From Candidatus Bathyarchaeota archaeon (lineage in GTDB: Archaea > Thermoproteota > Bathyarchaeia > Bathyarchaeales > SOJC01), in assembly GCA_023131225.1 (NCBI GenBank), contig JAGLZW010000008.1, positions 1 through 64,000 on the forward strand: a DNA stretch of 64,000 nt, written 5' to 3'. Made by a program: the position numbers and the translations under genes. The notes under the pieces were generated by a model. It did no database searches, had not been told where the DNA came from, and worked only from the letters and a program-made list of their open reading frames with translations. Shown in pieces: positions 1 to 64,000 of the stretch (positions are counted from its first letter, which is position 1; the number at the start of each line of letters is the position of its first letter).

Positions 1-1112
1 CTGTCCATTGAAAAGTTCAGCTTCGCATATTCGATTCGATGGAAGTCAACCTTTGTTCGATCGTAATAAGGATCCTGTGAGCCTGGAAGTATATGCCCAA
101 AAAGGAACTCTTGTGTCGACTTGTCCATTCTTCCACCATCGACTGTTGGGCTCCTCAGGACTGATTCGAAAGCCTTACGCAAGCAGTGTGGGGTCACCAA
201 CTTCCACCGCGGGATCCCTGCGAGCCTTGCTGCTCTCTTCACAATCAGACCCACTCCACGTCGCCCCAACCTTCTACTAGATCTTTCCTCTCTATTCCAT
301 AGAGTCCAGTCCGAATGAAACAATGGATCTTTAGGTTTGATCTTACCGTATTTCTCTTCTCGTTCCATAACATAGATCCTGAGCGCCTCGCCAGCTTCCG
401 GGCAGATAAAGGTGTAGTAAGAGATCTGACCCTTACAGGCATCAGGCACCCTACGCTTCATCTCTGGATAGACCGGAATCATGATGTAGGGTTTACCATT
501 CTTCAGCTCAGTCTCCACATCTCTGTAATCAAGAGCGCATAACGTGCTAACTCTCAAACCACTGCTCCAGAGCATGAGAATGATGGGTCTATCCCTGCAG
601 CTTCCCGCAGCATTGGCCATAGCGTGAACTTCAATTTTGGTCGGAATATACTCTGGGACCTTGCGATAGCGGGCTGGAACGTGATAGGCTCGAATGTTTA
701 GTTCATTGCTTCGCACGTAGCCGTTTACCATAAAGAAAGTTCGAAGCCTCTTAATCAAGCTGTTTACATAGGCCTTGCTTCTGTCCTCTTTAGCAAGTCC
801 ATCCACATAGTCTTGAACCAACTTCTCGACCTTGAACTTTGGCAACTGGACTAGTTTCTCCGAGTCATAACTCGACCACTCACAGAACCTCCGTAGCACA
901 TTCAAGTATACCTCTCTGGAACTTTCGCTTTGGGTATACCTCTGAAGGTGGTCGAGTAGTCTCTGCACGCTGGGATAGTCGCTCCTCCAAGCATACAGTC
1001 CTTTCCGAGCTCTTATCTTGAAATAGACCTCGAAACCTCTAAGTCGTAACGGTTCTTGAGGGTCGAATTTTCCAAATGCTTTCCTAATCAAGTCGAACTT
1101 CCAAGAATACAA
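1..1112 (-). CDS. Tyrosine recombinase (integrase), C-terminus beyond window edge
   Basis: The frame is open from a TTG directly after an in-frame stop to the window edge (370 residues seen). It carries the full tyrosine recombinase catalytic set: Arg in SGLRVS (about residue 187), HCLR (His309, Arg312), FGHILPG (His340) and the nucleophile region DPYYDR (Tyr349/350). The N-terminal 130 residues look like a SAM-like core-binding domain. Enzymes of this class cut and rejoin DNA at att sites to integrate or excise mobile elements. The next gene is divergent and encodes a small winged-helix protein, and a tRNA gene lies 430 bases away, the usual neighbourhood of an integrated element. The TTG start is uncertain: an in-frame GTG lies about 45 codons downstream. 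No frameshift is seen. Whether only a few C-terminal residues are missing cannot be told. Confidence 0.85.
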   Translation of the reverse strand, partial: MYSWKFDLIRKAFGKFDPQEPLRLRGFEVYFKIRARKGLYAWRSDYPSVQRLLDHLQRYTQSESSREVYLNVLRRFCEWSSYDSEKLVQLPKFKVEKLVQDYVDGLAKEDRSKAYVNSLIKRLRTFFMVNGYVRSNELNIRAYHVPARYRKVPEYIPTKIEVHAMANAAGSCRDRPIILMLWSSGLRVSTLCALDYRDVETELKNGKPYIMIPVYPEMKRRVPDACKGQISYYTFICPEAGEALRIYVMEREEKYGKIKPKDPLFHSDWTLWNREERSSRRLGRRGVGLIVKRAARLAGIPRWKLVTPHCLRKAFESVLRSPTVDGGRMDKSTQEFLFGHILPGSQDPYYDRTKVDFHRIEYAKLNFSMD

Positions 1113-1185
1113 TTAACTTCTTATTATTTAAATATATTTTATTTTAATATTTATTAGTCAAAGGATCCTTTAACATAGTAGAAAA
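1113..1185. promoter_or_regulatory. Divergent AT-rich promoter region between integrase and HTH gene
   Basis: This 73-base gap is almost pure A/T. It contains TTTAAATATATTTT-like TATA sequence readable in both directions, about 20-30 bases before the integrase TTG on the minus strand and before the ATG of the HTH gene on the plus strand. Its position suggests both genes start from short or nearly absent leaders (inference). No clear palindrome was seen. Confidence 0.45.
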
Positions 1186-1482
1186 ATGTCCTTGATAGAT
1201 ATCCTGCTTAACTTCACTGCCAGTAGTCGCATTAGGCTGTGGCTTCGGCTTAGATTTTCGAGTTGGTACACTGTGGAAGAGATTGCTGAGGGGTTACCTC
1301 TCTTCTCGAAGGCGAGAATTCAACAAGTCTTACAAGAATCCCATAGGTTAGGATTAGTGTATCGGCGGAAGAGAAAAACAAGTAAACCTGGGCCTAATCC
1401 TTACGAATATCAGGTACCACCGCTTTTGTTTAATGAACTTGAAGGCAGTCAACTAAAGAAACTTGGAGAACTACACAAATGA
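1186..1482 (+). CDS. Small winged-helix DNA-binding protein
   Basis: A 98-residue basic protein. Residues about 25-65 form a plausible winged helix: the segment YTVEEIAEGLPLFSKARIQ resembles the paired helices of an HTH, and the Arg/Lys-rich stretch around RRKRKTSKPG could be the wing. It is transcribed divergently from the integrase, which fits an excisionase or element-specific regulator (inference). No enzymatic motif is visible. The ATG start follows an AT-rich promoter directly, with no clear ribosome-binding site, so the transcript may be leaderless. The exact family is not recognised. Confidence 0.6.
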   Translation: MSLIDILLNFTASSRIRLWLRLRFSSWYTVEEIAEGLPLFSKARIQQVLQESHRLGLVYRRKRKTSKPGPNPYEYQVPPLLFNELEGSQLKKLGELHK

Positions 1483-1545
1483 ATTGGCAATAATTTGTGA
1501 ATAATTGACAGCTTGTGTGGGCTGAAAGGATTCGCTCGCTGTGAT

Positions 1546-1664
1546 TGGCGGGCCCGTGGGGATTTGAACCCCAGATCTCCGGCTTTCACCCATTTTATTA
1601 GACCGGAGGCTTGCACATCACTGCTAGTGGTTCGGTGCCTTTATCCTGACTGGGCTACGGGCCC
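1546..1664 (-). tRNA. Probable intron-containing tRNA (Arg-like), anticodon unresolved
   Basis: On the minus strand a 7-bp acceptor stem (GGGCCCG with CGGGCCC), a D arm (GCC...GGC), a canonical T arm (TGGGG-TTCAAAT-CCCCA), discriminator G and an encoded CCA are all present. The acceptor, G discriminator and GGATA D-loop resemble archaeal tRNA-Arg. Between the D arm and the variable loop there are 57 bases rather than the usual 17, so about 40 bases of intron, perhaps in two pieces, must be removed. The 3' half of the anticodon stem reads GCCGG, but no single canonical 37/38 intron gives a good anticodon arm. It could also be a decayed tRNA next to an integrated element. Confidence 0.6.
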
Positions 1665-1709
1665 TCACTACAGAAGTCGTATCTATGGAGATAAAGCTAT
1701 TATGTTGTT

Positions 1710-2210
1710 TTAGGCTTCTATTAGTTCTTCGTTCAGCCACCACGCTTTCTTTTTTCCCCTTTTCTCTCCTGCATTGTATTGCACTATTGGTTTTCCAAGT
1801 TGTTTATTAGATGATTTCTGAATTTTTCGCAATCTGTTGAGGATGAGCCACCGGTTTGTTTTCAAATGTTCGGCTAGTTCTGGGGTTGTTGCACCTTTGT
1901 AGCGCAGCAGGTAGTCTATAATTTTATGGTCTGTTTCGTCGATGCAGAAGGTGTGGGGGTTGATTTTTCCCCGCTCATACGTAAGTATTTCAAGTTTCGC
2001 AAGATATTTTTTTATTTCGGAAAATTCCGCTTCCAGCTTACCAACTCGTTTTTCAAGGCCCAAAATTTTATCTGGTCTCGGGACTGTTTGAAGTTTTTCC
2101 GTGATAGCATCCCGAATGAAGGCGCTTCTTTCGCCCTCAGATACTCGTAGAACGAGTTCTTTATAGACTTCTTCAGGGATCTTTGCAGAGACTATTGTAA
2201 GTTTTCCCAT
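1710..2210 (-). CDS. Ribbon-helix-helix / coiled-coil / winged-helix transcriptional regulator
   Basis: A 166-residue protein with three parts. Residues 1-45 look like a ribbon-helix-helix fold (KLTIVSAKIPEEVYKEL then a helix with SAFIRDAI). Residues about 48-75 form a heptad-rich coiled coil. The C-terminal 70 residues look like a winged helix (HKIIDYLLRYKGATTPELA, then recognition-helix-like TNRWLILNRLRKI). It is probably a DNA-binding regulator of its own or adjacent genes. The gene converges toward the tRNA. Start at ATG; the leader contains a weak TATA. The combination is typical of archaeal accessory regulators, but no specific family name is assigned. Confidence 0.65.
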   Translation of the reverse strand: MGKLTIVSAKIPEEVYKELVLRVSEGERSAFIRDAITEKLQTVPRPDKILGLEKRVGKLEAEFSEIKKYLAKLEILTYERGKINPHTFCIDETDHKIIDYLLRYKGATTPELAEHLKTNRWLILNRLRKIQKSSNKQLGKPIVQYNAGEKRGKKKAWWLNEELIEA

Positions 2211-2337
2211 AGATTTTCCTCATATCTAGTTAGAACGCAAATAAAAAACATTAACTGCATAAAACGACAAAATTCTAGAAAAGTCTTAAAAGCCAAAAAG
2301 AAAAAGTAGCTAAATCTGGGAATGGATGTAAGAACTT

Positions 2338-3454
2338 ATGAAAACAACAATATCGATTATAAAAATGTGACGTAGGTTCTTTGGTGGGACATCACGTTGT
2401 TCCTGAGCCGCTATTTGAAATAGCGAAGACAAATCTTGAAGAAGCAAAGGAGAAAGGACTTATTAATGGCTCTTATGTGTTCAACGCCGGGGATGACCTT
2501 GAACTTCTAATGGTTCACGAAAAAGGTGAAAAAAACCGAGAAATCCACGCATTAGCTTGGGACATCTTTCAGAAAGCTACAGATAAAGCCAAAGACCTAA
2601 AGCTGTATGGAGCAGGACAAGATTTGCTGAAAACAGCGTTCAGCGGCAACATCCGTGGTATGGGTCCAGGCGTAGCAGAGATGGAAATTGAAGAAAGAGG
2701 TTCGGATCCAATCATCGTATTTGCTGCTGACAAGGCCTCAGCAGGCTCATTTAATTTTCCCTTGTTTCGCATATTCGCTGACCCTATGAACACAGCTGGA
2801 CTTGTAATTGACCCAAGCATGTTTGGTGGTTTCAAGTTCGAAGTTTTAGATACGAGAGAAAACAAGAAAGTGGTTTTGAAATGCCCCGAGGAGATGTATG
2901 AATTGATTGGTCTCGTTGGAACGAGCACATGTTATAGTGTTTCGCGTGTTTGGCTGGCTAGAGAAAATCTTTTGTGTGCAGTAACTAGCACTACGAGACT
3001 ATCGCTTATTGCAGGGAAATATGTTGGAAAGGATGATCCAGTTGCCATCGTGAGGGCTCAGCACGGATTACCTGATGTTGGCGAAATTCCAGTGCCATTT
3101 CTTCACACATATTTTGTTGAGGGATGGATGCGAGGAAGCCATTGGGGACCCCTCATGCCTGTGAGCTTAAAAAATAGTAAGTGCACAGTTTTTGATGGTC
3201 CACCTAGAATGGTTGCTATTGGCTTTCAAGTTTGTAATGGTGGAATTGCGAGTGATAATAATGGTGCACCAATGATAAAAGATATTTTTGATGATCCAGC
3301 GTTTGACATGGCGCGTCGAGAGGCTGTGGAGATGGCGGGAGTACTTCGCAGGATGGGTGAGTTTGAGCCAGCACGTTTGAGTGCTGAAGCTATGGAGTAT
3401 ACAACGCTACCTCAGATAGTGGAGAAACTGAAAGATCGCTTCAAGCCAGCTTAG
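2338..3454 (+). CDS. fbp: Fructose 1,6-bisphosphate aldolase/phosphatase (class V), 5' end frameshifted
   Basis: This archaeal bifunctional gluconeogenic enzyme condenses triose phosphates and then dephosphorylates fructose 1,6-bisphosphate. Family segments are clear: YGAGQDLL, GNIRGMGPG, the Schiff-base lysine region LIAGKYVGKDDPV, and a C-terminal EYTTLP...DRFK. The uninterrupted frame begins only at a TTG (2381) and would lack the N-terminal metal site. The missing residues lie just upstream in another frame: ATG at 2338 encodes MKTTISIIK, and after one base too many in the A run at 2361-2365 the frame continues CDVGSLVGHH, the conserved Asp/His metal-binding N-terminus. So the gene is 2338-3454 with a one-base insertion, either a sequencing error or a real mutation. 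Length when joined (about 371) matches the family. Confidence 0.9.
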
Positions 3455-3478
3455 TTCTTTCTTCTAATCAGCTCCTGC

Positions 3479-4048
3479 TCACCAAGTAGACTTTGAAAGG
3501 TTCACAAGCTCGTCGCAGCGAGTCTTGGCGGCTTCGTAGACTAGTCTTCGGAGTTCCTGTCCTGACGCTTCTGTTTCTCTAATTATTCCCATTTTTTTTG
3601 CCAGTTCTTGGTCGCCGATGCTTTCAAGCCATCGTTCAAAATCTTTTCGAATAAGATGGAATTCTACCGAGTCTATGTCAGCATTTTTTATTTTTTCGCA
3701 GAAATCTGGAAGGCTATTGGCCAGCAGGCCTGAATATTGGTTGATTCCTGTGTAAAAATAGAATGCCTTTTCAGGAGCTAATGGGCTTAAGAGGGAGGCT
3801 GCTACTTCTTTGCTGGTTTTGGGCTCCAGAATTTCTCTGCCGAGATTGGTTATCTGGTAGTAACCTTTTTCTGGAGAAGAGACATATCCTGCCTTTTTTA
3901 GTCCAAGGATGTACATCATGCAGGAGGAGAAATTGAGTTCGACTTTTCTGGCTATGTCTTTAGGCTTTCGAAGTCGGCTTTCTTCAGCCATTACTTTTAA
4001 TATTGTTTTTTTGATAGGGTTTAAACGCATTAATCTATTACTCTCCAT
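3479..4048 (-). CDS. Winged-helix regulator with DUF5752-like C-terminal domain
   Basis: A 189-residue protein. Residues 8-70 form a winged helix (NPIKKTILKVMAEES..KPKDIARKV, then SCMMYILGLKKAGYV). From about residue 90 the segment FYFYTGINQYSG...FCEKIKNADIDSVEFHL..DFERWL...GDQELAKKM resembles DUF5752, a helical domain found alone or attached to archaeal regulators and sugar enzymes. It is probably a transcription factor controlling a neighbouring gene. It converges with fbp (24-base gap), and sugar enzymes lie close by, so control of gluconeogenesis or glycan genes is possible but only inferred from position. Confidence 0.65.
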   Translation of the reverse strand: MESNRLMRLNPIKKTILKVMAEESRLRKPKDIARKVELNFSSCMMYILGLKKAGYVSSPEKGYYQITNLGREILEPKTSKEVAASLLSPLAPEKAFYFYTGINQYSGLLANSLPDFCEKIKNADIDSVEFHLIRKDFERWLESIGDQELAKKMGIIRETEASGQELRRLVYEAAKTRCDELVNLSKSTW

Positions 4049-4168
4049 CTTATATTATCTATTGTCCGTTTTGCCTTTTCAGATTTTTGCTCTTTTTAAG
4101 AGAAACACTTTGCACGCATTTATTTTTTTATGTACCTTATGAAAGCACACCAGACAAAGAAGTAAGAA

Positions 4169-4188
4169 TATTAAAAACTTTAATAATA
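4169..4188 (+). promoter_or_regulatory. TATA-type promoter of the ferritin-like gene
   Basis: The sequence ATTAAAAACTTTAATAAT lies about 45-60 bases before the ATG at 4229. It matches archaeal TATA boxes and predicts a start near 4205-4212 with a short leader containing an AGAGGAAG-type ribosome-binding site. Assigned by position and composition only. Confidence 0.4.
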
Positions 4189-4228
4189 CCCAGTAGCAGT
4201 TCAACTGAGCAAAGAGGAAGAAAGCAAC

Positions 4229-4660
4229 ATGCCACAAGAAACACTTGTGAAGCTTATTAAAGAGCAAATTAAGATGGAGAAGAACTTTGTAACAATCGTC
4301 AATGAGCAAATTAAAAATGTACATAATGTAGCAGCCAAGTTATTACTATTGGAAACCCAGAAAGATTCTGAGAAGCATGCCATGATTCTAGAAGGCATAT
4401 TAGACGTGATCAGCCAAAAAGATGCTAAACCCTTATGGGATACTCTGCAGGACAGTTATATCGACAAACTAGTTGTTAAAAAGAACCTGGAACGACACAT
4501 CAAGACTGAGACAGCGATGCTTGGACTCATAAAGAAAGAGATAAAAGAAACGAAAGATGAAGGCGTACGATTGCTGCTAGAACATATTGCTAGTGACGAG
4601 GAAAAACACCACAAGATACTGCAAACAGTCGTAAAGCAGACCTACAAAATTAACCCATAA
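4229..4660 (+). CDS. Ferritin-like four-helix protein
   Basis: A 143-residue, highly helical, Glu/Lys/His-rich protein. Two DSEKHA / DEEKHH motifs (about residues 50 and 130), each preceded by a helix carrying Glu residues, match the ExxH pairs that bind di-iron in ferritin-like and rubrerythrin proteins; acidic residues at about positions 17 and 102 could complete the site. It would act in the cytosol in iron storage or peroxide handling (inference). It stands alone, downstream of its own TATA box and 115 bases before the glycosyltransferase. Lack of a clear match to a named family keeps the function open. Confidence 0.6.
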   Translation: MPQETLVKLIKEQIKMEKNFVTIVNEQIKNVHNVAAKLLLLETQKDSEKHAMILEGILDVISQKDAKPLWDTLQDSYIDKLVVKKNLERHIKTETAMLGLIKKEIKETKDEGVRLLLEHIASDEEKHHKILQTVVKQTYKINP

Positions 4661-4775
4661 ACTCCCCAAACCCCTTTTTCATGCTTCGCATCTACATTTT
4701 TTAGGAAACGCAAATAAGCAATAATGCCATAAGCCATAGAAACAGCATCGAGACAAACGAGGACGATGAGAACTA

Positions 4776-6041
4776 ATGAGATTGGCTGTGATGGTTTACG
4801 AATACCCACCTAAGATAGTTGGAGGTTTAGGTACGTATGCGGCAGAAATAACGCGGAAATTTGTACTTTTAGAGAATGACGTATCGGTATTCACCATGAA
4901 TGATGATGAAGGAGCTCTTCCTACTAGAGAGTTATGGCGTGGAATTGAAATCCACCGCCCTCTTCATATAGATGTCTCAGATTCTCTGCCAGACGTGATT
5001 GCCGAGGACGTTAGAAGATGGGGGAGAGGAATACAATTCTTCTCAAAAATTCTTGTTTACAATTATCTTAGCGCTTCCAAGATAGTTAATGAACTTGTCA
5101 AGAAAGAAGGTTTCAAATATGATGTTTTGATTGCGCATGATTGGCTCTCAGTGATTGCTGGTATTACAGCGAAGAGAGAGCTTGGACTGCCTTTAGTATT
5201 TCATGTTCACTCAACAGAGAAAGGGCGAACTCTAGGCAACGGGTCGGAAGTTGTCAGCAGCATTGAGCATCGAGGCGGACAAATGGCTGATTTGGTGGTT
5301 ACTGTTTCAAATGCAATGAAAGAAGAGTTAGCTGAATTAGGCTTTCCGAAAGAGAAAATTAGAGTTTGCTATAACGGAGTTGACCCACAAAAATATTCTC
5401 CCGAGCAAGTGGGTGAGGAGAAGCGAAAAGAGATACGTGAAAGTTATGGGATTAACGATGACAATCAAATGATACTTTTTATCGGAAGACTTGTCTGGAT
5501 CAAAGGTGTTGACAAGCTTATCATGGCTATGCCACATGTATTGCAGAAGGTCCCAAGCGCGAAATTGGTAATTGTTGGTTTAGGAGACATGGAGGGGCAT
5601 CTGGAAAATATGGTTAGAGGCCTCAAACTTGGAGACGCTGTAAAGTTTCGTTTTGAATTTGTACCTGAAGAAGAACGAATTGCTCATTATGCAGCCTGCG
5701 ATTTGGCTGTATTTCCGAGTCTTTACGAACCGTTTGGAATCGTTGCATTGGAAGCCATGAGCATGGAGAAACCAGTTGTTGTAGGCGCCAGCGGAGTTAG
5801 CGGCATGAGAGAAATTGTGGTGGCTGATGGTCCTGGGCAATGTGGCTTTCACATTAATCCTAATGACCCCGTAGATATTGCTTGGGGAATCGTTAGCTCT
5901 CTTCAAAATAATGACAGAAAACTCGAGTTGGGCAAAAACGGCAGAAAACGTGTCTTGACAGAATTCACTTGGGATGCGATAGCTAAGAAAACTTTAGAGA
6001 TTTATGATGAACTCATGAAGAAAGAAGAGAAAAAAGATTAA
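4776..6041 (+). CDS. GT4-family glycosyltransferase (glycogen-synthase-like)
   Basis: A 421-residue GT-B glycosyltransferase. The N-terminal domain carries the glycine-rich acceptor loop YPPKIVGGLGTYA (residues 9-21), and the C-terminal domain carries the donor-binding ILFIGRLVWIKGVD segment and the retaining-enzyme motif EPFGIVALEAMSM (E-x7-E). Such enzymes move glucosyl or other sugar units from NDP-sugars; archaeal members with this N-terminus are often annotated glycogen synthase. The galactose-1-phosphate uridylyltransferase gene follows 45 bases later on the same strand, so the pair probably works in storage glycan or sugar-nucleotide metabolism. The ATG is preceded by a GAGGACGATGAG-like ribosome-binding site. 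The substrate cannot be read from sequence. Confidence 0.85.
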   Translation: MRLAVMVYEYPPKIVGGLGTYAAEITRKFVLLENDVSVFTMNDDEGALPTRELWRGIEIHRPLHIDVSDSLPDVIAEDVRRWGRGIQFFSKILVYNYLSASKIVNELVKKEGFKYDVLIAHDWLSVIAGITAKRELGLPLVFHVHSTEKGRTLGNGSEVVSSIEHRGGQMADLVVTVSNAMKEELAELGFPKEKIRVCYNGVDPQKYSPEQVGEEKRKEIRESYGINDDNQMILFIGRLVWIKGVDKLIMAMPHVLQKVPSAKLVIVGLGDMEGHLENMVRGLKLGDAVKFRFEFVPEEERIAHYAACDLAVFPSLYEPFGIVALEAMSMEKPVVVGASGVSGMREIVVADGPGQCGFHINPNDPVDIAWGIVSSLQNNDRKLELGKNGRKRVLTEFTWDAIAKKTLEIYDELMKKEEKKD

Positions 6042-6086
6042 GCAACTTTTGTCCAAAGATCTAGACCACACGCAGGATGTTATCGT

Positions 6087-7130
6087 TTGCTGAATGACAT
6101 TCGAAAAGACTACCTTCTCAACCGTTGGGTTGTTGTCGCCACCCACAGAAGACGTAGGCCGACAGATTTTGCCAAAAAGGAACCAACTGCTCAAAGTGTT
6201 GACAAGAGTTTATGTCCCTTCTGTCCTGGAAATGAGCGAAAAACACCGCCCGCTGTGCTTGTCTATTTGAAAGGAGAAAAGGGAGTGGTAAAAGAAAAGG
6301 ATACAAATGGCTCACGCCACAAAAATTGGCTGATTCGCTGCGTACCGAACTTGTATTCCGCTTTTTCTCCTCCTAGGAAAGGAGAAAGCTTCGAATCGGG
6401 TAAAGCAGTGGGGCATCATGAGGTGCTTATTGAATCACCCAATCACAACGAGCATCCGGGTGCAGCAAAAATTTCTCAGATAGTCCACGTGATTAATGGA
6501 TACGTAGACCGTTTGAAGGCGCTTTCTTCCAAACCTTACGTGGAATACATTTCGATTTTCCGAAATCACGGTTTAAGTGCTGGGGCTTCATTATCACATG
6601 CTCACAGCCAAATAATTGCGATGCCGACAACACCAACTATTCTAAGCGATGAGCTAAGGGCGAGCAAAGAGTTTTTTGAAGTGCACAGAAAATGTGTTTT
6701 CTGCGACATAATTGAGAGAGAAAAGAGTGGCCCTCGGTTTATTTGGCAAAATGAAAGTTTTGTTGCTTTTGCACCTTGGGCAGGAATTCATCCCTTCGAG
6801 TTTTGGATAATACCCAAGAGACATCAGGCAACACTGTTGGATTTAAAGCGTAGAACTGTAGAAGACTTGGCTGAGGCTTTGAAAATTTGTCTGAGCGGAC
6901 TAGAGTCACTCCTAAATGACCCTCCCTACAATTATGGTTTTCACATAATACCATCAAACAAAGTGGCAGACAAGTTTTATCATTGGCATTTGGAGGTTTA
7001 TCCGAAACTGTCTATCTGGGCAGGGTTTGAGAAGAGCACTGGGACATATATTAACGTGGTGCCACCAGAAGACGCTGCACAAAATCTAAAACAAGCAATA
7101 GAAAAGCGACAACTCAACAATCAAAGTTAA
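6087..7130 (+). CDS. galT: Galactose-1-phosphate uridylyltransferase
   Basis: A 347-residue HIT-superfamily enzyme that exchanges UMP between UDP-glucose and galactose-1-phosphate (Leloir pathway) or a related nucleotidyl transfer. Seen: the N-terminal zinc pair CPFCPGNE (about residues 42-50), the nucleotide loop NHGLSAGASLSHAHSQ with the H-A-H active-site histidines, a second CVFCD pair, and HWHLEVYPK near the C-terminus. Length is normal for GalT. The start is a TTG (Leu-Leu-Asn-Asp-Ile-Arg-Lys aligns with the family N-terminus). It follows the GT4 glycosyltransferase and overlaps the 3' end of the convergent methyltransferase gene by four bases. Confidence 0.9.
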   Translation: MLNDIRKDYLLNRWVVVATHRRRRPTDFAKKEPTAQSVDKSLCPFCPGNERKTPPAVLVYLKGEKGVVKEKDTNGSRHKNWLIRCVPNLYSAFSPPRKGESFESGKAVGHHEVLIESPNHNEHPGAAKISQIVHVINGYVDRLKALSSKPYVEYISIFRNHGLSAGASLSHAHSQIIAMPTTPTILSDELRASKEFFEVHRKCVFCDIIEREKSGPRFIWQNESFVAFAPWAGIHPFEFWIIPKRHQATLLDLKRRTVEDLAEALKICLSGLESLLNDPPYNYGFHIIPSNKVADKFYHWHLEVYPKLSIWAGFEKSTGTYINVVPPEDAAQNLKQAIEKRQLNNQS

Positions 7131-7762
7131 CCCTGCTGTTTCCTTCTAGGAAAAAATTTGCCAGTTGCACGCTGATATCCCAAGTACGTCTCACCAAACC
7201 TTTTCGTCAACAATTCCTCCTCTGCAATTGTTATGCGTACATAGCTTGGAATTGCGATAAACGGGATCACTGCAATCAAGTTGAGAAAAATAAAGAATAG
7301 ACCGGCGAATAAGATGAAATAAGCAAGATATGAAGGATGACGCACGTAACGATAAGGACCCCAAGTCACAAGCTTCTGATTTTCAGGCATTTCCCAAGAA
7401 ACAGCGTATCTGCCTCTAGCCAAGACGCTACAAAGGAATAGTGCATAGCCAAAGACAGTGGCAAAAATGCCTACAAACTGCACCAACGAACTAAAAGGAA
7501 ATCGTAGCTGAAAGAAAAAACCACCTGCGATTTCGTAAAACCCTGTGAAAACTAGAACAATATAAAGAACTGATTCTAGAAAAAAGATCAAGGTACCAAG
7601 AGCCGCCAAGATGAAAATCGACCCACTTAGCTGTCTCACTTCAGCTCTGTATCTGTCTCTTTTTTTGCTGGCGCTGAACCGTTTCAAATTACAAAGATTT
7701 ACACATGCAAAAATAGTGAGGCAAACTGCTAGAAAAACCGCTATTGCCAAATCAGGGAGCAT
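7127..7762 (-). CDS. Membrane methyltransferase of the ICMT/PEMT family
   Basis: A 211-residue protein with four to five membrane segments. The C-terminal half carries the family signature: GPYRYVRHPSYLAYF (SAM/substrate site), then EEELLTKRFGETYLGYQ and a basic tail KFFPRRK. Isoprenylcysteine carboxyl methyltransferase and phospholipid N-methyltransferase relatives methylate lipids or prenylated targets at the membrane; the archaeal substrate is unknown. It starts 19 bases after the truncated fdhD stop on the same strand, so it may be the last gene of the mptN-like transcript. Its 3' end overlaps galT by four bases. Confidence 0.75.
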   Translation of the reverse strand: MLPDLAIAVFLAVCLTIFACVNLCNLKRFSASKKRDRYRAEVRQLSGSIFILAALGTLIFFLESVLYIVLVFTGFYEIAGGFFFQLRFPFSSLVQFVGIFATVFGYALFLCSVLARGRYAVSWEMPENQKLVTWGPYRYVRHPSYLAYFILFAGLFFIFLNLIAVIPFIAIPSYVRITIAEEELLTKRFGETYLGYQRATGKFFPRRKQQG

Positions 7763-7780
7763 AAATCAGAAATTATGGAT

Positions 7781-8008
7781 TCAATTACTTATTTGTTCAC
7801 TTGACGAATTCACTAAACCCTCGCTCAACAGGTGTCCTACCACAAGTTCCTTCAACAAGGTTGGCGAACAAAAAATAGACACAAAATGAATTGTACTTAT
7901 AAAAACATGTAGTGCAATTTCCTTAGCTACGATATCTTCTCTTCTTTCCATGTGCGAAGTGGCAACGTCAATTCTAGAGATTACCACATCTTTAGTCATC
8001 ATACTCAT
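7781..8008 (-). pseudogene. fdhD: FdhD N-terminal fragment (formate dehydrogenase sulfurtransferase)
   Basis: The 75 residues match the N-terminal beta-rich part of FdhD: AKEIALHVFISTIHFVSIFCSP, then ELVVGHLLSEGLV, the conserved FALGFLLSEGI-type motif. Full-length FdhD is about 250-280 residues and needs a later CxxC to pass sulfur to the Mo/W cofactor of formate dehydrogenase; here a stop follows directly and the methyltransferase gene begins 19 bases later. It overlaps the end of the upstream ligase gene by 17 bases, so the 5' junction is intact and the 3' two thirds are lost. Probably a remnant, although a stable short protein cannot be excluded. No formate dehydrogenase gene is in the window. 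Confidence 0.6.
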
Positions 8009-8888
8009 CTTTCTTCTTCACCTCAGCCAACACATAATCAGTAATGTAATCTGCAATATTCACATTAGTAACAGATTGTAGCCCGTGCCACCCAGGCTGA
8101 CTATTTAGCTCAATAATAAGCGGCTCGTTCTTGCCTTCCAAAATATCAACGCCCGCAACTTTGCATCCAACAACTCTAGCTGCTTTGACTGCTAAACCCT
8201 CCAACTCCCTGCTAATCCGAATCGGTACTGGTCGAGCACCTTGACTTACGTTTGTCTTCCACGAATTTCCAACTCTCCGCATAGCAGCGACAACATGGTC
8301 ACCAACCACAAAAGCACGAATATCAGAATCTCCATGGGGAATAAATTCCTGGAGATAAAGAACTCCATGATGAAACCTTACAGAGTCAAAAATTCGCGTA
8401 GCGATATCCAAATCAAAAATTCGTGTGGAACCAACTCCTCGCGAACCGAAAAGAGGCTTCAAGACAATATCACCTCCTAATTCATGAAAACCCTTCAAAG
8501 CTTCCTCTAAATTTTCAGTTACCACAGTTCGCGGCACAGGCAACGCACGTTCCTCTAATAGTGCCAGAGCATAATACTTATCCACACACCGCTCAATCGC
8601 TCCAGCTGGATTAACAACCAAAACCCCACGCCGCTCAAGAGTATGCAATAAATCCATTCGAAAAATAATTTCCTCAAGTGAACCACGACCAATGGAACGG
8701 ATAATTAAAGCCGCTAAATCCCTAGCCATATTAACATTGTTCACGCCTACAGCAGGCTGGTAACCAACTCTCGCTGCAAGACTGGAAAAGCTAAAAAATA
8801 CGGGCGACAAACCCCGTCTTTCAAGAGACGCCCCTAACTGCTTAGTTCCCCATCCCTCAACATTCTTTCCAAGAATACCCACGATCAA
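7992..8888 (-). CDS. RimK/MptN-type ATP-grasp alpha-L-glutamate ligase
   Basis: A 298-residue ATP-grasp ligase from the preferred TTG at 8888 (an upstream in-frame TTG at 8948 adds 20 residues unlike the family). The family N-terminus is IVGILGKNVEGWGTKQL. ATP-binding segments include KPLFGSRGVG and LQEFIPHGDSDIRAFVVG, and the metal site is VDILEG...IIELNSQPGW. RimK relatives in archaea add glutamate to tetrahydromethanopterin (MptN) or to F420 (CofF). The Ftr homologue elsewhere in the window makes MptN plausible but not proven. GAGGT lies nine bases before TTG 8888, which decided the start. The stop overlaps the fdhD fragment. Confidence 0.8.
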   Translation of the reverse strand: MIVGILGKNVEGWGTKQLGASLERRGLSPVFFSFSSLAARVGYQPAVGVNNVNMARDLAALIIRSIGRGSLEEIIFRMDLLHTLERRGVLVVNPAGAIERCVDKYYALALLEERALPVPRTVVTENLEEALKGFHELGGDIVLKPLFGSRGVGSTRIFDLDIATRIFDSVRFHHGVLYLQEFIPHGDSDIRAFVVGDHVVAAMRRVGNSWKTNVSQGARPVPIRISRELEGLAVKAARVVGCKVAGVDILEGKNEPLIIELNSQPGWHGLQSVTNVNIADYITDYVLAEVKKKDEYDD

Positions 8889-8965
8889 ACAAACCAGACC
8901 TCGCTTAACACAACACGTAATAAAATAAAAAGCATACACATTATCCAAGATCGTCTAGAAACGGA

Positions 8966-8979
8966 ACGTTTATATTCCG
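8966..8979 (-). promoter_or_regulatory. TATA box upstream of the ATP-grasp ligase
   Basis: On the minus strand GGAATATAAACG lies about 80 bases before the preferred TTG at 8888 and 20 bases before the alternative TTG at 8948. A start near 8945 would give a leader of about 55 bases including the GAGGT site. Confidence 0.4.
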
Positions 8980-9077
8980 ATTCTGATATAGTAATACTTG
9001 CTATATGTCTAATAAAAGACATATTGTAGATTTGAAGAACGAAAGAACTGTTCAACACATAAACAGCCGTGCAAGAA

Positions 9078-9353
9078 ATGAAGTGTCCATATCTCTCAAG
9101 CGCTTCAAAAAAAGAGTGCGTGAAAATGTTAGCAAAGAATATGGATGGAGAGCTTTCTGACTTTGATCTGAAACATTTTTGTGACGGCAACCCAGTTTAC
9201 TGTTACTACTTTAGGCTACCTGCTCTCCAAGCAGCGGAGGAACTTTCGAAAACTGAAGTAGCACTTGAAATGTTGCCTAGAGAAATACCACTACCAACAA
9301 CTTTGATGAAGGACGTTTCTTTGAAAACAGAAAAACATCCTTTACAAGAATAG
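9078..9353 (+). CDS. Small cysteine-containing protein, function unknown
   Basis: A 91-residue soluble protein with four cysteines in its first half (CPYL, KKEC, HFCDG, VYCYYF), a spacing that could bind zinc or a small Fe-S site. The second half is acidic and helical. The ATG at 9078 was chosen because MKCPYLSS starts like other small archaeal C-P-Y-L proteins; an in-frame GTG lies three codons upstream. It is divergent from the ATP-grasp ligase and shares its AT-rich intergenic region. The family is not recognised. Confidence 0.6.
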   Translation: MKCPYLSSASKKECVKMLAKNMDGELSDFDLKHFCDGNPVYCYYFRLPALQAAEELSKTEVALEMLPREIPLPTTLMKDVSLKTEKHPLQE

Positions 9354-9466
9354 CGGCTCTTAAATGATTAAGGGACAATTTCTCCCGCAACGTATTCTAA
9401 ACACCTTTCACTGCGCATGTGCATAGCAATCGTGCCTGTTTCTTGTCCTCCATTTTGAGATTTAGT

Positions 9467-10162
9467 TTAAGCTTCAAATAAACTGAGGGCGTTCATGTAG
9501 TCATTGTATGTGTCAATAGTTATCCAGGAACCGTGATATTCAAAGCCTTTCAAGGCGTTTTGCCTTGCTAGTTTTGGCAGCACCAGTTCTTCGAAGTTTC
9601 CTGTGCTAGGGAAGTGTTTTAGTACGATACTTTTTTTCATAGAGTAGTGTCCAGCATTTACGTAGAAGTCAAGCTGCGGTTTTTCTTCAAATTCTTTGAT
9701 GTATCTGTTTTTAATTTTGACTTTCCCATAGGGCAATGTGGGTTTCGCCAGTAATACAACTATTGAGTTGTCTGATTCTGCAAGGAGTTCATTTGGATTG
9801 AAATCAAATGCAAGGTCATCGACATTACATGCGTAAAATGTTTTACTTTGGATTAGCTGACACGCTTTTTTCAAGGCACCTCCTGTACCAAGTCTGGTGT
9901 TTTCAATTGACATTATTATGTTGGCGATTTTTGTTTGTTTGAATTTTTTATAGATGTCAGTTTTCAACATGATATATCCGAGAAGGTCTTTGCTTAGTGC
10001 AAGGACAATCTTTTTGAAACCATTCTTTGTGAGCCAGTTGACTTGTTTTTCAATGAGGGTTTGGGCACCGAGATTTAGTAGTGGTTTAGGTATTTGGGCT
10101 TCTGGTCTCAGCATCCAAGTTTGTCCACCGCAGAGTATTATTGCTTCTTTTATCTTTGGCAT
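9467..10162 (-). CDS. Sugar-phosphate nucleotidyltransferase-like protein with altered P-loop
   Basis: A 231-residue NTP-transferase fold protein. The N-terminus EAIILCGGQTWMLRP and IPKPLLNLG align with the GGxGTRLRPLT...PKPL signature of enzymes that make NDP-sugars. Further signs are GTGGALKKA, a metal-binding VDDLAFDFN, and FEEKPQ. The Gly-Thr-Arg of the signature is replaced by Thr-Trp-Met, which removes the arginine that contacts the nucleotide phosphates. Length is short, without a C-terminal beta-helix. It may be a divergent enzyme or a non-catalytic regulator. It is monocistronic, with a TATA box 33-45 bases before its ATG. Confidence 0.75.
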   Translation of the reverse strand: MPKIKEAIILCGGQTWMLRPEAQIPKPLLNLGAQTLIEKQVNWLTKNGFKKIVLALSKDLLGYIMLKTDIYKKFKQTKIANIIMSIENTRLGTGGALKKACQLIQSKTFYACNVDDLAFDFNPNELLAESDNSIVVLLAKPTLPYGKVKIKNRYIKEFEEKPQLDFYVNAGHYSMKKSIVLKHFPSTGNFEELVLPKLARQNALKGFEYHGSWITIDTYNDYMNALSLFEA

Positions 10163-10194
10163 CTAATCTATCTCGATTATTTCTTAGTTTGGTG

Positions 10195-10400
10195 TAATTA
10201 TAAATTCTTAGTGCTGATGTTTAAAGAAATCAAGTTTTGATTTATGTTTGTTGGCCTAAGTAGACTCCTAAGAGGTTCTGAAAGTGGAGACTTTGTGCAC
10301 CTCTTCTAGACCTCTCTAGACTAGAAAAAGGTCATCTACATAAATCAGAACTCGCTAATTTGCGAGCCAATACCAAGCAACGCTTAAAAGCTGTATAAAC
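10195..10400. promoter_or_regulatory. Divergent promoters in the 305-base gap before the FKBP gene
   Basis: The gap 10163-10467 contains no credible gene. On the minus strand AATTTATAATTAC (10195-10207) is placed to start the nucleotidyltransferase transcript. On the plus strand CTGTATAAAC (10391-10400) is the likely TATA box for the FKBP gene, with an AGAGATGAG ribosome-binding region before its ATG. Between them lies a stretch with repeated TCTAGAC / AGACTAG half-sites around 10306-10325; their role is unknown. Confidence 0.4.
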
Positions 10401-10467
10401 AGCAATACTACACTCACAATAAGACAAGTCAAAAAGCTATAACAATAAAACTAAGAGATGAGTTAAA

Positions 10468-11226
10468 ATGCCATTCAAGAAAAGAGACTTCCTAATAATT
10501 GAATATGTAGCAAAGGTCAAGGAAACAGGAGAAGTATTTGACACTACTTTGGAAAATATAGCAAAAAAAGAACGAATATACAAGGAAGGAGAAATTTATG
10601 AGCCTAAACTTGTTGTCATTGGTGAAGGATGGGTACTCAAGGCATTGGACGACAGCCTGTCATCTCTTCAACTAAACAAGCCAAAAACAATCGAAATCCC
10701 ACCAGACAAGGCCTTTGGCCCCAGAGATCCAGAAAAGCTAAAGATGGTTCCATTAAGGAGACTTAGAGATAAAGGGATAACGCCACAGCTTGGAATGCGT
10801 ATCGAATATGAAAAGAAGTCAGCCACGATTAGAACAGTTGGAGCAGGTAGAGTGCAATTAGACTTCAATCCACCACTTGCAGGTAAAACTCTAGTCTACG
10901 AAGTTACGGCAAGGAAAAAACTTAGAACGAATAAGGAGAAAATGTACGCGCTAATTCACCGAAGGATACTTTTGGCCGATATCGCAGGGTTCGGTTTGGA
11001 CATTGAAAAAACTGAGGTAAGAATACAGGTTCCAGAAGAGGCATTCTATCTAGAAGGCCTGCAGCTGGCAAAAAGAGGCGTCGTTACCGACATACAACGC
11101 TTTTTCCCCAAAATCACAAAAATAGAATTTGTTGAAACATTCAAAAGTCCCAAAGCAACAGAGACAATAAAAGAAACAACAAAGAAAAAGCGAACGAAAA
11201 GAGCAAAGAAACAAAGAACCAAATAA
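10468..11226 (+). CDS. FKBP-type peptidyl-prolyl isomerase (long archaeal type)
   Basis: A 252-residue folding helper. Residues 1-150 are the FKBP domain: FLIIEYVAKVKETGEVFDTT at the start, IGEGWVLKALDDSL, and IPPDKAFGPRDPEKL, interrupted by the insert-in-flap region used for chaperone contacts. Residues 155-225 form the extra C-terminal domain found in long archaeal FKBPs, followed by a Lys/Arg-rich tail that may bind ribosomes or nucleic acid. It catalyses proline isomerisation in newly made proteins in the cytosol. It is a single gene with its own TATA box, convergent with egsA. Confidence 0.9.
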   Translation: MPFKKRDFLIIEYVAKVKETGEVFDTTLENIAKKERIYKEGEIYEPKLVVIGEGWVLKALDDSLSSLQLNKPKTIEIPPDKAFGPRDPEKLKMVPLRRLRDKGITPQLGMRIEYEKKSATIRTVGAGRVQLDFNPPLAGKTLVYEVTARKKLRTNKEKMYALIHRRILLADIAGFGLDIEKTEVRIQVPEEAFYLEGLQLAKRGVVTDIQRFFPKITKIEFVETFKSPKATETIKETTKKKRTKRAKKQRTK

Positions 11227-11243
11227 GATAGTCTCATTCCTTT

Positions 11244-12293
11244 TCATATTACTCCCGTTTTCTTTGCAAGCACCTTAGCCGATTTTTCGGTCAACCTTTT
11301 TTGGTCCAAAATAGTATACCGCTCGGGCCTAATGGTTCTTGCTTTCACTAAAGATTTTATCAAATCCTCTGACTCAACTCCAAGTTCTTCAGCAGTTGTT
11401 GGAGCACCAACCTTTTCCAACTTCGATTTAATGCGACGCCAATTCAACTCATGCAAACTAGCCATCATTATAGTGCCAACGCCAACCTGTTCCCCATGCA
11501 TTGCAGGCTTAGAAGCAACTAGGTCTAAAACGTGGCTAAACAAATGTTCTGAACCGCTACTGGGTCTACTATTTCCTGCTATGCTCATAGCGACGCCGCA
11601 GCTTATGAGCGCTTCCAAAAGAACTCTCAGTCCCTCCTCATTCCCTGGTCTAATAGACTCCGCGTTTTTTGCAACGAGCTTTGCGCTCATTAGTGCCAAG
11701 CTTGCAGCGTATTCACCATAATATTCATTTTTCACTTTGTGTGCGAGATGCCAGTCGCGAACGGCGGTGAATTTGGCGATGACGTCACCACATCCACTGG
11801 CTGTGTAGCGATGAGAAGCTTGAATAATGATATTTGTGTCTGCAATTATGGCCATAGGAGCCTGTGCCATAACGGAGTAGGGCTTTTCTGACCCCTTGAT
11901 TGAAGCGAGAGGACTTGCAATGCCGTCATGGGACGCACTGGTAGGTACGCTTATGAAAGGTGTACCTTGCTGTGCGGAACTGAGCTTTGCAATATCGATT
12001 TTTGTGCCGCCTCCAACTCCCAGAACCACTTGAGGCTTTGTTTCGTTTATCCTAGCTCTTACAGCAGCTACTTCCTCCACGGTGGAAGAGGACACTAACA
12101 AACGATCGACACCGATTCCGGAATCCTCAAGTAAGTCAATAACTCTGTGTCCTGCAATTTTGAATGTCTGGGTGCCTGTTACAACAAAAGCTGACTTTAG
12201 AAATCCGAGTTTTTTGCAGATAGGTACCACCTGCTCTATAGTTCCATTTCCGATTAGAACTTCTCTTGGGAGTTGCATTTGATGAAGCTTCAT
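11244..12293 (-). CDS. egsA: sn-glycerol-1-phosphate dehydrogenase
   Basis: This enzyme reduces dihydroxyacetone phosphate to sn-glycerol-1-phosphate, the backbone of archaeal lipids. The protein (349 residues from the ATG at 12293; an in-frame TTG is two codons upstream) shows the NAD-binding VLGVGGGTKIDIAKL motif, the ISVPTSASHDGIASP loop with a metal-binding Asp, and the zinc histidines in GSEHLFSHVLD and MHGEQVGVG. Length fits the family. It is divergent from the proteasome gene, with a shared 150-base regulatory region containing a perfect palindrome. Confidence 0.92.
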   Translation of the reverse strand: MKLHQMQLPREVLIGNGTIEQVVPICKKLGFLKSAFVVTGTQTFKIAGHRVIDLLEDSGIGVDRLLVSSSTVEEVAAVRARINETKPQVVLGVGGGTKIDIAKLSSAQQGTPFISVPTSASHDGIASPLASIKGSEKPYSVMAQAPMAIIADTNIIIQASHRYTASGCGDVIAKFTAVRDWHLAHKVKNEYYGEYAASLALMSAKLVAKNAESIRPGNEEGLRVLLEALISCGVAMSIAGNSRPSSGSEHLFSHVLDLVASKPAMHGEQVGVGTIMMASLHELNWRRIKSKLEKVGAPTTAEELGVESEDLIKSLVKARTIRPERYTILDQKRLTEKSAKVLAKKTGVI

Positions 12294-12354
12294 GGTCAAA
12301 GGAAATCACTCCACTTGCAAAGTACGTTTTCCATCTATACTAGTGTCCACGAAA

Positions 12355-12384
12355 TCTTTTTAAATCAGTCGGTATGTATACCGA
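12355..12384 (+). promoter_or_regulatory. TATA box and 16-bp palindrome before psmB
   Basis: TTTTTAAAT at 12356-12366 is a good archaeal TATA box for psmB. Directly after it, 12369-12384 reads TCGGTATGTATACCGA, two perfect 7-base arms around a 2-base centre. A start near 12390 would put this palindrome between the TATA box and the start, where repressors bind. The leader then runs to the AAAGGAG site before ATG 12444. Confidence 0.5.
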
Positions 12385-12443
12385 TAGCGATTAACTTCCT
12401 TTGGAAGATAACTGTAAAGAGCGCACCCGATTTTAAAGGAGAC

Positions 12444-13106
12444 ATGAAAATGCGTGAAATATCAAATCAACTAGTCCTTAAAGGCACCACCACTGTAGGC
12501 ATTGTTTGTAGTGATGGCGTAATTCTGTCCTCAGATACTCGCGTAACAATGGGCACCTTTATAGCCCACAAAAAGGGAAAGAAAATATACAGAATTGATG
12601 AACACATTGCTATGACTATATCAGGAAGCGTTGCCGACGCTCAGCGTGTTGTTGAGGTGCTTATGGCAAATGCACAGCTATATAAAATGAGCTTTAGAAG
12701 ACCTATCCCCATAAAAGCAGCTTCTAGACTGGTCGCAAATCTCCTGTTTTCATCTCGCTATGCACCTTTGATTGCCCAAGTCCTCATCGGAGGAATCGAC
12801 GACACAGGCGCTCACGTGTTCTCGCTGGATCCTCTAGGTAGCTTGATCGAGGAGAAATGTGTCGCTACAGGTTCCGGTTCTCCAGTAGCTTATGGTGTTC
12901 TTGAAGACAAATATCAAGAAGAGAGGTCTACAAAGGACTTGTTGCCAATTGTTGTTCACGCTGTGAAAGCGGCCATGAAAAGAAACATAGCAACTGGCGA
13001 CAGCTTTGATGTCGCAATCATCGATGAAGAAGGCTACCGCGAACTGGGTGAAGAAGAGAAAAAAAACATAGTGGAGACGGTGTCAGAGACGAGGAGAAAA
13101 GCGTGA
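12444..13106 (+). CDS. psmB: Proteasome beta subunit (N-terminal threonine protease)
   Basis: This is the catalytic subunit of the archaeal 20S proteasome. The ATG at 12444 was chosen because AAAGGAG lies four bases upstream and the product (220 residues) then starts with a 14-residue propeptide ending LVLKG, followed by the autocatalytic TTTVGIV (Thr15). An ORF start far upstream is not credible. SSDTRVTMG and GKKIYRIDEHIAMTISGS carry the conserved Asp and Lys of the active site, and ATGSGSPVAYG is typical of beta subunits. The stop overlaps the GTG start of aCPSF1 by four bases, so the two are cotranscribed, an order seen in other archaea. Confidence 0.95.
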   Translation: MKMREISNQLVLKGTTTVGIVCSDGVILSSDTRVTMGTFIAHKKGKKIYRIDEHIAMTISGSVADAQRVVEVLMANAQLYKMSFRRPIPIKAASRLVANLLFSSRYAPLIAQVLIGGIDDTGAHVFSLDPLGSLIEEKCVATGSGSPVAYGVLEDKYQEERSTKDLLPIVVHAVKAAMKRNIATGDSFDVAIIDEEGYRELGEEEKKNIVETVSETRRKA

Positions 13107-15019
13107 CAACAGCTGGGAAGAGCAAAGTAGAAATAAGTCAGACTGTCTTGCAGCATATACCTAAGGAAGCAGAAGTTACCAGAATAGAGTTTGAAGGGCC
13201 AGCATTAGCAGTTTATACGAAAAAGCCAGAAATTTTGTTTGAGCAAAGCTCCATCATTGCAGATATAGTTGGTTTGATTCGCAAAAGGATCGTTGTGAGA
13301 CCAGACCCCTCAGTAAGGTTACCAGAAAAAGAAACAACAAAGATAATAAAAAAAGTGGTTCCAAAAAAAGCTGAAATTACAAGCATAAATTTTGACCCAA
13401 GCCTTGGCGAAGTCATAATCGATGCGAAGAAACCAGGTTTAGTCATAGGAAAGAACGGGGCAGTATTGCAAGAGATTGTAAAAGAAACAAGATGGCGACC
13501 CAGAATCTTAAGAAGCTCTCCCATTCCTTCAAAAATAATATCTCATATGCGTCACTACCTTCATTCGGAAAGCAAAGAACGTGAAAGAGTGCTGCGCACC
13601 ATTGGCGAAAGAATTTTTCGACCGTCAATTTGTGAAGTGGGCGACGTAAGAATTTCAGCTCTAGGTGGATTCCGAGAGGTCGGTCGTTCTGCAATTTTGC
13701 TGCAAACAAGAGAAAGCCATGTGCTTTTAGACTGCGGCATTAACCCTGGCTCATCAAACTCTCTCGATGCTTTCCCGCGGCTTGACATGCCCCAATTCGA
13801 CATAGATGCACTTGACGCCGTAATCGTGAGCCATGCTCATCTTGACCACTGCGGCTTTCTTCCCTATCTATTTAAATACGGTTATGATGGGCCAGTTTAC
13901 TGTTCTGCCCCAACATCGAATCTGATGACCCTGCTTCAACTGGATTATTTAGACGTTGCAAGCAAGCAAGGGGTAATGGCGCCTTATGACCAAAAAGACG
14001 TCCGTGGATGTGTTCTACATACTTTACCGTTGCGTTATGGCGCCGTGACTGACATTTCGCCTGACATTCGTTTGACCCTGCATAATTCCGGTCACATTTT
14101 AGGCTCCTCAATAATTCATTTACATATTGGAGAAGGCTTGCACAATCTTGTATATACTGGTGACTATAAATATGCAAAAACCACTCTTCTGGAAGCGGCT
14201 GCCACAGAGTTTCCCAGAGTAGAAACAATAATAACTGAAAGCACGTATGGCGCTCCGCAGGATTTGATGCCTTCAAGAATTGCTGCTGAAGAAAAGCTTT
14301 CGTCGACAATAAATGCGACATTAGAACGTGGCGGAAAGGTTATGATTCCAGTGCCTGCGGTTGGTAGAGCTCAGGAAATTTTGTTGATTATTGATGGTTA
14401 CATGAAAAGAGGCTTAATGAAAGAGGCACCAGTTTTCATTGAGGGAATGATTTCAGAAGCGACAGCAATTCACACTGCTTATCCAGAATATTTGGCAAGG
14501 GAAGTTCGAAACAGCATTCTACATGAGGGGATAAACCCATTTCAATCTGATTACTTTACTCTAGTGGAGCATCCAAGCGCTCGGGACGAGATAGTGGAAG
14601 GTGAACCAAGCATTATTATGGCAACTGCAGGAATGCTTGAGGGGGGCCCAATTATCGATTATTTCAAGCGATTAGCTTCTGATAAACTTAACACAGTGAT
14701 ATTTGTTAGTTATCAGATACAAGGTACTTTAGGACGTCGAATCCAAAAAGGACTAACAGAGACTCCTATCATGAGCAATGAGGGAAGGATGGAAGTAATC
14801 AAGGTCGAACTTCAGGTTGAATCTATTGAAGGCTTTTCAGGGCATTCAGATAGAAGACAACTTGTCAATTATATTCGTCGTGTTACACCAAGAGCTGAGA
14901 AAGTCATAGTTTGTCACGGTGAAAAGACGAAGTGCTTAAGCCTTTCAAACTTCCTTAAAAGAAGATTTAGGATTGATGCAGTAGCACCTGATACTTTGGA
15001 AACTGTTAGGCTGCGGTAG
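13103..15019 (+). CDS. aCPSF1, KH-domain beta-CASP ribonuclease
   Basis: A 638-residue archaeal homologue of the cleavage and polyadenylation factor nuclease; in archaea it trims and terminates transcripts. Tandem KH-like domains occupy residues 1-150 (VIGKNGAVLQEI is the GxxG loop). The metallo-beta-lactamase core has SHAHLDHCG (about 242-250) and HNSGHILGSS, followed by the beta-CASP domain and GFSGHSDRRQL and VCHGEK near the end. All zinc ligands appear present. GTG start overlaps the psmB stop (GTGA). The 3' end overlaps the convergent sepF gene by 14 bases. Confidence 0.94.
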   Translation: MTTAGKSKVEISQTVLQHIPKEAEVTRIEFEGPALAVYTKKPEILFEQSSIIADIVGLIRKRIVVRPDPSVRLPEKETTKIIKKVVPKKAEITSINFDPSLGEVIIDAKKPGLVIGKNGAVLQEIVKETRWRPRILRSSPIPSKIISHMRHYLHSESKERERVLRTIGERIFRPSICEVGDVRISALGGFREVGRSAILLQTRESHVLLDCGINPGSSNSLDAFPRLDMPQFDIDALDAVIVSHAHLDHCGFLPYLFKYGYDGPVYCSAPTSNLMTLLQLDYLDVASKQGVMAPYDQKDVRGCVLHTLPLRYGAVTDISPDIRLTLHNSGHILGSSIIHLHIGEGLHNLVYTGDYKYAKTTLLEAAATEFPRVETIITESTYGAPQDLMPSRIAAEEKLSSTINATLERGGKVMIPVPAVGRAQEILLIIDGYMKRGLMKEAPVFIEGMISEATAIHTAYPEYLAREVRNSILHEGINPFQSDYFTLVEHPSARDEIVEGEPSIIMATAGMLEGGPIIDYFKRLASDKLNTVIFVSYQIQGTLGRRIQKGLTETPIMSNEGRMEVIKVELQVESIEGFSGHSDRRQLVNYIRRVTPRAEKVIVCHGEKTKCLSLSNFLKRRFRIDAVAPDTLETVRLR

Positions 15020-15386
15020 GAACTTGCTCTTCTGGTACAACGGTTTTTTCTCGCCAGATTCGCACTCCGGAAGGAGTGATGACTATTCTTTCTTCTCCTA
15101 ATCGTGCTATGTCGCCGCCTACTGTTTTAACGAATTCGCATAACTCGTTTACTGCTCTTTTAATGTCTTCGATACTCTTGTCTGCTAAGGGGCTCACTTT
15201 TAGTATAAGGATCTTGCCTGATTTGACTTCGCGTTTTACTGTGTTCAAGTCGGAAAGCTTTCGCAGGGGCATTGCCTTCAGGTAGATTTTGGAAGTCTGA
15301 TTTTCTGAAGCTCTGCTTGCTTTAGGAATTTCTGATTTTTCGCCACTGCGACGAACGATTTTTCCAATTTTTCCCAAGCTTGGCAA
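15006..15386 (-). CDS. sepF: SepF-like cell division protein
   Basis: A 126-residue archaeal SepF. The conserved core runs from IYLKAMPLRKLSDL through VKSGKILILKVSPLADK, IKRAVNELCEFV and GGDIARLGEERIVITP. SepF anchors FtsZ at the division site by a membrane-binding N-terminal region; here the N-terminus MPSLGKIGKIVRR is basic and could form a short amphipathic helix. Its presence points to an FtsZ-dividing archaeon rather than one dividing only by ESCRT. It converges with aCPSF1 and overlaps it by 14 bases. A TATA sequence (TTTAAAAAG, minus strand, near 15436-15447) lies 50 bases upstream. Confidence 0.88.
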   Translation of the reverse strand: MPSLGKIGKIVRRSGEKSEIPKASRASENQTSKIYLKAMPLRKLSDLNTVKREVKSGKILILKVSPLADKSIEDIKRAVNELCEFVKTVGGDIARLGEERIVITPSGVRIWREKTVVPEEQVPTAA

Positions 15387-15430
15387 AAGGGCACTCCCAC
15401 TACACTATTGTAGAGCTTTCCAACTTTTAA

Positions 15431-15746
15431 CATTTCTTTTTAAATTATTTCTTTACGCGTAATCTATTGTTTTGCTTTGGTTTTATAATACTTGTGTCTT
15501 TAAAATCAATGTTTTCTCAAGACTGGAATACAATCTTTGTTTTGTGAGCGCCCCTCCTAGATTTTTCTAGATTTTGCAAGTGTTAGAGAGCATAAAATTA
15601 CATGATTGAATACAATTTCCTAAGCTCACCATTCTGAATGTGGAACATTTTATCGATTTCTCCCTAAACATCGCTAAGACAATTGTTGAAGCAGTAAACT
15701 TGGCACTCTTATACAAGAACCAAAAATCTAATGGTAATATAAATAA
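15431..15746. promoter_or_regulatory. 437-base gap with divergent sepF and pyrF promoters
   Basis: The gap 15387-15823 holds no credible gene. For sepF the minus-strand AATTTAAAAAG (15436-15447) and a second TATA (TATTATAAAACC, near 15478-15490) are candidates. For pyrF the plus-strand GTAATATAAATA (15735-15746) predicts a start near 15770. The middle is AT-rich with a TCTAGATTTTTCTAGATTTT direct repeat at about 15553-15575, for which no function is proposed. Confidence 0.4.
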
Positions 15747-15823
15747 CGCAGAAACTTTTTCAACTAAGCCTTGACCGAAAAGCATTTTTCTGAACTGCTA
15801 CAAGATAGATAAGGTGCTTTGGT

Positions 15824-16603
15824 TTGTCTTTCAGGTTTGAAATGGAACAAGCTGTAAAGAGAACTGGCTCAAATATTGTACTAGCTCTAGATTTGTCTCC
15901 AGATAAACCTGAAAAATTATTTATTAAAGCAAAGGGAATTTTGAAAGCAGTGCACTCATATATTTGCGCGGTAAAACTTAACCGTCACCTAATTTTACCA
16001 TTGGGATTGTTCGGTGACGTACAAGAATTGTTAAGGCAAGCAAGAGGTTACAGACTACCTGTTATCATGGACTGCAAAATAAATGACATTGGTAACACAA
16101 ACCAAACGATAGCTGAATGCTATTTCAAAGCAGGCTTTGATGCTGTGACTGCAAACCCCTTTGTTGGATGGAAAGAAGGCTTGCAGCCTGTTTTTAGAAC
16201 AGCGAAACAAATGAATCGAGGTGTGATATTGCTAATTTACATGAGCCACAAAGGAGCATGGGAAGGCTACGGACAAGCAGTATCTATTGAAAAAGGTAGA
16301 GTTATTCCTCAGTACAGAATTTTTGCCCAGAAAGCGCTGAAATGGGATGCTGATGGTGTAGTTGTCGGTGCCACATACCCCGAAAAAATCAGCGAAGTAT
16401 ATTCGATTCTTGGAGAAAAAGTACCTATCTACTCGCCTGGCATAGGCTCGCAAGGCGGAAACATTGAGAATGCTCTTAGAAGCGGAGCAAAGTATCTCAT
16501 TGTCGGCAGAACGATAACGCTTGCTGTAAATCCTTCACGAACTGCTAAAGATTTGAAAAATGCTGCTCAAAAGCCTAACGAAAATCATGTAGCGAGCACT
16601 TAA
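15824..16603 (+). CDS. pyrF: Orotidine 5'-phosphate decarboxylase
   Basis: This enzyme makes UMP from OMP, the last step of pyrimidine synthesis. The 259-residue TIM barrel shows VLALDLSPD at the start, AVKLN (phosphate/ribose contact), the catalytic DCKINDIGNTN (Lys-Asp charge network), and the C-terminal phosphate loop PGIGSQGG...YLIVGRTI. TTG 15824 is preceded by AAGGTG at a good distance; ATG 15842 is an in-frame alternative. It is longer than minimal archaeal enzymes (about 215-230 residues), as seen in some lineages. A dihydroorotase gene sits at the right edge of the window, but not in the same operon. Confidence 0.88.
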   Translation: MSFRFEMEQAVKRTGSNIVLALDLSPDKPEKLFIKAKGILKAVHSYICAVKLNRHLILPLGLFGDVQELLRQARGYRLPVIMDCKINDIGNTNQTIAECYFKAGFDAVTANPFVGWKEGLQPVFRTAKQMNRGVILLIYMSHKGAWEGYGQAVSIEKGRVIPQYRIFAQKALKWDADGVVVGATYPEKISEVYSILGEKVPIYSPGIGSQGGNIENALRSGAKYLIVGRTITLAVNPSRTAKDLKNAAQKPNENHVAST

Positions 16604-16617
16604 TAACATGTAACCTA

Positions 16618-16773
16618 TTAGGGCCTCTCTTCCCTTGTCCAAAGCTCCTTTTTCAACAAGTCTCTAACTGCTGAACGGATGGCTGAGCTTCGGCTGGGAT
16701 ACATGTTGGCTCTCACAAGTTCGTCTAATCCTTCTAAATAAGCTTCAGGCAATAAGACTGTTACTAACTTCAC
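16618..16773 (-). CDS. Short ribbon-helix-helix repressor (51 residues)
   Basis: A small gene on the minus strand starting at GTG 16773 with GGTGG five bases before it. The product reads KLVTVLLPEAYLEGLDELV then RSSAIRSAVRDLLKKEL, the beta strand, helix, turn and helix of a CopG/MetJ-type DNA-binding dimer. Such proteins commonly bind short inverted repeats in their own promoters. An inverted repeat lies between its TATA box (TTCTATATTG, about 16811-16820) and its start, which fits autoregulation. The gene ends 15 bases after the convergent pyrF stop. Confidence 0.75.
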   Translation of the reverse strand: MKLVTVLLPEAYLEGLDELVRANMYPSRSSAIRSAVRDLLKKELWTREERP

Positions 16774-16787
16774 ACAGACCACCTTTG

Positions 16788-16820
16788 CATGTTACGTACA
16801 TGTTATGCAGCAATATAGAA
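16788..16820 (-). promoter_or_regulatory. Promoter and candidate operator of the RHH gene
   Basis: The minus-strand TATA box TTCTATATTG (16811-16820) lies about 40 bases before GTG 16773. Between them 16788-16802 reads CATGT-TACGT-ACATG, perfect 5-base arms around a 5-base spacer that is itself nearly symmetric. A repressor bound here would block the start site. The RHH protein itself is the obvious candidate (inference). Confidence 0.45.
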
Positions 16821-16952
16821 TTTTCCCTATGCGTTTTCGATGTTCCGCTAAATTTCCGCTTTCCAAAACATATGAATCGCTTTCTCCTTCAGCGTGCACA
16901 TTCTTCGGGTCAGAAGCATGACATTTCCTTGTGTTATTACTCCTTTGCACAG

Positions 16953-17306
16953 TTAGATTGTTTCTTGCCTGATTTCATGCAATTCTCTAAGGATGCTGGG
17001 AAAAATTCTGTTAACGTCTTCAAGGTACAACGCAGAGTTCTTTATTTTTCTTTGAATCAAACCTGCAGCCAAGAAAGACCAGCCCAAGACGTCGTCAATT
17101 ACTATAGGGAATGGAAAAGCGATAAGTGTCAATCCAATTTTTATCAAATTGCCTCGGTTACTTTCTTTGCAGAGTCGTTTAATGAGTTCCGGCATATCCC
17201 CATTTCCCCGAACAGCGATATTTATTATGGCCATGTTCTCTTTCCAATCTTCACCCAATTCCCTCAATATATCAGTTGTTTTTTTTAGCTCCTCTATCTC
17301 TTTCAA
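16953..17306 (-). CDS. Conserved archaeal hypothetical protein
   Basis: A 117-residue protein with charged helices at both ends (EIEELKKTTDILRELGEDW, and EDVNRIFPSILRELHEIRQ) and a hydrophobic middle (LIKIGLTLIAFPFPIVIDDVLG, then SFLAAGLIQRKI) that could be one hairpin or two membrane-embedded helices. No catalytic motif is visible. The TTG start is supported by AAGGAG eight bases upstream. It lies on the same strand as the RHH repressor, 180 bases away. The clean reading frame and start signal make it a real gene; function unknown. Confidence 0.6.
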   Translation of the reverse strand: MKEIEELKKTTDILRELGEDWKENMAIINIAVRGNGDMPELIKRLCKESNRGNLIKIGLTLIAFPFPIVIDDVLGWSFLAAGLIQRKIKNSALYLEDVNRIFPSILRELHEIRQETI

Positions 17307-17463
17307 AAACTCTGTCTCCTTAGACTTTCTATTAAGAGACTAGAGGCTTTAAGAACAAAAATTTTAGCATCAAAAATCGATGACTCCAGACTTTCCTTTA
17401 TGCTTATTGAAAACGAATATCGCCAAAAATCTTAGCAAAAAGACGCGCTCTTGCTATTAGTTT

Positions 17464-18000
17464 TTGAGCGAAATATGGCAAAAATGCAAGTCTGCTGGAG
17501 ATGTTGTCACTAGGTTAGTCTTTTATAGTTTTCAAGTTGTTTATTCTATTCTGAGAGTGTTCCGGTTGTCCAAATACGCGTGTATTCTTCTTACAAGGGA
17601 AAAGTGGTGGAATAGACGTATTGTTCAAAGTCGTGCAGGCAAAAGTGTTCAGGCTTTTGTCCGCAAAAACGCTGTAGGCCCAATAGACACAACATTATTG
17701 CTTTTCTATGTTGTCCACCCAATACGAGAGGTTAGAGGAATCGGTGACTTCGAAGAACGTGTCGTTGGGGAGATCGAAGCAGTGTGGAAAGACTACAACG
17801 AAGAGACTGTTTTCAAATCGCATGATGAATACTTGGATTTCATTCAGGGGCGAACCAAGACAACCTTCATCAGGTTTAAAAATCTGCGTGAGCTGTATCC
17901 TCCTATTCCTCTCAAAAAACTGCTCCAAGTTGTTGGAGTCTCTAGATTACCCCGAAGTGGCAAATATTTAAGCAAAGAGGCTATAAATAAGCTGCTGTGA
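17464..18000 (+). CDS. PUA-fold (DUF365-like) putative RNA-binding protein
   Basis: A 178-residue protein. From residue 35 the sequence KYACILLTREKWW...VQAFVRKNA, TTLLLFYVVHPIREVRGIGDFEERVVG and FIRFKNLREL resembles the EVE/ASCH/DUF365 branch of the PUA fold, small domains that bind RNA or modified nucleotides. The first 30 residues are hydrophobic and may be a wrongly included leader; several later in-frame starts are possible. The gene ends 13 bases before guaA on the same strand, so cotranscription is likely. The role is inferred from the fold only. Confidence 0.65.
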   Translation: MSEIWQKCKSAGDVVTRLVFYSFQVVYSILRVFRLSKYACILLTREKWWNRRIVQSRAGKSVQAFVRKNAVGPIDTTLLLFYVVHPIREVRGIGDFEERVVGEIEAVWKDYNEETVFKSHDEYLDFIQGRTKTTFIRFKNLRELYPPIPLKKLLQVVGVSRLPRSGKYLSKEAINKLL

Positions 18001-18012
18001 GGTTGTTCTTTA

Positions 18013-19212
18013 TTGCAGATTTTTAATCCACAAGAATTCGTAAAAAGACAGGTGGAAGAGATAAAGAAGCTTGTTGGAAATGAACGCGCGCTAATCGCTG
18101 TTTCAGGTGGTGTTGATAGTACAACAAGCGCCGTCTTAACCTACAAAGCAATTGGCAATAACATTCTATGCGTGATGCTGGATGACGCCTTTATGCGAGA
18201 AGGCGAGACAGAACGTATCGCCCAGCTAGTATCACAACCATCAATAAATCTGCCGATAAGAATATTGAATGTTCAGGAAAGGTTCTTGAAGGCACTTGAA
18301 GGTCTACAAGACGCTGAAGAGAAACGCAAGATGTTCCGTGAGACATTTTACAAGGTATTAGGCGAAACTGCTAAAAAAGAAAGATGCAATGTGCTTGTTC
18401 AAGGAACTATAAAAGCTGATGTAATTGAAACAACGGGTGGCGTGAAAACCCAGCACAATGTACTTGAGCAAATGGGAATAAACACGGTTGAACGTTATGG
18501 TTTCAAAGTGGTTGAACCTCTCGCGTCTCTATACAAAGAGCAAGTTCGCATAGTGGCCCGCCACTTAGGAGTTCCCTCAGAAATTGCTGAAAGGCAGCCT
18601 TTTCCAGGTCCAGGCCTGTCTGTACGAGTTGTAGGTGAGATTAAAAGAGATAAGCTAGATTCAGCGAAAAAGGCAACGGCTATTGTTGAAGAAAAATTCG
18701 CGAAGCACAAGCCTAGCCAATATTTTGCTGCAATCATTGATAACAAAACGGTTTCCTATCCTAGGAGTATGCACATTAAAGAGATTGCTGCCCGTTTTCT
18801 TAATGTTCCTTCAAGGCATTTGTCAATCAAGATTTTCGAGGCGAAAGCTACTGGCATAAAAGGTGGCAAGAGGATGTATGGTGGAATTACCGCATTGAAA
18901 GCCCAAACTGCGAATGGCAGCCTTCATAGTCCGTCTATAGCCCACCTTGTTGCCCTCCAAGCTAAGGTAACTATGGAGCATCAATTCTTCACGCGAGTAC
19001 TATATACAATTAAAGAAACGTCTAAGAAACAACCTTATGTTGTCATTTTGAGGGCGATTCAAACGCACGACTTTCTCACAGCAGAAGTAGCTGAAATTTC
19101 TTGGGCAACACTGAACGAGACAGCAGACGAAATACTGAAGGCTTGTTCGAACATTTCTGCGGTTTATTATGATGTGACACCCAAGCCTCCTGCAACAGTC
19201 GAAATGGAGTAA
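18013..19212 (+). CDS. guaAB: GMP synthase, ATP-pyrophosphatase subunit, with a ~90-residue insertion
   Basis: This subunit uses ATP and ammonia from a separate amidotransferase subunit to turn XMP into GMP. The PP-loop VSGGVDSTTSAVL is at residues 30-42. VQGTIKADVIETTGG, GFKVVEPLASLYKEQVR and RQPFPGPGLSVRV are family signatures, and the C-terminus PPATVEME is the dimerisation-domain end. Archaeal homologues are about 310 residues; this one is 399 because about 90 residues are inserted after QYFAAIIDNK (from about residue 245) before the conserved TAEVAEISW region. The TTG start is 13 bases after the PUA gene. No GuaAA subunit is in the window. Confidence 0.9.
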   Translation: MQIFNPQEFVKRQVEEIKKLVGNERALIAVSGGVDSTTSAVLTYKAIGNNILCVMLDDAFMREGETERIAQLVSQPSINLPIRILNVQERFLKALEGLQDAEEKRKMFRETFYKVLGETAKKERCNVLVQGTIKADVIETTGGVKTQHNVLEQMGINTVERYGFKVVEPLASLYKEQVRIVARHLGVPSEIAERQPFPGPGLSVRVVGEIKRDKLDSAKKATAIVEEKFAKHKPSQYFAAIIDNKTVSYPRSMHIKEIAARFLNVPSRHLSIKIFEAKATGIKGGKRMYGGITALKAQTANGSLHSPSIAHLVALQAKVTMEHQFFTRVLYTIKETSKKQPYVVILRAIQTHDFLTAEVAEISWATLNETADEILKACSNISAVYYDVTPKPPATVEME

Positions 19213-19266
19213 TGCAGAAACGCATAAAGCCTAATGCTGCACGATATTAAGAAATGAGGGTTCAAA

Positions 19267-19593
19267 GTGGTGCTTGTTAGAGTTCAACGCATTGAATCAA
19301 TCCGCGACCCGGAAGGTATCCTAGGAAAGCGTATAGAGCTTGTAGAGGAACATAAGATACCGCGGTTCGCTATTCAACCAGCCACAGAAGAAGCAAGGAT
19401 GGTGCAAAGCGTAGTTCAAGCCTTACAGCAACAGCTTCCTGTACAAACTATGCGAACAGGATTTAACCTGCCCAAAATCATCCTGTTCTTAACCGAGCAA
19501 GAATATGACCAGCTAAACATCAAATTCGATGTTAATCAAACCTATGAAGTCGAGCTTTCAAATCAAAGCATGAAGTTCAGCAAGGTACTCTAG
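19267..19593 (+). CDS. Arcadin-1-like protein
   Basis: A 108-residue protein starting VLVRVQRIESIRDPEGILGKRIELVEE and ending with FLTEQEYDQLNIKFDVNQTYEVEL. The pattern resembles arcadin-1, a small partner of crenactin in archaeal actin clusters. No crenactin gene is in the window, and the neighbour is guaA on the same strand (54-base gap), so the cytoskeletal role is only suggested. The GTG start has a GAGGG ribosome-binding site. The 3' end overlaps the convergent gene by four bases. Confidence 0.5.
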   Translation: MVLVRVQRIESIRDPEGILGKRIELVEEHKIPRFAIQPATEEARMVQSVVQALQQQLPVQTMRTGFNLPKIILFLTEQEYDQLNIKFDVNQTYEVELSNQSMKFSKVL

Positions 19594-19925
19594 GCAGAGA
19601 CACATATTTCTTTTCGTATTGTCCGTAGACTTGAATGGCGTGGATGAAAAGAAAGCACAAACATCATGTTTTTAATGGCACGATAGACATCTTCTTCCTT
19701 CCAACTTTTGCCCCAGTCACAATACACAGGAATTTCATCACCCGCATCGCTTTTGTAATAGACATAAATGGAGAGAAGTTTGCTCCTTGGGGAAAGTTCT
19801 GTTTCAAGTTTCAGAGAGCTTGCAACCTTTGCAACTGCAGAACCAACAACCTTTAAGCGTTCACGGCTTGGCATACTAGAAGCGTAGATCATGAATTTTC
19901 CATTGTTTTCCAGCATTTTTTTCAC
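19590..19925 (-). CDS. Hypothetical protein (111 residues)
   Basis: A small soluble protein, basic at both ends, with predicted alternating helix and strand: SRERLKVVGSAVAKVASSL (helix), KLLSIYVYYKSD (strand), and EEDVYRAIKNMMFVLSF (helix). No motif recognised. It starts at GTG and its stop overlaps the arcadin-1-like gene by four bases. The frame is clean and longer than chance nearby, but the call rests on that alone. Confidence 0.45.
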   Translation of the reverse strand: MKKMLENNGKFMIYASSMPSRERLKVVGSAVAKVASSLKLETELSPRSKLLSIYVYYKSDAGDEIPVYCDWGKSWKEEDVYRAIKNMMFVLSFHPRHSSLRTIRKEICVSA

Positions 19926-20060
19926 GTAGGAAGACTTTCTGTCGAAGCTCTTTTAAAGAACGCGGAGCAACGTCATCAGACAAGGTGGAGAGAGGATAGT
20001 GAAACTATTAGGACGCAGAATGCGAATTTTAGCAGTGTACATGCGCTTAGCCAAGAAAAA

Positions 20061-20711
20061 TTATTTTATGATATTGAGAAGATAAAAAACAATAAGGTAT
20101 AGGGCGTAACCTATTAGAATCAGACCACTGATTGCTCTAATTTTGGATTGATGTCTGTACGTGCTTCTAGCCAGCTTCGAAATTGAGCCAGCAAAAACTC
20201 CAATACCAATGAAGGGAACAATTGCCCCTACGCAAAACACAAAGAGAGTGAATAAGAAAGTCTCAGGAAGCAGTAAAGGCATTATGGAAACGAAAATAGG
20301 TGCAATGCAAGGATCAAGAAAATAAAAGATAAATCCAAGAAGAAAAAGCCCAGCGTATGTGATGACAAACTTTCTGGCAAGCTTTTTGATTACAGGCTTT
20401 GACTGGAAGCGGCCCGTGAAAGGAATTTTAAGCACTCCCAGCAAATTTAGCCCGAAAACTAAGGCGAAAACGCATACAATCCATGTTAACGAATATTGAA
20501 GTACTGGCATTGATAGAAAAACTAACCCTAGAACCACTGCAAGAAGAATGGTTGCGGATAGAAAGCCCATTCCAAAAATCATAACCCTCGAAAAACTTTC
20601 CTTGAAGGGCGATGTCTTGCTTATAGTATAGCTCAATACGAAGGATAATAGTATGATTAGGCATGGCGAAAAAGTCTCAAAAAAGCCAAGCGTGAAGGCA
20701 AGCATGAGCAT
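20061..20711 (-). CDS. ccdA: CcdA-like membrane domain, C-terminal part of a frameshifted thioredoxin-CcdA fusion
   Basis: The 216 residues contain six hydrophobic segments with the CcdA/DsbD pattern: FFETFSPCLIILLSF (helix 1 with Pro-Cys), then YFLDPCIAPIF in helix 4, the second redox cysteine. CcdA moves electrons across the membrane to extracytoplasmic thiol proteins. The frame stays open upstream of this ATG for about 75 more codons with no start codon, to a point near 20946 where it joins the frame of the thioredoxin-like gene. That intervening piece (20712-20945) encodes a CARDB-like beta domain. So this is the membrane half of one longer gene broken by a one-base change. Confidence 0.75.
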   Translation of the reverse strand: MLMLAFTLGFFETFSPCLIILLSFVLSYTISKTSPFKESFSRVMIFGMGFLSATILLAVVLGLVFLSMPVLQYSLTWIVCVFALVFGLNLLGVLKIPFTGRFQSKPVIKKLARKFVITYAGLFLLGFIFYFLDPCIAPIFVSIMPLLLPETFLFTLFVFCVGAIVPFIGIGVFAGSISKLARSTYRHQSKIRAISGLILIGYALYLIVFYLLNIIK

Positions 20712-20914
20712 GGTTGTTAGGGCTGCAAAGTGGGAAGATGTAACCTCAATTTCGCTATAAATGTAGATGTTGTTTACTAAGTTGGTTTCATTCGCGACAG
20801 GTTCTGCTTCGGTTTTTATTGTATAGCTTCCGAGGGTTTGGTTTGTTGTGTACCAAGTGTAGATTATCGAAAGCTCATGTTTTGGGCTTAAACTCGTGAC
20901 TGTCTGCGTTCCAA

Positions 20915-21364
20915 TCAGGGATTCGTTGCAGTAAACGTTAACTTCAAAGCTCTCCTTTCAATTCCGGCATTTTTGAGGGTGACAGTGATGTTTATTTTTT
21001 CGCCAACCACTATAACGGAGTGGGAAGGCATTACCTTGATTACAGATACATCGTGAACTAACTCGTATAAATACGCATCAACTACTCCCCTTACGTAGGT
21101 TTCATTAGCATATCCCCCAATCACTTTTTCATAATTAAGTACAATAGTGTTCTGGCATCCAAGTTCTATACCGTACTGTTCAACCTTCTCTTGGCCCTCT
21201 AGAGAGAAAAAATCGATCCTCTTGACCAAGACTTTTGATCCATATTCTGTTTGAATAGCCTCTACTACTTGGTTATTATGCAGATACAACTTTGATGGCG
21301 GACATACTGGACAGGGCTCGTAAAATAAGAACTCTATGACAACTGGTTCCACTGAATGGCTCAC
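20915..21364 (-). CDS. Thioredoxin-like domain plus CARDB start, N-terminal part of the broken fusion
   Basis: Residues 1-95 form a thioredoxin-like domain with the redox motif EPCPVCPP at about residue 16, and residues 105-145 begin a CARDB-type beta domain (VVGEKINITVTLKNAGI). The frame stops soon after. At the T run read as GCTTTGAAGTT (about 20946-20952) adding one T restores a continuous frame through the CARDB domain into the CcdA membrane part. Upstream of the GTG start another frame has an ATG at 21414 followed by RLALVVCFLSYLYSL, a likely signal peptide, so the 5' end may carry a second shift. The intact protein would be an envelope thiol-redox enzyme. Confidence 0.65.
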   Translation of the reverse strand: MSHSVEPVVIEFLFYEPCPVCPPSKLYLHNNQVVEAIQTEYGSKVLVKRIDFFSLEGQEKVEQYGIELGCQNTIVLNYEKVIGGYANETYVRGVVDAYLYELVHDVSVIKVMPSHSVIVVGEKINITVTLKNAGIERRALKLTFTATNP

Positions 21365-21542
21365 ACTAATGAATAAAGATAAGATAGGAAACAGACAACT
21401 AATGCAAGTCTCATGTTTACTCTGTCACTCTCTACGATTAGGAGTAGGCTTACACCAATTAAACATTATAGATTAATCTTCTATGCCTATCTCAATCTAC
21501 TCCTCTTTTTTCGGTCATATATGCTGTCTTCACTTAAGGCGT

Positions 21543-22712
21543 CTAATAGCCAATGTTATCCTCTTTTATGGTTAAGAGAATAATAATCGCGGGAACGATT
21601 ATCAGTGAAGACAATTTGAAGATTGTCTGAATTGGAACGGTTAGTGCAAGCCACCCTGCCAAAATGGACCCGACCGTGGAACCTATAGGAAACATGGTTT
21701 GGAGAAGAGCTATTCCCACACTTGCATCTTCACTGTCAACAAGATCACCAATAAGTGCAGTTTCTGGAGCAACCCTCAACCCCCAAGCAAATCCATAGAG
21801 AGCCATAGCTAGAATAAAGGCAATGAAACTCGCTGTTTCTGAAAACAGCAAAAACACGCCCACCAAAATGACGTATGCGAGTATGATAGGTTTCTTTCTC
21901 CCAATTCTGTCAGAGATTTTCCCTGAAGGCAAACGTAAGAGAGTATTAGATATTCCTCTAATCATAAACAAGGCGCTCACAAGAAATGGTGCGACCAATA
22001 AAACATCTCGAGTATATACAGAGAAGACCGTGGCAAACATCGACGCTGTAATTGCAAATAAAACTCTACAAGAACATAATGCTAAAACACTTCGATTCTT
22101 CAGAACCCGCCCTACAGATCCTATTCCACTGTTGTATCTTTCCACAGAGGATTGGCCTTTGCTCGATGACATGGTGAAGTATATACCAAAACCGATGGCT
22201 GGAAACAACGATAGCACCAAGAAAAAATCGCTGAAGTTTAGAAACTGTAAAAGTAGAGTGCTCAGCAATGGACCTGAAATCATGGCCAATCCGATAGATG
22301 TGAAAAAGACTCCAAACATTTTTCCCCTGCTCTTGGGAATTGCTAAGTCGTATATGGCTGCGGTAATTATTGGCGGGAAGAGAGCCACGGCAATTCCCTG
22401 CAAGATTCGAACCGCAAAAAGCGCGCCTAAATTAGATAGAAAGCCCAGAAGCAGAAATGACACAAATTGAATGGCTAGAGCAAAGAGAACTATCCGTTTT
22501 TTCCCAATTCGACCGGCAATGGTTCCTATGGGAAGCCTAAGAAATATGGAAAAGAGAGAAGGCAATGCCATCAAAAGACCCAAATCAAAAAAGGAGAAGC
22601 CAAGATCATCAACATGCAAAGGAAAAACAGGTGCAAAAGCTAGCCACCCCATCCATAGAAAGAAGCTGGTTCCCAATATTGCATATAATTCTCGCAGTTC
22701 CTCTCCATCCAT
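21543..22712 (-). CDS. Major facilitator superfamily transporter
   Basis: A 389-residue protein with twelve predicted membrane helices in two six-helix halves. Family motif A appears twice, after helix 2 (GTIAGRIGKKRIVLF) and after helix 8 (GKISDRIGRKKPIIL). Such carriers exchange or export small solutes, often drugs or sugars, using ion gradients; the substrate is not visible. It is a single gene, with 113 bases to the divergent acylphosphatase gene. The ATG start leads into a short cytosolic segment before helix 1, as expected. Confidence 0.88.
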   Translation of the reverse strand: MDGEELRELYAILGTSFFLWMGWLAFAPVFPLHVDDLGFSFFDLGLLMALPSLFSIFLRLPIGTIAGRIGKKRIVLFALAIQFVSFLLLGFLSNLGALFAVRILQGIAVALFPPIITAAIYDLAIPKSRGKMFGVFFTSIGLAMISGPLLSTLLLQFLNFSDFFLVLSLFPAIGFGIYFTMSSSKGQSSVERYNSGIGSVGRVLKNRSVLALCSCRVLFAITASMFATVFSVYTRDVLLVAPFLVSALFMIRGISNTLLRLPSGKISDRIGRKKPIILAYVILVGVFLLFSETASFIAFILAMALYGFAWGLRVAPETALIGDLVDSEDASVGIALLQTMFPIGSTVGSILAGWLALTVPIQTIFKLSSLIIVPAIIILLTIKEDNIGY

Positions 22713-22825
22713 AGATCATATCTCGTTGTCCAGAATTGGAGAATCGCTTAGATATAAGTTATCAAAAGAGTAATCATTGGGAATGCTCTGTAATTCCTTC
22801 ATATTAAGAGAATGGAGGATTTCAG

Positions 22826-23101
22826 ATGAAAGTTAGGGCACGCGTGTTCGTCAACGGAAGAGTTCAAGGAGTTTTCTTTCGATCAGAAACACATCGAAAA
22901 GCCCGTAGATATAACGTGACAGGCTGGGTTAGAAACCTTCCAGATGGAAGAGTTGAGGCGGTTTTTGAAGGGGAAAAAGAAAGCATTGAGAAACTAATTC
23001 AGTTTTGTAAAAAGGGATCGCTCGGCGCAAGAGTAACCAAAGCCGAAGTAGTTTTGGAGACTTATACTGGTGAGTTTGGGGACTTCCGAATAGTATGGTA
23101 G
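22826..23101 (+). CDS. acyP: Acylphosphatase
   Basis: A 91-residue enzyme that hydrolyses carboxyl-phosphate bonds. Signatures are RVFVNGRVQGVFFR (phosphate-binding loop with the catalytic Arg) and GWVRNLPDGRVEAVFEG (with the catalytic Asn). Length is exactly that of the family. ATG is preceded by GGAGG and by a TATA-like GATATAAGTTATC at 22749-22760. It converges with the coiled-coil protein 16 bases downstream. Confidence 0.95.
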   Translation: MKVRARVFVNGRVQGVFFRSETHRKARRYNVTGWVRNLPDGRVEAVFEGEKESIEKLIQFCKKGSLGARVTKAEVVLETYTGEFGDFRIVW

Positions 23102-23116
23102 TAAAACGAGTCCTGT

Positions 23117-23518
23117 TTATTTTGGGACTCTAAAGTGAGAGTCTTTCCCCGCGCTGATATACTCCCCGCCTGCTTCTCGGATTGTAGACGCAATTTTTGC
23201 GAAGTTATCTGAGCCAAGAAATTGGCGAGGCGTTACTTTTATGAAGTCTCCCTTGTCTTCGAAGATAAGCATTGCTTCTAGCTCCTTTGTAAACATCATT
23301 CGAACATCTTCTATTCCTTTTTCTACAGGTTTAGGGGTTAGTACTGAAGGCGCTGCAGAAGACACTACAGGAGGCGCTACGGTTGGAGCCGCGCGCGGGC
23401 TTATGGTCTTCAGTGATTTTGCAATGTCTTGTAAGTCTTCAGAAAGTCTCTTCAAAACATCGAGGACTTCACTTAGTCTTTGCAGTATTTCTTCAGTGTT
23501 TGGTTTTGCTTCGCTCAT
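23117..23518 (-). CDS. Coiled-coil hypothetical protein
   Basis: A 133-residue protein. Residues 8-42 form a coiled coil (LQRLSEVLDVLKRLSEDL), residues 43-68 a Pro/Ala-rich linker (PTVAPPVVSSAAPSV), and residues 75-133 a compact alpha/beta domain (MFTKELEAMLIFEDKGDF, then PRQFLGSDNFAKIASTI). The layout suggests an oligomerising adaptor, possibly DNA- or membrane-associated. The family is not recognised. The AAGGAGAAA site before ATG supports the start. Confidence 0.55.
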   Translation of the reverse strand: MSEAKPNTEEILQRLSEVLDVLKRLSEDLQDIAKSLKTISPRAAPTVAPPVVSSAAPSVLTPKPVEKGIEDVRMMFTKELEAMLIFEDKGDFIKVTPRQFLGSDNFAKIASTIREAGGEYISAGKDSHFRVPK

Positions 23519-23646
23519 TCTGACTTTTCTCCTTTCAAGTCTTAACTATCCGTCTTAGTCCCTCATTTATTTTGTGCTTTCCCTAGCAACACAATGTAAA
23601 ATAGTCTCTTCTTGTAATCTTGAAAAGGATTGTTTGAGGGTATAAG

Positions 23647-24687
23647 TTGCTGGAAGTTGATGGGAGCCAAAAAAGCGGCAGCGGCACAATTCTCCGTTTA
23701 TCGGTGGCAATGGCTGCAATTCTGAATGAGCCTCTTCACATATTTAACATACGTCAGAAACGCCCCCAACCAGGCTTGAAGCCTCAACATTTGGAAGCTG
23801 TGCTAACTGCTGCAAGGCTTTGCAGCGCAACCGTGAAAGGAGCTAAGCTTGGCTCTAAGGAACTATGGTTCTATCCAACCGAAATTGCAAGTGGTAAAGT
23901 GGAAGCAGAAATAGGCACTGCTGGAAGTATCCCAATGCTGCTGATAACCGTTCTTCCCATATGCGCCTTCGCGAAAAATCCCGTCTACATTCACATTTCG
24001 AAGGGCGGCACGGACGTTTCTCACTCTCCCACAATAAACTATCTGCGCCATGTTTTTCTCCCAACTCTTGGGAAGATAGGGTTAAGGTCTTCTCTTACAG
24101 TTCACAAATATGGCTACTACCCGAAGGGTATGGGCGAAGTTTCCGTTAAGGTTATGCCCTGCCCGAAACTTGCTTCTTTCAGCTTTGGAGAATTTGGGCT
24201 ACTTGAATCGTTGAAAGGAGTGTCAGTTTGCACTTTTTTAGCTGACCGAAAGGTTGCTAAACGTCAGGCAAATGCTGCCAACAACCTTTTAAAAACACAT
24301 GGGTACGAGGCTGACATCCAAGTTGTAAACGATTTTTCGAATCCTCTGCAGAAAGGCAGCTCTCTCTCCTTATGGGCACAAACTAGTACAGGTATTCTTG
24401 TAGGCGGCGACGCTATTGGTGAACTGAGAAAGCCCAGCGAAGCAGTGGGTAGAGAAGCTGCAGAAAACTTGGTGCGGGAAATAGAGGCTAAAGCTACCAT
24501 GGACGTTCATCTTGCAGACATGCTAGTGCCGTACATGGCGTTGGCAAAGGGCGAATCGGTTTTCCTTACACGCTCAATAACCGACCACTTGGAAACCAAC
24601 ATATGGTTTGCTCAAGAAATTTTAGATGTAAAATTCGAAGTAAGCAAAGCTGGAAATCTGTACAAAGTAGAGAAAAGAGCATCTTGA
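23647..24687 (+). CDS. rtcA: RNA 3'-terminal phosphate cyclase
   Basis: A 346-residue enzyme that uses ATP to turn an RNA 3'-phosphate into a 2',3'-cyclic phosphate. The N-terminus has LEVDGSQKSGSGTILRLSVA, QKRPQPGLKPQHLEAV follows, and GGTDVSHSPTINYL and a catalytic-histidine HLADMLVPYMAL are near the C-terminus. Length and order match RtcA. The TTG start follows GAGGGTATAAG. It is a single gene, with htpX 91 bases downstream under its own TATA box. No RtcB ligase is in the window. Confidence 0.93.
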   Translation: MLEVDGSQKSGSGTILRLSVAMAAILNEPLHIFNIRQKRPQPGLKPQHLEAVLTAARLCSATVKGAKLGSKELWFYPTEIASGKVEAEIGTAGSIPMLLITVLPICAFAKNPVYIHISKGGTDVSHSPTINYLRHVFLPTLGKIGLRSSLTVHKYGYYPKGMGEVSVKVMPCPKLASFSFGEFGLLESLKGVSVCTFLADRKVAKRQANAANNLLKTHGYEADIQVVNDFSNPLQKGSSLSLWAQTSTGILVGGDAIGELRKPSEAVGREAAENLVREIEAKATMDVHLADMLVPYMALAKGESVFLTRSITDHLETNIWFAQEILDVKFEVSKAGNLYKVEKRAS

Positions 24688-24778
24688 CATTTAAAGTTGG
24701 AAAGATTCTGTTTCCCGTTTTTTCCCAAAAAAAGGTTTATAAGAGAGATTGTGTTGCTGAGATTCTTCAGGTGGAAAC

Positions 24779-25744
24779 ATGAGTTCTCTTCTAAAGCTAC
24801 GAGCTTCCATGATTGGAACATTAGCAGTTATCATAGGACTTTCCACACTATTCTTCACAGCTATATTGCATCTAACTGTGGGTTTCAACATCATATGGCT
24901 AATCATTTTCATAATTGGCTTCAACATTCTGCAATGGCTAATTGCACCGTACTTAATTGACGCTATCTACCGAGTACGACCGATCTCACAATCAGAAAAC
25001 CCTGAACTATGTGCTAAAATAGAGCAGTTAAGCCAAAGAAGCGGCATCAAAACACCTCGATTGATGCTGGCACGCATTCCAATTCCAAACGCTTTCGCTT
25101 ACGGCTCTCCTATTACAGGCACCAGAGTAGCCATTACAGAAGGGCTAATGAAGACTCTGGAGAGCGAAGAAGTTGAAGCAGTTATTGGCCACGAACTAGG
25201 CCACTTAAAACACCGAGACGTACAAGTGATGATGTTTGTCTCTATTCTACCTGCAATCTTCTACTTCATAGGCTACTCTTTCATATTCTCCTCAATGTTT
25301 GGGGGAAGAAGCAGAAACAACAGCGCTGGGGCAGCAGCAATCATCGGAATAATCAGCATCTTCCTATACTGGATACTCACTCTATTTATGTTATACTTGA
25401 GCCGCTTACGGGAATACTACGCCGACCGTCATAGCGCATCGATTGTAGAAGACGGACCGAGAAAACTTTCTGAAGGCTTGGCAAAAATAGTTCACGAAAG
25501 CGGACGAATTAAGAAGAGAATGCCAAAATCAGGACAACTAAACTCTTTCAAAGCCCTCTTCATATCGGACCCTGACAGGGCTGTGGCAGACGCGAAGGCA
25601 ATGGCTCAATTCAGAGCAGGCGATAGAAGATTAGTTGAGGAGGTGTTGCAAAGAAAAGTAACGGGCGTAGACAGGTTTCTGGAATTGTTCTCCAGCCATC
25701 CAAACATTGTGAAAAGATTGAAAGCTCTTCAGAGACTTGCATAA
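24779..25744 (+). CDS. htpX: HtpX-type membrane zinc metalloprotease
   Basis: A 321-residue M48 protease. Two membrane helices at residues 10-60 are followed by the catalytic HELGHLKHRD (about residues 140-149), then two more helices and the third zinc ligand in LREYYADRHS. It degrades damaged membrane proteins on the cytosolic face. A TATA box (GGTTTATAAGAG, 24734-24745) and an AGGTGG ribosome-binding site precede the ATG. It converges with hutH 10 bases downstream. Confidence 0.93.
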   Translation: MSSLLKLRASMIGTLAVIIGLSTLFFTAILHLTVGFNIIWLIIFIIGFNILQWLIAPYLIDAIYRVRPISQSENPELCAKIEQLSQRSGIKTPRLMLARIPIPNAFAYGSPITGTRVAITEGLMKTLESEEVEAVIGHELGHLKHRDVQVMMFVSILPAIFYFIGYSFIFSSMFGGRSRNNSAGAAAIIGIISIFLYWILTLFMLYLSRLREYYADRHSASIVEDGPRKLSEGLAKIVHESGRIKKRMPKSGQLNSFKALFISDPDRAVADAKAMAQFRAGDRRLVEEVLQRKVTGVDRFLELFSSHPNIVKRLKALQRLA

Positions 25745-25754
25745 GATAGAGGTT

Positions 25755-27287
25755 CTATCTTTTTAGCTTCGAAAACTCTTTATTTCGAATTAGCGATTTA
25801 ACGGCCTCTATATCCTTATGAAGCACTCTGTCTTCCTCGAGGGCGGGGATCCTTCTCCTTATTAGATTGTACGCTGTCTTTGTGCCTTTTCCAAGTTTGT
25901 TTGCTCCTCTGAATTCAACACCTTGAGCAGCCGACAGAAGTTCGATAGCAACGATATATTCAGTGTTCCTGAGAATTTCCACAGCTTTTCTAGCTGCAAA
26001 TGGACCCATACTCACGAAGTCTTCAAAATTAGCAGATGTGGGAATTGAATCGACGCTGGCCGGATGAGCTAAGGATTTGTTTTCTGAGGCCAAGGCTGCG
26101 GCGGTGTACTGTAATGTCATGAAGCCGCTTTGCAGCCCTCTCTTTGTTTTGTTGGAGATTAGGAAAGCAGGGAGTCCTCTGCTTAACTTTTCATCTATCA
26201 GCCTTGCTGTTCTTCTTTCAGAAATGTTGCCCATTGTGGTTAGCGCGATGGCGAGATAATCCATGGCGGCAGAGATGGGTTGCCCATGAAAGTTTCCACC
26301 AGACAGACATACTTCGTCTTGAGCGAAGATGAGGGGGTTGTCGGTTGCAGAATTAATCTCCACTCCTATTACGCTTTTAACGTAGCTTATTGTGTCACGA
26401 ACTGAGCCTGAAACTTGAGGGATGCATCTTAAGGAGTACGGGTCTTGCGGGTACTTGTTTTCTTTCACCGCTTCACTGCTAGGCTTTACTAATTGGCTGC
26501 CTGATAGAAGCTTACAGATGTTTCTGGCGCTTTCAATCTGTCCTTTATGAGGTCTTGTGCCATGAATTTTTTCATCGAAAGCGTCCACTATTCCACATAG
26601 GGCTTCAAGACTCATCGCTGCTGCGACTTCGGATGTTTGCACCAAGTTCTCCGCGTCATGGATGGCAAGAGCTGCTATGGCTGTCATCATCTGAGTGCCG
26701 TTATTCAGGCCAACACCTTCTTTCATATCAAGCGTTATCGGCGAAATATCAGCTTTCTTCATGGCTTCTTTTCCACTTATAACTACGCCTTGATATTCTG
26801 CTTCGCCTTCTCCAATCATCACTAGAACCATGTGAGAAAGTGGAGCCAAGTCGCCGCTGGCTCCTACTGAACCTTTCTCTGGAATAATTGGATGAACGCC
26901 TTTGTTAATCATTTGTACTAATGTCTTCAAAGTTTCCAAGCGCACTCCAGAATGTCCCTTGGCCACCGTGTTGGCGCGCAGAAGCATCAACGCCCGTGTC
27001 ACATCTCTGCTTAGAGGTTTTCCGACAGCTGATGAATGGCTTCGAATGATGTTGACTTGAAGCTGCCTTATGTCTTTAGGCTGGATAGCAATATTTCCCA
27101 AAGCGCCAAAACCCGTCGTCACTCCGTAAATTATTTTTTGGTTCTTTACAAGGCGTTCTAAGGTTTCTCGCGCTTGTTTGACCTTTTTTTTGGTTTTTTC
27201 AGGAATTGTAACCTGCGCATTGTAACGGGCAACAGTAATAATGCCTTCTACAGTTAGGGTTTCTCCGTCAATAGCTACGTTCTTCAT
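25755..27287 (-). CDS. hutH: Histidine ammonia-lyase
   Basis: This enzyme removes ammonia from histidine to give urocanate, the first step of histidine breakdown. The 510-residue protein contains the Ala-Ser-Gly triad that forms the MIO cofactor (GSVGASGDLAPL, about residue 145), the substrate Tyr loop YGVTTGFGALGNI near residue 58, and SGGNFHGQPISAAMD. Length is typical. It is the last of five same-strand genes (ftr, glnA, hutI, hutU, hutH), 15 bases after hutU, so it is probably part of that operon. It converges with htpX. Confidence 0.96.
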   Translation of the reverse strand: MKNVAIDGETLTVEGIITVARYNAQVTIPEKTKKKVKQARETLERLVKNQKIIYGVTTGFGALGNIAIQPKDIRQLQVNIIRSHSSAVGKPLSRDVTRALMLLRANTVAKGHSGVRLETLKTLVQMINKGVHPIIPEKGSVGASGDLAPLSHMVLVMIGEGEAEYQGVVISGKEAMKKADISPITLDMKEGVGLNNGTQMMTAIAALAIHDAENLVQTSEVAAAMSLEALCGIVDAFDEKIHGTRPHKGQIESARNICKLLSGSQLVKPSSEAVKENKYPQDPYSLRCIPQVSGSVRDTISYVKSVIGVEINSATDNPLIFAQDEVCLSGGNFHGQPISAAMDYLAIALTTMGNISERRTARLIDEKLSRGLPAFLISNKTKRGLQSGFMTLQYTAAALASENKSLAHPASVDSIPTSANFEDFVSMGPFAARKAVEILRNTEYIVAIELLSAAQGVEFRGANKLGKGTKTAYNLIRRRIPALEEDRVLHKDIEAVKSLIRNKEFSKLKR

Positions 27288-27302
27288 AATCTTTCATCCA
27301 TT

Positions 27303-28961
27303 TTAATGCAGCATGGGTGTTTTGATATTGTTTTCTCTCGCAATTGCTTTAGCTTTCTTGTAGCCGGCATCTGCATGTCTTACAATACCTATCCCTGGGT
27401 CAGTTGTCAGAACTGTTGTTAAACGTTTTTCTATCTCTTTTGTACCGTCAGCTACGATGCACATGCCTGCATGGATACTATAGCCTATGCCCACGCCACC
27501 ACCGTGATGGACAGAAACCCAAGTTGCGCCCCCGACCGCGTTGAGTAAAGCGTTCAGTATTGGCCAGTCTGCAATAGCATCGCTGCCGTCCATCATGCCT
27601 TCCGTTTCGCGATTCGGGGAAGCGACGCTTCCACAGTCTAAATGGTCGCGCCCTATCCATATAGGACCAGCGAGTTCGCCTTTGTGAACCATGTCGTTTA
27701 TGATTTTTCCGAATTTTGCTCTTTCTCCATAGCCCAGCCAGCAGACACGGGCTGGTAAGCCTTGAAACTTCACTTTTTCCTTAGCTTTTTGTATCCAGCG
27801 ACATAGTTCCTTATTGTGGGCGAATTCTTCGAGGATTACGTCATCTAGTTTGTAGATGTCCTCTCGGGTGCCTACAAGTGATGTCCAGCGGAAGGGACCT
27901 TTTCCTTCGCAGAACATTGGTCTGATGTAGCGTTGTACGAAGCCTGGATATGCGAAGGCGTCTTTGTAGCCTGCGTCGTAGGCATGTTGACGTAGGTTGT
28001 TGCCGTAGTCGAAGGTTACTGCGCCTTTCCGCATCATCCTAACCATGGCTTTAACTTGAACTTTCATACTTGCCTTTGCTTTCTTAATGTATTCAGTTGG
28101 TTTTTCCTCTCTTAGTTTATCAGCTTCTTCCTTAGTAAGCTCCATGGGGTAGTATCCGTTAAGGGGGTCGTGAGCAGAAGTTTGGTCAGTTACAACGTCT
28201 GGTATTATCCCTCTCTTCACGAGTTCTGGATGCACTTCTGCAGCGTTACCGAGGAGCCCGATGCTTTTGGGCGTTTCTTCTCTTTTAGCGTCCATCGCCA
28301 TTCCTATTGCGTCGTCAAGGTTGTCAGTCCATGTTTCCAAATACTTGTGTCTGAGTCGTCTTTCTATAGCTCTTTTGTCGATTTCCACAACTAAAGCTAC
28401 TCCGTCATTCATAGTCACTGCTAGAGGTTGTGCGCCGCCCATCTCGCCTAAGCCAGCTGTTAAGACGAGTTTCCTTCGCAAACTTCCGTTGAAATGTTCC
28501 TTTGCGATTGCTGCCAATGTTTCGTAGGTGCCTTGTAAAATTCCTTGGGTGCCAATGTAAGCCCAAGATCCCGCTGTCATCTGGCCAAACATGATCAAGC
28601 CTTTCTGTTCCAACTCGTAGAAGTAGTCCCAAGTTGCCCATTTCGGAACTAACATGGAATTCACAATTAGAGTTCTTGGTGCCCACTCGTGAGTCCTGAA
28701 AACCGCTACTGGCTTACCGCTTTGGATTAGCATAGTCTCATTTGTTTCAAGTTTCTCTAAAGTTTCGACAATTTTGTTGAAGCATTCCCAGTTGCGGGCG
28801 GCCTTCCCTGTGCCTCCATAAACAATAAGCTGTTCAGAGTCCTTCGCCACCTCAGGATCCAGAACGTGGTGGAGCATGCGGTAAACGCCTTCGATTTGCC
28901 AGTTCTTACAATGCAGCTCTGGACCTGTCACACATTTAACAAGCTTCTCAGTCTTAACCAA
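27303..28961 (-). CDS. hutU: Urocanate hydratase
   Basis: This NAD-dependent enzyme converts urocanate to imidazolonepropionate. The 552-residue protein carries the glycine-rich [18 protein letters not shown] site and the conserved active-site cysteine in [33 protein letters not shown] near the C-terminus is also characteristic. Length matches the family. It lies 15 bases upstream of hutH and 139 bases downstream of hutI on the same strand. Confidence 0.96.
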
Positions 28962-29100
28962 GCTAGTTCACTGTAAACCAGAATGGTACAAACATGTTTT
29001 AATTCTTTGCCACATACATCAGATTTATTGAAAGACAGCTACCTATACGTCAAAGAAATAGAAGAATAAGTCCTCCGATTCTTTAAGGTCAACCGAAATC

Positions 29101-30372
29101 TTATTTGGTTCTTCGCCCCTTTTCTGCTACCAACTTCCCGTTTTTAAACACTTTTTCAGCTAGATTAATACCGTAGTGGTATGGGAAGTATTTGTGGTTG
29201 GGAGCGTCAAAAATGACGATATCTGCTCTTTTTCCTTCTTCCAAACTTCCTATTTCATGGGCGCGCTCTATAGAGTGAGCCGCATTAATTGTTGACGCTA
29301 CAAGGGCTTCTTCTGTGGTCATTTTCATCTGGAGTATTGCAATAGTCATCATCATCTGCATGGATTCACACATATTTGCCGCGCTCAAATCTGTTGCCAA
29401 CGCAATAGGCAATCCATCGTTGATGATTTCTCTAGCTTTTGCATAGGTACCCAAATAGCAGAAGGGAGTTGTCGGCAAGAAAACTCCGATGGTGCCTTTT
29501 TTTACTAGGGCGTCAATTTCCTCTGCTGGTGTAAAGATTAGGTGATCAGCAGAGACTACTCCTAGTTCAGCACCCAGCTTTGCCCCTCCGCTGTGGACAA
29601 GCCAGTCGGAGTGAATCCTTAATTTCATTCCATATTTTCTGCCCATCTCAAGTATTCGCTTGGATTGTTCTGCATTGAAGTATCCCTTTTCACAAAAAAC
29701 ATCACAGTATTCGACCAATTTTCTCTTTGCGATTTCTGGAATCCATTTTTCGACTATTTCATCTGTTAGTTGATCAACTTTGTTTTCATATTCGAAGGGG
29801 ATTCCTTGAGCCAGAAAGGTTGGAATCAGGTCGATTGGATGTGTTTTGTTGAGGATGTTAATTATTTCTAGTTGTCTGATTTCGCCTTGAAATGTCATTT
29901 CGTATCCGCTTTTCGCTTCTATTGTTGTTGTGCCGTGGATTATCATCGTGTCAAGTATTTGGGTGGTTTGTTTAAGCAGTTCTTCAGTCGTTGCTTTACC
30001 TGTTTTTTCGAGTGTTGTTGGCATGCCCCCTCCCCTAGCTTTGATTTCCAAATATGGAATTCCTTTTACAGCCATGGACTCGAGTTCTTCTGCTCTTGAA
30101 CCGGCGAAAATTAGGTGGACATGGGGATCGATAAGTCCAGGCGTGACGAGCTTGCGACTCGCATCTATGACTTTGAATCCTTTTTCAAGCTTGCCCAACA
30201 CTTCTCTTGTAGTTCCGACAGCCACTATTTTCTGGTCCTTGACTGCGACAGCGCCATCCTCTATTACGCCAAGACTACTCATTTCTTCTTTAATTTGCGG
30301 TTTATTGCTTGTCCCCTTTAGAGTTACCAGTTCATTTGCGTTGATTATTGCGAAGTCAGCCTTTATTGCCAT
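29101..30372 (-). CDS. hutI: Imidazolonepropionase
   Basis: This amidohydrolase opens imidazolonepropionate to N-formimidoyl-L-glutamate. The 423-residue protein has the metal motif PGLIDPHVHLIFAGSR, KSGYEM, RIHSDWL with a metal His, and LATDLSAANMCESM with the metal Asp. ATG 30372 was chosen because GGAAGGAGAAGGG precedes it and an upstream frame extension (to 30429) runs into glnA with Cys-rich, non-homologous sequence. It starts 26 bases after the glnA stop, which indicates cotranscription. Confidence 0.95.
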   Translation of the reverse strand: MAIKADFAIINANELVTLKGTSNKPQIKEEMSSLGVIEDGAVAVKDQKIVAVGTTREVLGKLEKGFKVIDASRKLVTPGLIDPHVHLIFAGSRAEELESMAVKGIPYLEIKARGGGMPTTLEKTGKATTEELLKQTTQILDTMIIHGTTTIEAKSGYEMTFQGEIRQLEIINILNKTHPIDLIPTFLAQGIPFEYENKVDQLTDEIVEKWIPEIAKRKLVEYCDVFCEKGYFNAEQSKRILEMGRKYGMKLRIHSDWLVHSGGAKLGAELGVVSADHLIFTPAEEIDALVKKGTIGVFLPTTPFCYLGTYAKAREIINDGLPIALATDLSAANMCESMQMMMTIAILQMKMTTEEALVASTINAAHSIERAHEIGSLEEGKRADIVIFDAPNHKYFPYHYGINLAEKVFKNGKLVAEKGRRTK

Positions 30373-30398
30373 TATTTCCCTTCTCCTTCCATTGCAGT

Positions 30399-31745
30399 CT
30401 AGACATCTAAATATCTTGTTCTTTCCCACTCATGCACGGCAACATTGAAATCTCTCCATTCTTTAGTCTTGATTTCAAGAAACTTTTGGCAAAACGTAAT
30501 CCCTAAAGCCTCTTGAATACACTTGTCTCCGGAAAGTTCCCTCAAAGCATCCCCTAGATTTCCTGGAAGCACCTCTATGCCTCTTTTTAACCTTTCTTTT
30601 TCGCTCATCTCGTAGATGTCTTCTTCCACTGGATCTGGGAGTTCGATTTTTCTTTTTATACCATCTAGTCCAGCTGCTAGAATAGCTGCAAATGCCATAT
30701 AGAAGTTGCATGACCCGTCTGTAGGTCTATACTCCAGTCTAGTTCTCATCTCTTTTCCAGGGGGAACTCTGATGAGGGTTGACCGATTATACCTTGCCCA
30801 TGAGATGTAAACCGGCGCCTCCCATCCTGGAACAAGTCTCTTGTAAGAGTTAACGGATGGATTTGTTATGGCCACCAAAGCTTTTGCGTGAGCTAGAATG
30901 CCAGCTATGAAGTTTAAGCTTATTTTGCTTAAACCATGACTCTCATCTTGATCATAAAAAAGGTTTTCAGCCCTTTCGTCCTTTATAAGAGTAACGTGAG
31001 TGTGCAGCCCAGCCCCAAATTGATCATGAAAAGGCTTAGGCATAAAGGAAGCGATAAGTTCTCTCCTAGCCGCCATTAGTTTTACAAGGAACTTAACAAT
31101 GTAAAGAGTATCAGCCATCTTTAATGCATCCGAGTCTCCAACTCCAATTCCCAACTCCAATCCCAACTCTAACTCATACTTCCCTGGGGGTACTTCATGG
31201 TGGTGTTTTTCAATCAAAACGCCTATGTCTCCAAGATTTTTTACGATTTCAAGTCTCAAGTCAACACCGAGGTCTGCTGGTGGAGTAGCTAAATATCCTC
31301 CATCGTTAAGTAATTTGATGTGCCCATTTTCGCCTCTTTTAAATAAGAAATACTCCATTTCACTAGATGCATAATACTTTACAGATGACCCCAAGTTTTT
31401 CTTAGCATCAGCCATTACTTTCTTGAGGATGAATCTAGGGTCAAGCTCGAATGGTGTATTAGAATCTGGCTCGTAGATATCGCAAACTACTCTTGCAACT
31501 CTCTGGGTAAAAATATCTGGCGGCAGCACAGTAAATGTTTCTTCGTCTGGGATTAACTTCAAGTCGCTTCTACTTATGTCCACCATTCCAATGGATGATC
31601 CGTCTACATGTATGCCTCCTTCAGCTACCCTTGAGAAGAGTTGAGAGGGTATCCAAAGAGAATGTAGAATGCCAGATATGTCTGTAAACTGTAACGCTAT
31701 CTCTTTCACTTTTTCCTTTTGAATCAGTTCTGTGGCTTCTGGCAT
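30399..31745 (-). CDS. glnA: Glutamine synthetase type I, in the hut operon
   Basis: A 448-residue GS-I family ligase that joins ammonia to glutamate with ATP. Motifs in order: DGSSIGMVDISRSDL (about 50), EMEYFLF, HHHEVPPGKYELEL (metal/glutamate site), GAGLHTHVTL, YKRLVPGWEAPVYISW, NRSTLIRVP and LEYRPTDGSCNFYMAF. The length of 448 and lack of the adenylylation-type extension suggest the alpha or a GS-like subtype. Position between ftr and hutI suggests it captures the ammonia released by HutH, or acts on a glutamate derivative of the pathway (inference). Confidence 0.88.
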   Translation of the reverse strand: MPEATELIQKEKVKEIALQFTDISGILHSLWIPSQLFSRVAEGGIHVDGSSIGMVDISRSDLKLIPDEETFTVLPPDIFTQRVARVVCDIYEPDSNTPFELDPRFILKKVMADAKKNLGSSVKYYASSEMEYFLFKRGENGHIKLLNDGGYLATPPADLGVDLRLEIVKNLGDIGVLIEKHHHEVPPGKYELELGLELGIGVGDSDALKMADTLYIVKFLVKLMAARRELIASFMPKPFHDQFGAGLHTHVTLIKDERAENLFYDQDESHGLSKISLNFIAGILAHAKALVAITNPSVNSYKRLVPGWEAPVYISWARYNRSTLIRVPPGKEMRTRLEYRPTDGSCNFYMAFAAILAAGLDGIKRKIELPDPVEEDIYEMSEKERLKRGIEVLPGNLGDALRELSGDKCIQEALGITFCQKFLEIKTKEWRDFNVAVHEWERTRYLDV

Positions 31746-31824
31746 GCTTGTTTCCCTGCCTAATCGAGAAGTGCTTCTCCTTTATTATATTTCTTTAATG
31801 TTTCTCTCAATTGACGTTTCTTCT

Positions 31825-32733
31825 CTAACTCTCAGAGTCGAAAAGGCTGCGAAGAAAAATTTTTCCCTTACCTAGCGTTCCACCATAGTTTGTAGTAGTT
31901 ATTTTTATCACTTCATGGACCCTTGTGGCATTCTCTATGCCGATCTTCATTGCCCTGCTAGCGTTCTCCAGCGTTAACCCGCTCACTATAACCTCGTAAA
32001 TACATTTTACACCGTCTGGAATCTTGCCCCCTTCTTTTCGAACTAGGCATGAGCAGTACGCATCATTAGTAGTAGCTATAGCGTCCTTGTACTTTTTCCC
32101 TCCAACCTTGGTTCCGGAAGCCGCAAACTTCCCAACTACATATGGAACTGTTCTTATCCCTTCAACTGCACGTTCAGCGGCTTCTAGTGCTGCTTGATCA
32201 GATTCTGCCAAGATTAGGAACATGCCACCAGCCACACCTTTGGCGATTCCGAAATCTCTTTCTACATAAAACCATCCATCCATCCTAGGTATTTTAAAAA
32301 CTTTCCTTCCAAATGCATCGGTTTCCTCTTCGTATCCGTCCCCGAAAGTTTGTATAATAGTGCCTTTGATGCTAACGAATTCTTCAGCCATTTCCCTTGG
32401 CAAAACGTCAAAGACATTAGTTTTAGGGTATGGAATGACTCCTTTTCTTATTCTGACTATGAGCCATTTTTTCAGTTGCTCTAGCTTTCTGTCAAGAATT
32501 TGAACTACAAAGCCAGGTTTTCCATCTGGAGTCTCCTCAGGGTTAATTTCCGTCTCTATTGAAGCTTCTGAAGGGGGAATAGTGGCCGATCTGCCGAGGC
32601 CCTTAGCTTCCAATGATGATTCTAACGCCCATTTCCTGTTCACTGACGTTATAAGTATCCTAGCTATGCGCACCGTAAAAGTTTCACAGAAAGTGTCTTC
32701 AACTGGAATGCCATTGATTTCGAATTCTACCAT
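31825..32733 (-). CDS. ftr: Formylmethanofuran:tetrahydromethanopterin formyltransferase homologue
   Basis: A 302-residue Ftr family protein: EINGIPVEDTFCETF at the start, RILITSVNRKWAL, NPEETPDGKPGFVVQI, FGDGYEEET, FGIAKGVAGGMFLIL and the C-terminal NYGGTLGKGKI. Ftr normally moves a formyl group between formylmethanofuran and H4MPT in one-carbon metabolism. Here it heads the ftr-glnA-hutI-hutU-hutH run with an 80-base gap to glnA. No formimidoyltransferase gene of the folate type is visible, so this homologue may feed histidine-derived one-carbon units into H4MPT (inference). ATG 32733 was preferred to GTG 32739 because of the AGGT spacing. Confidence 0.88.
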   Translation of the reverse strand: MVEFEINGIPVEDTFCETFTVRIARILITSVNRKWALESSLEAKGLGRSATIPPSEASIETEINPEETPDGKPGFVVQILDRKLEQLKKWLIVRIRKGVIPYPKTNVFDVLPREMAEEFVSIKGTIIQTFGDGYEEETDAFGRKVFKIPRMDGWFYVERDFGIAKGVAGGMFLILAESDQAALEAAERAVEGIRTVPYVVGKFAASGTKVGGKKYKDAIATTNDAYCSCLVRKEGGKIPDGVKCIYEVIVSGLTLENASRAMKIGIENATRVHEVIKITTTNYGGTLGKGKIFLRSLFDSES

Positions 32734-32909
32734 CGTCACTCTACCTTCTGGCTTGTACTTTTGTTTTCATTAAAACCTTTTCAGTAGCCCTTTAAAGTTT
32801 GGGTCTCTGCGTAACATGTACCAGAATTAGTCGGTTTCTGAAGACTGTAAACATTTAAATCCAGACTTGTTTTCCTTATTCTTCTAGCTTTCCGGAGAGA
32901 TTTGCAAAA
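32734..32909. promoter_or_regulatory. Divergent intergenic region, hut operon and PRTase operon
   Basis: This 176-base gap separates the hut operon from the divergent PRTase-cgi121 pair. On the plus strand, AACATTTAAATCC near 32849-32862 is a TATA candidate for the PRTase. On the minus strand, GGTTTTAATGAAAAC near 32765-32780 could serve ftr. The gap holds no gene and no clear palindrome. Confidence 0.35.
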
Positions 32910-33509
32910 TTGCAGGAGGATGAAAAGTTTGAGGTTCCCACATGGGAGCAGATTTATGCGATGCTTTTAGATTTAGCTCGGAAAATTCTAGACGACGAGT
33001 TCAACTGCGATGTCATTGTGGGAGTCTCACGGGGCGGTTGGACCCCTGCAAGAGTTTTGTCAGATCTGTTGGAAAATCCAGAAATCGCCAACGTAAAGGC
33101 AGAATTTTATCTAGGTGTAGCGAAGACAAAGAGAGAACCGGTGATAACTCAGTCGGTTTCAGTCAATGTTAAGGGTAAAAAAGTGCTTGTTGTTGATGAT
33201 GTTTCTGATACTGGTAAAAGCCTTCACCTAGTTAAAACCCATCTGCTTGAGCAAGGAGCTAAAAGCCTCAAAATTGCAACGCTCTATTACAAGCCATGGA
33301 GCATCACGAAGCCAGACTATTATGAGAAAACGACTCGCGATTGGATAATTTTTCCTTGGGAAAGAAAAGAAGCTTTGAGAAAGGTTATTGAAAAGTTCGA
33401 GCAAAATGGGAAGTCGGTTGAAGATGCAAAGCAGACGTTAGTAGGATATGGTTTTGACTCGGAATTGGCGGAGCGTTTTGTCAGAGAAGTGTCGGAGCGT
33501 TCTGGATGA
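32910..33509 (+). CDS. Purine-type phosphoribosyltransferase
   Basis: A 199-residue type I PRTase. The PRPP motif is VLVVDDVSDTGKSL (about residues 91-104), preceded by the pyrophosphate loop GVSRGGWTPARVLSD and followed by ATLYYKPWS; this arrangement fits xanthine/hypoxanthine salvage enzymes of the Gpt type. The C-terminal 40 residues form an extra helical segment that resembles a UBA-like fold. The TTG start follows GGAGAG. The stop overlaps the cgi121 start by four bases. Confidence 0.85.
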   Translation: MQEDEKFEVPTWEQIYAMLLDLARKILDDEFNCDVIVGVSRGGWTPARVLSDLLENPEIANVKAEFYLGVAKTKREPVITQSVSVNVKGKKVLVVDDVSDTGKSLHLVKTHLLEQGAKSLKIATLYYKPWSITKPDYYEKTTRDWIIFPWERKEALRKVIEKFEQNGKSVEDAKQTLVGYGFDSELAERFVREVSERSG

Positions 33510-34069
33510 TAAAGGAAGTAGAGGGGTTTAACAAGTACATTGCTATGGCTGGCTTCAGAGATGTTCACATAAGCGATGTTGACTATATTCTCAATTTGAC
33601 CCGTGAAAAGTTGAGCAGTGTAGATGTTCAATTTTTTGATGCTAGGCTGATTGCGGGATGGGAACATCTTTATTTTGCTACGCTTAATGCCTTGAAGGCT
33701 TTCAAAAACCGAACGAATATTTCAAAGAATTTCGCAGTTGAATGTCTTCTTTATGCTTCTGCTCGAAGGCAGATTAGAGTTGCTTTAGATTTAATTGGAA
33801 TAAAGAAAGATTCGTCACAAATCGCTATATTGATTGTGGCGGATGGAGAAGGAGTTGCTTCTAAATCTTTAGAAGAAGCTTCAAAATTAGTTCTTGGGAA
33901 GCGCGACGACACAGTTCTCGATTTGTCAAACGAAAAAGTTGTGCGTGTTAGAAGACTCTTCGGTATCTCTGACATGGAGTTAGCAACCAAATTGGAGGGA
34001 AACGGGAAAGTGAAGGCTCTTTCTGATCTAGTGATTGAGCACATTGCCATTCTGGTTACTCAACGTTAG
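33506..34069 (+). CDS. cgi121: KEOPS complex subunit Cgi121
   Basis: A 187-residue Cgi121 homologue. The typical DVQFFDARLIAGWEHLYFA and AVECLLYASARRQIRVALDLIGI segments are present, and the protein ends with an extra helical stretch. In the KEOPS complex Cgi121 binds the tRNA 3' end and helps Kae1 make t6A37. The usual 150-residue core is extended by about 35 residues. It is translationally coupled to the PRTase (ATGA overlap) and overlaps the convergent THUMP gene by four bases. No other KEOPS genes lie in the window. Confidence 0.85.
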   Translation: MIKEVEGFNKYIAMAGFRDVHISDVDYILNLTREKLSSVDVQFFDARLIAGWEHLYFATLNALKAFKNRTNISKNFAVECLLYASARRQIRVALDLIGIKKDSSQIAILIVADGEGVASKSLEEASKLVLGKRDDTVLDLSNEKVVRVRRLFGISDMELATKLEGNGKVKALSDLVIEHIAILVTQR

Positions 34070-34593
34070 CTTTCAGTTTTCTCCTTCATTGTTGAGATTA
34101 TGTCAGACGGTTTAAGGATTGCCATTCCGGTGAGTCCGCCTACAATTTCGATTAAAATGATCTTGTCTGGACTGGTCAGGTCTACTTTTCGTTCGATATT
34201 CATTGCAGCAGCTTTGATGATGTCTTTGCTGGATATGTTTGTGAAACGTTTCTCAACGGTTATGCGGAAGGTTTCATTTTTTCGGATTCCTGCTGAGAGC
34301 TTTGTAGCGATACTTCCGATTTCGTTTAGGTCTGTTCGTGTTACTTCCTGAATAGGGATCATGCGGAGACTATAACGGAATTCGTAGGGGCGTTCTCTTA
34401 GAATAGCGCGGAGCTTTTCAATGGCCTCTAAAGGCGGGAGAGATGTTTTCACTGCTATCAAGCCTGAAACTCCAGTCTTGTCAACTTTTGCTGCGGTATC
34501 TCCGATTTCGCCTAGTAGGTACCAAACTTCTGAGCAGGCATCTTCTTCATTTCCACGAGTAGTTGTCACGAGGAGGTTAAAATCTCGAAGCAT
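34066..34593 (-). CDS. THUMP-domain protein (Tan1-like)
   Basis: A 175-residue protein. The N-terminus NLLVTTTRGNEEDACSEVWYLL is a ferredoxin-like segment, and residues 85-165 form a THUMP core (FRITVEKRFTNISSKDIIKAAA, then VDLTSPDKIILIEIVGG) that binds the tRNA acceptor arm. There is no methyltransferase or sulfurtransferase domain, so it resembles Tan1, the partner needed for tRNA acetylation at position 12. Convergent with cgi121, another tRNA modification gene. ATG start. Confidence 0.82.
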   Translation of the reverse strand: MLRDFNLLVTTTRGNEEDACSEVWYLLGEIGDTAAKVDKTGVSGLIAVKTSLPPLEAIEKLRAILRERPYEFRYSLRMIPIQEVTRTDLNEIGSIATKLSAGIRKNETFRITVEKRFTNISSKDIIKAAAMNIERKVDLTSPDKIILIEIVGGLTGMAILKPSDIISTMKEKTES

Positions 34594-34721
34594 GTCTTAT
34601 TCTCTATTGTGTTGCTTTAATGAAGTTTCTGCTATTTTTGTGTAATGAATTTTTGTTGATTTTATAGGGAGATGCTCACGTGCGCGCGAGTTAAAAGCAA
34701 AAAAACAATCCTGTTAACATT

Positions 34722-36809
34722 TTATAAACGCGCATTGTGCGGTTCTTTCCAAAACTCTTTTATCTGGTTAGCACATTCAATTGGGCTTCTTATAGTTATC
34801 ATTTCTTTCTGGTAATAGCTTGGGAGTTGCTGTTTGATGTTTGGGTGTGAAATGCGTTCGTCTAGGATTACTATGCATCCTCTGTCGTCAGTTGATCTGT
34901 GGACGCGTCCGCAGGTTTGAATTAAGCGGAGTATTGCGGGGGCCAAGTAAGCGCACATCCTGCCATTTTCAGGAAATTGTTGATCAAAGTACTTTATCAA
35001 GGCCTTTTGGTACACGTTCCAAGTGGCATAAGGCAGACCAACAGATACTACACATGTTAATAGATTGTTTGGATAATCTATTCCTTCGCTGAACTTTCCA
35101 CCCATAACGCCAAACAAGGCATTATCATCAGATTCAGTTAGCTGACTCATCACCTCATCTCTCCTAGTCTTACGTTGCTCCACAGCCATGTCTCTATCCG
35201 TTTTAATCAGTGACAGAACGGCACGCATTAGTCCGTAACTTGTAAAGAAGACGGCAACGTTCCCTTCATTCGCCTTGAATATGGCCTCGATATAATCTTT
35301 CCACCTGTCAAGCATTTTGTTAGTCCTTTTTTCAAACCTTGACGACACATCTTCCGCAATTAAAATCAGCCTGTTTTCAGGTGGAAAGGGAGAGTCAAAC
35401 TCTCTGAGATAGACGTCATTCCTTTCATAAAGCATCAAGTCTCTATAGATTTTTGGCGGAGAGAGAAATCCACTCATAAGGATGCTTCCATGCGTTTGTC
35501 GCAAAACAGGATCTGTTATCTCCCTTCCATCGAAGCTTCTAACCTCTAAATTGATTCTACCCTGCGGATCTCTCTTAACTAAGTGAATGTATTTCTCTCC
35601 CATCTTCTGGAAGAAGTTCTCCAAAAACTCGCCTACTCGCTGATTGTAACTGAAAATTCTCTCGTGACCGAGCTCTTGCCGTGTCTCTTTCACATGTTGT
35701 CCATATTCACGAAGGATCTCTGCCGCTTCAGAGCCAGACACTCCGCTTTTCTCAAGAAACAGGTCGCTAACTTTCTGCGGGTTGAGCTGCTTAAGCTTCT
35801 CCTTCCTTAAGATTTGTTGACCGCGTTGAAAAACCTCTTTATCCAACACATTCAGGTACTCTCGAACTAATTGCAGAGCCTTGTGTTCGAACCTCTTGGT
35901 TTCATTGAGGGCTCTGTCTATTGTGATCGTTGTTAGTCTATCAGAAAGCAATTCTCTGGAAAAGAGGGGAAGATTGTGCGCTTCGTCTATAATTAGGTAG
36001 ACTTTGGTAAGGTCCACTCCTAGACTTTTTAGCATTACTTCCCTAATTTTGGAGTTGAAGACGTAATGATAGGTCCCAAGAAAAATGTTGACTTTATTTA
36101 GAACCCTTTTTAGTGCTTCATAAGCGCAGAACCCTTGCTTCGATAACAGTTTGACCGATTCCATTGGAGTAAGGAGTTTTTGGGCGCAATTCAAAGCTAA
36201 TTGTTCAGCTTCCTTTTTCTTTCTGATTGTGTTCCAAAAAAACTTGCAATAGGGCTTAGTGGACGACTCGCAGTTATCCTTCAGTCTCTTACATTCCTCA
36301 AAAAAGTCAACGTATGAGAGGTCACCCTTTACACGTAGCGGGCACATGTTCTGTTTGCTGAAAAAGGACACTGCCGGGAGATTGCTCGCTAGCGCCTTTA
36401 ACTCCTTTAGGTAAATGTGCAGTTGGTTTCTGGTTCTGAAACTAATGATGAGCTTGTTATCTTCAAGCTGGGGTAAAACAGCTAGAAGGGAGGCTATGGA
36501 CTTCCCTATACCACACGGAGCACTTCCCAGAAAAATCTTACTATTCTTGATAGCTTCGAATGCTTCTTCAATGAATTCCGACTGTCCCTTTCGTATTTCA
36601 TAATCTCTAGGAAACTGCCTACTCTTTGAAGTTTTACCTCTCACTTCCCGCGTTGCAACCTTGCCTATTCCTTTGAAGAGTTTGGAAAATTTGCTCTTCG
36701 GCATCAAGTATGTTTCACAGTAGCGGCAAAACCGACTCTGTTCATACTCTTCAAGGGAATATGTCCTTCCACAGCGTCGGCAAGCGTAAGTTTGAGGCAA
36801 CTTTTTCAC
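34722..36809 (-). CDS. XPD/Rad3-like Fe-S DNA helicase with N-terminal zinc ribbon
   Basis: A 695-residue superfamily 2 helicase. Residues 10-34 form a CxxC...CxxC zinc ribbon not found in classic XPD. The Walker A region SAPCGIGKS is at about 96-104. Four cysteines in NMCPLR, FEECKRL, DNCES and PYCKFF form the Fe-S cluster site. LIIDEAHNLP is the DEAH box, FGVMGGKFSEGIDYP is motif V, and RLIQTCGRVHRS is motif VI. It unwinds DNA 5' to 3' in repair. The intergenic gap to the THUMP gene contains a GCGCGCG tract. Confidence 0.9.
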   Translation of the reverse strand: MKKLPQTYACRRCGRTYSLEEYEQSRFCRYCETYLMPKSKFSKLFKGIGKVATREVRGKTSKSRQFPRDYEIRKGQSEFIEEAFEAIKNSKIFLGSAPCGIGKSIASLLAVLPQLEDNKLIISFRTRNQLHIYLKELKALASNLPAVSFFSKQNMCPLRVKGDLSYVDFFEECKRLKDNCESSTKPYCKFFWNTIRKKKEAEQLALNCAQKLLTPMESVKLLSKQGFCAYEALKRVLNKVNIFLGTYHYVFNSKIREVMLKSLGVDLTKVYLIIDEAHNLPLFSRELLSDRLTTITIDRALNETKRFEHKALQLVREYLNVLDKEVFQRGQQILRKEKLKQLNPQKVSDLFLEKSGVSGSEAAEILREYGQHVKETRQELGHERIFSYNQRVGEFLENFFQKMGEKYIHLVKRDPQGRINLEVRSFDGREITDPVLRQTHGSILMSGFLSPPKIYRDLMLYERNDVYLREFDSPFPPENRLILIAEDVSSRFEKRTNKMLDRWKDYIEAIFKANEGNVAVFFTSYGLMRAVLSLIKTDRDMAVEQRKTRRDEVMSQLTESDDNALFGVMGGKFSEGIDYPNNLLTCVVSVGLPYATWNVYQKALIKYFDQQFPENGRMCAYLAPAILRLIQTCGRVHRSTDDRGCIVILDERISHPNIKQQLPSYYQKEMITIRSPIECANQIKEFWKEPHNARL

Positions 36810-37010
36810 TTGCCATAATCTTGCTGCTCAGCAACTTATGCTTTGTTGCTTGTTTCCATGTCAATCAAAACAGGTAGCCAATAACATAAGATATAAAGCA
36901 TTGTGGGAATGATAAGAAAATGGAATTGCATCGCGCGCACACGAAAAAATAAGGCAATTGAGAGAATGTTAATTGAATAAAAATAAAAGACATATGCGAC
37001 TTATGGAATT
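36810..37010. other. 201-base gap with no gene
   Basis: Intergenic between the divergent helicase and small-protein genes. It contains a CGCGCGC tract at 36932-36938 and AT-rich sequence near 36965-36985 that could hold the TATA box of the downstream gene. No gene is seen. Confidence 0.5.
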
Positions 37011-37241
37011 ATGGTGATTGAGTTGAGCCAAACCTCTCAGCCAAAAGCGCGGTTCTATACACGTGTCAATGAACAAGATTATCTAGGCATAACGGTATGG
37101 CGTGGAAAAACCGATCCAACTGCTGAAGTCATTGCTGTGCAAATTAGACGAAGGAAGGGAGACGAGTGGGAAACCGTTGGACGATTAGCGGTTTACAGGA
37201 CATCGGATGGAACGTATTCGAAACTTCCTGAACGCAAATGA
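37011..37241 (+). CDS. Small conserved archaeal protein
   Basis: A 76-residue, beta-rich, basic protein: RFYTRVNEQDYLGITVWRGK, then AVQIRRRKGDEWETVGRLAVYR and a C-terminal SKLPER. Alternating strands suggest a small beta-barrel, but no named family is recognised. The ATG is one of two near the start, the other being at 37005. It precedes the rubrerythrin remnant by 150 bases and is probably transcribed separately. Confidence 0.6.
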   Translation: MVIELSQTSQPKARFYTRVNEQDYLGITVWRGKTDPTAEVIAVQIRRRKGDEWETVGRLAVYRTSDGTYSKLPERK

Positions 37242-37395
37242 GTATCTCGAACTCCGAGAGATTCTCGAAGCAAGTGCTTTGTGGAACTTTGGGCGAAATA
37301 AGTGGTTGACGTGCGCAAAATTGTGTTGGTTTTCGGTGTAGGCTATGAAAGGTTAAATTATTTCTGTTTTGATTTTTTTTGGCTGTGAGGATGTT

Positions 37396-37956
37396 GTGAG
37401 TCTGAAGGAGCGCACTGCAAATAATGTGCACGCGACTTTTGTCGAGGAGGCGAAGGCTGCTGTTAGACTTTTGTTATTTGCCAAGAGAGCTGAGAGTGAG
37501 GGTTTACCACAAATTGCAAGTTTGTTCCGTGCTGTGACTGTGGCGGAGGGTATCCATGCAAAAAAGGCACTTTGCGTTATTGAAAGGTAATATAGAGGAT
37601 ACACAGAGTAATCTAGAACAAGCGTTTCAGAGTGAAGTAGGTGCTGCAGTGGTTGAGGATGTTGCGGGAGGCAGATGAGGATGGGAGGAGAGTGCTGCCT
37701 CGTGTTTTCGCAGGCTCGAGATGTTGACGAGGGACACGCACGGCTTAACAAGAGAGCACTGAATCATTTGATAGCGCAGCGAAGTACCAAGTATCACGTT
37801 TGCACAATATGCGGCTACGTTGCTGATGATAAGAAACCGGAGAACTATCCTATCTGCGGAACTCCTGAATCAAAATTTGAAAAAGTAGATTACGAGTGTG
37901 CGCTTAGCGCAAGGCTAGATCATACACTAATTCTCTTACCTGCATATCATACTTAG
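37396..37956 (+). pseudogene. rbr: Rubrerythrin, broken by three frame changes
   Basis: Rubrerythrin reduces peroxide using a di-iron helix bundle and a rubredoxin tail. Pieces in three frames follow the family order: FVEEAKAAVRLLLFAKRAE and AVTVAEGIHAK (first frame), GNIEDTQSNLEQAFQSEV (second frame, from about 37568), RMLREADEDGRRV (third, from about 37657), then FSQARDVDEGHARL and YHVCTICGYVADD (from about 37700). In the rubredoxin tail the expected Cys-x-x-Cys reads Tyr-Pro-Ile-Cys, so one iron ligand is also lost, and the C-terminus runs on for about 25 residues. Several lesions and a lost ligand suggest real decay. Confidence 0.8.
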
Positions 37957-38088
37957 TTCAATGAACTTGAAATTCAATAGTTTCAGTGGTCTCTCCCAGT
38001 AAAATATGCTCTAATTCTTCGTGCAACTTAAATATACCAAACATCAAATTGTTCCCTTGTCCATGTACACAAAGGGCAGTCACCTAAA

Positions 38089-39102
38089 ATGACAGTTACA
38101 GAAGAAACCGAATCCACAAGCCCTCAACCTAAGAAACAGTATGAATGCTTAGAGGACCTCCCAGGTGTAGGACCCGCTACCAGCAAAAAACTACAAGAAA
38201 TGGGCTTCCACACTATCGAAGCTCTCGCCACCGCCACCGCCCGCGAACTCGCACCAGCAGGCATCAGTGAAAAAAAGGCCCTAGACGTTATCCGCCACGC
38301 CCGCGGCAGCATTACCTTATCCTTTATCAGAGCCGACGAACTTTTAAAACAGCGCCAAAACATCAACAGACTCACTATAGGCAGCACAACCATAGATAAC
38401 CTACTTGGGGGAGGCCTCGAAACCCAAACAATTACAGAATTCTATGGTGAGTTCGGAAGCGGCAAAAGCCAAATTTGCCACCAGCTGTGCGTCAACGTCC
38501 AACTTCCCTTAGAGCGAGGCGGACTGAATGCTGCAGCTCTCTACATCGACACCGAAAATACCTTCCGCACCGAACGCCTAGTCTCCATGGCACAGCACCT
38601 CAACCTTAACCCTGAAGAGGTAGCTAGAAATGTGATAGTCGCTGACGCATACACCAGTGACCACCAAGTCTTCCTCCTCGAAAACTCCGACAAGATAATC
38701 AAAGAAAACAACATCCGCATTATTATAGTCGACTCCCTTACGAGTCACTTTCGTAGCGAATATGTCGGGAGAGAAACCCTTGCAATCCGCCAACAGAGAC
38801 TCAACAGACACATGCACAAATTAGTCCGCTTAGCTCGTGCCTTCAACGCCGTCGCAGTAGTAACAAACCAAGTCATGTCCAAACCTGACGTCTTCTTTGG
38901 CGATGCTGTCCACCCCATCGGTGGTCACGTGGTAGCCCACACCAGCAACACACGGATATACCTGCGAAAATCCGCTCGAGGACCAGTAAGAATCGCCCGC
39001 CTAGTCTCCAGCCCCTACCTCCCAGATGGCGAGTGCATCTTCAAAATTACCGAAAATGGCGTAGAGGAGGTAGATCAAGATGAACAAAGAGGAAAGCGAT
39101 AA
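38089..39102 (+). CDS. radA: DNA repair and recombination protein RadA
   Basis: The archaeal RecA/Rad51 recombinase, 337 residues. Residues 18-75 form the helix-hairpin-helix domain (LEDLPGVGPATSKKLQEMG). The ATPase core has FYGEFGSGKSQICHQL (Walker A, about residue 120), ALYIDTENTF, RIIIVDSLTSHFRSEY (Walker B), and AVVVTNQVMSKPD in the L2 region. It is followed four bases later by a small hypothetical gene, so the two are probably cotranscribed. The ATG start matches the family; TATA (AACTTAAATATACC) lies near 38026-38040. Confidence 0.96.
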   Translation: MTVTEETESTSPQPKKQYECLEDLPGVGPATSKKLQEMGFHTIEALATATARELAPAGISEKKALDVIRHARGSITLSFIRADELLKQRQNINRLTIGSTTIDNLLGGGLETQTITEFYGEFGSGKSQICHQLCVNVQLPLERGGLNAAALYIDTENTFRTERLVSMAQHLNLNPEEVARNVIVADAYTSDHQVFLLENSDKIIKENNIRIIIVDSLTSHFRSEYVGRETLAIRQQRLNRHMHKLVRLARAFNAVAVVTNQVMSKPDVFFGDAVHPIGGHVVAHTSNTRIYLRKSARGPVRIARLVSSPYLPDGECIFKITENGVEEVDQDEQRGKR

Positions 39103-39105
39103 ACC

Positions 39106-39525
39106 ATGACTTTCCCTCAAGCCCTAGCCATACGCTTCTTCCAACTCATCAACAACCGCCAATTCACTGAAGCCCAAAGAGAATTACAACGAATAAAAGG
39201 AAAAGCCCCGGAAACCAAATGGGACCACGGATACTATAAAGCGTTGCAAGGCATACTCCTCGCCCGGAAAGCTAACGGCAACCAACACACTTTCCTGAAG
39301 AACATCAACCTTAATGACAAAATGGCAATTGAACAACACAAAAAGGAATTCTCAAAACACGTCAAAAGCAGATTCCACGACAACTTTGACCGCGGCTTCT
39401 TCTCAGCATGGGTTGACTATACTCAACTTCTAATTAGGACAATAGAGGAGTCAAAGCCTAAACCAGACTCTGGAGGACAAACAAGAATCATCCAATATGC
39501 AGAATCTAGCCAGAAGGTTGTGTAA
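39106..39525 (+). CDS. Conserved helical protein downstream of radA
   Basis: A 139-residue protein of helical hairpins (TPR-like in spacing): FPQALAIRFFQLINNRQFTEAQRELQ, DHGYYKALQGILLARK and DRGFFSAWVDYTQLLIRTIE. It begins four bases after the radA stop and is likely translated from the same message, which suggests a link to recombination or to RadA dosage, though no function is known. Its 3' end overlaps the convergent membrane-protein gene by 20 bases. Confidence 0.65.
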   Translation: MTFPQALAIRFFQLINNRQFTEAQRELQRIKGKAPETKWDHGYYKALQGILLARKANGNQHTFLKNINLNDKMAIEQHKKEFSKHVKSRFHDNFDRGFFSAWVDYTQLLIRTIEESKPKPDSGGQTRIIQYAESSQKVV

Positions 39526-40081
39526 CATTAAAAACTACATTTAAAGAATGTAGCCAGCCTATCCTTAATGGTTGAGTTTGATTCATCTCTCCTAACTCGA
39601 AGATTCCTAACTCGATGATTCCTAACTCGAAGGTGTAAGTGTCGGGCGGCAACAGAGTGATCGTAAGAGCCCCTGAGGCAGTTGTCACATTTTGGACCAC
39701 TTGACCAGCGTTATTCCGCGCCGCCACCCAGAACTTCTGCCCCTCAGCCAATCTTCCCGTGTCACTGACGTATATGTTCACTGCCACTGATGGCATGAGC
39801 AAGGTAGTGATTAAAGTCCAGGATACAAGCCATGCGAAGAAGTAAATTCCGATTCCCTGAGTCATTAGTTTTGATTGTTTTTCAACTCTCGAAAAGAACT
39901 TGAGCTTCACAATGTAATAGGTGGACATGTAGAAAAGCATTGCAAATGATAATCCTGTCAGCAGCGTGTATATATTAGCAAGGTCGGAAGTGACTGAGAA
40001 AATCACGTAAACCGCGCATAAAATACCTATAATTACTCCTAAACCAGCGCGAGTCCAGTAAATTATCTTTAGGGGTTTCAT
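39506..40081 (-). CDS. Membrane protein with exported beta domain
   Basis: A 191-residue protein. Three or four membrane segments (residues 12-110) are followed by an external domain of about 80 residues: VNIYVSDTGRLAEGQKFWVAA, then NVTTASGALTITLLPPDTYTFELG, a carboxypeptidase-regulatory-like beta-sandwich pattern. The domain contains a threefold pentapeptide repeat (FELGI-IELGI-FELGE) encoded by a 15-base tandem repeat. Function unknown. Convergent with the gene following radA. Confidence 0.6.
   Translation of the reverse strand: MKPLKIIYWTRAGLGVIIGILCAVYVIFSVTSDLANIYTLLTGLSFAMLFYMSTYYIVKLKFFSRVEKQSKLMTQGIGIYFFAWLVSWTLITTLLMPSVAVNIYVSDTGRLAEGQKFWVAARNNAGQVVQNVTTASGALTITLLPPDTYTFELGIIELGIFELGEMNQTQPLRIGWLHSLNVVFNVTQPSG
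39591..39632 (-). repeat. 15-base tandem repeat inside the membrane-protein gene
   Basis: Three copies of a unit beginning CCTAACTCGA (39591, 39606, 39621 on the plus strand) encode the pentapeptides FELGI, IELGI and FELGE. The last copy is incomplete. Because the unit is a multiple of three, changes in copy number keep the frame. Confidence 0.8.
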
Positions 40082-40356
40082 GAAGCTTCAGCTCAAACGA
40101 AACTTACTTTTTCTTATACATTCAACGGCTTCTAATTTAAGGTTTTGACTAGTAGCGAGACCAATAGCGATATTCTCCGTATTTTTCTTTTTTCGAGTTT
40201 TCCCTCATGCTTACCCAAAAAAAATTAAATACTTGGCTCAGGCATACAATTGCTCCGCTCTCGTAGTCATGACAATAGCGACGACATTCACTTTTCCATT
40301 TGTCCTCACAAGAGGAATAAAGAGAAATCCTAAACTGATGGATGGTTAGCGTGCGC

Positions 40357-40373
40357 GAATTTTCTTATAAACC
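40357..40373 (+). promoter_or_regulatory. TATA box before the RqcH/NEMF gene (in a 314-base gap)
   Basis: In the gap 40082-40395, which contains no credible gene, TTTTCTTATAAACCC (40358-40372) is a good TATA box. It predicts a start near 40391-40397, leaving little or no leader before TTG 40396, or a short leader before the in-frame GTG 40417 or ATG 40429. A GTGCGCGAA tract lies directly upstream. A second A-rich region with TTAAATAC lies near 40225. Confidence 0.45.
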
Positions 40374-40395
40374 CTTAAAGCGCTTTAACTAGTAT

Positions 40396-42423
40396 TTGTC
40401 CAAAGGGAGAAGAACCGTGAAAAAAACGATGACAAGCTTCGATATAGCCACCCTTGTCTCGGAGCTTAAAGAGCAGCTTAAAGGCGCTCGAATACAGAAC
40501 ATCTATCAAATCAAAGGAAAAACCGTAATTCTAAAACTTCATCAACCAAACGAGCCACCTTTGAACCTTCTAATCGAGTCAGGCAAGCGCTTACACCTAA
40601 CCTCCTATATTCTGGAAAAACCTCAGAGACCACCTGCTTTCTGCATGGCTCTTAGAAAATACCTTAGGAACGCTACTCTCGCCGAGATTAGTCAGTACGA
40701 GTTTGAACGCATAGTAACAATCAGAGCTAGGACTAAAGAAGGTGAATTCAAGTTGGTTTTGGAGTTGTTCGGTGATGGCAACATAGTACTTGTGGATGCT
40801 CAGGACATTATCCAACAGGCTCTTGTGTTCAAGAAGATGCGTGACCGGAACATTTTGCGGGGCGAATCTTTTAAACAGGCGCCATCTAGTGGAAGAAATC
40901 CTATGCGAATCCGGTTGCCAGATCTGCTTGAACTGAAAAAATTTGAAGGCTTGGAGGTGGTCAAGGCACTTACGAAGCTTCTAAGCATAGGTGGTATGTA
41001 TGCGGAAGAGATTCTTCTCGGTGCTCATGTAGATAAAAAGAAGGAATGCAAGTCGCTAGAAAACGGCGAATTTGAGAGAATTTTTGATGCTCTAAACGAA
41101 GTCTTTTCTTGTCTCCAAACTGGAAAATTTGAACCCTGTATTATGATAGATGAAAAAGATATACAGATTGACGTGGTTCCCATTCCATTAAAAAAGTATG
41201 AAGAGTTGAAGTGTAAAAAATTCGCAAGTTTCAACGAAGCCTTGGACGAATACTACGCAAAAACTGTTGTTGAACAAGAAGTTACGGTAATGTCAGACAA
41301 GGTTGAGGAGAAGATTGGCAGACAGCAGAGAGTTCTTAGTGACCAAAAAGAATCTTTAGAAAAGGTAAGGCGAGAAGCCAGGCGATCGAGACGAGTTGGT
41401 GACAGAATCTACGCTCATTTTTATCAGTTACAGATGCTTTTGCAGAGAATTATGGATGAAAAGAGGAATGGAAAGGCTTGGCAAGCAATCATATCAGAAA
41501 TTGAAAATGAGAAAAAACGTGGGAAAGCGCCGTCGGTGTATTTTGACTCCTTAGACGTAAGGACGCTAGTTCTCGACGTGTCTATTGGCAACTTATCTTT
41601 TTCTCTTAAGCTTCGCAAATCGGTTCAAGAAAACGCCGGAACCTACTATGAACGAGCGAAAAAGGCAGAAAAAAAGGTGAAAGGCGCCGAAAAGGCGATA
41701 GAAGAAACTTTATTTCGCATCGAAAAGTTAAGACAGCGGAAAGAAATAGTGGTTGAAGAGACTAGCAAGCCGATTAAGAAGAGAAGGAAGAAGGTTTGGT
41801 ATGAAAAGTTTAGATGGTTCTACACGTCAGAAAACCTGTTAGTGGTTGGCGGAAAGGACGCCGTTACTAATGAAATCTTGATTAAGAAACACACAGAACC
41901 TCACGATTTAGTTTTTCACGCCGACATTGCAGGTGCCCCCTTCGTGATAATAAAAGCTGAAGGAAAAACGCCTTCCCAAAAGTCAATAACCGAAGCAGCC
42001 CAGCTGGCAGCTTCTCATTCACGAGCTTGGAAAGCCAAGTTTAGCGCCATCGATGTTTACTGGGTCCATCCAGAACAAGTTAGTAAAACTCCGCCTTCTG
42101 GAGAATACCTTAAAAGAGGAGCGTTCATGATTCGTGGCAAAAAAAATTATGTCAGGAGAACACCGTTACAACTTGCCATAGGAATTGACATTGAAAGAAC
42201 GCCATTAACCCTGATAGGTGGACCAAAAGAAGCGGTGAAAAGCAGAACTGACATTTGTGTAGAAATAGCTCCTGGAGACCTTTCAAGCAGCAAGCTAGCG
42301 AACAAAATACGGCACATGCTGAAACATAAAGTTTCCAAGAACATACAGGAAAAGGTCTCCAAAATTCCAATTGAAGAAATACAAGCCTTTATTCCTTTTG
42401 GAAAAGGAAAAATAAGCAATTAA
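40396..42423 (+). CDS. rqcH: RqcH/NEMF (NFACT) ribosome quality control protein
   Basis: A 675-residue NFACT protein that binds split 60S/50S subunits with stalled peptidyl-tRNA and can recruit tRNA for C-terminal tailing. The NFACT-N domain begins MTSFDIATLVSELKEQL and includes LHLTSYILEKPQRPPAFCMALRKYL. Long coiled coils follow at about 280-340 and 405-450. The NFACT-R domain has WYEKFRWFYTSENLLVVGGKDA, NEILIKKHTEPHDLVFHADIAGAPF and WVHPEQVSKTPPSGEYL. The start is uncertain between TTG 40396, GTG 40417 and ATG 40429; the family favours the last. Confidence 0.92.
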   Translation: MSKGRRTVKKTMTSFDIATLVSELKEQLKGARIQNIYQIKGKTVILKLHQPNEPPLNLLIESGKRLHLTSYILEKPQRPPAFCMALRKYLRNATLAEISQYEFERIVTIRARTKEGEFKLVLELFGDGNIVLVDAQDIIQQALVFKKMRDRNILRGESFKQAPSSGRNPMRIRLPDLLELKKFEGLEVVKALTKLLSIGGMYAEEILLGAHVDKKKECKSLENGEFERIFDALNEVFSCLQTGKFEPCIMIDEKDIQIDVVPIPLKKYEELKCKKFASFNEALDEYYAKTVVEQEVTVMSDKVEEKIGRQQRVLSDQKESLEKVRREARRSRRVGDRIYAHFYQLQMLLQRIMDEKRNGKAWQAIISEIENEKKRGKAPSVYFDSLDVRTLVLDVSIGNLSFSLKLRKSVQENAGTYYERAKKAEKKVKGAEKAIEETLFRIEKLRQRKEIVVEETSKPIKKRRKKVWYEKFRWFYTSENLLVVGGKDAVTNEILIKKHTEPHDLVFHADIAGAPFVIIKAEGKTPSQKSITEAAQLAASHSRAWKAKFSAIDVYWVHPEQVSKTPPSGEYLKRGAFMIRGKKNYVRRTPLQLAIGIDIERTPLTLIGGPKEAVKSRTDICVEIAPGDLSSSKLANKIRHMLKHKVSKNIQEKVSKIPIEEIQAFIPFGKGKISN

Positions 42424-42773
42424 TGAATACTCGAAAGTAATGTAAAGGAACGCCCGCAAAGTTGAATATGCATGTATGCACTGCAAAAAAGATTGAACAA
42501 CCACTTTTTCAACCGTTGAATTAACTTTGAATTTTTCATAGTTTTGTTTGAACCATAGTGAACCTGTTCAGAACGGCTTAATGAACACATGGAAAAAGAC
42601 CATTAAGACTCCAACATTTTTGAGAAGAGAGGAACCAGTTTCCAGGCTGAAGTTCTGAAACAACTAGATGAATATGCTGAGAGATGGTTCAAAGGGAACA
42701 GCCTCAAGCGCGCACCCGATTTTTTGGGGCATCACTATTTTAGAAATCAAGAATTCGTTTTGTGTCAAAGATC
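42424..42773. other. 350-base convergent gap without an intact gene
   Basis: This gap lies between the convergent rqcH and nuoI 3' ends. It contains an alternating purine-pyrimidine stretch near 42466-42480 and a GCGCGCACCCGATTTTTT tract at 42708-42725. A reading frame around 42615-42760 gives helical-looking sequence (EVLKQLDEYAERWFKGN) without a start, which may be a remnant of a lost gene. T-runs near 42721 could end nuoI-strand or rqcH transcripts. Confidence 0.45.
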
Positions 42774-43172
42774 TTACTCGATCGAGATAGGTTTTTCACT
42801 AGTCTTTTCTTCTCTCTTAAACTCTATGATCATTCCAGCTCGATCGTAGCTGGCTAACTCATACTCCTCAGTCATTATGATTGCGTTTACAGGACAGCCC
42901 TCCTCGCATTGCCCACAGAATAGGCATCGATCAAGATAATGTTTAAATTCCGCTTCTAGCCCCTTACCAATCATTTCAATGGCTTCAGAAGGACAGACTT
43001 TATAGCAAAGTTCGCACCCAGTGCACAGTTTCATATCCCAGATAGGTCTTCCCCTAAAGCCCTTAAAAGGAGATTTTTTTTCAAGCGGATACTTTAAGGT
43101 AGCAGGTCTCTTGAGCAAATGATTGAGCAATTCTCGCAACATCGCCAAGGTCCTATCACCGTCCCAAACCAA
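42774..43172 (-). CDS. nuoI: Complex I-like subunit I (2x[4Fe-4S] ferredoxin)
   Basis: A 132-residue electron-transfer subunit. Two full cluster motifs, CTGCELCYKVCP and CLFCGQCEEGCP, bind two 4Fe-4S clusters that pass electrons toward subunit B. It is the last gene of the nuoABCDHI block and overlaps the nuoH stop by 17 bases. In the absence of NuoE, NuoF and NuoG it would take electrons directly from a soluble ferredoxin or give them to one (inference). The C-terminus is short and charged. Confidence 0.93.
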   Translation of the reverse strand: MVWDGDRTLAMLRELLNHLLKRPATLKYPLEKKSPFKGFRGRPIWDMKLCTGCELCYKVCPSEAIEMIGKGLEAEFKHYLDRCLFCGQCEEGCPVNAIIMTEEYELASYDRAGMIIEFKREEKTSEKPISIE

Positions 43173-44121
43173 GCTGAACCAGTATTATTTGAAGAATAGC
43201 GAGGGGCAGCAGGTACTTCCATGCTCCACCAATCATTTGGTCAACACGAAATCTGGCAAACAGCGCCCGTAAGGTCGTCAGAAGCACAACTACAAGTGTT
43301 GTCTTTAGGAGGAAAAACCCAATAGCCAGAATTGGCAATGAACTGTTTGGGCCGCCCAAGAACAACGAGGTAATTAGTGACGCGGCGAGCACGAGCTCTA
43401 CGTCCTTTCCAAGTCGAATCAATGCCAGCTTCCTACCGCTAAATTCGGTGGACCACCCGGCTACGATCTCTGTTTTTGCCTCTGGAATATCGAACGGGAT
43501 AAATTCCAGCTCTGCTAGCAGGCAAAGCACGAATATGGCAAAGCCTAGAGGTTGAAGCCAGATGAACCAAGTCACGTTATGGGTCTGCCAACCCACAATC
43601 TGACTGATGGACAAAGTTCTAGCTGCAATTGCTGGACCAACCATTACAAGAGAAAGGGGAATCTCGTATCCCAGCATCTGGAATGCCGCTCTTACGCCCC
43701 CGATCGTGCTGAACCTGTTTACTGAACTCCAGCCAGCGATGAAAATGGTGACTGCTATTAGAGTGAATAAAAACATCAGAAAAATTAGGTCACCCTCGAA
43801 GTTAATAGGGGCGGTTAAACCAGTGACGGGGATGAGGAATAATGCAAAGAGGGGAAAAGACAGTATAAGAAGTGGTGTGCAACTGAACATAAACTTATCT
43901 GCTGCTTTTGGTGTGATGTCTTCTTTAGAGAGCAACTTAATGAAGTCTGCGAAGGGCTGAAGTAGACCCGAAGGGCCTGTGTAAAGCGGACCGTATCTGT
44001 TTTGAAGCTTGGCTAAGAACTTTCTATCTACCCACTCGTAGAAGAAGGCTAAAGCTATGAAAAAGAGAAAACCTGGAAATAGAAGAATTTCTATGAGCGT
44101 TGTTATTCCTTCCGGTATCAT
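43156..44121 (-). CDS. nuoH: Complex I-like subunit H (membrane, quinone/ferredoxin-site proximal)
   Basis: A 321-residue membrane subunit with eight predicted helices. Typical sequences are RYGPLYTGPSGLLQPFADFIKLL and ELEFIPFDIPEAKTEIVAGW. The acidic loop residues that couple the redox site to ion pumping appear kept (EIVAGWSTEFSG). It overlaps nuoD by four bases upstream and nuoI by 17 bases downstream, so translation is coupled. Confidence 0.93.
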   Translation of the reverse strand: MIPEGITTLIEILLFPGFLFFIALAFFYEWVDRKFLAKLQNRYGPLYTGPSGLLQPFADFIKLLSKEDITPKAADKFMFSCTPLLILSFPLFALFLIPVTGLTAPINFEGDLIFLMFLFTLIAVTIFIAGWSSVNRFSTIGGVRAAFQMLGYEIPLSLVMVGPAIAARTLSISQIVGWQTHNVTWFIWLQPLGFAIFVLCLLAELEFIPFDIPEAKTEIVAGWSTEFSGRKLALIRLGKDVELVLAASLITSLFLGGPNSSLPILAIGFFLLKTTLVVVLLTTLRALFARFRVDQMIGGAWKYLLPLAILQIILVQLGLGR

Positions 44122-45293
44122 TTAATTGCGTATCTCCTCAATTCTTCGCTGCTCAGAATCCATTGCTTATTATTATTTACATTAACGAACGTCATTCGGT
44201 CGGTGCAACTGAAGCACGGGTCTATTCCAACCATAATGGCTGGTATATCAGCGATGTATTCTCCAACAAGCATTTTGCAGAGGGATGGAATATTTCCTAA
44301 GGTTGGGCTTCTTATTTTGTATCGCTCTGGCTTTGTGGTCCCATTTGTTTTTACATAGTGAATGAGTTCTCCTCGTGGTGCTTCAACTCTAGAAACAGCT
44401 TCACCTTCGGGGACTCTTCGTGGAACTCTGATTCTTATCTTTCCTTCTGGTAGGTGGTCCATAGCATAACGGATAATGTTTACGCTTTCAAATACTTCGT
44501 CGCATCGAACAAACAGTCGGCTTATTACATCGCATCCATCATAGGTTATGACCTTAAACGGGATTTCATCATAGGCTATGTAGGGATCATCCGCTCTGAC
44601 GTCTCGTTTGATTCCACTGGCACGTAAGGTTGGTCCAATGGCACAAAGTGCTATGGCGTCTTTTGGCTTTAGGATTCCAATTCCAACTGTCCTTTTCGAG
44701 ATTGTAGGTTCAGTCATCGCGATTTTCTTGTAGTACTTCATTCTCTCTTCAAGGGCATCGAGTCCTTCTCTAATCTTTTCCGCAATTTCTGGCGTTATGT
44801 CTCTTCGTACTCCTCCAATGGTGTTCATAGCATAATGTACCCTGTTTCCTGAAACCAGCTCTAACAAGTCCATAACTATCTCTCGGTCTCTCCACAAATA
44901 CATAAAAAGCGTATCAAAACCAATTTCATGCGAGGCCAGTCCAAACCAGAGATAGTGGTTGTGAATTCTTTCAAGTTCCGCGATAATGGTTCTAATGAAC
45001 CTAGCTCTAGGAGGTATTTCAGCGCCCAAAATTTCTTCGATAGCTTGAGTATAACAAGTTGTATGGGCGTGCGAGCATATTCCACATATTCTCTCAATTA
45101 GATAGAGGTTTTGAATAAATGTTCGGTTTTCTGTTGCCTTTTCGATTCCTCGATGAGCATAACCAATACGTGGCTTGACACCTATAACACGTTCACCGTC
45201 AACTTCAAACATGAAATACTCAGGTTCGATATGGTATGGATGTTGTGGTCCAAATGGGATACGGATAGTTGGATAAGGCATTACTGCTTTCAT
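44118..45293 (-). CDS. nuoD: Complex I-like subunit D with intact [NiFe]-hydrogenase cysteine motifs
   Basis: A 391-residue large catalytic subunit. The ATG at 45293 (ATGA overlap with the nuoC stop) starts at MKAVMPYPTIRIPFGPQHPYH, the family N-terminus; an upstream extension to 45365 lies inside nuoC and is rejected. Unlike NuoD or FpoD, it keeps both nickel-iron ligand pairs: RICGICSHAH (Cys70, Cys73, His77) and DPCFSCTDR (Cys360, Cys363). This makes it a group 4 [NiFe] hydrogenase-type subunit that would reduce protons or oxidise H2. A 25-residue tail follows the second motif. Neighbours are the other ten complex I-like subunits. No maturation protease or Hyp genes are in the window. Confidence 0.93.
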   Translation of the reverse strand: MKAVMPYPTIRIPFGPQHPYHIEPEYFMFEVDGERVIGVKPRIGYAHRGIEKATENRTFIQNLYLIERICGICSHAHTTCYTQAIEEILGAEIPPRARFIRTIIAELERIHNHYLWFGLASHEIGFDTLFMYLWRDREIVMDLLELVSGNRVHYAMNTIGGVRRDITPEIAEKIREGLDALEERMKYYKKIAMTEPTISKRTVGIGILKPKDAIALCAIGPTLRASGIKRDVRADDPYIAYDEIPFKVITYDGCDVISRLFVRCDEVFESVNIIRYAMDHLPEGKIRIRVPRRVPEGEAVSRVEAPRGELIHYVKTNGTTKPERYKIRSPTLGNIPSLCKMLVGEYIADIPAIMVGIDPCFSCTDRMTFVNVNNNKQWILSSEELRRYAIK

Positions 45294-45775
45294 CCCTTCG
45301 TAACTTTCTTCTGGATTTTTTTGATTGTCCATTCTTTCTTCAACGGATAAACGTCCGACGGCCATCCATCAGGTAAAATTAGGGGAGATAAATCTGGGTG
45401 TCCCTCAAAAATAACTCCCAGGATGTCGTGGACTTCTCGCTCATAAAGTGTGACGCCAGGTATAAGATCGGTAATGGTTGGCAAGACAGGTTTATCCTTC
45501 GCCACTCGAATTTTCAGCGAAAGCTCTATCGTTCCGTCACGGTTTAGATGATAAATAACCTCAATTTCTTTTCCAACATCGGCGCCTGTTATTGTTGAAA
45601 CGTGGGAGAACCCCATCTTTTTTGTTAAATAACGAATTGTTTTTATAAACACTTTCTTGTTAATAAGAATGAAAATTCTGCGAGGGCGAGGGACTTCACT
45701 TTCTAGAACATTCTTTCCAATAAGATGTTTCATTTCTCTAATGATTGCGTTTTCTTCCGTTGTTTCTTCCGTCAC
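45290..45775 (-). CDS. nuoC: Complex I-like subunit C
   Basis: A 161-residue 30-kDa-type subunit. VTTITGADVGKEIEVIYHL-like beta core and the signature YEREVHDILGVIFEGHPDLSPLILPDGW identify it. GTG 45775 was chosen: it lies three bases after the nuoB stop, while the longer frame up to 45847 lies inside nuoB. It links subunits B and D in the catalytic arm. The stop overlaps the nuoD ATG. Confidence 0.92.
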   Translation of the reverse strand: MTEETTEENAIIREMKHLIGKNVLESEVPRPRRIFILINKKVFIKTIRYLTKKMGFSHVSTITGADVGKEIEVIYHLNRDGTIELSLKIRVAKDKPVLPTITDLIPGVTLYEREVHDILGVIFEGHPDLSPLILPDGWPSDVYPLKKEWTIKKIQKKVTKG

Positions 45776-45777
45776 TT

Positions 45778-46200
45778 TTAGCCAGCCTTGAGTTTCTCGA
45801 TAAGTTTTACAATTCCGTTGATTATGGCCTCGGGTTTCGGAGGGCATCCAGGAACATAGACATCAACGGGAATCATTGTGTCTATTCCTCCGTAAACGTT
45901 GTAACAATCCGCGAAAGGGGCGCCGCTAATCGCGCAAGAGCCGACCGCGATGACAGATTTGGGCTCAGGTATCTGTTCGTATATCCTAACCAGTCTATCC
46001 TTTACCTGTCTAGTTACTGGCCCCGTAGTAACCAGTACATCCGCGTGTCTTGGACTGCCCCGCATGATTATTCCAAAACGTTCGATGTCATATCTTGGCG
46101 TTAAGGCGGCTACAACTTCGATGTCGCATGCATTGCAGCCACCTGTATTGAAATGGATGATCCAAGGTGATTTAGTTCTGCCCCACTTTAATAATCCCAT
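45778..46200 (-). CDS. nuoB: Complex I-like subunit B (proximal 4Fe-4S)
   Basis: A 140-residue small catalytic subunit equivalent to the hydrogenase small subunit. The four cluster cysteines are in NTGGCNACDIEVV, VGSCAISGAPF and VYVPGCPPKPE. The proximal cluster passes electrons to the NiFe site of subunit D or, in complex I, to quinone. It is two bases after the nuoA stop and three bases before nuoC. Confidence 0.94.
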   Translation of the reverse strand: MGLLKWGRTKSPWIIHFNTGGCNACDIEVVAALTPRYDIERFGIIMRGSPRHADVLVTTGPVTRQVKDRLVRIYEQIPEPKSVIAVGSCAISGAPFADCYNVYGGIDTMIPVDVYVPGCPPKPEAIINGIVKLIEKLKAG

Positions 46201-46201
46201 A

Positions 46202-46537
46202 TCACCCTCTCCGTAATAATGGGAGTAAAATGACGACGGCCATTAATACGATTAGCGCATAAATAGCTGGAAAGGGACCAGGTGTGTTTAGCGATGTGGC
46301 GAGAATGAACGCGAGGATGTCGAAGACGAGGAAGTAGACGGCGTAAATGAGGAATCTTTCAGCGTTTACCTGAAGCTTAAGTGGCAGGAGATCTTCACCG
46401 CAGGCATAAGGAGCAACCTTACCCTCGGTCTTCTCACCCTTTGCTCCAATCATCCACCCCACCAAGTAGAGGATTAACCCAACAACTATGGATAGGAAGA
46501 AGATGAAGGGCAAGGAAATCAACAAATCGGTCTGCAT
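46202..46537 (-). CDS. nuoA: Complex I-like subunit A
   Basis: A 111-residue membrane protein with three helices. The loop YACGEDLLPLKLQVNAERFLIYAVYFLVFD is diagnostic for NuoA; group 4 hydrogenases of the Ech and Hyf type usually lack this subunit. It is the first gene of the minus-strand A-B-C-D-H-I block and is divergent from nuoJ. Confidence 0.92.
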   Translation of the reverse strand: MQTDLLISLPFIFFLSIVVGLILYLVGWMIGAKGEKTEGKVAPYACGEDLLPLKLQVNAERFLIYAVYFLVFDILAFILATSLNTPGPFPAIYALIVLMAVVILLPLLRRG

Positions 46538-46688
46538 CGGTTCACTGACCTTTCAACTTATCTCTAAAGATACACTCTATTTAACGCTTTTAGGTTTACT
46601 TTAAAAATTCATGACCTTGGTGAAAACTCTTTTAAAAGAGAGCTTCCAAAGTCTTCTGATACAAAGATGATAGGAGAGGGATTTAACG
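46538..46688. promoter_or_regulatory. Divergent promoter for the nuoA and nuoJ blocks
   Basis: On the plus strand CTCTTTTAAAAGAGAG (near 46628-46643) is a TATA box that is also a palindrome (CTCTTTTAAAAGAG). On the minus strand TTTTTAAAGTAAAC (46593-46606) is placed to start the nuoA transcript. Shared control of the two blocks would keep the subunits in balance (inference). Confidence 0.5.
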
Positions 46689-46712
46689 ATAAATGATCTA
46701 CTGCAGATTGCT

Positions 46713-46955
46713 TTGATAGTCTTAACGGTTTTGCTGGCATTGTTGACCGTTGAACTGAAGGACATGCTTCACGCTGTCATCTGCATGGGTGGGATGTGCA
46801 CCGCCATAGGAGCATTATTTTGGCTGCTAAACGCACCGTATGTCTCTGTCTTTCAGCTATTGGTTTACACAGGGGCTGTGATCGTTCTCTTCATAGCCAC
46901 CGTTATGTTAACGGCGAGAAAGGAGAAGCCACAAAATGAAAATAAACTGGGTTAG
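46713..46955 (+). CDS. nuoJ: Complex I-like subunit J, N-terminal half
   Basis: An 80-residue piece with two to three helices and the NuoJ pattern LKDMLHAVICMGGMCTAIGALFWLLNAP...LVYTGAVIVLFIATVML. NuoJ is split here into two adjacent genes, as in several archaeal Fpo clusters. The first start codon in frame is TTG 46713, but homology to NuoJ N-termini (NDLLQIALIVLT) extends to an ATA at 46689, eight bases after GAGAGGG. This suggests an ATA start or a mutated or misread ATG. It overlaps the second half by 20 bases. Confidence 0.85.
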   Translation: MIVLTVLLALLTVELKDMLHAVICMGGMCTAIGALFWLLNAPYVSVFQLLVYTGAVIVLFIATVMLTARKEKPQNENKLG

Positions 46956-47208
46956 AGTAGCTGGTTTAACAACTGTCGCCTTAGTTGTACTGGTTTTTTC
47001 CATGCTGATCGTGAGGTATGAATTTCCAGCCTTCGAATATGCAAGTCCATCTGCAGAACTCATTGAAACTGAAACAACTGCAATAGGGCCAGAGGTTAGC
47101 CGGTTCCTGTGGACTTATCGGTTAATCGACCTAATTGCACAGGCATTTGTTTTGTTCGCGGCGGCCGCTTGCTGTGTAGCGATGTTAAGGGTTGAGGAGA
47201 AAAAGTGA
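46936..47208 (+). CDS. nuoJ: Complex I-like subunit J, C-terminal half
   Basis: A 90-residue protein with two helices (VAGLTTVALVVLVFSMLIV, and LIDLIAQAFVLFAAAACCVAMLRVEE) and an external loop between them. The C-terminal LLIAQAFVLFAAxxG-type segment is the second part of NuoJ. The ATG lies within the end of the first nuoJ gene in another frame; the stop overlaps the nuoK start by four bases. Both halves are required for the subunit. Confidence 0.8.
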   Translation: MKINWVRVAGLTTVALVVLVFSMLIVRYEFPAFEYASPSAELIETETTAIGPEVSRFLWTYRLIDLIAQAFVLFAAAACCVAMLRVEEKK

Positions 47209-47519
47209 TTCCGCTTGTCTACTACCTCGCAGGTGCTATCGCCCTCTACGTCATTGGCATGTATTGTCTAGCTTCAAAGCGGAACATGATCAGACTTGTC
47301 ATCGGAGTTGAGATCCTAATGAACGCTGCCCACTTAACCTTCATTGTGTTTTCAGCATACAGAACTGTGGGTTACATAGACCCGCTCGGTCACGCCATTG
47401 TGATTATGTCAATAGTGTTCGCGGGTTGTATCACTGGCGTAGCCTTGACAATCGTCACTTACGCCTACAGACATTATGGCACATTAGACGTTCGAAAACT
47501 AAGGCGGTTGAGGGGTTGA
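47205..47519 (+). CDS. nuoK: Complex I-like subunit K
   Basis: A 104-residue three-helix subunit related to MrpC. The helix-2 glutamates are kept (GVEILMNAAHLTFIVFS), and the typical DPLGHAIVIMSIVFAGCITGVALTIV follows. It carries protons or Na+ between the redox and antiporter modules. GTG start overlaps the nuoJ C-terminal half, and it lies nine bases before the antiporter subunit. Confidence 0.93.
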   Translation: MIPLVYYLAGAIALYVIGMYCLASKRNMIRLVIGVEILMNAAHLTFIVFSAYRTVGYIDPLGHAIVIMSIVFAGCITGVALTIVTYAYRHYGTLDVRKLRRLRG

Positions 47520-47528
47520 CGGTCTAAG

Positions 47529-49019
47529 ATGTTTACCCAGCCTTTGGATGTCCTCCTCATATTCACGATTACAACGCCAGTGATTGGGTGGGTGGCATAC
47601 AAAAAGGCGAATCGAAAAATTCAGGGCATATATGCCGCCCTAGGGCTTTCAGTCACAGCCTACTTTCTCTATGAACTGTACAAGGAAGTTGCTGAGAAAG
47701 GTGTCGTCCTAATCGTTGGTCAACTGCCTTTCAGTCCCCCTCTAGGAGCCTGCCTCAAGATAGATATGCTCAGCGTTTTTATGGCGTCCCTTTTCACGAT
47801 AACTGGGTTATTTGCTGTTGTCTATTCAATTAGGTATATGGAACACGACACCGGGTTAACAGAGTATTATACACTTCTCTTAGGCATGATCGCTGGCATG
47901 ACAGGTGTTGTCTTCGCTGGCGACTTCTTTACGCTGTTTGTCTTCTGGGAGCTCATGTGCCTTACATCCTACGCATTAGTCGCCTTTCGAAAGCAAAGAT
48001 GGGAGGCGATAGAAGCCGGGTTCAAATACCTCATCATGAGTGCTGCCGGAAGTGCAACCATCCTCCTAGCCATGTCGTTTCTCTATGGCATGACTGGGAC
48101 AGTGAACTTCGCGGGTCTGGCAGCTAGACTTAACAATGCTACACCTGACGGATGGCTTTACGTAACGTTGACATTGATCATAGTCGGCTTCGGAATCAAA
48201 GCGGCCATCGTCCCATTCCATACATGGCTCCCAGACGCCCACTCAGCTGCACCGAGCCCGATAAGCGCGGTGCTTTCTGGTGTTATGGTGCCAACAGGTG
48301 CTTATGCCCTCATCCGTATTCTAATTCTCGTTTTTGGTTCTATGCAGTCAGTATGGCAAATAACGCTGGCCGTTTTCGCTGTTTTCACGATGTTTGGCGG
48401 CAATATAATGGCCTTATGGCAAAACGACCTCAAACGTTTGCTCGCCTTCAGCACTATTGCCCAAATGGGTTACATTATTTTCGGATTATCAACGGCATCC
48501 TTGTCTGGATTAACTGGAGGCTTGTTCCATATCATGAATCACGCAATTATGAAGGGGCTCCTCTTCCTTTGCGCTGGGTCATTCATTCATCAAGTGAAAA
48601 CACGGGATCTTAAGAAGCTTAGAGGGATAAGGAAGACGATGCCCATGACAAGTATGTTTTTTGCTATCGGCGCTATTGCGATCTCGGCTATTCCACCATT
48701 GAACGGTTTTTGGAGCGAGTGGATGATCGTGACGGCAGGCATAGAAGCCGAAATGATTCTGTTTTCAGCCTTAATGCTCGCTAACATGATCATTTCCGTT
48801 GTCTACTACGTCCGCGTTATTCGCATAATCTTATTAGAAAAGCCTACCGCGGTGTCCAAAAAAGCAAAAGAGGCTCCAGCATCTATGCTCATTCCCACTT
48901 TCATTCTCGCAGCTCTCTGCATAATAATTGGAGTCTATCCAGGACCGTTTATCACTATGGCTTCACAGGCAGCTAAAGCGGCATTGGAAGTGCAGAGATA
49001 CATTAGCCTAATGCTATAA
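47529..49019 (+). CDS. nuoN: Complex I-like antiporter subunit N (MrpD/NuoN family)
   Basis: A 496-residue protein with about 14 helices. The core helices show the functional charges: FVFWELMCLTSYALVAF (Glu in TM5), FGIKAAIVPFHTWLPDAHSAAPSPISAVLSG (Lys in TM7), LAFSTIAQMGYI (Lys/Gln region), and IPPLNGFWSEWM. It is one of three antiporter-like ion pumps of the complex, last of the plus-strand block. The 3' end overlaps nuoM by 17 bases in convergent orientation. Which of N, M or L it equals rests on order only. Confidence 0.88.
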   Translation: MFTQPLDVLLIFTITTPVIGWVAYKKANRKIQGIYAALGLSVTAYFLYELYKEVAEKGVVLIVGQLPFSPPLGACLKIDMLSVFMASLFTITGLFAVVYSIRYMEHDTGLTEYYTLLLGMIAGMTGVVFAGDFFTLFVFWELMCLTSYALVAFRKQRWEAIEAGFKYLIMSAAGSATILLAMSFLYGMTGTVNFAGLAARLNNATPDGWLYVTLTLIIVGFGIKAAIVPFHTWLPDAHSAAPSPISAVLSGVMVPTGAYALIRILILVFGSMQSVWQITLAVFAVFTMFGGNIMALWQNDLKRLLAFSTIAQMGYIIFGLSTASLSGLTGGLFHIMNHAIMKGLLFLCAGSFIHQVKTRDLKKLRGIRKTMPMTSMFFAIGAIAISAIPPLNGFWSEWMIVTAGIEAEMILFSALMLANMIISVVYYVRVIRIILLEKPTAVSKKAKEAPASMLIPTFILAALCIIIGVYPGPFITMASQAAKAALEVQRYISLML

Positions 49020-50457
49020 GCCTTAATATGATATCAGGCCAGATCCCTAAGACGAAAGCGATTGCCGACAACACAACTATTGGAATATACAATAGCCAAG
49101 ACGCTTCTTTTGTATTCTCTAATTCTTTAGGGGTAGTTCCGAAGAACACTCTCCAGACGAACCACAGGTAGTATCCAAGGGTAATTACAGTGCTAAATAC
49201 TGCGATTGTGGTTATGAGAATTTTTCCAGAGGAGATTCCCCCTGAGAAAATCATCCACTCGCTCCAAAAACCGTTCAACGGTGGGATTCCGGCTAGGGAC
49301 AAGGCGCCTATCAATGATGCGATACAAGTTATTGGCATCTTTCCAGCTAAGCCTCCCAGCTTTTTGATGTTGCGCGTTCCTGTTTGGTGTATGATCGCGC
49401 CGGCACACATGAAGAGAAGAGCCTTACAAATGGCGTGATTAATCACGTGAAAGAGCCCGCCAGTGGCCCCCAGTGTTGCGTCGGGCAGCCAAGTCGCAAG
49501 TCCGAAGAAGATGTACCCCATCTGGCTAATACTAGAATAAGCTAGCAACCGTTTGATGTCGGTCTGCGCAAGGGCTAACAGTCCACCATAAATCATTGTG
49601 ATAACCCCAAGAGCCATCAAGACATCTGATGTCTGTACCATTGTTTGACCAAATCCAGAAAGAAGAATCCTTGCGATGGCGTAGGCGCCACACTTGATCA
49701 TGGCGCCTGACAGCATCGCGCTTATTGGCGCTGGGGCTTCAGCGTGGGCATCAGGCAACCACGTATGAACTGGAAAGAGCGCCATTTTCACGCAAAAACC
49801 AATCAGTAACAGAACAAACACTGGAAGTATGCTACTTGGAGGGATAGCGATGGCAGCAAGTGGCAATTCGGCAAGGTCGAAGGTGCCAGTAAATACATAG
49901 ATGGACAGTATTCCAAGAAGCATAGCAAGCGATCCAAAATGTGTAAATATAAAGTATTTGAACCCGATGGCTAACCTCTTTTTTGATGTCCCCCAAAAAG
50001 CTATTAAGAAATAGGATGGAACAAGCATCAACTCCCAGAAGAAGTAAAATTGCAAAAGGTTCGCGGAAAGTATTACTCCGATCATGCCAGCCATGAAAAG
50101 CAATAGATTTGCGTAATAGCCCCTTTGCCCACTTTTACCCTTCATGTACTTGATCGAGTAAAAACATGAGAGCGCACTGACAACTGCAACAATTAATCCA
50201 ACAGGAAAGCTAATCATGTCAACCCAGAAACCGAAAGTCAACTTGATTGATGGTGTACGGATCCATGCATATGTAAAGTGTATGGAACCTCGCTCAATGA
50301 GGTCTGTCACCATTGAAAGAATCATAAAGACGGATAGCGAGGCCGCTATCGTCGCTAACCATCCGGCATACTTCTCGACACGCCTTCCAAAAACATAAAG
50401 GGCGACCGCTGAAATTATGGGGATAATGATCGCCAATAGGGGGGCGTGGGGGATCAA
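49003..50457 (-). CDS. nuoM: Complex I-like antiporter subunit M
   Basis: A 484-residue protein with about 14 helices. FYFFWELMLVPSYFLIAFWG, GFCVKMALFPVHTWLPDAHAEAPAPISAMLSG and LLAYSSISQMGYIFFG carry the family charges. It follows nuoL (12 bases) on the minus strand and converges with nuoN, so the third transcription block is L-M. Confidence 0.92.
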   Translation of the reverse strand: MIPHAPLLAIIIPIISAVALYVFGRRVEKYAGWLATIAASLSVFMILSMVTDLIERGSIHFTYAWIRTPSIKLTFGFWVDMISFPVGLIVAVVSALSCFYSIKYMKGKSGQRGYYANLLLFMAGMIGVILSANLLQFYFFWELMLVPSYFLIAFWGTSKKRLAIGFKYFIFTHFGSLAMLLGILSIYVFTGTFDLAELPLAAIAIPPSSILPVFVLLLIGFCVKMALFPVHTWLPDAHAEAPAPISAMLSGAMIKCGAYAIARILLSGFGQTMVQTSDVLMALGVITMIYGGLLALAQTDIKRLLAYSSISQMGYIFFGLATWLPDATLGATGGLFHVINHAICKALLFMCAGAIIHQTGTRNIKKLGGLAGKMPITCIASLIGALSLAGIPPLNGFWSEWMIFSGGISSGKILITTIAVFSTVITLGYYLWFVWRVFFGTTPKELENTKEASWLLYIPIVVLSAIAFVLGIWPDIILRLIALG

Positions 50458-50468
50458 GTTGACTTCTC

Positions 50469-52565
50469 CTAGGGAATATGTCCTCCAAATAGGAACAACA
50501 GAACTATTAGCAACATAGCTCCAATAAAAGCCAATATCATATTATAGGACAACACACCTGTCTGAATCTTTCTGAAACGTTGAGAAAATGATGTGAAAAG
50601 GTTTGCTATTAAATAGTTCAATGCGTCAATGCCCCTAAGTTCTGGGTACTTGTACACAACCTCGGAAAGTCTTCTGAAGAAGCCTGCAACGGAGTAGTTG
50701 AGCGCATCAATGCTATGTTCTAAGCTGTTATGTATTTTATGTGAAAGGAAACATGTGGAGTAGGCGACTTTATAATAGAATGCGTTGATGTAGAAGCGAT
50801 TTAGCAGAAGCTTATGGGCTGCCTTCAGAAACCGATACTTTTCCGTCAACCTCCTAGCATCAGCCTTGTGTGATATGTAAATTCTGTAGGCTGGATAGCC
50901 TCCAATCGCCACCGCCACACATGTTAAGACCGTACTAATAGAAGGAACAAGGTATACAAGAACCTCAACAATGTTGTTGAAAGTCAACTGCCCTAAGAAG
51001 GGTAGGGGTAGAAGAAACTTGTTAAAGGGCCAGATGAGGAGAATTGCTAGGAAATCCAAGAATGCGGTGATTAAAAGAGTTATTGTAAGGGAACTACGCA
51101 TTAAGAATGGGGGATTCTTGATAACCTTTCCATCTGATCCGTAACTCTCCTTTCCGAAGACAAGCCCCATCATTCTGAGAGCGTAAAAGGCTGTTATTCC
51201 AGCTCCAATTATTAACAGAGCAAAAATCAAGTAGCCAGAAACCATCAGCGTGAACTGTCCTCTTAAGCCAGCCTCTTGTGCAAAATCCAAAGCAACTGTT
51301 TGAATCCAATTCGCACACCAAAAGCCACTTAGTAGAGGTATGCCTCCTAGAGCAAGAGCTCCCACTTCCATGCTTCTATGTGCGATCCTACTTTTGAACC
51401 CGCTCATATAGTGCAAATTGTCCGATCCAACTGCATATGAAATGTACGCCGCAGAGAGGAATAGCAGCGCTGAGACGAAGGCGTCTATGGTTAAGAGAAA
51501 GGTGCCAGCTAAGTATCCCCAGCTCATGTCAGCCATTAATCCTGCTAAACCAAAAGCTGCCATCATGTACCCGATCGCGCTTGAGATACCATATGAAAGA
51601 ACTTTGAATATGTTGACTTGAACGATCGCTATAAGAGCACTAATCACAGCTGTGAGTGCACCCACAAATGTCATGACTAGAAAGAAATTAATCATGCCAC
51701 TGTATCCCATGAGGGAAGCCTCATGGAAAATTGGGAGGACTCTAGCCATAAGAAAAGGACCAGCCAGACATTCAGTTAGAGCGTTGAAAGAGGAAGGTGA
51801 GGCAGCTAGTGCATCCGGAAGCCATTCTTGCAAGGGAAACTGAGCTGCCTTTCCTACGGCTCCACCAAAGAACATCAGGGCCGTAACAAACAACAAGCCA
51901 GACCTTGATAATTCTCCCATCCAGTTATTGTTTTGTGAGAGTTCCATGATGTTAAGAGTGTGAGCGTAGGAATATATTATCAAAAGAGACGCGAGCAAGA
52001 GCACATCTGCAACGTGGAGGACGAGGAAAGTTTTCAAGCCTGTATGCGCCTTCTTGGGGTCTTTGTACCAAAAAGCTGCAAGGCCGGTGCAACATATCCC
52101 AACTAATTCCCAACCTATGAACATGAATAGGAGGTTATCAGCTATCACTATTATCACGTATCCGGCGATGAAAAGCTGGATGAGAAACCAGAACCTAGTT
52201 AAGCTAGGGTCTCCACGCATGAATCCTACGGAGAAGAGGGTGACCAAAAAACCTATACTACTGACTACAATAGCCATAAGTACGTTAAACGGATCGACCA
52301 GCACCCCTATATTTACGCCGAGAGATCCGACCCACGGAATCTGCCAATCAAGAGGAATGTTGCCCAACACTTCCCCGCTAACCCAGTTGACTGCATTTCC
52401 TGTGAAAACGTCGAGTGTCATGGAGAGCGAAAAAACGACGCTTGCGCCAACAAATGCCACTGGCGCATAATCTCTCAGCTTACGATGTACTGAGGCAAAG
52501 AGTGGCGTAAGCAGAGCCCCAATCATCGGAATAAGCCAACAAAGCCACGGTGCATACGGAAGCAA
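50469..52565 (-). CDS. nuoL: Complex I-like antiporter subunit L
   Basis: A 698-residue protein. The antiporter core (FIGWELVGICCTGLAAFWY, GGAVGKAAQFPLQEWLPDA, LSYGISSAIGYMMAAFG) is followed from residue 480 by the C-terminal part that in complex I forms the lateral helix: residues 550-640 contain charged amphipathic helices (RRLTEKYRFLKAAHKLLLNRF). This subunit is the distal ion pump. It heads the L-M block. Upstream lies a long, gene-poor region. Confidence 0.92.
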   Translation of the reverse strand: MLPYAPWLCWLIPMIGALLTPLFASVHRKLRDYAPVAFVGASVVFSLSMTLDVFTGNAVNWVSGEVLGNIPLDWQIPWVGSLGVNIGVLVDPFNVLMAIVVSSIGFLVTLFSVGFMRGDPSLTRFWFLIQLFIAGYVIIVIADNLLFMFIGWELVGICCTGLAAFWYKDPKKAHTGLKTFLVLHVADVLLLASLLIIYSYAHTLNIMELSQNNNWMGELSRSGLLFVTALMFFGGAVGKAAQFPLQEWLPDALAASPSSFNALTECLAGPFLMARVLPIFHEASLMGYSGMINFFLVMTFVGALTAVISALIAIVQVNIFKVLSYGISSAIGYMMAAFGLAGLMADMSWGYLAGTFLLTIDAFVSALLFLSAAYISYAVGSDNLHYMSGFKSRIAHRSMEVGALALGGIPLLSGFWCANWIQTVALDFAQEAGLRGQFTLMVSGYLIFALLIIGAGITAFYALRMMGLVFGKESYGSDGKVIKNPPFLMRSSLTITLLITAFLDFLAILLIWPFNKFLLPLPFLGQLTFNNIVEVLVYLVPSISTVLTCVAVAIGGYPAYRIYISHKADARRLTEKYRFLKAAHKLLLNRFYINAFYYKVAYSTCFLSHKIHNSLEHSIDALNYSVAGFFRRLSEVVYKYPELRGIDALNYLIANLFTSFSQRFRKIQTGVLSYNMILAFIGAMLLIVLLFLFGGHIP

Positions 52566-53268
52566 TAAACCATCCTCGCAGAGCGCATTGAGATAACGTA
52601 TATTGCGCTTAGTAGTTCAAATATTTAATACCGATAAACACGGTTAAAAGACAAATAAATATCATGTAATTTATAAGTTCATAGTCAAAGCAGAAGGATG
52701 GAAGCCTCGTGAAAAGATTTTGGAAAGGGCTGATGGAGTTGCCATTTTCATAATAACATGTCTCTCCGTAGCACTCTTAGCCTATGAACATTTGACTATG
52801 CGCGCGCGTTTCAATCTAATATGAAGAAATGCATGTATGCAAGCAGAATCTTTGTAGATCTCAAATTTCAGCGTTTTTTCTGACAAAATAATCGCCTTGA
52901 AGTAAATGTGAATCAGTTTATAAATACCTCCTTTGACATAATCATGTCAACCATTTTAACGTCAAAGTAATGAACATTCCGAGTATCATCATGAATACTT
53001 AGATTCTTCTTGTCATTGCGGCATAAACTAATCCAAGATGCACACGGAGTAAACAAGCAAAGCTATGACGCATACGGATGCTGCAAACGTCATGTGTGGA
53101 ATAAATATTCAGTATAAGTAGTCTAAATGTATTGTTGATAAAAATCTGGATTAAGATATGTATGTATCGGCTTGAAATTGTGAAATAACATAGCACGCAC
53201 CTGAAGCTTTTTATGCTAGACGATATTCTATGAGTAGATTTAGATGCACACACAAATGAAGTGGTAAA
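52566..53268. other. 703-base gap before the membrane protein pair
   Basis: No credible gene is seen. Minus-strand AT-rich sequence near 52615-52640 (with TATTTAATACC) probably contains the nuoL promoter. The plus strand has an unstarted frame of about 45 codons near 52665-52820 with one hydrophobic segment (VAIFIITCLSVALLAYEH), likely chance or relic. A GCGCGCGCG tract lies at 52800-52808 and an alternating ATGCATGTATGCA at 52829-52841. Several ATTTAATA or ATTCAGTATAAGTAG TATA candidates lie at 53100-53160. Confidence 0.4.
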
Positions 53269-53883
53269 ATGAGTATAAAGAAAGATGAACCTAAAAGAGA
53301 AGAACACGGCTTAGACGAGAGAAGGATAGAGGCTTTCGGCTCGAAAATGTATCTTGAGTCCGCGAAGGCCGTTAGGGAAGTTGGCACTCGCGTAGTACTC
53401 TCCGTCGGCGCGGCGATACTTATCTGGCTGTTTGGAACCCTAGTCATCATACCTATCGCAGAAGGAATGCAACAGATATTCTTTGGATATCCAGTAGACG
53501 CAATCATCAGCTCCATTTTCGTTGCGGCATTGGCGATTATTATCTTCACAGTATTCGTTGACGTTCGCAGACTAACTAGCGGACTAGCAGGAATACTGGC
53601 TTACCAGTTCGGAAAAGTAAGTGGAGATGTAGACCTTGAATCATTTAAGCATTATCGAACAGCCTTAGACGGATTATTATACGTAGTCGTAGTGGTTCTG
53701 AGCTATTTGCTGTTTGCCAACTATCTTGCCAAGATCCACGCTGCAATACCTGCAATATTGCTCATTCTCATTGTGGTATGGTCGATCTTTGCCCTTTGGA
53801 AAAGTGCCAGAGCAATAGCGGCAGAAATCGGTAAATACACTGGAAAAATGGCAAACGAAATAGAGAAATTGAGCAAAGAATAG
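53269..53883 (+). CDS. Four-helix membrane protein, paralogue 1
   Basis: A 204-residue protein with a charged N-terminal 35 residues, two helix pairs (VVLSVGAAILIWLFGTLVIIPIAEG, SIFVAALAIIIFTVFVDV; then LLYVVVVVLSYLLFANYL and IPAILLILIVVWSIFALW) and a basic C-terminal amphipathic helix (GKYTGKMANEIEKLSKE). The segment LIWLFGTLVIIPIAE is nearly repeated in the next gene, so the two are paralogues. The function may be a small channel or membrane-remodelling protein, but nothing shows it. ATG follows a weak GTGG site. Confidence 0.65.
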   Translation: MSIKKDEPKREEHGLDERRIEAFGSKMYLESAKAVREVGTRVVLSVGAAILIWLFGTLVIIPIAEGMQQIFFGYPVDAIISSIFVAALAIIIFTVFVDVRRLTSGLAGILAYQFGKVSGDVDLESFKHYRTALDGLLYVVVVVLSYLLFANYLAKIHAAIPAILLILIVVWSIFALWKSARAIAAEIGKYTGKMANEIEKLSKE

Positions 53884-53960
53884 CATACAATTAACACAAA
53901 ACGACAGCGTGCCCCCCTTTTTAGTATTTAATATGAACGCGAGAAATTGATGGGTTCAAT

Positions 53961-54461
53961 ATGAAGATTAAGAATCGGGAAGAGATTGAAAGAGCAATAA
54001 GATACTTAAGATTGCGTGGACAAAAGACACTAACTAGTTTGTTCGCTGCTCTCTTAATATGGCTTTTCGGCATTTTAGTGTTCATTCCATTAGCTGAATC
54101 TTTAAACTGGCAAACCAGAGTATTCGTCTCTATGTTGTTCTTTTTTGCATTTAGCCTTTCAATTGTCAAGACATTACCAGGTTTGAAAGAGTTGATAGAC
54201 GTGTTTGCTTACTTTCTGGCAAGAAAACATAGTGTTGCAAAAGGGCTTAATCACGAAAATGCATCAACATTATTTACACACTTACTATATATGATCTGCT
54301 CCTTGATTTTTTACGGGCTTTATTCCCCATTCCTAACTAATTTTCACCCAGCAGCTAACGGCATTGCCCTGATAGCAGTGCTAATTTTGATATTTTTCCT
54401 GCTTCTAAGAGTCTTCCCCATTTTGTTGCCCAAATTCTTGGAGTGGCTATCGAAATCGTAG
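53961..54461 (+). CDS. Four-helix membrane protein, paralogue 2
   Basis: A 166-residue membrane protein like its upstream neighbour: AALLIWLFGILVFIPLAESL and a second hydrophobic pair (LLYMICSLIFYGLYSPFL, IALIAVLILIFFLLLRVFP). It is shorter in the N-terminal charged region and ends with a short basic tail. A TATA sequence (AGTATTTAATATG) lies 20-30 bases before its ATG, so it may be transcribed alone. The pair probably arose by duplication. Confidence 0.65.
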   Translation: MKIKNREEIERAIRYLRLRGQKTLTSLFAALLIWLFGILVFIPLAESLNWQTRVFVSMLFFFAFSLSIVKTLPGLKELIDVFAYFLARKHSVAKGLNHENASTLFTHLLYMICSLIFYGLYSPFLTNFHPAANGIALIAVLILIFFLLLRVFPILLPKFLEWLSKS

Positions 54462-54550
54462 AGTCTTGCGCGGAAGCGTATGAGACAGATTCCTCAGAAA
54501 TGGGCGCGCGTTACTCCGCCTCTTAAGAATAGTCAATGCATGCAAGATGC

Positions 54551-55924
54551 TTAGTGTGCGTGCATGTTTACTTTATCAGCTGCGTGTAAGTGAACTGCTG
54601 CTCTGTAAGCGTAGACCACTGCTGTTAAGGCAGAGTGAAACAAGATTCCAATTAGCGAGTAAAATGGCATTCCTAGAAGGACTCCTATTAAAATGTAGAC
54701 GTTGTAGATGTTCCTTCTTCCCGCCACTCTGCGGAAAGCACGTTCAAATGGCCCATAAACATCCAAACTAACACCCATGGCCCTTCCAAACTGGTCGTAG
54801 CAAAACCTGTAGAATGCAATGAAAGTTATAGAACATATAGCAATCATTAACGGTGTTGAACCTAGGCTGCCACTTAGAAAGAAAGCCAACGCTATAAGCC
54901 ATGAAAACTCATACAGCAAGTCAAACACATGTTCCATGAGACCCAGTTTGGTTGAACAACCACGTGTCCTCGCCAGCTTCCCATCTAAACCATCTACAAT
55001 GCCTACTACGAAGGTTAGAATCGCCCCAGTTAAGAGGTGACCAAAGAGAAATAGAGCAGTTACAGCATATGCCAGCACATTCGAGAGAATGGTTATCTGA
55101 TTTGGAGTAATCCGAGAATCTGAAATAAGATAGACAATTTTATTCTCTATTGGTCGGTTGATGTAATGAGCAATAAAATCTGATGGCCCACGCTTTTTCT
55201 GGGAATGCTTAGCAACCAAATTTTTTGCACGTTCGACGTCCATTCTTGTATCGACATCCACCCAGTGTTTGCCAGTTATATCGACCACTCGTGCATATCC
55301 ATTCGTGGCAACAAGTCGAACACAGTCAGCGAGTTCTGATGCCCCAGCTTCCATTGCCTTAGCACCATAGTCGAACATTCTAGGTGAGCATAGGAAAAAT
55401 CCCGTATCTATGCAATTCCAACTGTCTATTTTTTTTCCAATGCTGAGAATTTCCGCGTCTTTCTCTAGCACTTTTGTGTCGTCATGTGAGTGGCTTATTT
55501 TATCTGTAGCAAGAACCAGAACGTCTTCAACGCTAGCATTCATAAGAGATTTTACAAGTTGAGGATCAAAAATGTGGTCACCCATGCAGAGTATAAATTC
55601 CTTTTGGAAAATTCCTTTAGCCGCCATGAAAGAGTATAAGTTTCCTTTTTCCCAGTTTTGCGCTGTTATGTAGTTAATTTCAAGTCCACAATAGGTTTTT
55701 CCGATTGCCTCTCGTATATTATGTCCTTCATATCCTACAACTATATGGACTTTCTTTATTCCGGCTTCCTTTAAGCCCTGAAGGATTCTGCCAAGTAATG
55801 GGATTTTTGCAATGGGTTGGAGAACCTTTTGTCTTGCATGTTTTCTCAGTCTGCTTCCTTCGCCCGCTGCTAATACTAAAGCTTCTGAGTAGTTTTCTTC
55901 ATACTTTGTGAACATAACTATCAC
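54551..55924 (-). CDS. Nucleotidyltransferase / CDP-alcohol phosphatidyltransferase fusion (IPCT-DIPPS-like)
   Basis: A 457-residue fusion. Residues 10-235 are a nucleotidyltransferase (ALVLAAGEGSRLRKHARQKVLQPI, CMGDHIFDPQLV, HWVDVDTRMD). Residues 250-457 are a membrane CDP-alcohol transferase with DGLDGKLAR and then GLMEHVFD; the third metal Asp position of the usual GxxxDxxxD appears as His in GxxxHxxD, as in some subfamilies. Joined in this order, the domains match the inositol-1-phosphate cytidylyltransferase/phosphodiester synthases that make di-myo-inositol phosphate precursors or archaeal inositol lipids. No inositol-phosphate synthase is nearby, so the alcohol is uncertain. Confidence 0.8.
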   Translation of the reverse strand: MIVMFTKYEENYSEALVLAAGEGSRLRKHARQKVLQPIAKIPLLGRILQGLKEAGIKKVHIVVGYEGHNIREAIGKTYCGLEINYITAQNWEKGNLYSFMAAKGIFQKEFILCMGDHIFDPQLVKSLMNASVEDVLVLATDKISHSHDDTKVLEKDAEILSIGKKIDSWNCIDTGFFLCSPRMFDYGAKAMEAGASELADCVRLVATNGYARVVDITGKHWVDVDTRMDVERAKNLVAKHSQKKRGPSDFIAHYINRPIENKIVYLISDSRITPNQITILSNVLAYAVTALFLFGHLLTGAILTFVVGIVDGLDGKLARTRGCSTKLGLMEHVFDLLYEFSWLIALAFFLSGSLGSTPLMIAICSITFIAFYRFCYDQFGRAMGVSLDVYGPFERAFRRVAGRRNIYNVYILIGVLLGMPFYSLIGILFHSALTAVVYAYRAAVHLHAADKVNMHAH

Positions 55925-56228
55925 ACAGGATCCATCTAATTGATGCGCACGCCCGCAAAGGCCTTTCTACGGCCAAGTATTAAGATTGGAAAGAGAGACA
56001 CGCACATTGTAAGATGTTTTGGAAAACAATGGAAAACCCTACTAAAAAAGCTGTCGGAAGCCTTGCCCTCAGGAAACAGCTAAAAAAATCACCAAAATTG
56101 GAAAAAAAGATTGGGGACATGCATGCATGCTTGGCGAAGGGGACATCGCAAATATTGAAGTTTTGGGGATTTCCATTGAAAACTGAAACTTTGTTTTGGA
56201 TTCTCACACCTAGACATAGGGCAATCTC
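55925..56228. other. Gap with low-complexity alternating tracts
   Basis: Between the fusion enzyme start and the ATPase remnant. It contains GCGCACGCCCGC at 55945-55956 and the alternating ACATGCATGCATGC near 56117-56130. A 94-codon frame at 56014-56298 on the plus strand has no family resemblance and overlaps the probable 3' end of the minus-strand ATPase, so it is not called. Confidence 0.35.
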
Positions 56229-56314
56229 TCATATAAAGCATAGCGTCAGAATCATTACTGCAAGCATACCTAAGACCATCAATGAGCCTAACACTTGATT
56301 TTTACCTTCTGTTG

Positions 56315-56905
56315 TTATGATCTGCCACTTGCGCGCGTGCTTGTCTTTGGCACTGTCAACCGTTTAAGTTCCACTGTGCGTGTATGCGGTTCTATGTGAA
56401 TCTTTTTCAAGATTCTTTTTTGGGGAAAGTGATAGAGAAATTCGCCTGCGCTCAATTTCTGTAATTGGCTTGCTTGCTCATCAATGAATCCTTTCAAATA
56501 AGCCAAGTCGTTCCGTTCCGATGTCCATCCGAACCATCGCTGTTGTGCTATCTTGATAAGCATCTTATCCACATTCGCCGAAAAAGGTGTTATGCAACAG
56601 AATCGAACCTTGTAATTTCTCCCCATTGACGCGAGCTCTACACTTGCACTATACCGATCCCCTCTAAAACTGCCTTCAGGGAAAACAAGTTGGCTTTCTT
56701 CGAAAATCACGAATCGCCATTTACGTTTTTCTTCCGTTTGGTTCACGACCAAATTCATTATTGCTTGGTTGAAGGCTTCAATGAACTGCCTTTTTTCCGT
56801 TCGACGCAACTTTGAAATGTCGTAAATAGTGCTCAAATCGTAAACGCCAATTTTTTGACGTATGTCATAAACCGTGAAGACGAAAGGCAATTCTTCATTC
56901 AGCAA
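56315..56905 (-). pseudogene. HerA/VirB4-like ATPase C-terminal remnant
   Basis: The 196 residues match the C-terminal half of HerA/VirB4-type pumping ATPases: IGVYDLSTIYDISKL, a Walker B strand RFVIFEESQLVFP, ASMGRNYKVRFCCITP (sensor) and IAQQRWFGWTSERNDL. The N-terminal half with Walker A is missing and a divergent gene begins 23 bases away. The 3' end also seems shifted: in another frame the sequence continues as DSAKDKHARKWQIITT and a membrane helix (LGSLMVLGMLAVMILTLCF) to a stop at 56229, as if one A were missing at the LKR codons near 56367. Probably a remnant of an integrated plasmid or conjugative element. Confidence 0.65.
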
Positions 56906-56928
56906 AAGTTTCCGATCTAATCCTTGCT

Positions 56929-57555
56929 TTGATCAAAAACAAAGTGACAGGAGTAGTTGTGGACATAGACAACATATACTTCAACAAGTTGCTTGATGAG
57001 ATAGTGAAATACCCTAAGCCAAGTGCCGAGGATGTCATTCTAACCTTAGCCATCCCAAGAGTTGCGGAATCCATCTACACAATCCGTAGCAAGAAAGTCG
57101 TGGCTCATGTAAAAACAATCGATCCGAGTTTCATCGATTCTTCCTATTGTGGATCAGCTTGTGATTGGATGCTCTCTGAGCTTGCTATGTTATTTTACAC
57201 TTCCAACCCAAAAGAAGCAAGCGAGCTGATAAATTCCTTATTAGAAAAGAGAATTCCGTTGATCGAGGAATTCGAAAACGGAGGTATTGTTATTCTCAAG
57301 AAAGATTTACTTGTTAAAGACGAGTTCTTGATCTATCTTTATTATACCTATCCTAACAGAATTACAAATGGAGATTTGATTAATGCAGTTCGCTATCATA
57401 ATCCTACGTATGCAGAAAAAATACTGATCAAGCTCGAAGGTGAAAAGTTAATTCATCGAAACATCAATGGAAACAAACCAACCAAACTCGGACTAAAGTA
57501 CGTTGAAGATAAAATATTAACCATGAAAACGAATTCACCTTTTCCAACACATTGA
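56929..57555 (+). CDS. Hypothetical protein with C-terminal winged helix
   Basis: A 208-residue protein. Residues 1-135 form an alpha/beta region with no recognised motif (GVVVDIDNIYFNKLLDEI, CDWMLSELAMLFYTSNPKEA). Residues 138-195 look like a winged helix (NRITNGDLINAVRYHNPTYAEKILIKLEGEKLIHR). The TTG start is 23 bases from the divergent ATPase remnant. It may be an element-borne regulator (inference). The AT-rich composition and setting fit accessory DNA. Confidence 0.55.
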   Translation: MIKNKVTGVVVDIDNIYFNKLLDEIVKYPKPSAEDVILTLAIPRVAESIYTIRSKKVVAHVKTIDPSFIDSSYCGSACDWMLSELAMLFYTSNPKEASELINSLLEKRIPLIEEFENGGIVILKKDLLVKDEFLIYLYYTYPNRITNGDLINAVRYHNPTYAEKILIKLEGEKLIHRNINGNKPTKLGLKYVEDKILTMKTNSPFPTH

Positions 57556-57569
57556 ACATGATTTCCTTA

Positions 57570-57716
57570 TCATGTTTTCTTCGCTGCTCGCAATCTTGGA
57601 CATTCATCACATTTCTCAGTCTTACAATAGGTTTGGAGTTCGTTATATGGCACTTTCCACGGTTCGCCCAACTTGCACACGTTGTCTTCGCTTAAATAGG
57701 GGCATCTCATTCTCAT
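57570..57716 (-). CDS. Cysteine-rich zinc-finger microprotein (48 residues)
   Basis: A short gene with two in-frame ATGs (57716, 57710). The product contains CPYLSEDNVC then YCKTEKCDECP: five cysteines spaced for a zinc site. It begins like the C-P-Y-L protein at 9078, though longer similarity is absent. It lies convergent to the winged-helix gene, ending 14 bases after its stop. Its function may be nucleic-acid binding or redox; this is not shown by the sequence. Confidence 0.55.
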   Translation of the reverse strand: MRMRCPYLSEDNVCKLGEPWKVPYNELQTYCKTEKCDECPRLRAAKKT

Positions 57717-57833
57717 TCATCTTCTATTTTTGCTCATAATCTTTTAAATATTTGTCGCTTGTGAATTTATCAAAGATAGTAGGAAAAGTTATAGCAGAAC
57801 CAAAAGAACTAATTAGAAAAGAGGTGTTGAAAA

Positions 57834-58298
57834 ATGAGTGATTCTGAAGTGATTATAGAAATTATTAGACAAAGGCGGGAAACAAGAGATAGAATAATGT
57901 TTCAAAATTTAATACCAATACTGAGTCAATTGAGGCAAACTGTAGATACTTGGATTGATGATGAGTTCAAAGACTTAGAAGACGAAATTTCACATCTTGG
58001 CAATGTAGCTCCTACAGATAATGCAAGTAAAAGGATTGCCAGATATGAAAAAGATTTGACTCAGATTCGTAGTGAACAATTGCCAAAGGCTCTAAAGCAA
58101 TTGGATGAGTTGATTAGGTATATCAAACAACAGAAATTTAAGTCCTCAGAAGAGGCTACTGAAATGTTGAAGAAGGAACTTCCACCTATTATTTCAGTAG
58201 TATTTAGTCTTAACAAGGCAAGAGAAAGGCTTGATGGTATGGCAGAGATGATTCCTATAGCTGTCGTTGAGGAACTCCGAAGAAACGATGAGGAATAA
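57834..58298 (+). CDS. Coiled-coil hypothetical protein (154 residues)
   Basis: A fully helical, charged protein: IIEIIRQRRETRDRIMFQNLI, then LEDEISHLGNV and LPKALKQLDELIRYIKQQKF. No catalytic motif. It may be a dimeric scaffold. GAAAAGAGGTG precedes the ATG, a strong ribosome-binding site, and TTTTAAATATTTG (57742-57754) is a TATA candidate. It has no recognised family and sits in the accessory region. Confidence 0.55.
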   Translation: MSDSEVIIEIIRQRRETRDRIMFQNLIPILSQLRQTVDTWIDDEFKDLEDEISHLGNVAPTDNASKRIARYEKDLTQIRSEQLPKALKQLDELIRYIKQQKFKSSEEATEMLKKELPPIISVVFSLNKARERLDGMAEMIPIAVVEELRRNDEE

Positions 58299-58363
58299 GA
58301 AGTTCAAAAACAAGAATAGAGCAAATTTTTATCCATCTTCCACACAAATGTAATATGATGTAA

Positions 58364-58377
58364 CATGCGCGCGCATG
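58364..58377. promoter_or_regulatory. 14-bp GC-alternating palindrome before the ASCH gene
   Basis: CATGCGCGCGCATG is a perfect palindrome inside an 18-base alternating purine-pyrimidine run (58363-58380), 22 bases before the ASCH gene ATG. It could be an operator or a left-handed-DNA-prone tract; position alone suggests regulation. Confidence 0.4.
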
Positions 58378-58399
58378 CATTGTATGGCAAGGTGTCTAG

Positions 58400-58861
58400 A
58401 TGGATATTTCAAAGGAGATCATAGATTACTGGGACCACTTTCAGAAAGAACATGGGATAACAAAAAACTTTGTGGATGCTTGGTATTTCGGGGATAATCC
58501 TGAACTAGGTGATGAATTGTTGGAACTGGTGTTAACAGGCAAAAAAACAGGAACAGCAACCTTGGTTATTGAATTAAAGAGAGAAGGAGAGAAGATGCCT
58601 GAGGTCGGAGACTACAACATTATCCTAGATGGTAAAGAAAAACCTACCGCAATCATCCGGACCACATCAGTTGAAATCAAACCATTTAATGAAGTGGAAG
58701 AAGCGTTTGCCTACTCCGAGGGCGAGAATGACCGTACCCTGGAATCTTGGAGGAAAGAACACAGGATATACTGGACCCGAAAAGGCCAGAAACTTGGATT
58801 CGCTATGAAAGAAGACCTTTTGGTGATCTGTGAGAACTTCGAACTTGTTTATTCTAAATAA
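58400..58861 (+). CDS. ASCH-domain protein
   Basis: A 153-residue ASCH protein of the YqfB/CMP-N4-acetylcytidine hydrolase-like class: AWYFGDNPELGDELLELVLTGKKTGTATL, then PEVGDYNIILDGKEKPTAIIRTTSV and FAYSEGENDRTLESWRKEHRIYW. ASCH is a PUA-like fold that binds RNA or hydrolyses N4-acetylcytidine. The Lys in GKKTGT and the Glu in AYSEGE match the residues used for hydrolysis in characterised members (from family knowledge). The ATG is downstream of the GC palindrome. Confidence 0.85.
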   Translation: MDISKEIIDYWDHFQKEHGITKNFVDAWYFGDNPELGDELLELVLTGKKTGTATLVIELKREGEKMPEVGDYNIILDGKEKPTAIIRTTSVEIKPFNEVEEAFAYSEGENDRTLESWRKEHRIYWTRKGQKLGFAMKEDLLVICENFELVYSK

Positions 58862-59169
58862 TCTAACCCATTTGGTCGCGCGCGCATCCGATTAACTTTT
58901 TGCATGTTCTGGATAGGTGTAAGGTGGGCTAGCCATGGTCGGAATCCATTGCGATTTTTGAAGTATGGGGGGATACTTTTAGGGCTTGGCGTGGCTTGGA
59001 TTTGGCTTGTTTCGGTGAAAGCGCCTTGTTCTAGGCTTAAAAAAGATTCACTACTAATCTAAGAAATTTCTAAGGATTCCTAAGCGAAGCTAAAATAAAC
59101 CTCCAACTAAAAAATAGAGAGGTGGCGCAAGCCTTACGTTCTGACTTGGATGAAAAAAAGAGAAAAGGG
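58862..59169. other. 308-base gap before the integrase 3' end
   Basis: No gene is seen. A CGCGCGCGC tract lies at 58877-58885. AAGCCTAAGCG/CTAAGG-type short repeats lie near 59064-59088 (CTAAGAAATTTCTAAGGATTCCTAAG), which form partial hairpins that could terminate the ASCH transcript or be part of an attachment site. Nothing further can be supported. Confidence 0.4.
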
Positions 59170-60417
59170 TTATTGGTCTTTTCCTTTCACTCTCATGATG
59201 TTTCGTAAGCCACGTTTCTTTCTTGGTTCTTCGACTTCGACACCTAACCTCTTTAGCTTTCTTCGTGTGCTTTCCGTCATTACTAAGCCTTGTTCCTTCA
59301 TCTGTTCAATTATCACATCTGCTATAACTTGCATGCCTCGTTTCATGTCATTCATCTCTTCTTGCATCGCTTCTAAGCTTGCATGGTTACTATTTGTCAA
59401 TGCTCCTAAGACTAAGCGTGATTCGGCGCTTCTGTACTGTTCTTTCAAGTCTAACCCATTGAGGTAAGAAATCATGTCTTCGCTTACCTTTTTGCCAACC
59501 ATCAGCTTTATGCTCCAAGCGTTTAATCCACTGTTAGCCAAAGCGCTTATGAAAAAGTCTCGCAATCCGTGAAATCTTAAACGCCCACTTGTCTTTTCTC
59601 CAATACCTAATGGCGGATCAAAAACTTTAGGATCGTTATAGGCTTGACTCCACAGCTTACGAAGTGTATAGTTTATTTGCGCTTCCGTTTCGTGTCCGTA
59701 TCCTCTTTCACTTGGAAACCAATATTCCGATCGCGGTGTGCTTTCCCAATAGGTTAAGAGCGCTTCGGTTGTTTCGTGTGTTATGTGGCATTTCGCGCGC
59801 GTATGCTCCTTTAAGCATTCGATTTCAAACTCTAAAGGGTAATCTAGTTCTTTCCCTTCTTGTTTGGCTCTTTCGAGTTGTGGCAAAACTAAGCTTCTCT
59901 TTAGTCGGATAAAGTCGGACACGCGCAAACCCAAATCCTTACCACTTAACAAGATTGCTCTTTCCCTTGCATTGCCATAGCGTAGCATCCGTCTCAATTG
60001 TTCAATTGTAAATTTGTGATCGCCTTCAACAATCCTTTTTTGCGGAAGTGATCCTTTTCGAACTTTAAGGGGATAACGTGAGTAACTAAAGAATCCACGA
60101 ATTGGGTTCGTGGCTATCAATGCAGAGTTCATGCTTAGGTTAAATTTTTTGACTTGCCATTCTACGAAGTCGCTTAAGATGTCCGCGAAAAAGTTCTTTT
60201 CTTTTTCGTCTTCTAGTTTGTCTTGCTCTTTCCTCAATCGCAAGATGTCACTTGCCGACTTTAGATTTTTTTGTGGATACGTTTCGTTCAGAAATTCTAA
60301 GAACCGTCTCATGCTTGTTTTTGCAGATTTCTGATAGCTCTTAGATTTTATCGAAGCAAACCAATCCATGAACGCCTTATCTTTCTTGAGTTTTTCGCTC
60401 ATTTCGACCATTATCAT
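59170..60417 (-). CDS. Tyrosine recombinase (integrase) with C-terminal coiled coil
   Basis: A 415-residue recombinase of the archaeal type. The core-binding N-terminal domain is followed by the catalytic residues: KDLGLRVSDFIRL (first Arg), RFHGLRDFF (His-x-x-Arg), LMVGKKVSEDMISYL with the likely nucleophile Tyr. Residues 345-385 form a coiled coil (LEAMQEEMNDMKRGMQVI). It is unlike the left-edge integrase in sequence. AAAGGAGGTG lies upstream of the ATG. It marks the right side of the 53-60 kb accessory region; an att site was not found. Confidence 0.88.
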   Translation of the reverse strand: MIMVEMSEKLKKDKAFMDWFASIKSKSYQKSAKTSMRRFLEFLNETYPQKNLKSASDILRLRKEQDKLEDEKEKNFFADILSDFVEWQVKKFNLSMNSALIATNPIRGFFSYSRYPLKVRKGSLPQKRIVEGDHKFTIEQLRRMLRYGNARERAILLSGKDLGLRVSDFIRLKRSLVLPQLERAKQEGKELDYPLEFEIECLKEHTRAKCHITHETTEALLTYWESTPRSEYWFPSERGYGHETEAQINYTLRKLWSQAYNDPKVFDPPLGIGEKTSGRLRFHGLRDFFISALANSGLNAWSIKLMVGKKVSEDMISYLNGLDLKEQYRSAESRLVLGALTNSNHASLEAMQEEMNDMKRGMQVIADVIIEQMKEQGLVMTESTRRKLKRLGVEVEEPRKKRGLRNIMRVKGKDQ

Positions 60418-60628
60418 TTACTTGTTTTCACCTCCTTTTAAGTCTTAGGAATCTCAAAAACCTTCTTAGTTTTCCATTGAAAGCCTCAAGGAAAGATTTC
60501 GTCAGCTATAAGAATCGCGAATGAGTAGCCAAAAAGATGCTTGAATACCCGTTTCGCTGAACCTTCTTGAACACGCGAGCTATGTGAGTTGAACAACATT
60601 TTAATAAATCTTCCATTTATTCTCGTAT

Positions 60629-61219
60629 GTGGGGATAGCAGTGGCAGAAATCGGTTTAAGACCGCGAATGATCGTCAAAGACGTTATGTCTAGCCCCGTC
60701 ATCACGGTTGGCGAGAGCGAAGCAGTGGACAAAGTAGCAAAGTTTATGGAAGTACAGCAATTAGGCTGCATAATCATAATTGACAAAGATGAAAGGCCCC
60801 TGGGAATAATCACAGAAAGAGACCTTGTAACACGAGTTCTAGCCAAAAATAAGCTACCCAGCCAACTCATAGCAAAAGACGTTATGACAACACCTTTGAT
60901 CACTATTAACCCTAGTGAAACACTCAGCAACGCAGCAAGGCAGATGAGCAGACTTAACGTGCGAAGACTCGGCGTAATTTACAAGGGCAACCTCGTTGGC
61001 ATCATTTCAAGCAAAGATATTTTAGCCATCACACCAGAGCTCATTGAAACAATTCAAGAGAAGACCCGTATTGAAAACGGAAACATGGAAGAACCCTTAG
61101 AAAATCCTCCAATGGCTGGATATTGCGACCGTTGCACACAATGGTCAAGTCGACTGAAGGAAATGGAGGGCGAATTTCTCTGTGAGGACTGCCGCACTGA
61201 TAGTCGAGGTGAATACTAA
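60629..61219 (+). CDS. CBS-domain protein with C-terminal zinc ribbon
   Basis: A 196-residue protein with two CBS modules (VKDVMSSPVITVGESEAV, GIITERDLV; then AKDVMTTPLITINPSETL, GIISSKDIL) and a zinc ribbon near the C-terminus (CDRCTQWSSRLKEM then CEDC). CBS pairs bind adenine nucleotides or S-adenosylmethionine and report energy state. The GTG start (60629) is close to a second in-frame GTG at 60641. It is the first of three tandem CBS genes. Confidence 0.88.
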   Translation: MGIAVAEIGLRPRMIVKDVMSSPVITVGESEAVDKVAKFMEVQQLGCIIIIDKDERPLGIITERDLVTRVLAKNKLPSQLIAKDVMTTPLITINPSETLSNAARQMSRLNVRRLGVIYKGNLVGIISSKDILAITPELIETIQEKTRIENGNMEEPLENPPMAGYCDRCTQWSSRLKEMEGEFLCEDCRTDSRGEY

Positions 61220-62015
61220 AAGGGCTGATTACTTGCTCGTTAAAGAAATAATGAACCACAGCTATCCCTCACTCTATACAGACGAGCTCGCAACAAAAGC
61301 AAGAGCAATTCTTCGTGACCAAAACCTTAGAGTTCTACCAATAATTGACGATGAAAGGCGCCTGGTGGGCACTCTTTCACGCCGCAACATTATGACGATA
61401 ACATCATCTGTCTCACCCATGCGCATTAAAGGAATAATGACAACACCACTCTTCGTCGCCACCATGGAAATGGACGCCTTGCAGGCTTTAAGAGAAATGA
61501 ACCGTCTTGACAAATGGTATGTCGCTGTGGTGAAATCTTCTCAAAATAAAAATTACGTGGGAATGCTGGGACTGGAGAACTTCATAGTTGCCTTTCTGAA
61601 AAAAGATTCTCAAAAACTTTCAAGACCCGTCCTTGAAATCATGTCAAGTGAATTGGTAACTTGTTCACCAGAAGACGAAATTGACAATGTCTGGCGCAGA
61701 ATGCAAGACCGCAAACTTTCAGGTTACCCAGTCGTGAGAAAAAGAAGATTAGTGGGCATCATCACCCAAGCTAACATGCTCAACAGTGGCTGTTTCTTCC
61801 CTGCCTTTGAATCAAAGAAAGGCAGATTTAAGAAATCTTCGAAAATCTCTGCGGTCATAAAAACATCTGTGTTTTCGCTTAAGCCCACTTCTACCATAAG
61901 AGAAGCTGCTGAACTCCTACTTGAAAAAAACATAGGACGGTTACCCGTTGTTGACGAGAAAGGCGAGCTTGTCGGCATCGTAGATCGAGAGGATATCACA
62001 AAATTACTTGTTTGA
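61209..62015 (+). CDS. Four-CBS-domain protein
   Basis: A 268-residue protein made of four CBS modules with little else (VKEIMNHSYPSLYTDE, IKGIMTTPLFVATMEM, VLEIMSSELVTCSPED, ISAVIKTSVFSLKPTS). GTG 61209 was chosen: it overlaps the preceding stop by 11 bases; a GTG at 61182 would lie inside the zinc ribbon of the first gene. It probably acts as a nucleotide sensor for a partner protein; the partner is not visible. Confidence 0.85.
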   Translation: MNTKRADYLLVKEIMNHSYPSLYTDELATKARAILRDQNLRVLPIIDDERRLVGTLSRRNIMTITSSVSPMRIKGIMTTPLFVATMEMDALQALREMNRLDKWYVAVVKSSQNKNYVGMLGLENFIVAFLKKDSQKLSRPVLEIMSSELVTCSPEDEIDNVWRRMQDRKLSGYPVVRKRRLVGIITQANMLNSGCFFPAFESKKGRFKKSSKISAVIKTSVFSLKPTSTIREAAELLLEKNIGRLPVVDEKGELVGIVDREDITKLLV

Positions 62016-62024
62016 GGTTTCAAA

Positions 62025-62948
62025 TTGTCTTATAGCAGAAAAAATGAAAGTTTCAGGCGGACATTGCGGGGAGATGGACCAGTAAAACTGAAGACTCACG
62101 CATCTAAGCCACGTGAAGGAGAAATCATGACGATTGCAAAGCGTTCAGTCATCACGGCGTCGCTCACAACGTCTGTCTATGACGTTGTTCAAATTATGGC
62201 GACGGAAGGTTTCCGCCGCATACCAATCGTAGATCCCGGAACAAATAGGCTTCAAGGAATAGTTACGAGCACTGATATGGTCAATTATTTTGGCGGAGGC
62301 GAAAAATTTCAGATAATCCAACAAAAATTCAAAGGCTCCTTCTTCAAAGCAATAAACGAATCAATTAAGTCCATCATGCAATCAAATCCACCATCAATTG
62401 AAACCACTGCCACCATAGGCGACGCAATTAGACTAATGAAGCAACACGGCGTAGGTGGCTTACCCATATTAGACCATGCAGATCGCGTGTGGGCCATAGT
62501 TACTGAAAGAGATATGGTAAGGATTTTTAAGAGTAAAATAAGCGGAGCCAAAATTGCTGATTTGATGACAAAAAACGTGGTAACCGCAAATCCTAGAACG
62601 ACAATATTTGAAGCTGAAAGAACAATGGTAGAGAAGAGCTTCCGCCGCCTACCTATTATTTCTGATGGAAAAATTGTTGGCATAGTGACTGCCATGGATG
62701 TGGTTAGGTTCTTTGGTTCGGGCAAAGTATTCCAACATCTACGCTCCGGAACTATGCTTCAAGTCCTTCAAACCCCTGCCTTAGAAATAGGCGTCAAGGA
62801 CCTGATTACCATTATGCCTAGCGCAGATTTGAGCGAAGCAGCAAGAATCATGAACGAAAAAAATATTGGTGCACTATTAGTCGTTGATGATGAACGGCTG
62901 GTTGGTATAATTACAGAACGTGACTTCTTTAAACTCATCAGCGAATAG
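62025..62948 (+). CDS. Four-CBS-domain protein
   Basis: A 307-residue protein, again with four CBS modules: SVITASLTTSVYDVVQIM, IKSIMQSNPPSIETTATI, IADLMTKNVVTANPRTTI and VKDLITIMPSADLSEAARI. The first 35 residues are basic and Ser-rich. The TTG start has GAGGT six bases upstream. It begins nine bases after the second gene, so all three CBS genes are likely one transcript. Ligand and partner unknown. Confidence 0.85.
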   Translation: MSYSRKNESFRRTLRGDGPVKLKTHASKPREGEIMTIAKRSVITASLTTSVYDVVQIMATEGFRRIPIVDPGTNRLQGIVTSTDMVNYFGGGEKFQIIQQKFKGSFFKAINESIKSIMQSNPPSIETTATIGDAIRLMKQHGVGGLPILDHADRVWAIVTERDMVRIFKSKISGAKIADLMTKNVVTANPRTTIFEAERTMVEKSFRRLPIISDGKIVGIVTAMDVVRFFGSGKVFQHLRSGTMLQVLQTPALEIGVKDLITIMPSADLSEAARIMNEKNIGALLVVDDERLVGIITERDFFKLISE

Positions 62949-62959
62949 AACGCCTGCAC

Positions 62960-63118
62960 ATGTCTCTTAAGTCATGTCATGATTGCTGCTTCGTCAACTA
63001 CCTAATTTCTAAAGATCGCTTTTGGCGCCAACAAAAATGCGATTACGTTGACCCAGAACATGTGACCTGCAACAAATTCAAGCCGGAAACAAAGGGACCA
63101 TTAGACGGATACACCTGA
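62960..63118 (+). CDS. Cysteine-rich microprotein (52 residues)
   Basis: A short frame 11 bases after the third CBS gene. The product contains CHDCCFVNYL, QQKCDYVDP and EHVTCNKFKP: five cysteines, four of them with spacing fitting a zinc site. It is likely cotranscribed with the CBS genes. It is shorter than most gene finders call. No family is assigned. Confidence 0.5.
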   Translation: MSLKSCHDCCFVNYLISKDRFWRQQKCDYVDPEHVTCNKFKPETKGPLDGYT

Positions 63119-63128
63119 CAAAAAAGGG

Positions 63129-63221
63129 GGCTTGCGGCTCATTGCATTTGTGAAAGGGAGAGCTGAAATAATCAGACTTTCTTCCATGCATTCACTAAGA
63201 TTCACTCATAAACCGCAAGCC
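63129..63221. repeat. 9-bp inverted repeat in the gap before pyrC
   Basis: GGCTTGCGG at 63129-63137 and CCGCAAGCC at 63213-63221 are perfect inverted copies 75 bases apart, each next to an A-run. The gap 63119-63304 holds no gene. The RNA could form a long-loop stem; a terminator or leader structure is possible but not shown. TTTGTATTTAACC (63240-63252) is a TATA candidate for pyrC. Confidence 0.35.
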
Positions 63222-63304
63222 AAAAAAGGAATGGGATGAGTTTGTATTTAACCGATGCGAAGCAAAGTATCTTATGAAACTGGAGAGGTGGGTGAAAGAA
63301 AACT

Positions 63305-64000
63305 TTGACCGTTGACCTTGTTCTTTACAACGCGAAAGTCTACTGTGAAGGCGAAATCGTAGACGCTGGAATTGCGGTTGAAGAAGGCAAGATAGTTAAG
63401 GTTGCGAAAGAACTGAATTTGCCCCCTGCTTCTGATAGAATAGACTTGAATAGATGTTTAGCGCTTCCCGGCTTAATTGACGTGCACGTTCATCTCCGTG
63501 GTCAACTGCAGGCTTTTGAGGAAGACTTTTTCACTGGAACGGCGGCTGCTATTGCAGGCGGTATCACATCAGTTCTTGATATGCCTAACAACAAGCCAGT
63601 AACTATGGATTCATCTTCTCTTAGAGAACGGATGCGAGTGGCTAAGCGTCGCATATTGGCAAATGTAGGTTTCTACTCTGCATTCCCTGAAAATCTAGAC
63701 GAAATTGGCAAAGTGGTCAGAGAAGGGGCGATGGCTTTCAAGCTTTATCTTGCCGCTCAGATAGGTGGACTTGACATCAATGATGATGAAGCCTTGCTAC
63801 GCGCCTTCAATATGGTCAGTGAGCTTGGAGTTCCTGTGGCGGTTCATGCCGAAGACAATGAAACGGTGGAGAATGTTGCAAAGGCTGAACAGCGGCTTGG
63901 GCATAATGATGTTGAAGCATACCTCAAAGCACACACGCCTGAAGTAGAGACTAAAGCGGTTGAAAGAATCCTTAAAATTGCTTTCAAATCTAATGTGCAA
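63305..64000 (+). CDS. pyrC: Dihydroorotase, 3' end beyond window edge
   Basis: The visible 232 residues begin with an amidohydrolase beta-domain (DLVLYNAKVYCEGEIVDAG), then the metal motif PGLIDVHVHLRGQ, MPNNKP, the likely carboxylated lysine in MAFKLYLAA, and VAVHAEDNE. This order is that of class I dihydroorotases, which close carbamoyl-aspartate in pyrimidine synthesis. The TTG start is about 12 bases after GAGAGGTGGGTG. It is open to the window end with no stop. Allantoinase or another amidohydrolase is the alternative; the HLRGQ motif favours dihydroorotase. Confidence 0.85.
   Translation, partial: MTVDLVLYNAKVYCEGEIVDAGIAVEEGKIVKVAKELNLPPASDRIDLNRCLALPGLIDVHVHLRGQLQAFEEDFFTGTAAAIAGGITSVLDMPNNKPVTMDSSSLRERMRVAKRRILANVGFYSAFPENLDEIGKVVREGAMAFKLYLAAQIGGLDINDDEALLRAFNMVSELGVPVAVHAEDNETVENVAKAEQRLGHNDVEAYLKAHTPEVETKAVERILKIAFKSNVQ

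Follow-up and report, generated by a model that had tools for sequence, protein, structure and literature searches.

The minus strand between positions 21414 and 20061 of a 64,000-nt stretch of a Candidatus Bathyarchaeota archaeon genome (contig JAGLZW010000008.1; hereafter the window) carries three pieces of one protein, spread over three reading frames. The first piece (21361–21414) occupies a frame of its own, in which an ATG at 21414 begins MRLALVVCFLSYLYSLV, a hydrophobic, signal-peptide-like leader similar to the leaders of intact homologues; this frame closes after 17 codons. Homology places a first switch, from the leader frame to the thioredoxin frame, at approximately 21365–21390. 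The second frame is open for 169 codons and ends in a stop at 20915–20917; read from a GTG at 21364, it specifies 149 amino acids (20915–21364) that cover a thioredoxin-like domain and the initial part of a CARDB domain. The codons of its CPVC redox motif lie at 21302–21313, and the two cysteines align with those of the homologues. A second switch falls within CARDB, at 20950–20962 by homology, and coding statistics show a frame change at about 20955. The third frame, open for 298 codons from 20957 to 20064 with a stop at 20061–20063, holds the second part of CARDB and a CcdA membrane domain (together 20061–20957). It contains no ATG, GTG or TTG upstream of an ATG at 20711, and hence none ahead of the CARDB part; this ATG begins the longest open reading frame (ORF) with a start codon, a CcdA-like membrane domain of 216 amino acids (20061–20711) whose model has CcdA (PDB 5vkv) as its best PDB match. 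The first CcdA cysteine, in an SPC motif, is encoded at 20661–20663 and the second, in a DPC motif, at 20307–20309, both assigned through a homologue profile aligned with the PC motifs of 5vkv.

An earlier reading of this DNA from its letters alone (the sequence-only reading) had proposed a broken thioredoxin–CARDB–CcdA fusion gene with a signal-peptide-like ATG in yet another frame and a CARDB-like segment that is open without a start codon, and all three observations hold: homologous pieces lie in three frames, relatives have them intact in one ORF, and the first available start codon is beyond CARDB. It had put the second break at 20946–20948; the break exists, roughly 10 nt from that position. 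Judged from profile matches, the Pfam CARDB match and the coding-statistics switch, the frame pieces are far from what chance would produce.

A profile of intact homologues matched the CcdA frame with E = 1.3e-113 and the thioredoxin frame with E = 2.3e-33. The Pfam CARDB family (PF07705) scored 26.0 bits in the third frame of the window, against a cut-off of 22.7 (E = 1.1e-5), and passed its curated cut-off in five of ten scanned homologues, with 27.7–66.2 bits. On the thioredoxin frame of the window, NCBIfam TIGR00411 gave E = 1.5e-4, below its curated cut-off. For the frames of the window themselves, neither Pfam nor NCBIfam gave a thioredoxin or DsbD_TM hit that passed the cut-off; both domains are therefore identified through the homologue profile and structure models. 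Pfam DsbD_TM (PF02683) was above cut-off in one of ten homologues scanned (L075) and below it in L081. Compared with PDB entries, a profile of 12 homologues matched CcdA 5vkv at E = 3.1e-4, its two PC motifs lining up with those of that chain, and thioredoxin 1fo5 at E = 2.3e-3, with the CxxC aligned. The two PC-motif membrane cysteines are invariant in the 12 aligned rows and both are present in the window; the distant homologue in G234 has AC in place of the second PC motif.

The predicted structures agree with these assignments. A model of one intact homologue (L069; mean pLDDT 78.7) matched CARDB 3idu (Z 14.9, rmsd 1.7, 107 residues aligned) and thioredoxin 1v98 (Z 12.3, rmsd 1.6, 85 residues aligned); its pTM of 0.46 makes the relative placing of the domains unsure. 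Because the β-sandwich domain dominated the match list of a whole model, we folded the CcdA domain of the window alone (mean pLDDT 74.0). 5vkv ranked first of 61 Foldseek matches (probability 1.00, E = 4.1e-3; TM-score 0.47, rmsd 7.4), the second-ranked one had E = 0.75, and none of the 61 reached E 0.001. A thioredoxin fold with a CxxC is thus found in the homologue family, as is a sequence match to the CcdA/DsbD family, which the window frame alone does not give.

We searched 256 genomes of the class with the family profile (E ≤ 1e-12, at most six first-look candidates scored per genome), a design that may pass over relatives that are distant or have the parts as separate genes. Matches occurred in 21 genomes, and in 17 of these thioredoxin and CcdA share a single open frame, one of them (G008) cut by a contig end that removes the CxxC part. 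CARDB stands between the two domains in seven of the 17 fusions, in one copy in G036, G060 and G011 (by Pfam) and in two copies in G003 and G012 (by Pfam) and in G008 and G168 (by reading of the sequence). The remaining fusions (G176, G044, G004, G007, G017, G169, G155, G041, G048 and G234) are without CARDB, and G048 and G234 are the most distant members. The length of about 430 residues expected of a repaired window protein is close to the lengths of the three one-CARDB homologues (449, 456 and 456 amino acids). The four non-fused cases are the genome of the window (G000), a second genome of the same genus (G001), G156, which has a partial membrane domain, and G028, which has pieces with stops on two contigs. 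An earlier search with the CARDB and CcdA frame against 61 genomes (that of the window and 60 relatives; E ≤ 1e-5) likewise found homologues that read through thioredoxin, CARDB and CcdA in a single frame, and a scan of named genomes, built on an eight-row alignment, located 13 loci, 11 in Bathyarchaeota, one in Baldrarchaeota and one in an uncultured archaeon.

Homologues in which the two parts are separate genes would speak against a fusion, and among the 21 matching genomes the fused state prevails; the counter-case is the distant G054, which turned up in the 61-genome search. This genome has a 290-amino-acid CcdA-like ORF without thioredoxin (L026, G054:C66; 28% identity over the membrane part, E = 4.3e-7) and, on a second contig, a weak thioredoxin-like match with a stop (L047, G054:C67; E = 6.4e-5), and may represent an ordinary two-gene arrangement. 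The fused chain foreseen by the sequence-only reading is therefore supported by the 17 fusions, whereas its joining segment, CARDB, proves to be optional. In a separate locus of G004 (L105:883-2016, minus strand), a paralogous thioredoxin domain is attached to a different C-terminal region with a single terminal hydrophobic stretch and without the CcdA core.

The membrane cores of CcdA and DsbD take electrons from cytoplasmic thioredoxin and pass them outward, as described in the parts consulted of PMC3961690, PMC3842002 and PMC7997004, the last of which also reports CcdA homologues in Asgard archaea. The intact family resembles DsbD, in the passages of PMC3961690 that describe it, in joining on one chain an outer thioredoxin, an outer β-sandwich and a membrane electron-carrying core, but differs from it in order: DsbD runs from an Ig-like nDsbD through the membrane core to the thioredoxin cDsbD, and the intact homologues from thioredoxin through zero to two CARDB domains to the membrane core. 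Furthermore, nDsbD is itself a redox domain in that account, whereas CARDB has no invariant cysteine in five aligned fusions of the family. For this reason CARDB is more likely a spacer, which its number of zero to two also fits. To judge by domain order, the intact family is not DsbD. It shares with CcdA (5vkv) the membrane core with both aligned PC cysteines; CcdA, according to the sections seen of PMC3842002, is served by separate thioredoxin-like partners, whereas the family has its thioredoxin fused N-terminally. With the MJ0307-type archaeal thioredoxin (TIGR00411, 1fo5) it has in common the CxxC thioredoxin fold, and it differs from that thioredoxin by its leader peptide, its fusion and, mostly, the lack of a proline at the cis-proline column. 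In mycobacterial DipZ a CcdA-like core also shares one chain with thioredoxin-like and β-sandwich domains, the membrane core coming first, unlike in the intact homologues. The one-chain electron relay that the sequence-only reading thought unusual is thus an uncommon arrangement for which DsbD, with such domains on one chain in a different order, already offers a precedent in principle. Among the matches listed in the open-licence literature, titles and abstract openings held no recognisable description of a thioredoxin–CARDB–CcdA fusion, and no paper there paired a CARDB domain with thioredoxin; the CcdA and DsbD passages seen in PMC5403849, PMC3842002, PMC7997004 and PMC8351635 do not describe the fusion.

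The cis-proline of thioredoxin is, by alignment, mostly not found in this family. The profile column that faces the proline of 1fo5, before the third strand, holds Asn in 12 of 18 intact homologues, Pro in four (G007, G155, G048 and G234), Ser in one and Gln in one, and Asn in the window. Three of the 14 homologues lacking it (G017, CSMAG571 and the Baldrarchaeota member) have a proline one residue earlier, which a shifted alignment could restore to the column. None of the six full-length CARDB fusions has such a proline, and the thioredoxin domains of L069:4001-5368 and L074:3971-5686 are examples of those without it. Its absence could reflect a chemistry other than ordinary disulfide reduction. 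A more specific version, which we hold unlikely, is that the family is an archaeal counterpart of DsbD in another order in which Asn has replaced the cis-proline and the CxxC binds a metal or an iron–sulfur cluster or exchanges electrons with its own CcdA only; the protein would then be specialised for handling metal or storing electrons and would not act as a disulfide reductase of general use. The cis-proline is claimed, in the part seen of PMC13269488, to be a universal lock in thioredoxin-fold catalysis, and its absence here, if it reflects real chemistry, would test that claim.

The same-genus genome G001 aligns with the window in three blocks within 1525–29477 at 95.4–97.0% DNA identity, and lacks about 2.1 kb at this locus. 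The missing stretch is bounded by 9-bp direct repeats at 20345–20353 and 22440–22448 (plus strand), as would be expected for a deletion between short repeats. At the junction, the start of a major facilitator superfamily (MFS) gene is joined to approximately the last 45% of the CcdA domain, and the thioredoxin is gone; the ccdA remnant has two 1-nt indels and the MFS remnant a 1-nt indel and a stop. In the window, this MFS transporter gene (21543–22712, minus strand; Pfam MFS_1, E = 9.1e-46) is the neighbour of the locus and has one open frame. On the other side, an Arcadin 1 homologue (19267–19593, plus strand; Pfam E = 1.9e-23) adjoins a GMP synthase-like gene. The locus is thus broken in each of the two genomes of the genus, and the lesions differ; the deletion in G001 could, however, stem from faulty assembly. 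A search for further CcdA-type genes in the two genomes gave none: Pfam DsbD_TM matched 11 of 14 control genomes but neither of these two, and it misses the window locus itself, while the family profile returned this locus and, beyond it, a single weak hit in G001 (E = 0.034, interrupted by two stops).

Apart from its frame breaks, the window copy itself bears few marks of decay. It keeps the CxxC and both PC cysteines and breaks none of the columns that are invariant in all other members (0 of 46 in CcdA, 0 of 5 in thioredoxin); scored against the CARDB fusions only, 3 of 92 CcdA columns and 3 of 24 thioredoxin columns are broken, compared with 1–11 and 1–7, respectively, in intact members. 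In poorly resolved trees, its CcdA end branch is 0.19, beside 0.14 for G036, 0.16 for G060, 0.21 for G011 and 0.29 for G003, and its thioredoxin end branch, 0.66, equals the median. Over the ccdA remnant, dN/dS between the window and G001 is 0.30 (nine synonymous and nine nonsynonymous changes), within the spread of nearby ORFs, and, by eye, at least four of the amino-acid differences seem to have arisen in the G001 lineage and one in that of the window. The four residues just after CPVC in G036 are missing from the window, and some open homologues have gaps there too. Invariant columns, branch lengths and dN/dS gave no sign of long neutral decay of the window copy. Because the catalytic cysteines are kept and there is no excess of substitutions, the gene was broken recently, unless sequence errors produced one switch or both. 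Elsewhere in the window, two plus-strand ORFs (16785–17288 and 17464–18000) have dN/dS values against G001 of 1.01 and 1.25, the former overlapping a minus-strand ORF and probably not being a gene, and a 231-amino-acid ORF at 9467–10162 (minus strand) corresponds to two frames in G001.

We favour, at a probability of about 0.75, the reading that a single-chain thioredoxin–CARDB–CcdA gene has recently been inactivated at this locus, the window copy being most likely a young pseudogene. Its main competitor, that the organism has an intact gene and that sequencing or assembly introduced the frame switches, would also account for the preserved catalytic residues and invariant columns and for the ordinary branch lengths, and small indels do separate the window from G001 at 26 sites over about 25.7 kb of alignment, 18 of which involve a single base. 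Nevertheless, we consider it unlikely. When the 29 ORFs of G001 of at least 100 amino acids that match the window were compared, 25 aligned in one window frame, and only this locus among the other four is clearly broken in the window: these four are the relic itself, the 231-amino-acid frame that is two in G001, a start-region difference at 12242–12334, in which the break may be on either side, and a probable non-gene. Over the roughly 22 kb aligned to G001, no clear break was found in other window genes. At an upper-bound rate of 3 per 23 kb, two errors would fall within 1.35 kb with a chance of about 0.014, a rough figure that assumes no other window break and is higher if the start-region case is counted. 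Moreover, the sister genome lost the locus through a different lesion.

Two further explanations would leave the locus working as it stands. If the pieces were expressed separately, CcdA from ATG 20711 and thioredoxin from GTG 21364, the gene would be split and functional; the ATG lies just ahead of the first helix of the CcdA frame, dN/dS over the ccdA remnant is below 1, and the distant G054 has a CcdA-like ORF without thioredoxin. Such a thioredoxin ORF, however, would be without its signal peptide, and no start codon is available for the second half of CARDB. In the closer homologues the parts are fused, and the same-genus genome lacks thioredoxin and about half of CcdA. All of this makes separate expression very improbable. 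Programmed ribosomal frameshifting, which could link the three frames, finds a possible signal at the second switch, a purine-rich stretch that by eye resembles a ribosome-binding site; it would require two events in one gene, where the intact homologues require none, and we give it almost no weight.

For the intact family, the domain content suggests a function that probably resembles that of CcdA or DsbD with its partner. The protein would be exported N-terminus first, and because it begins with a leader peptide followed by thioredoxin, the thioredoxin would face outside, beside the core. Using its two PC cysteines, the CcdA core would accept electrons from thioredoxin in the cytoplasm and hand them to the CxxC of the tethered outer thioredoxin, which in turn would reduce extracytoplasmic disulfides, while the zero, one or two CARDB domains would set the reach of the thioredoxin. 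In the ORF lists around four intact copies (G036, G060, G003 and G012), we recognised no shared redox partner; the copies in G036 and G060 each have next to them a gene that looks chaperonin-like from its first residues.

The intact family combines known parts in a new and uncommon arrangement: an outer thioredoxin is wired to a CcdA core on one chain, in a manner other than that of DsbD and with a probable spacer whose length varies. Its hosts are uncultured archaea, about whose envelope redox chemistry little is known. The locus in the window matters mainly as a case of recent loss: the only CcdA-type locus found is broken in both genomes of the genus, in which the pathway may be dispensable and under loss.
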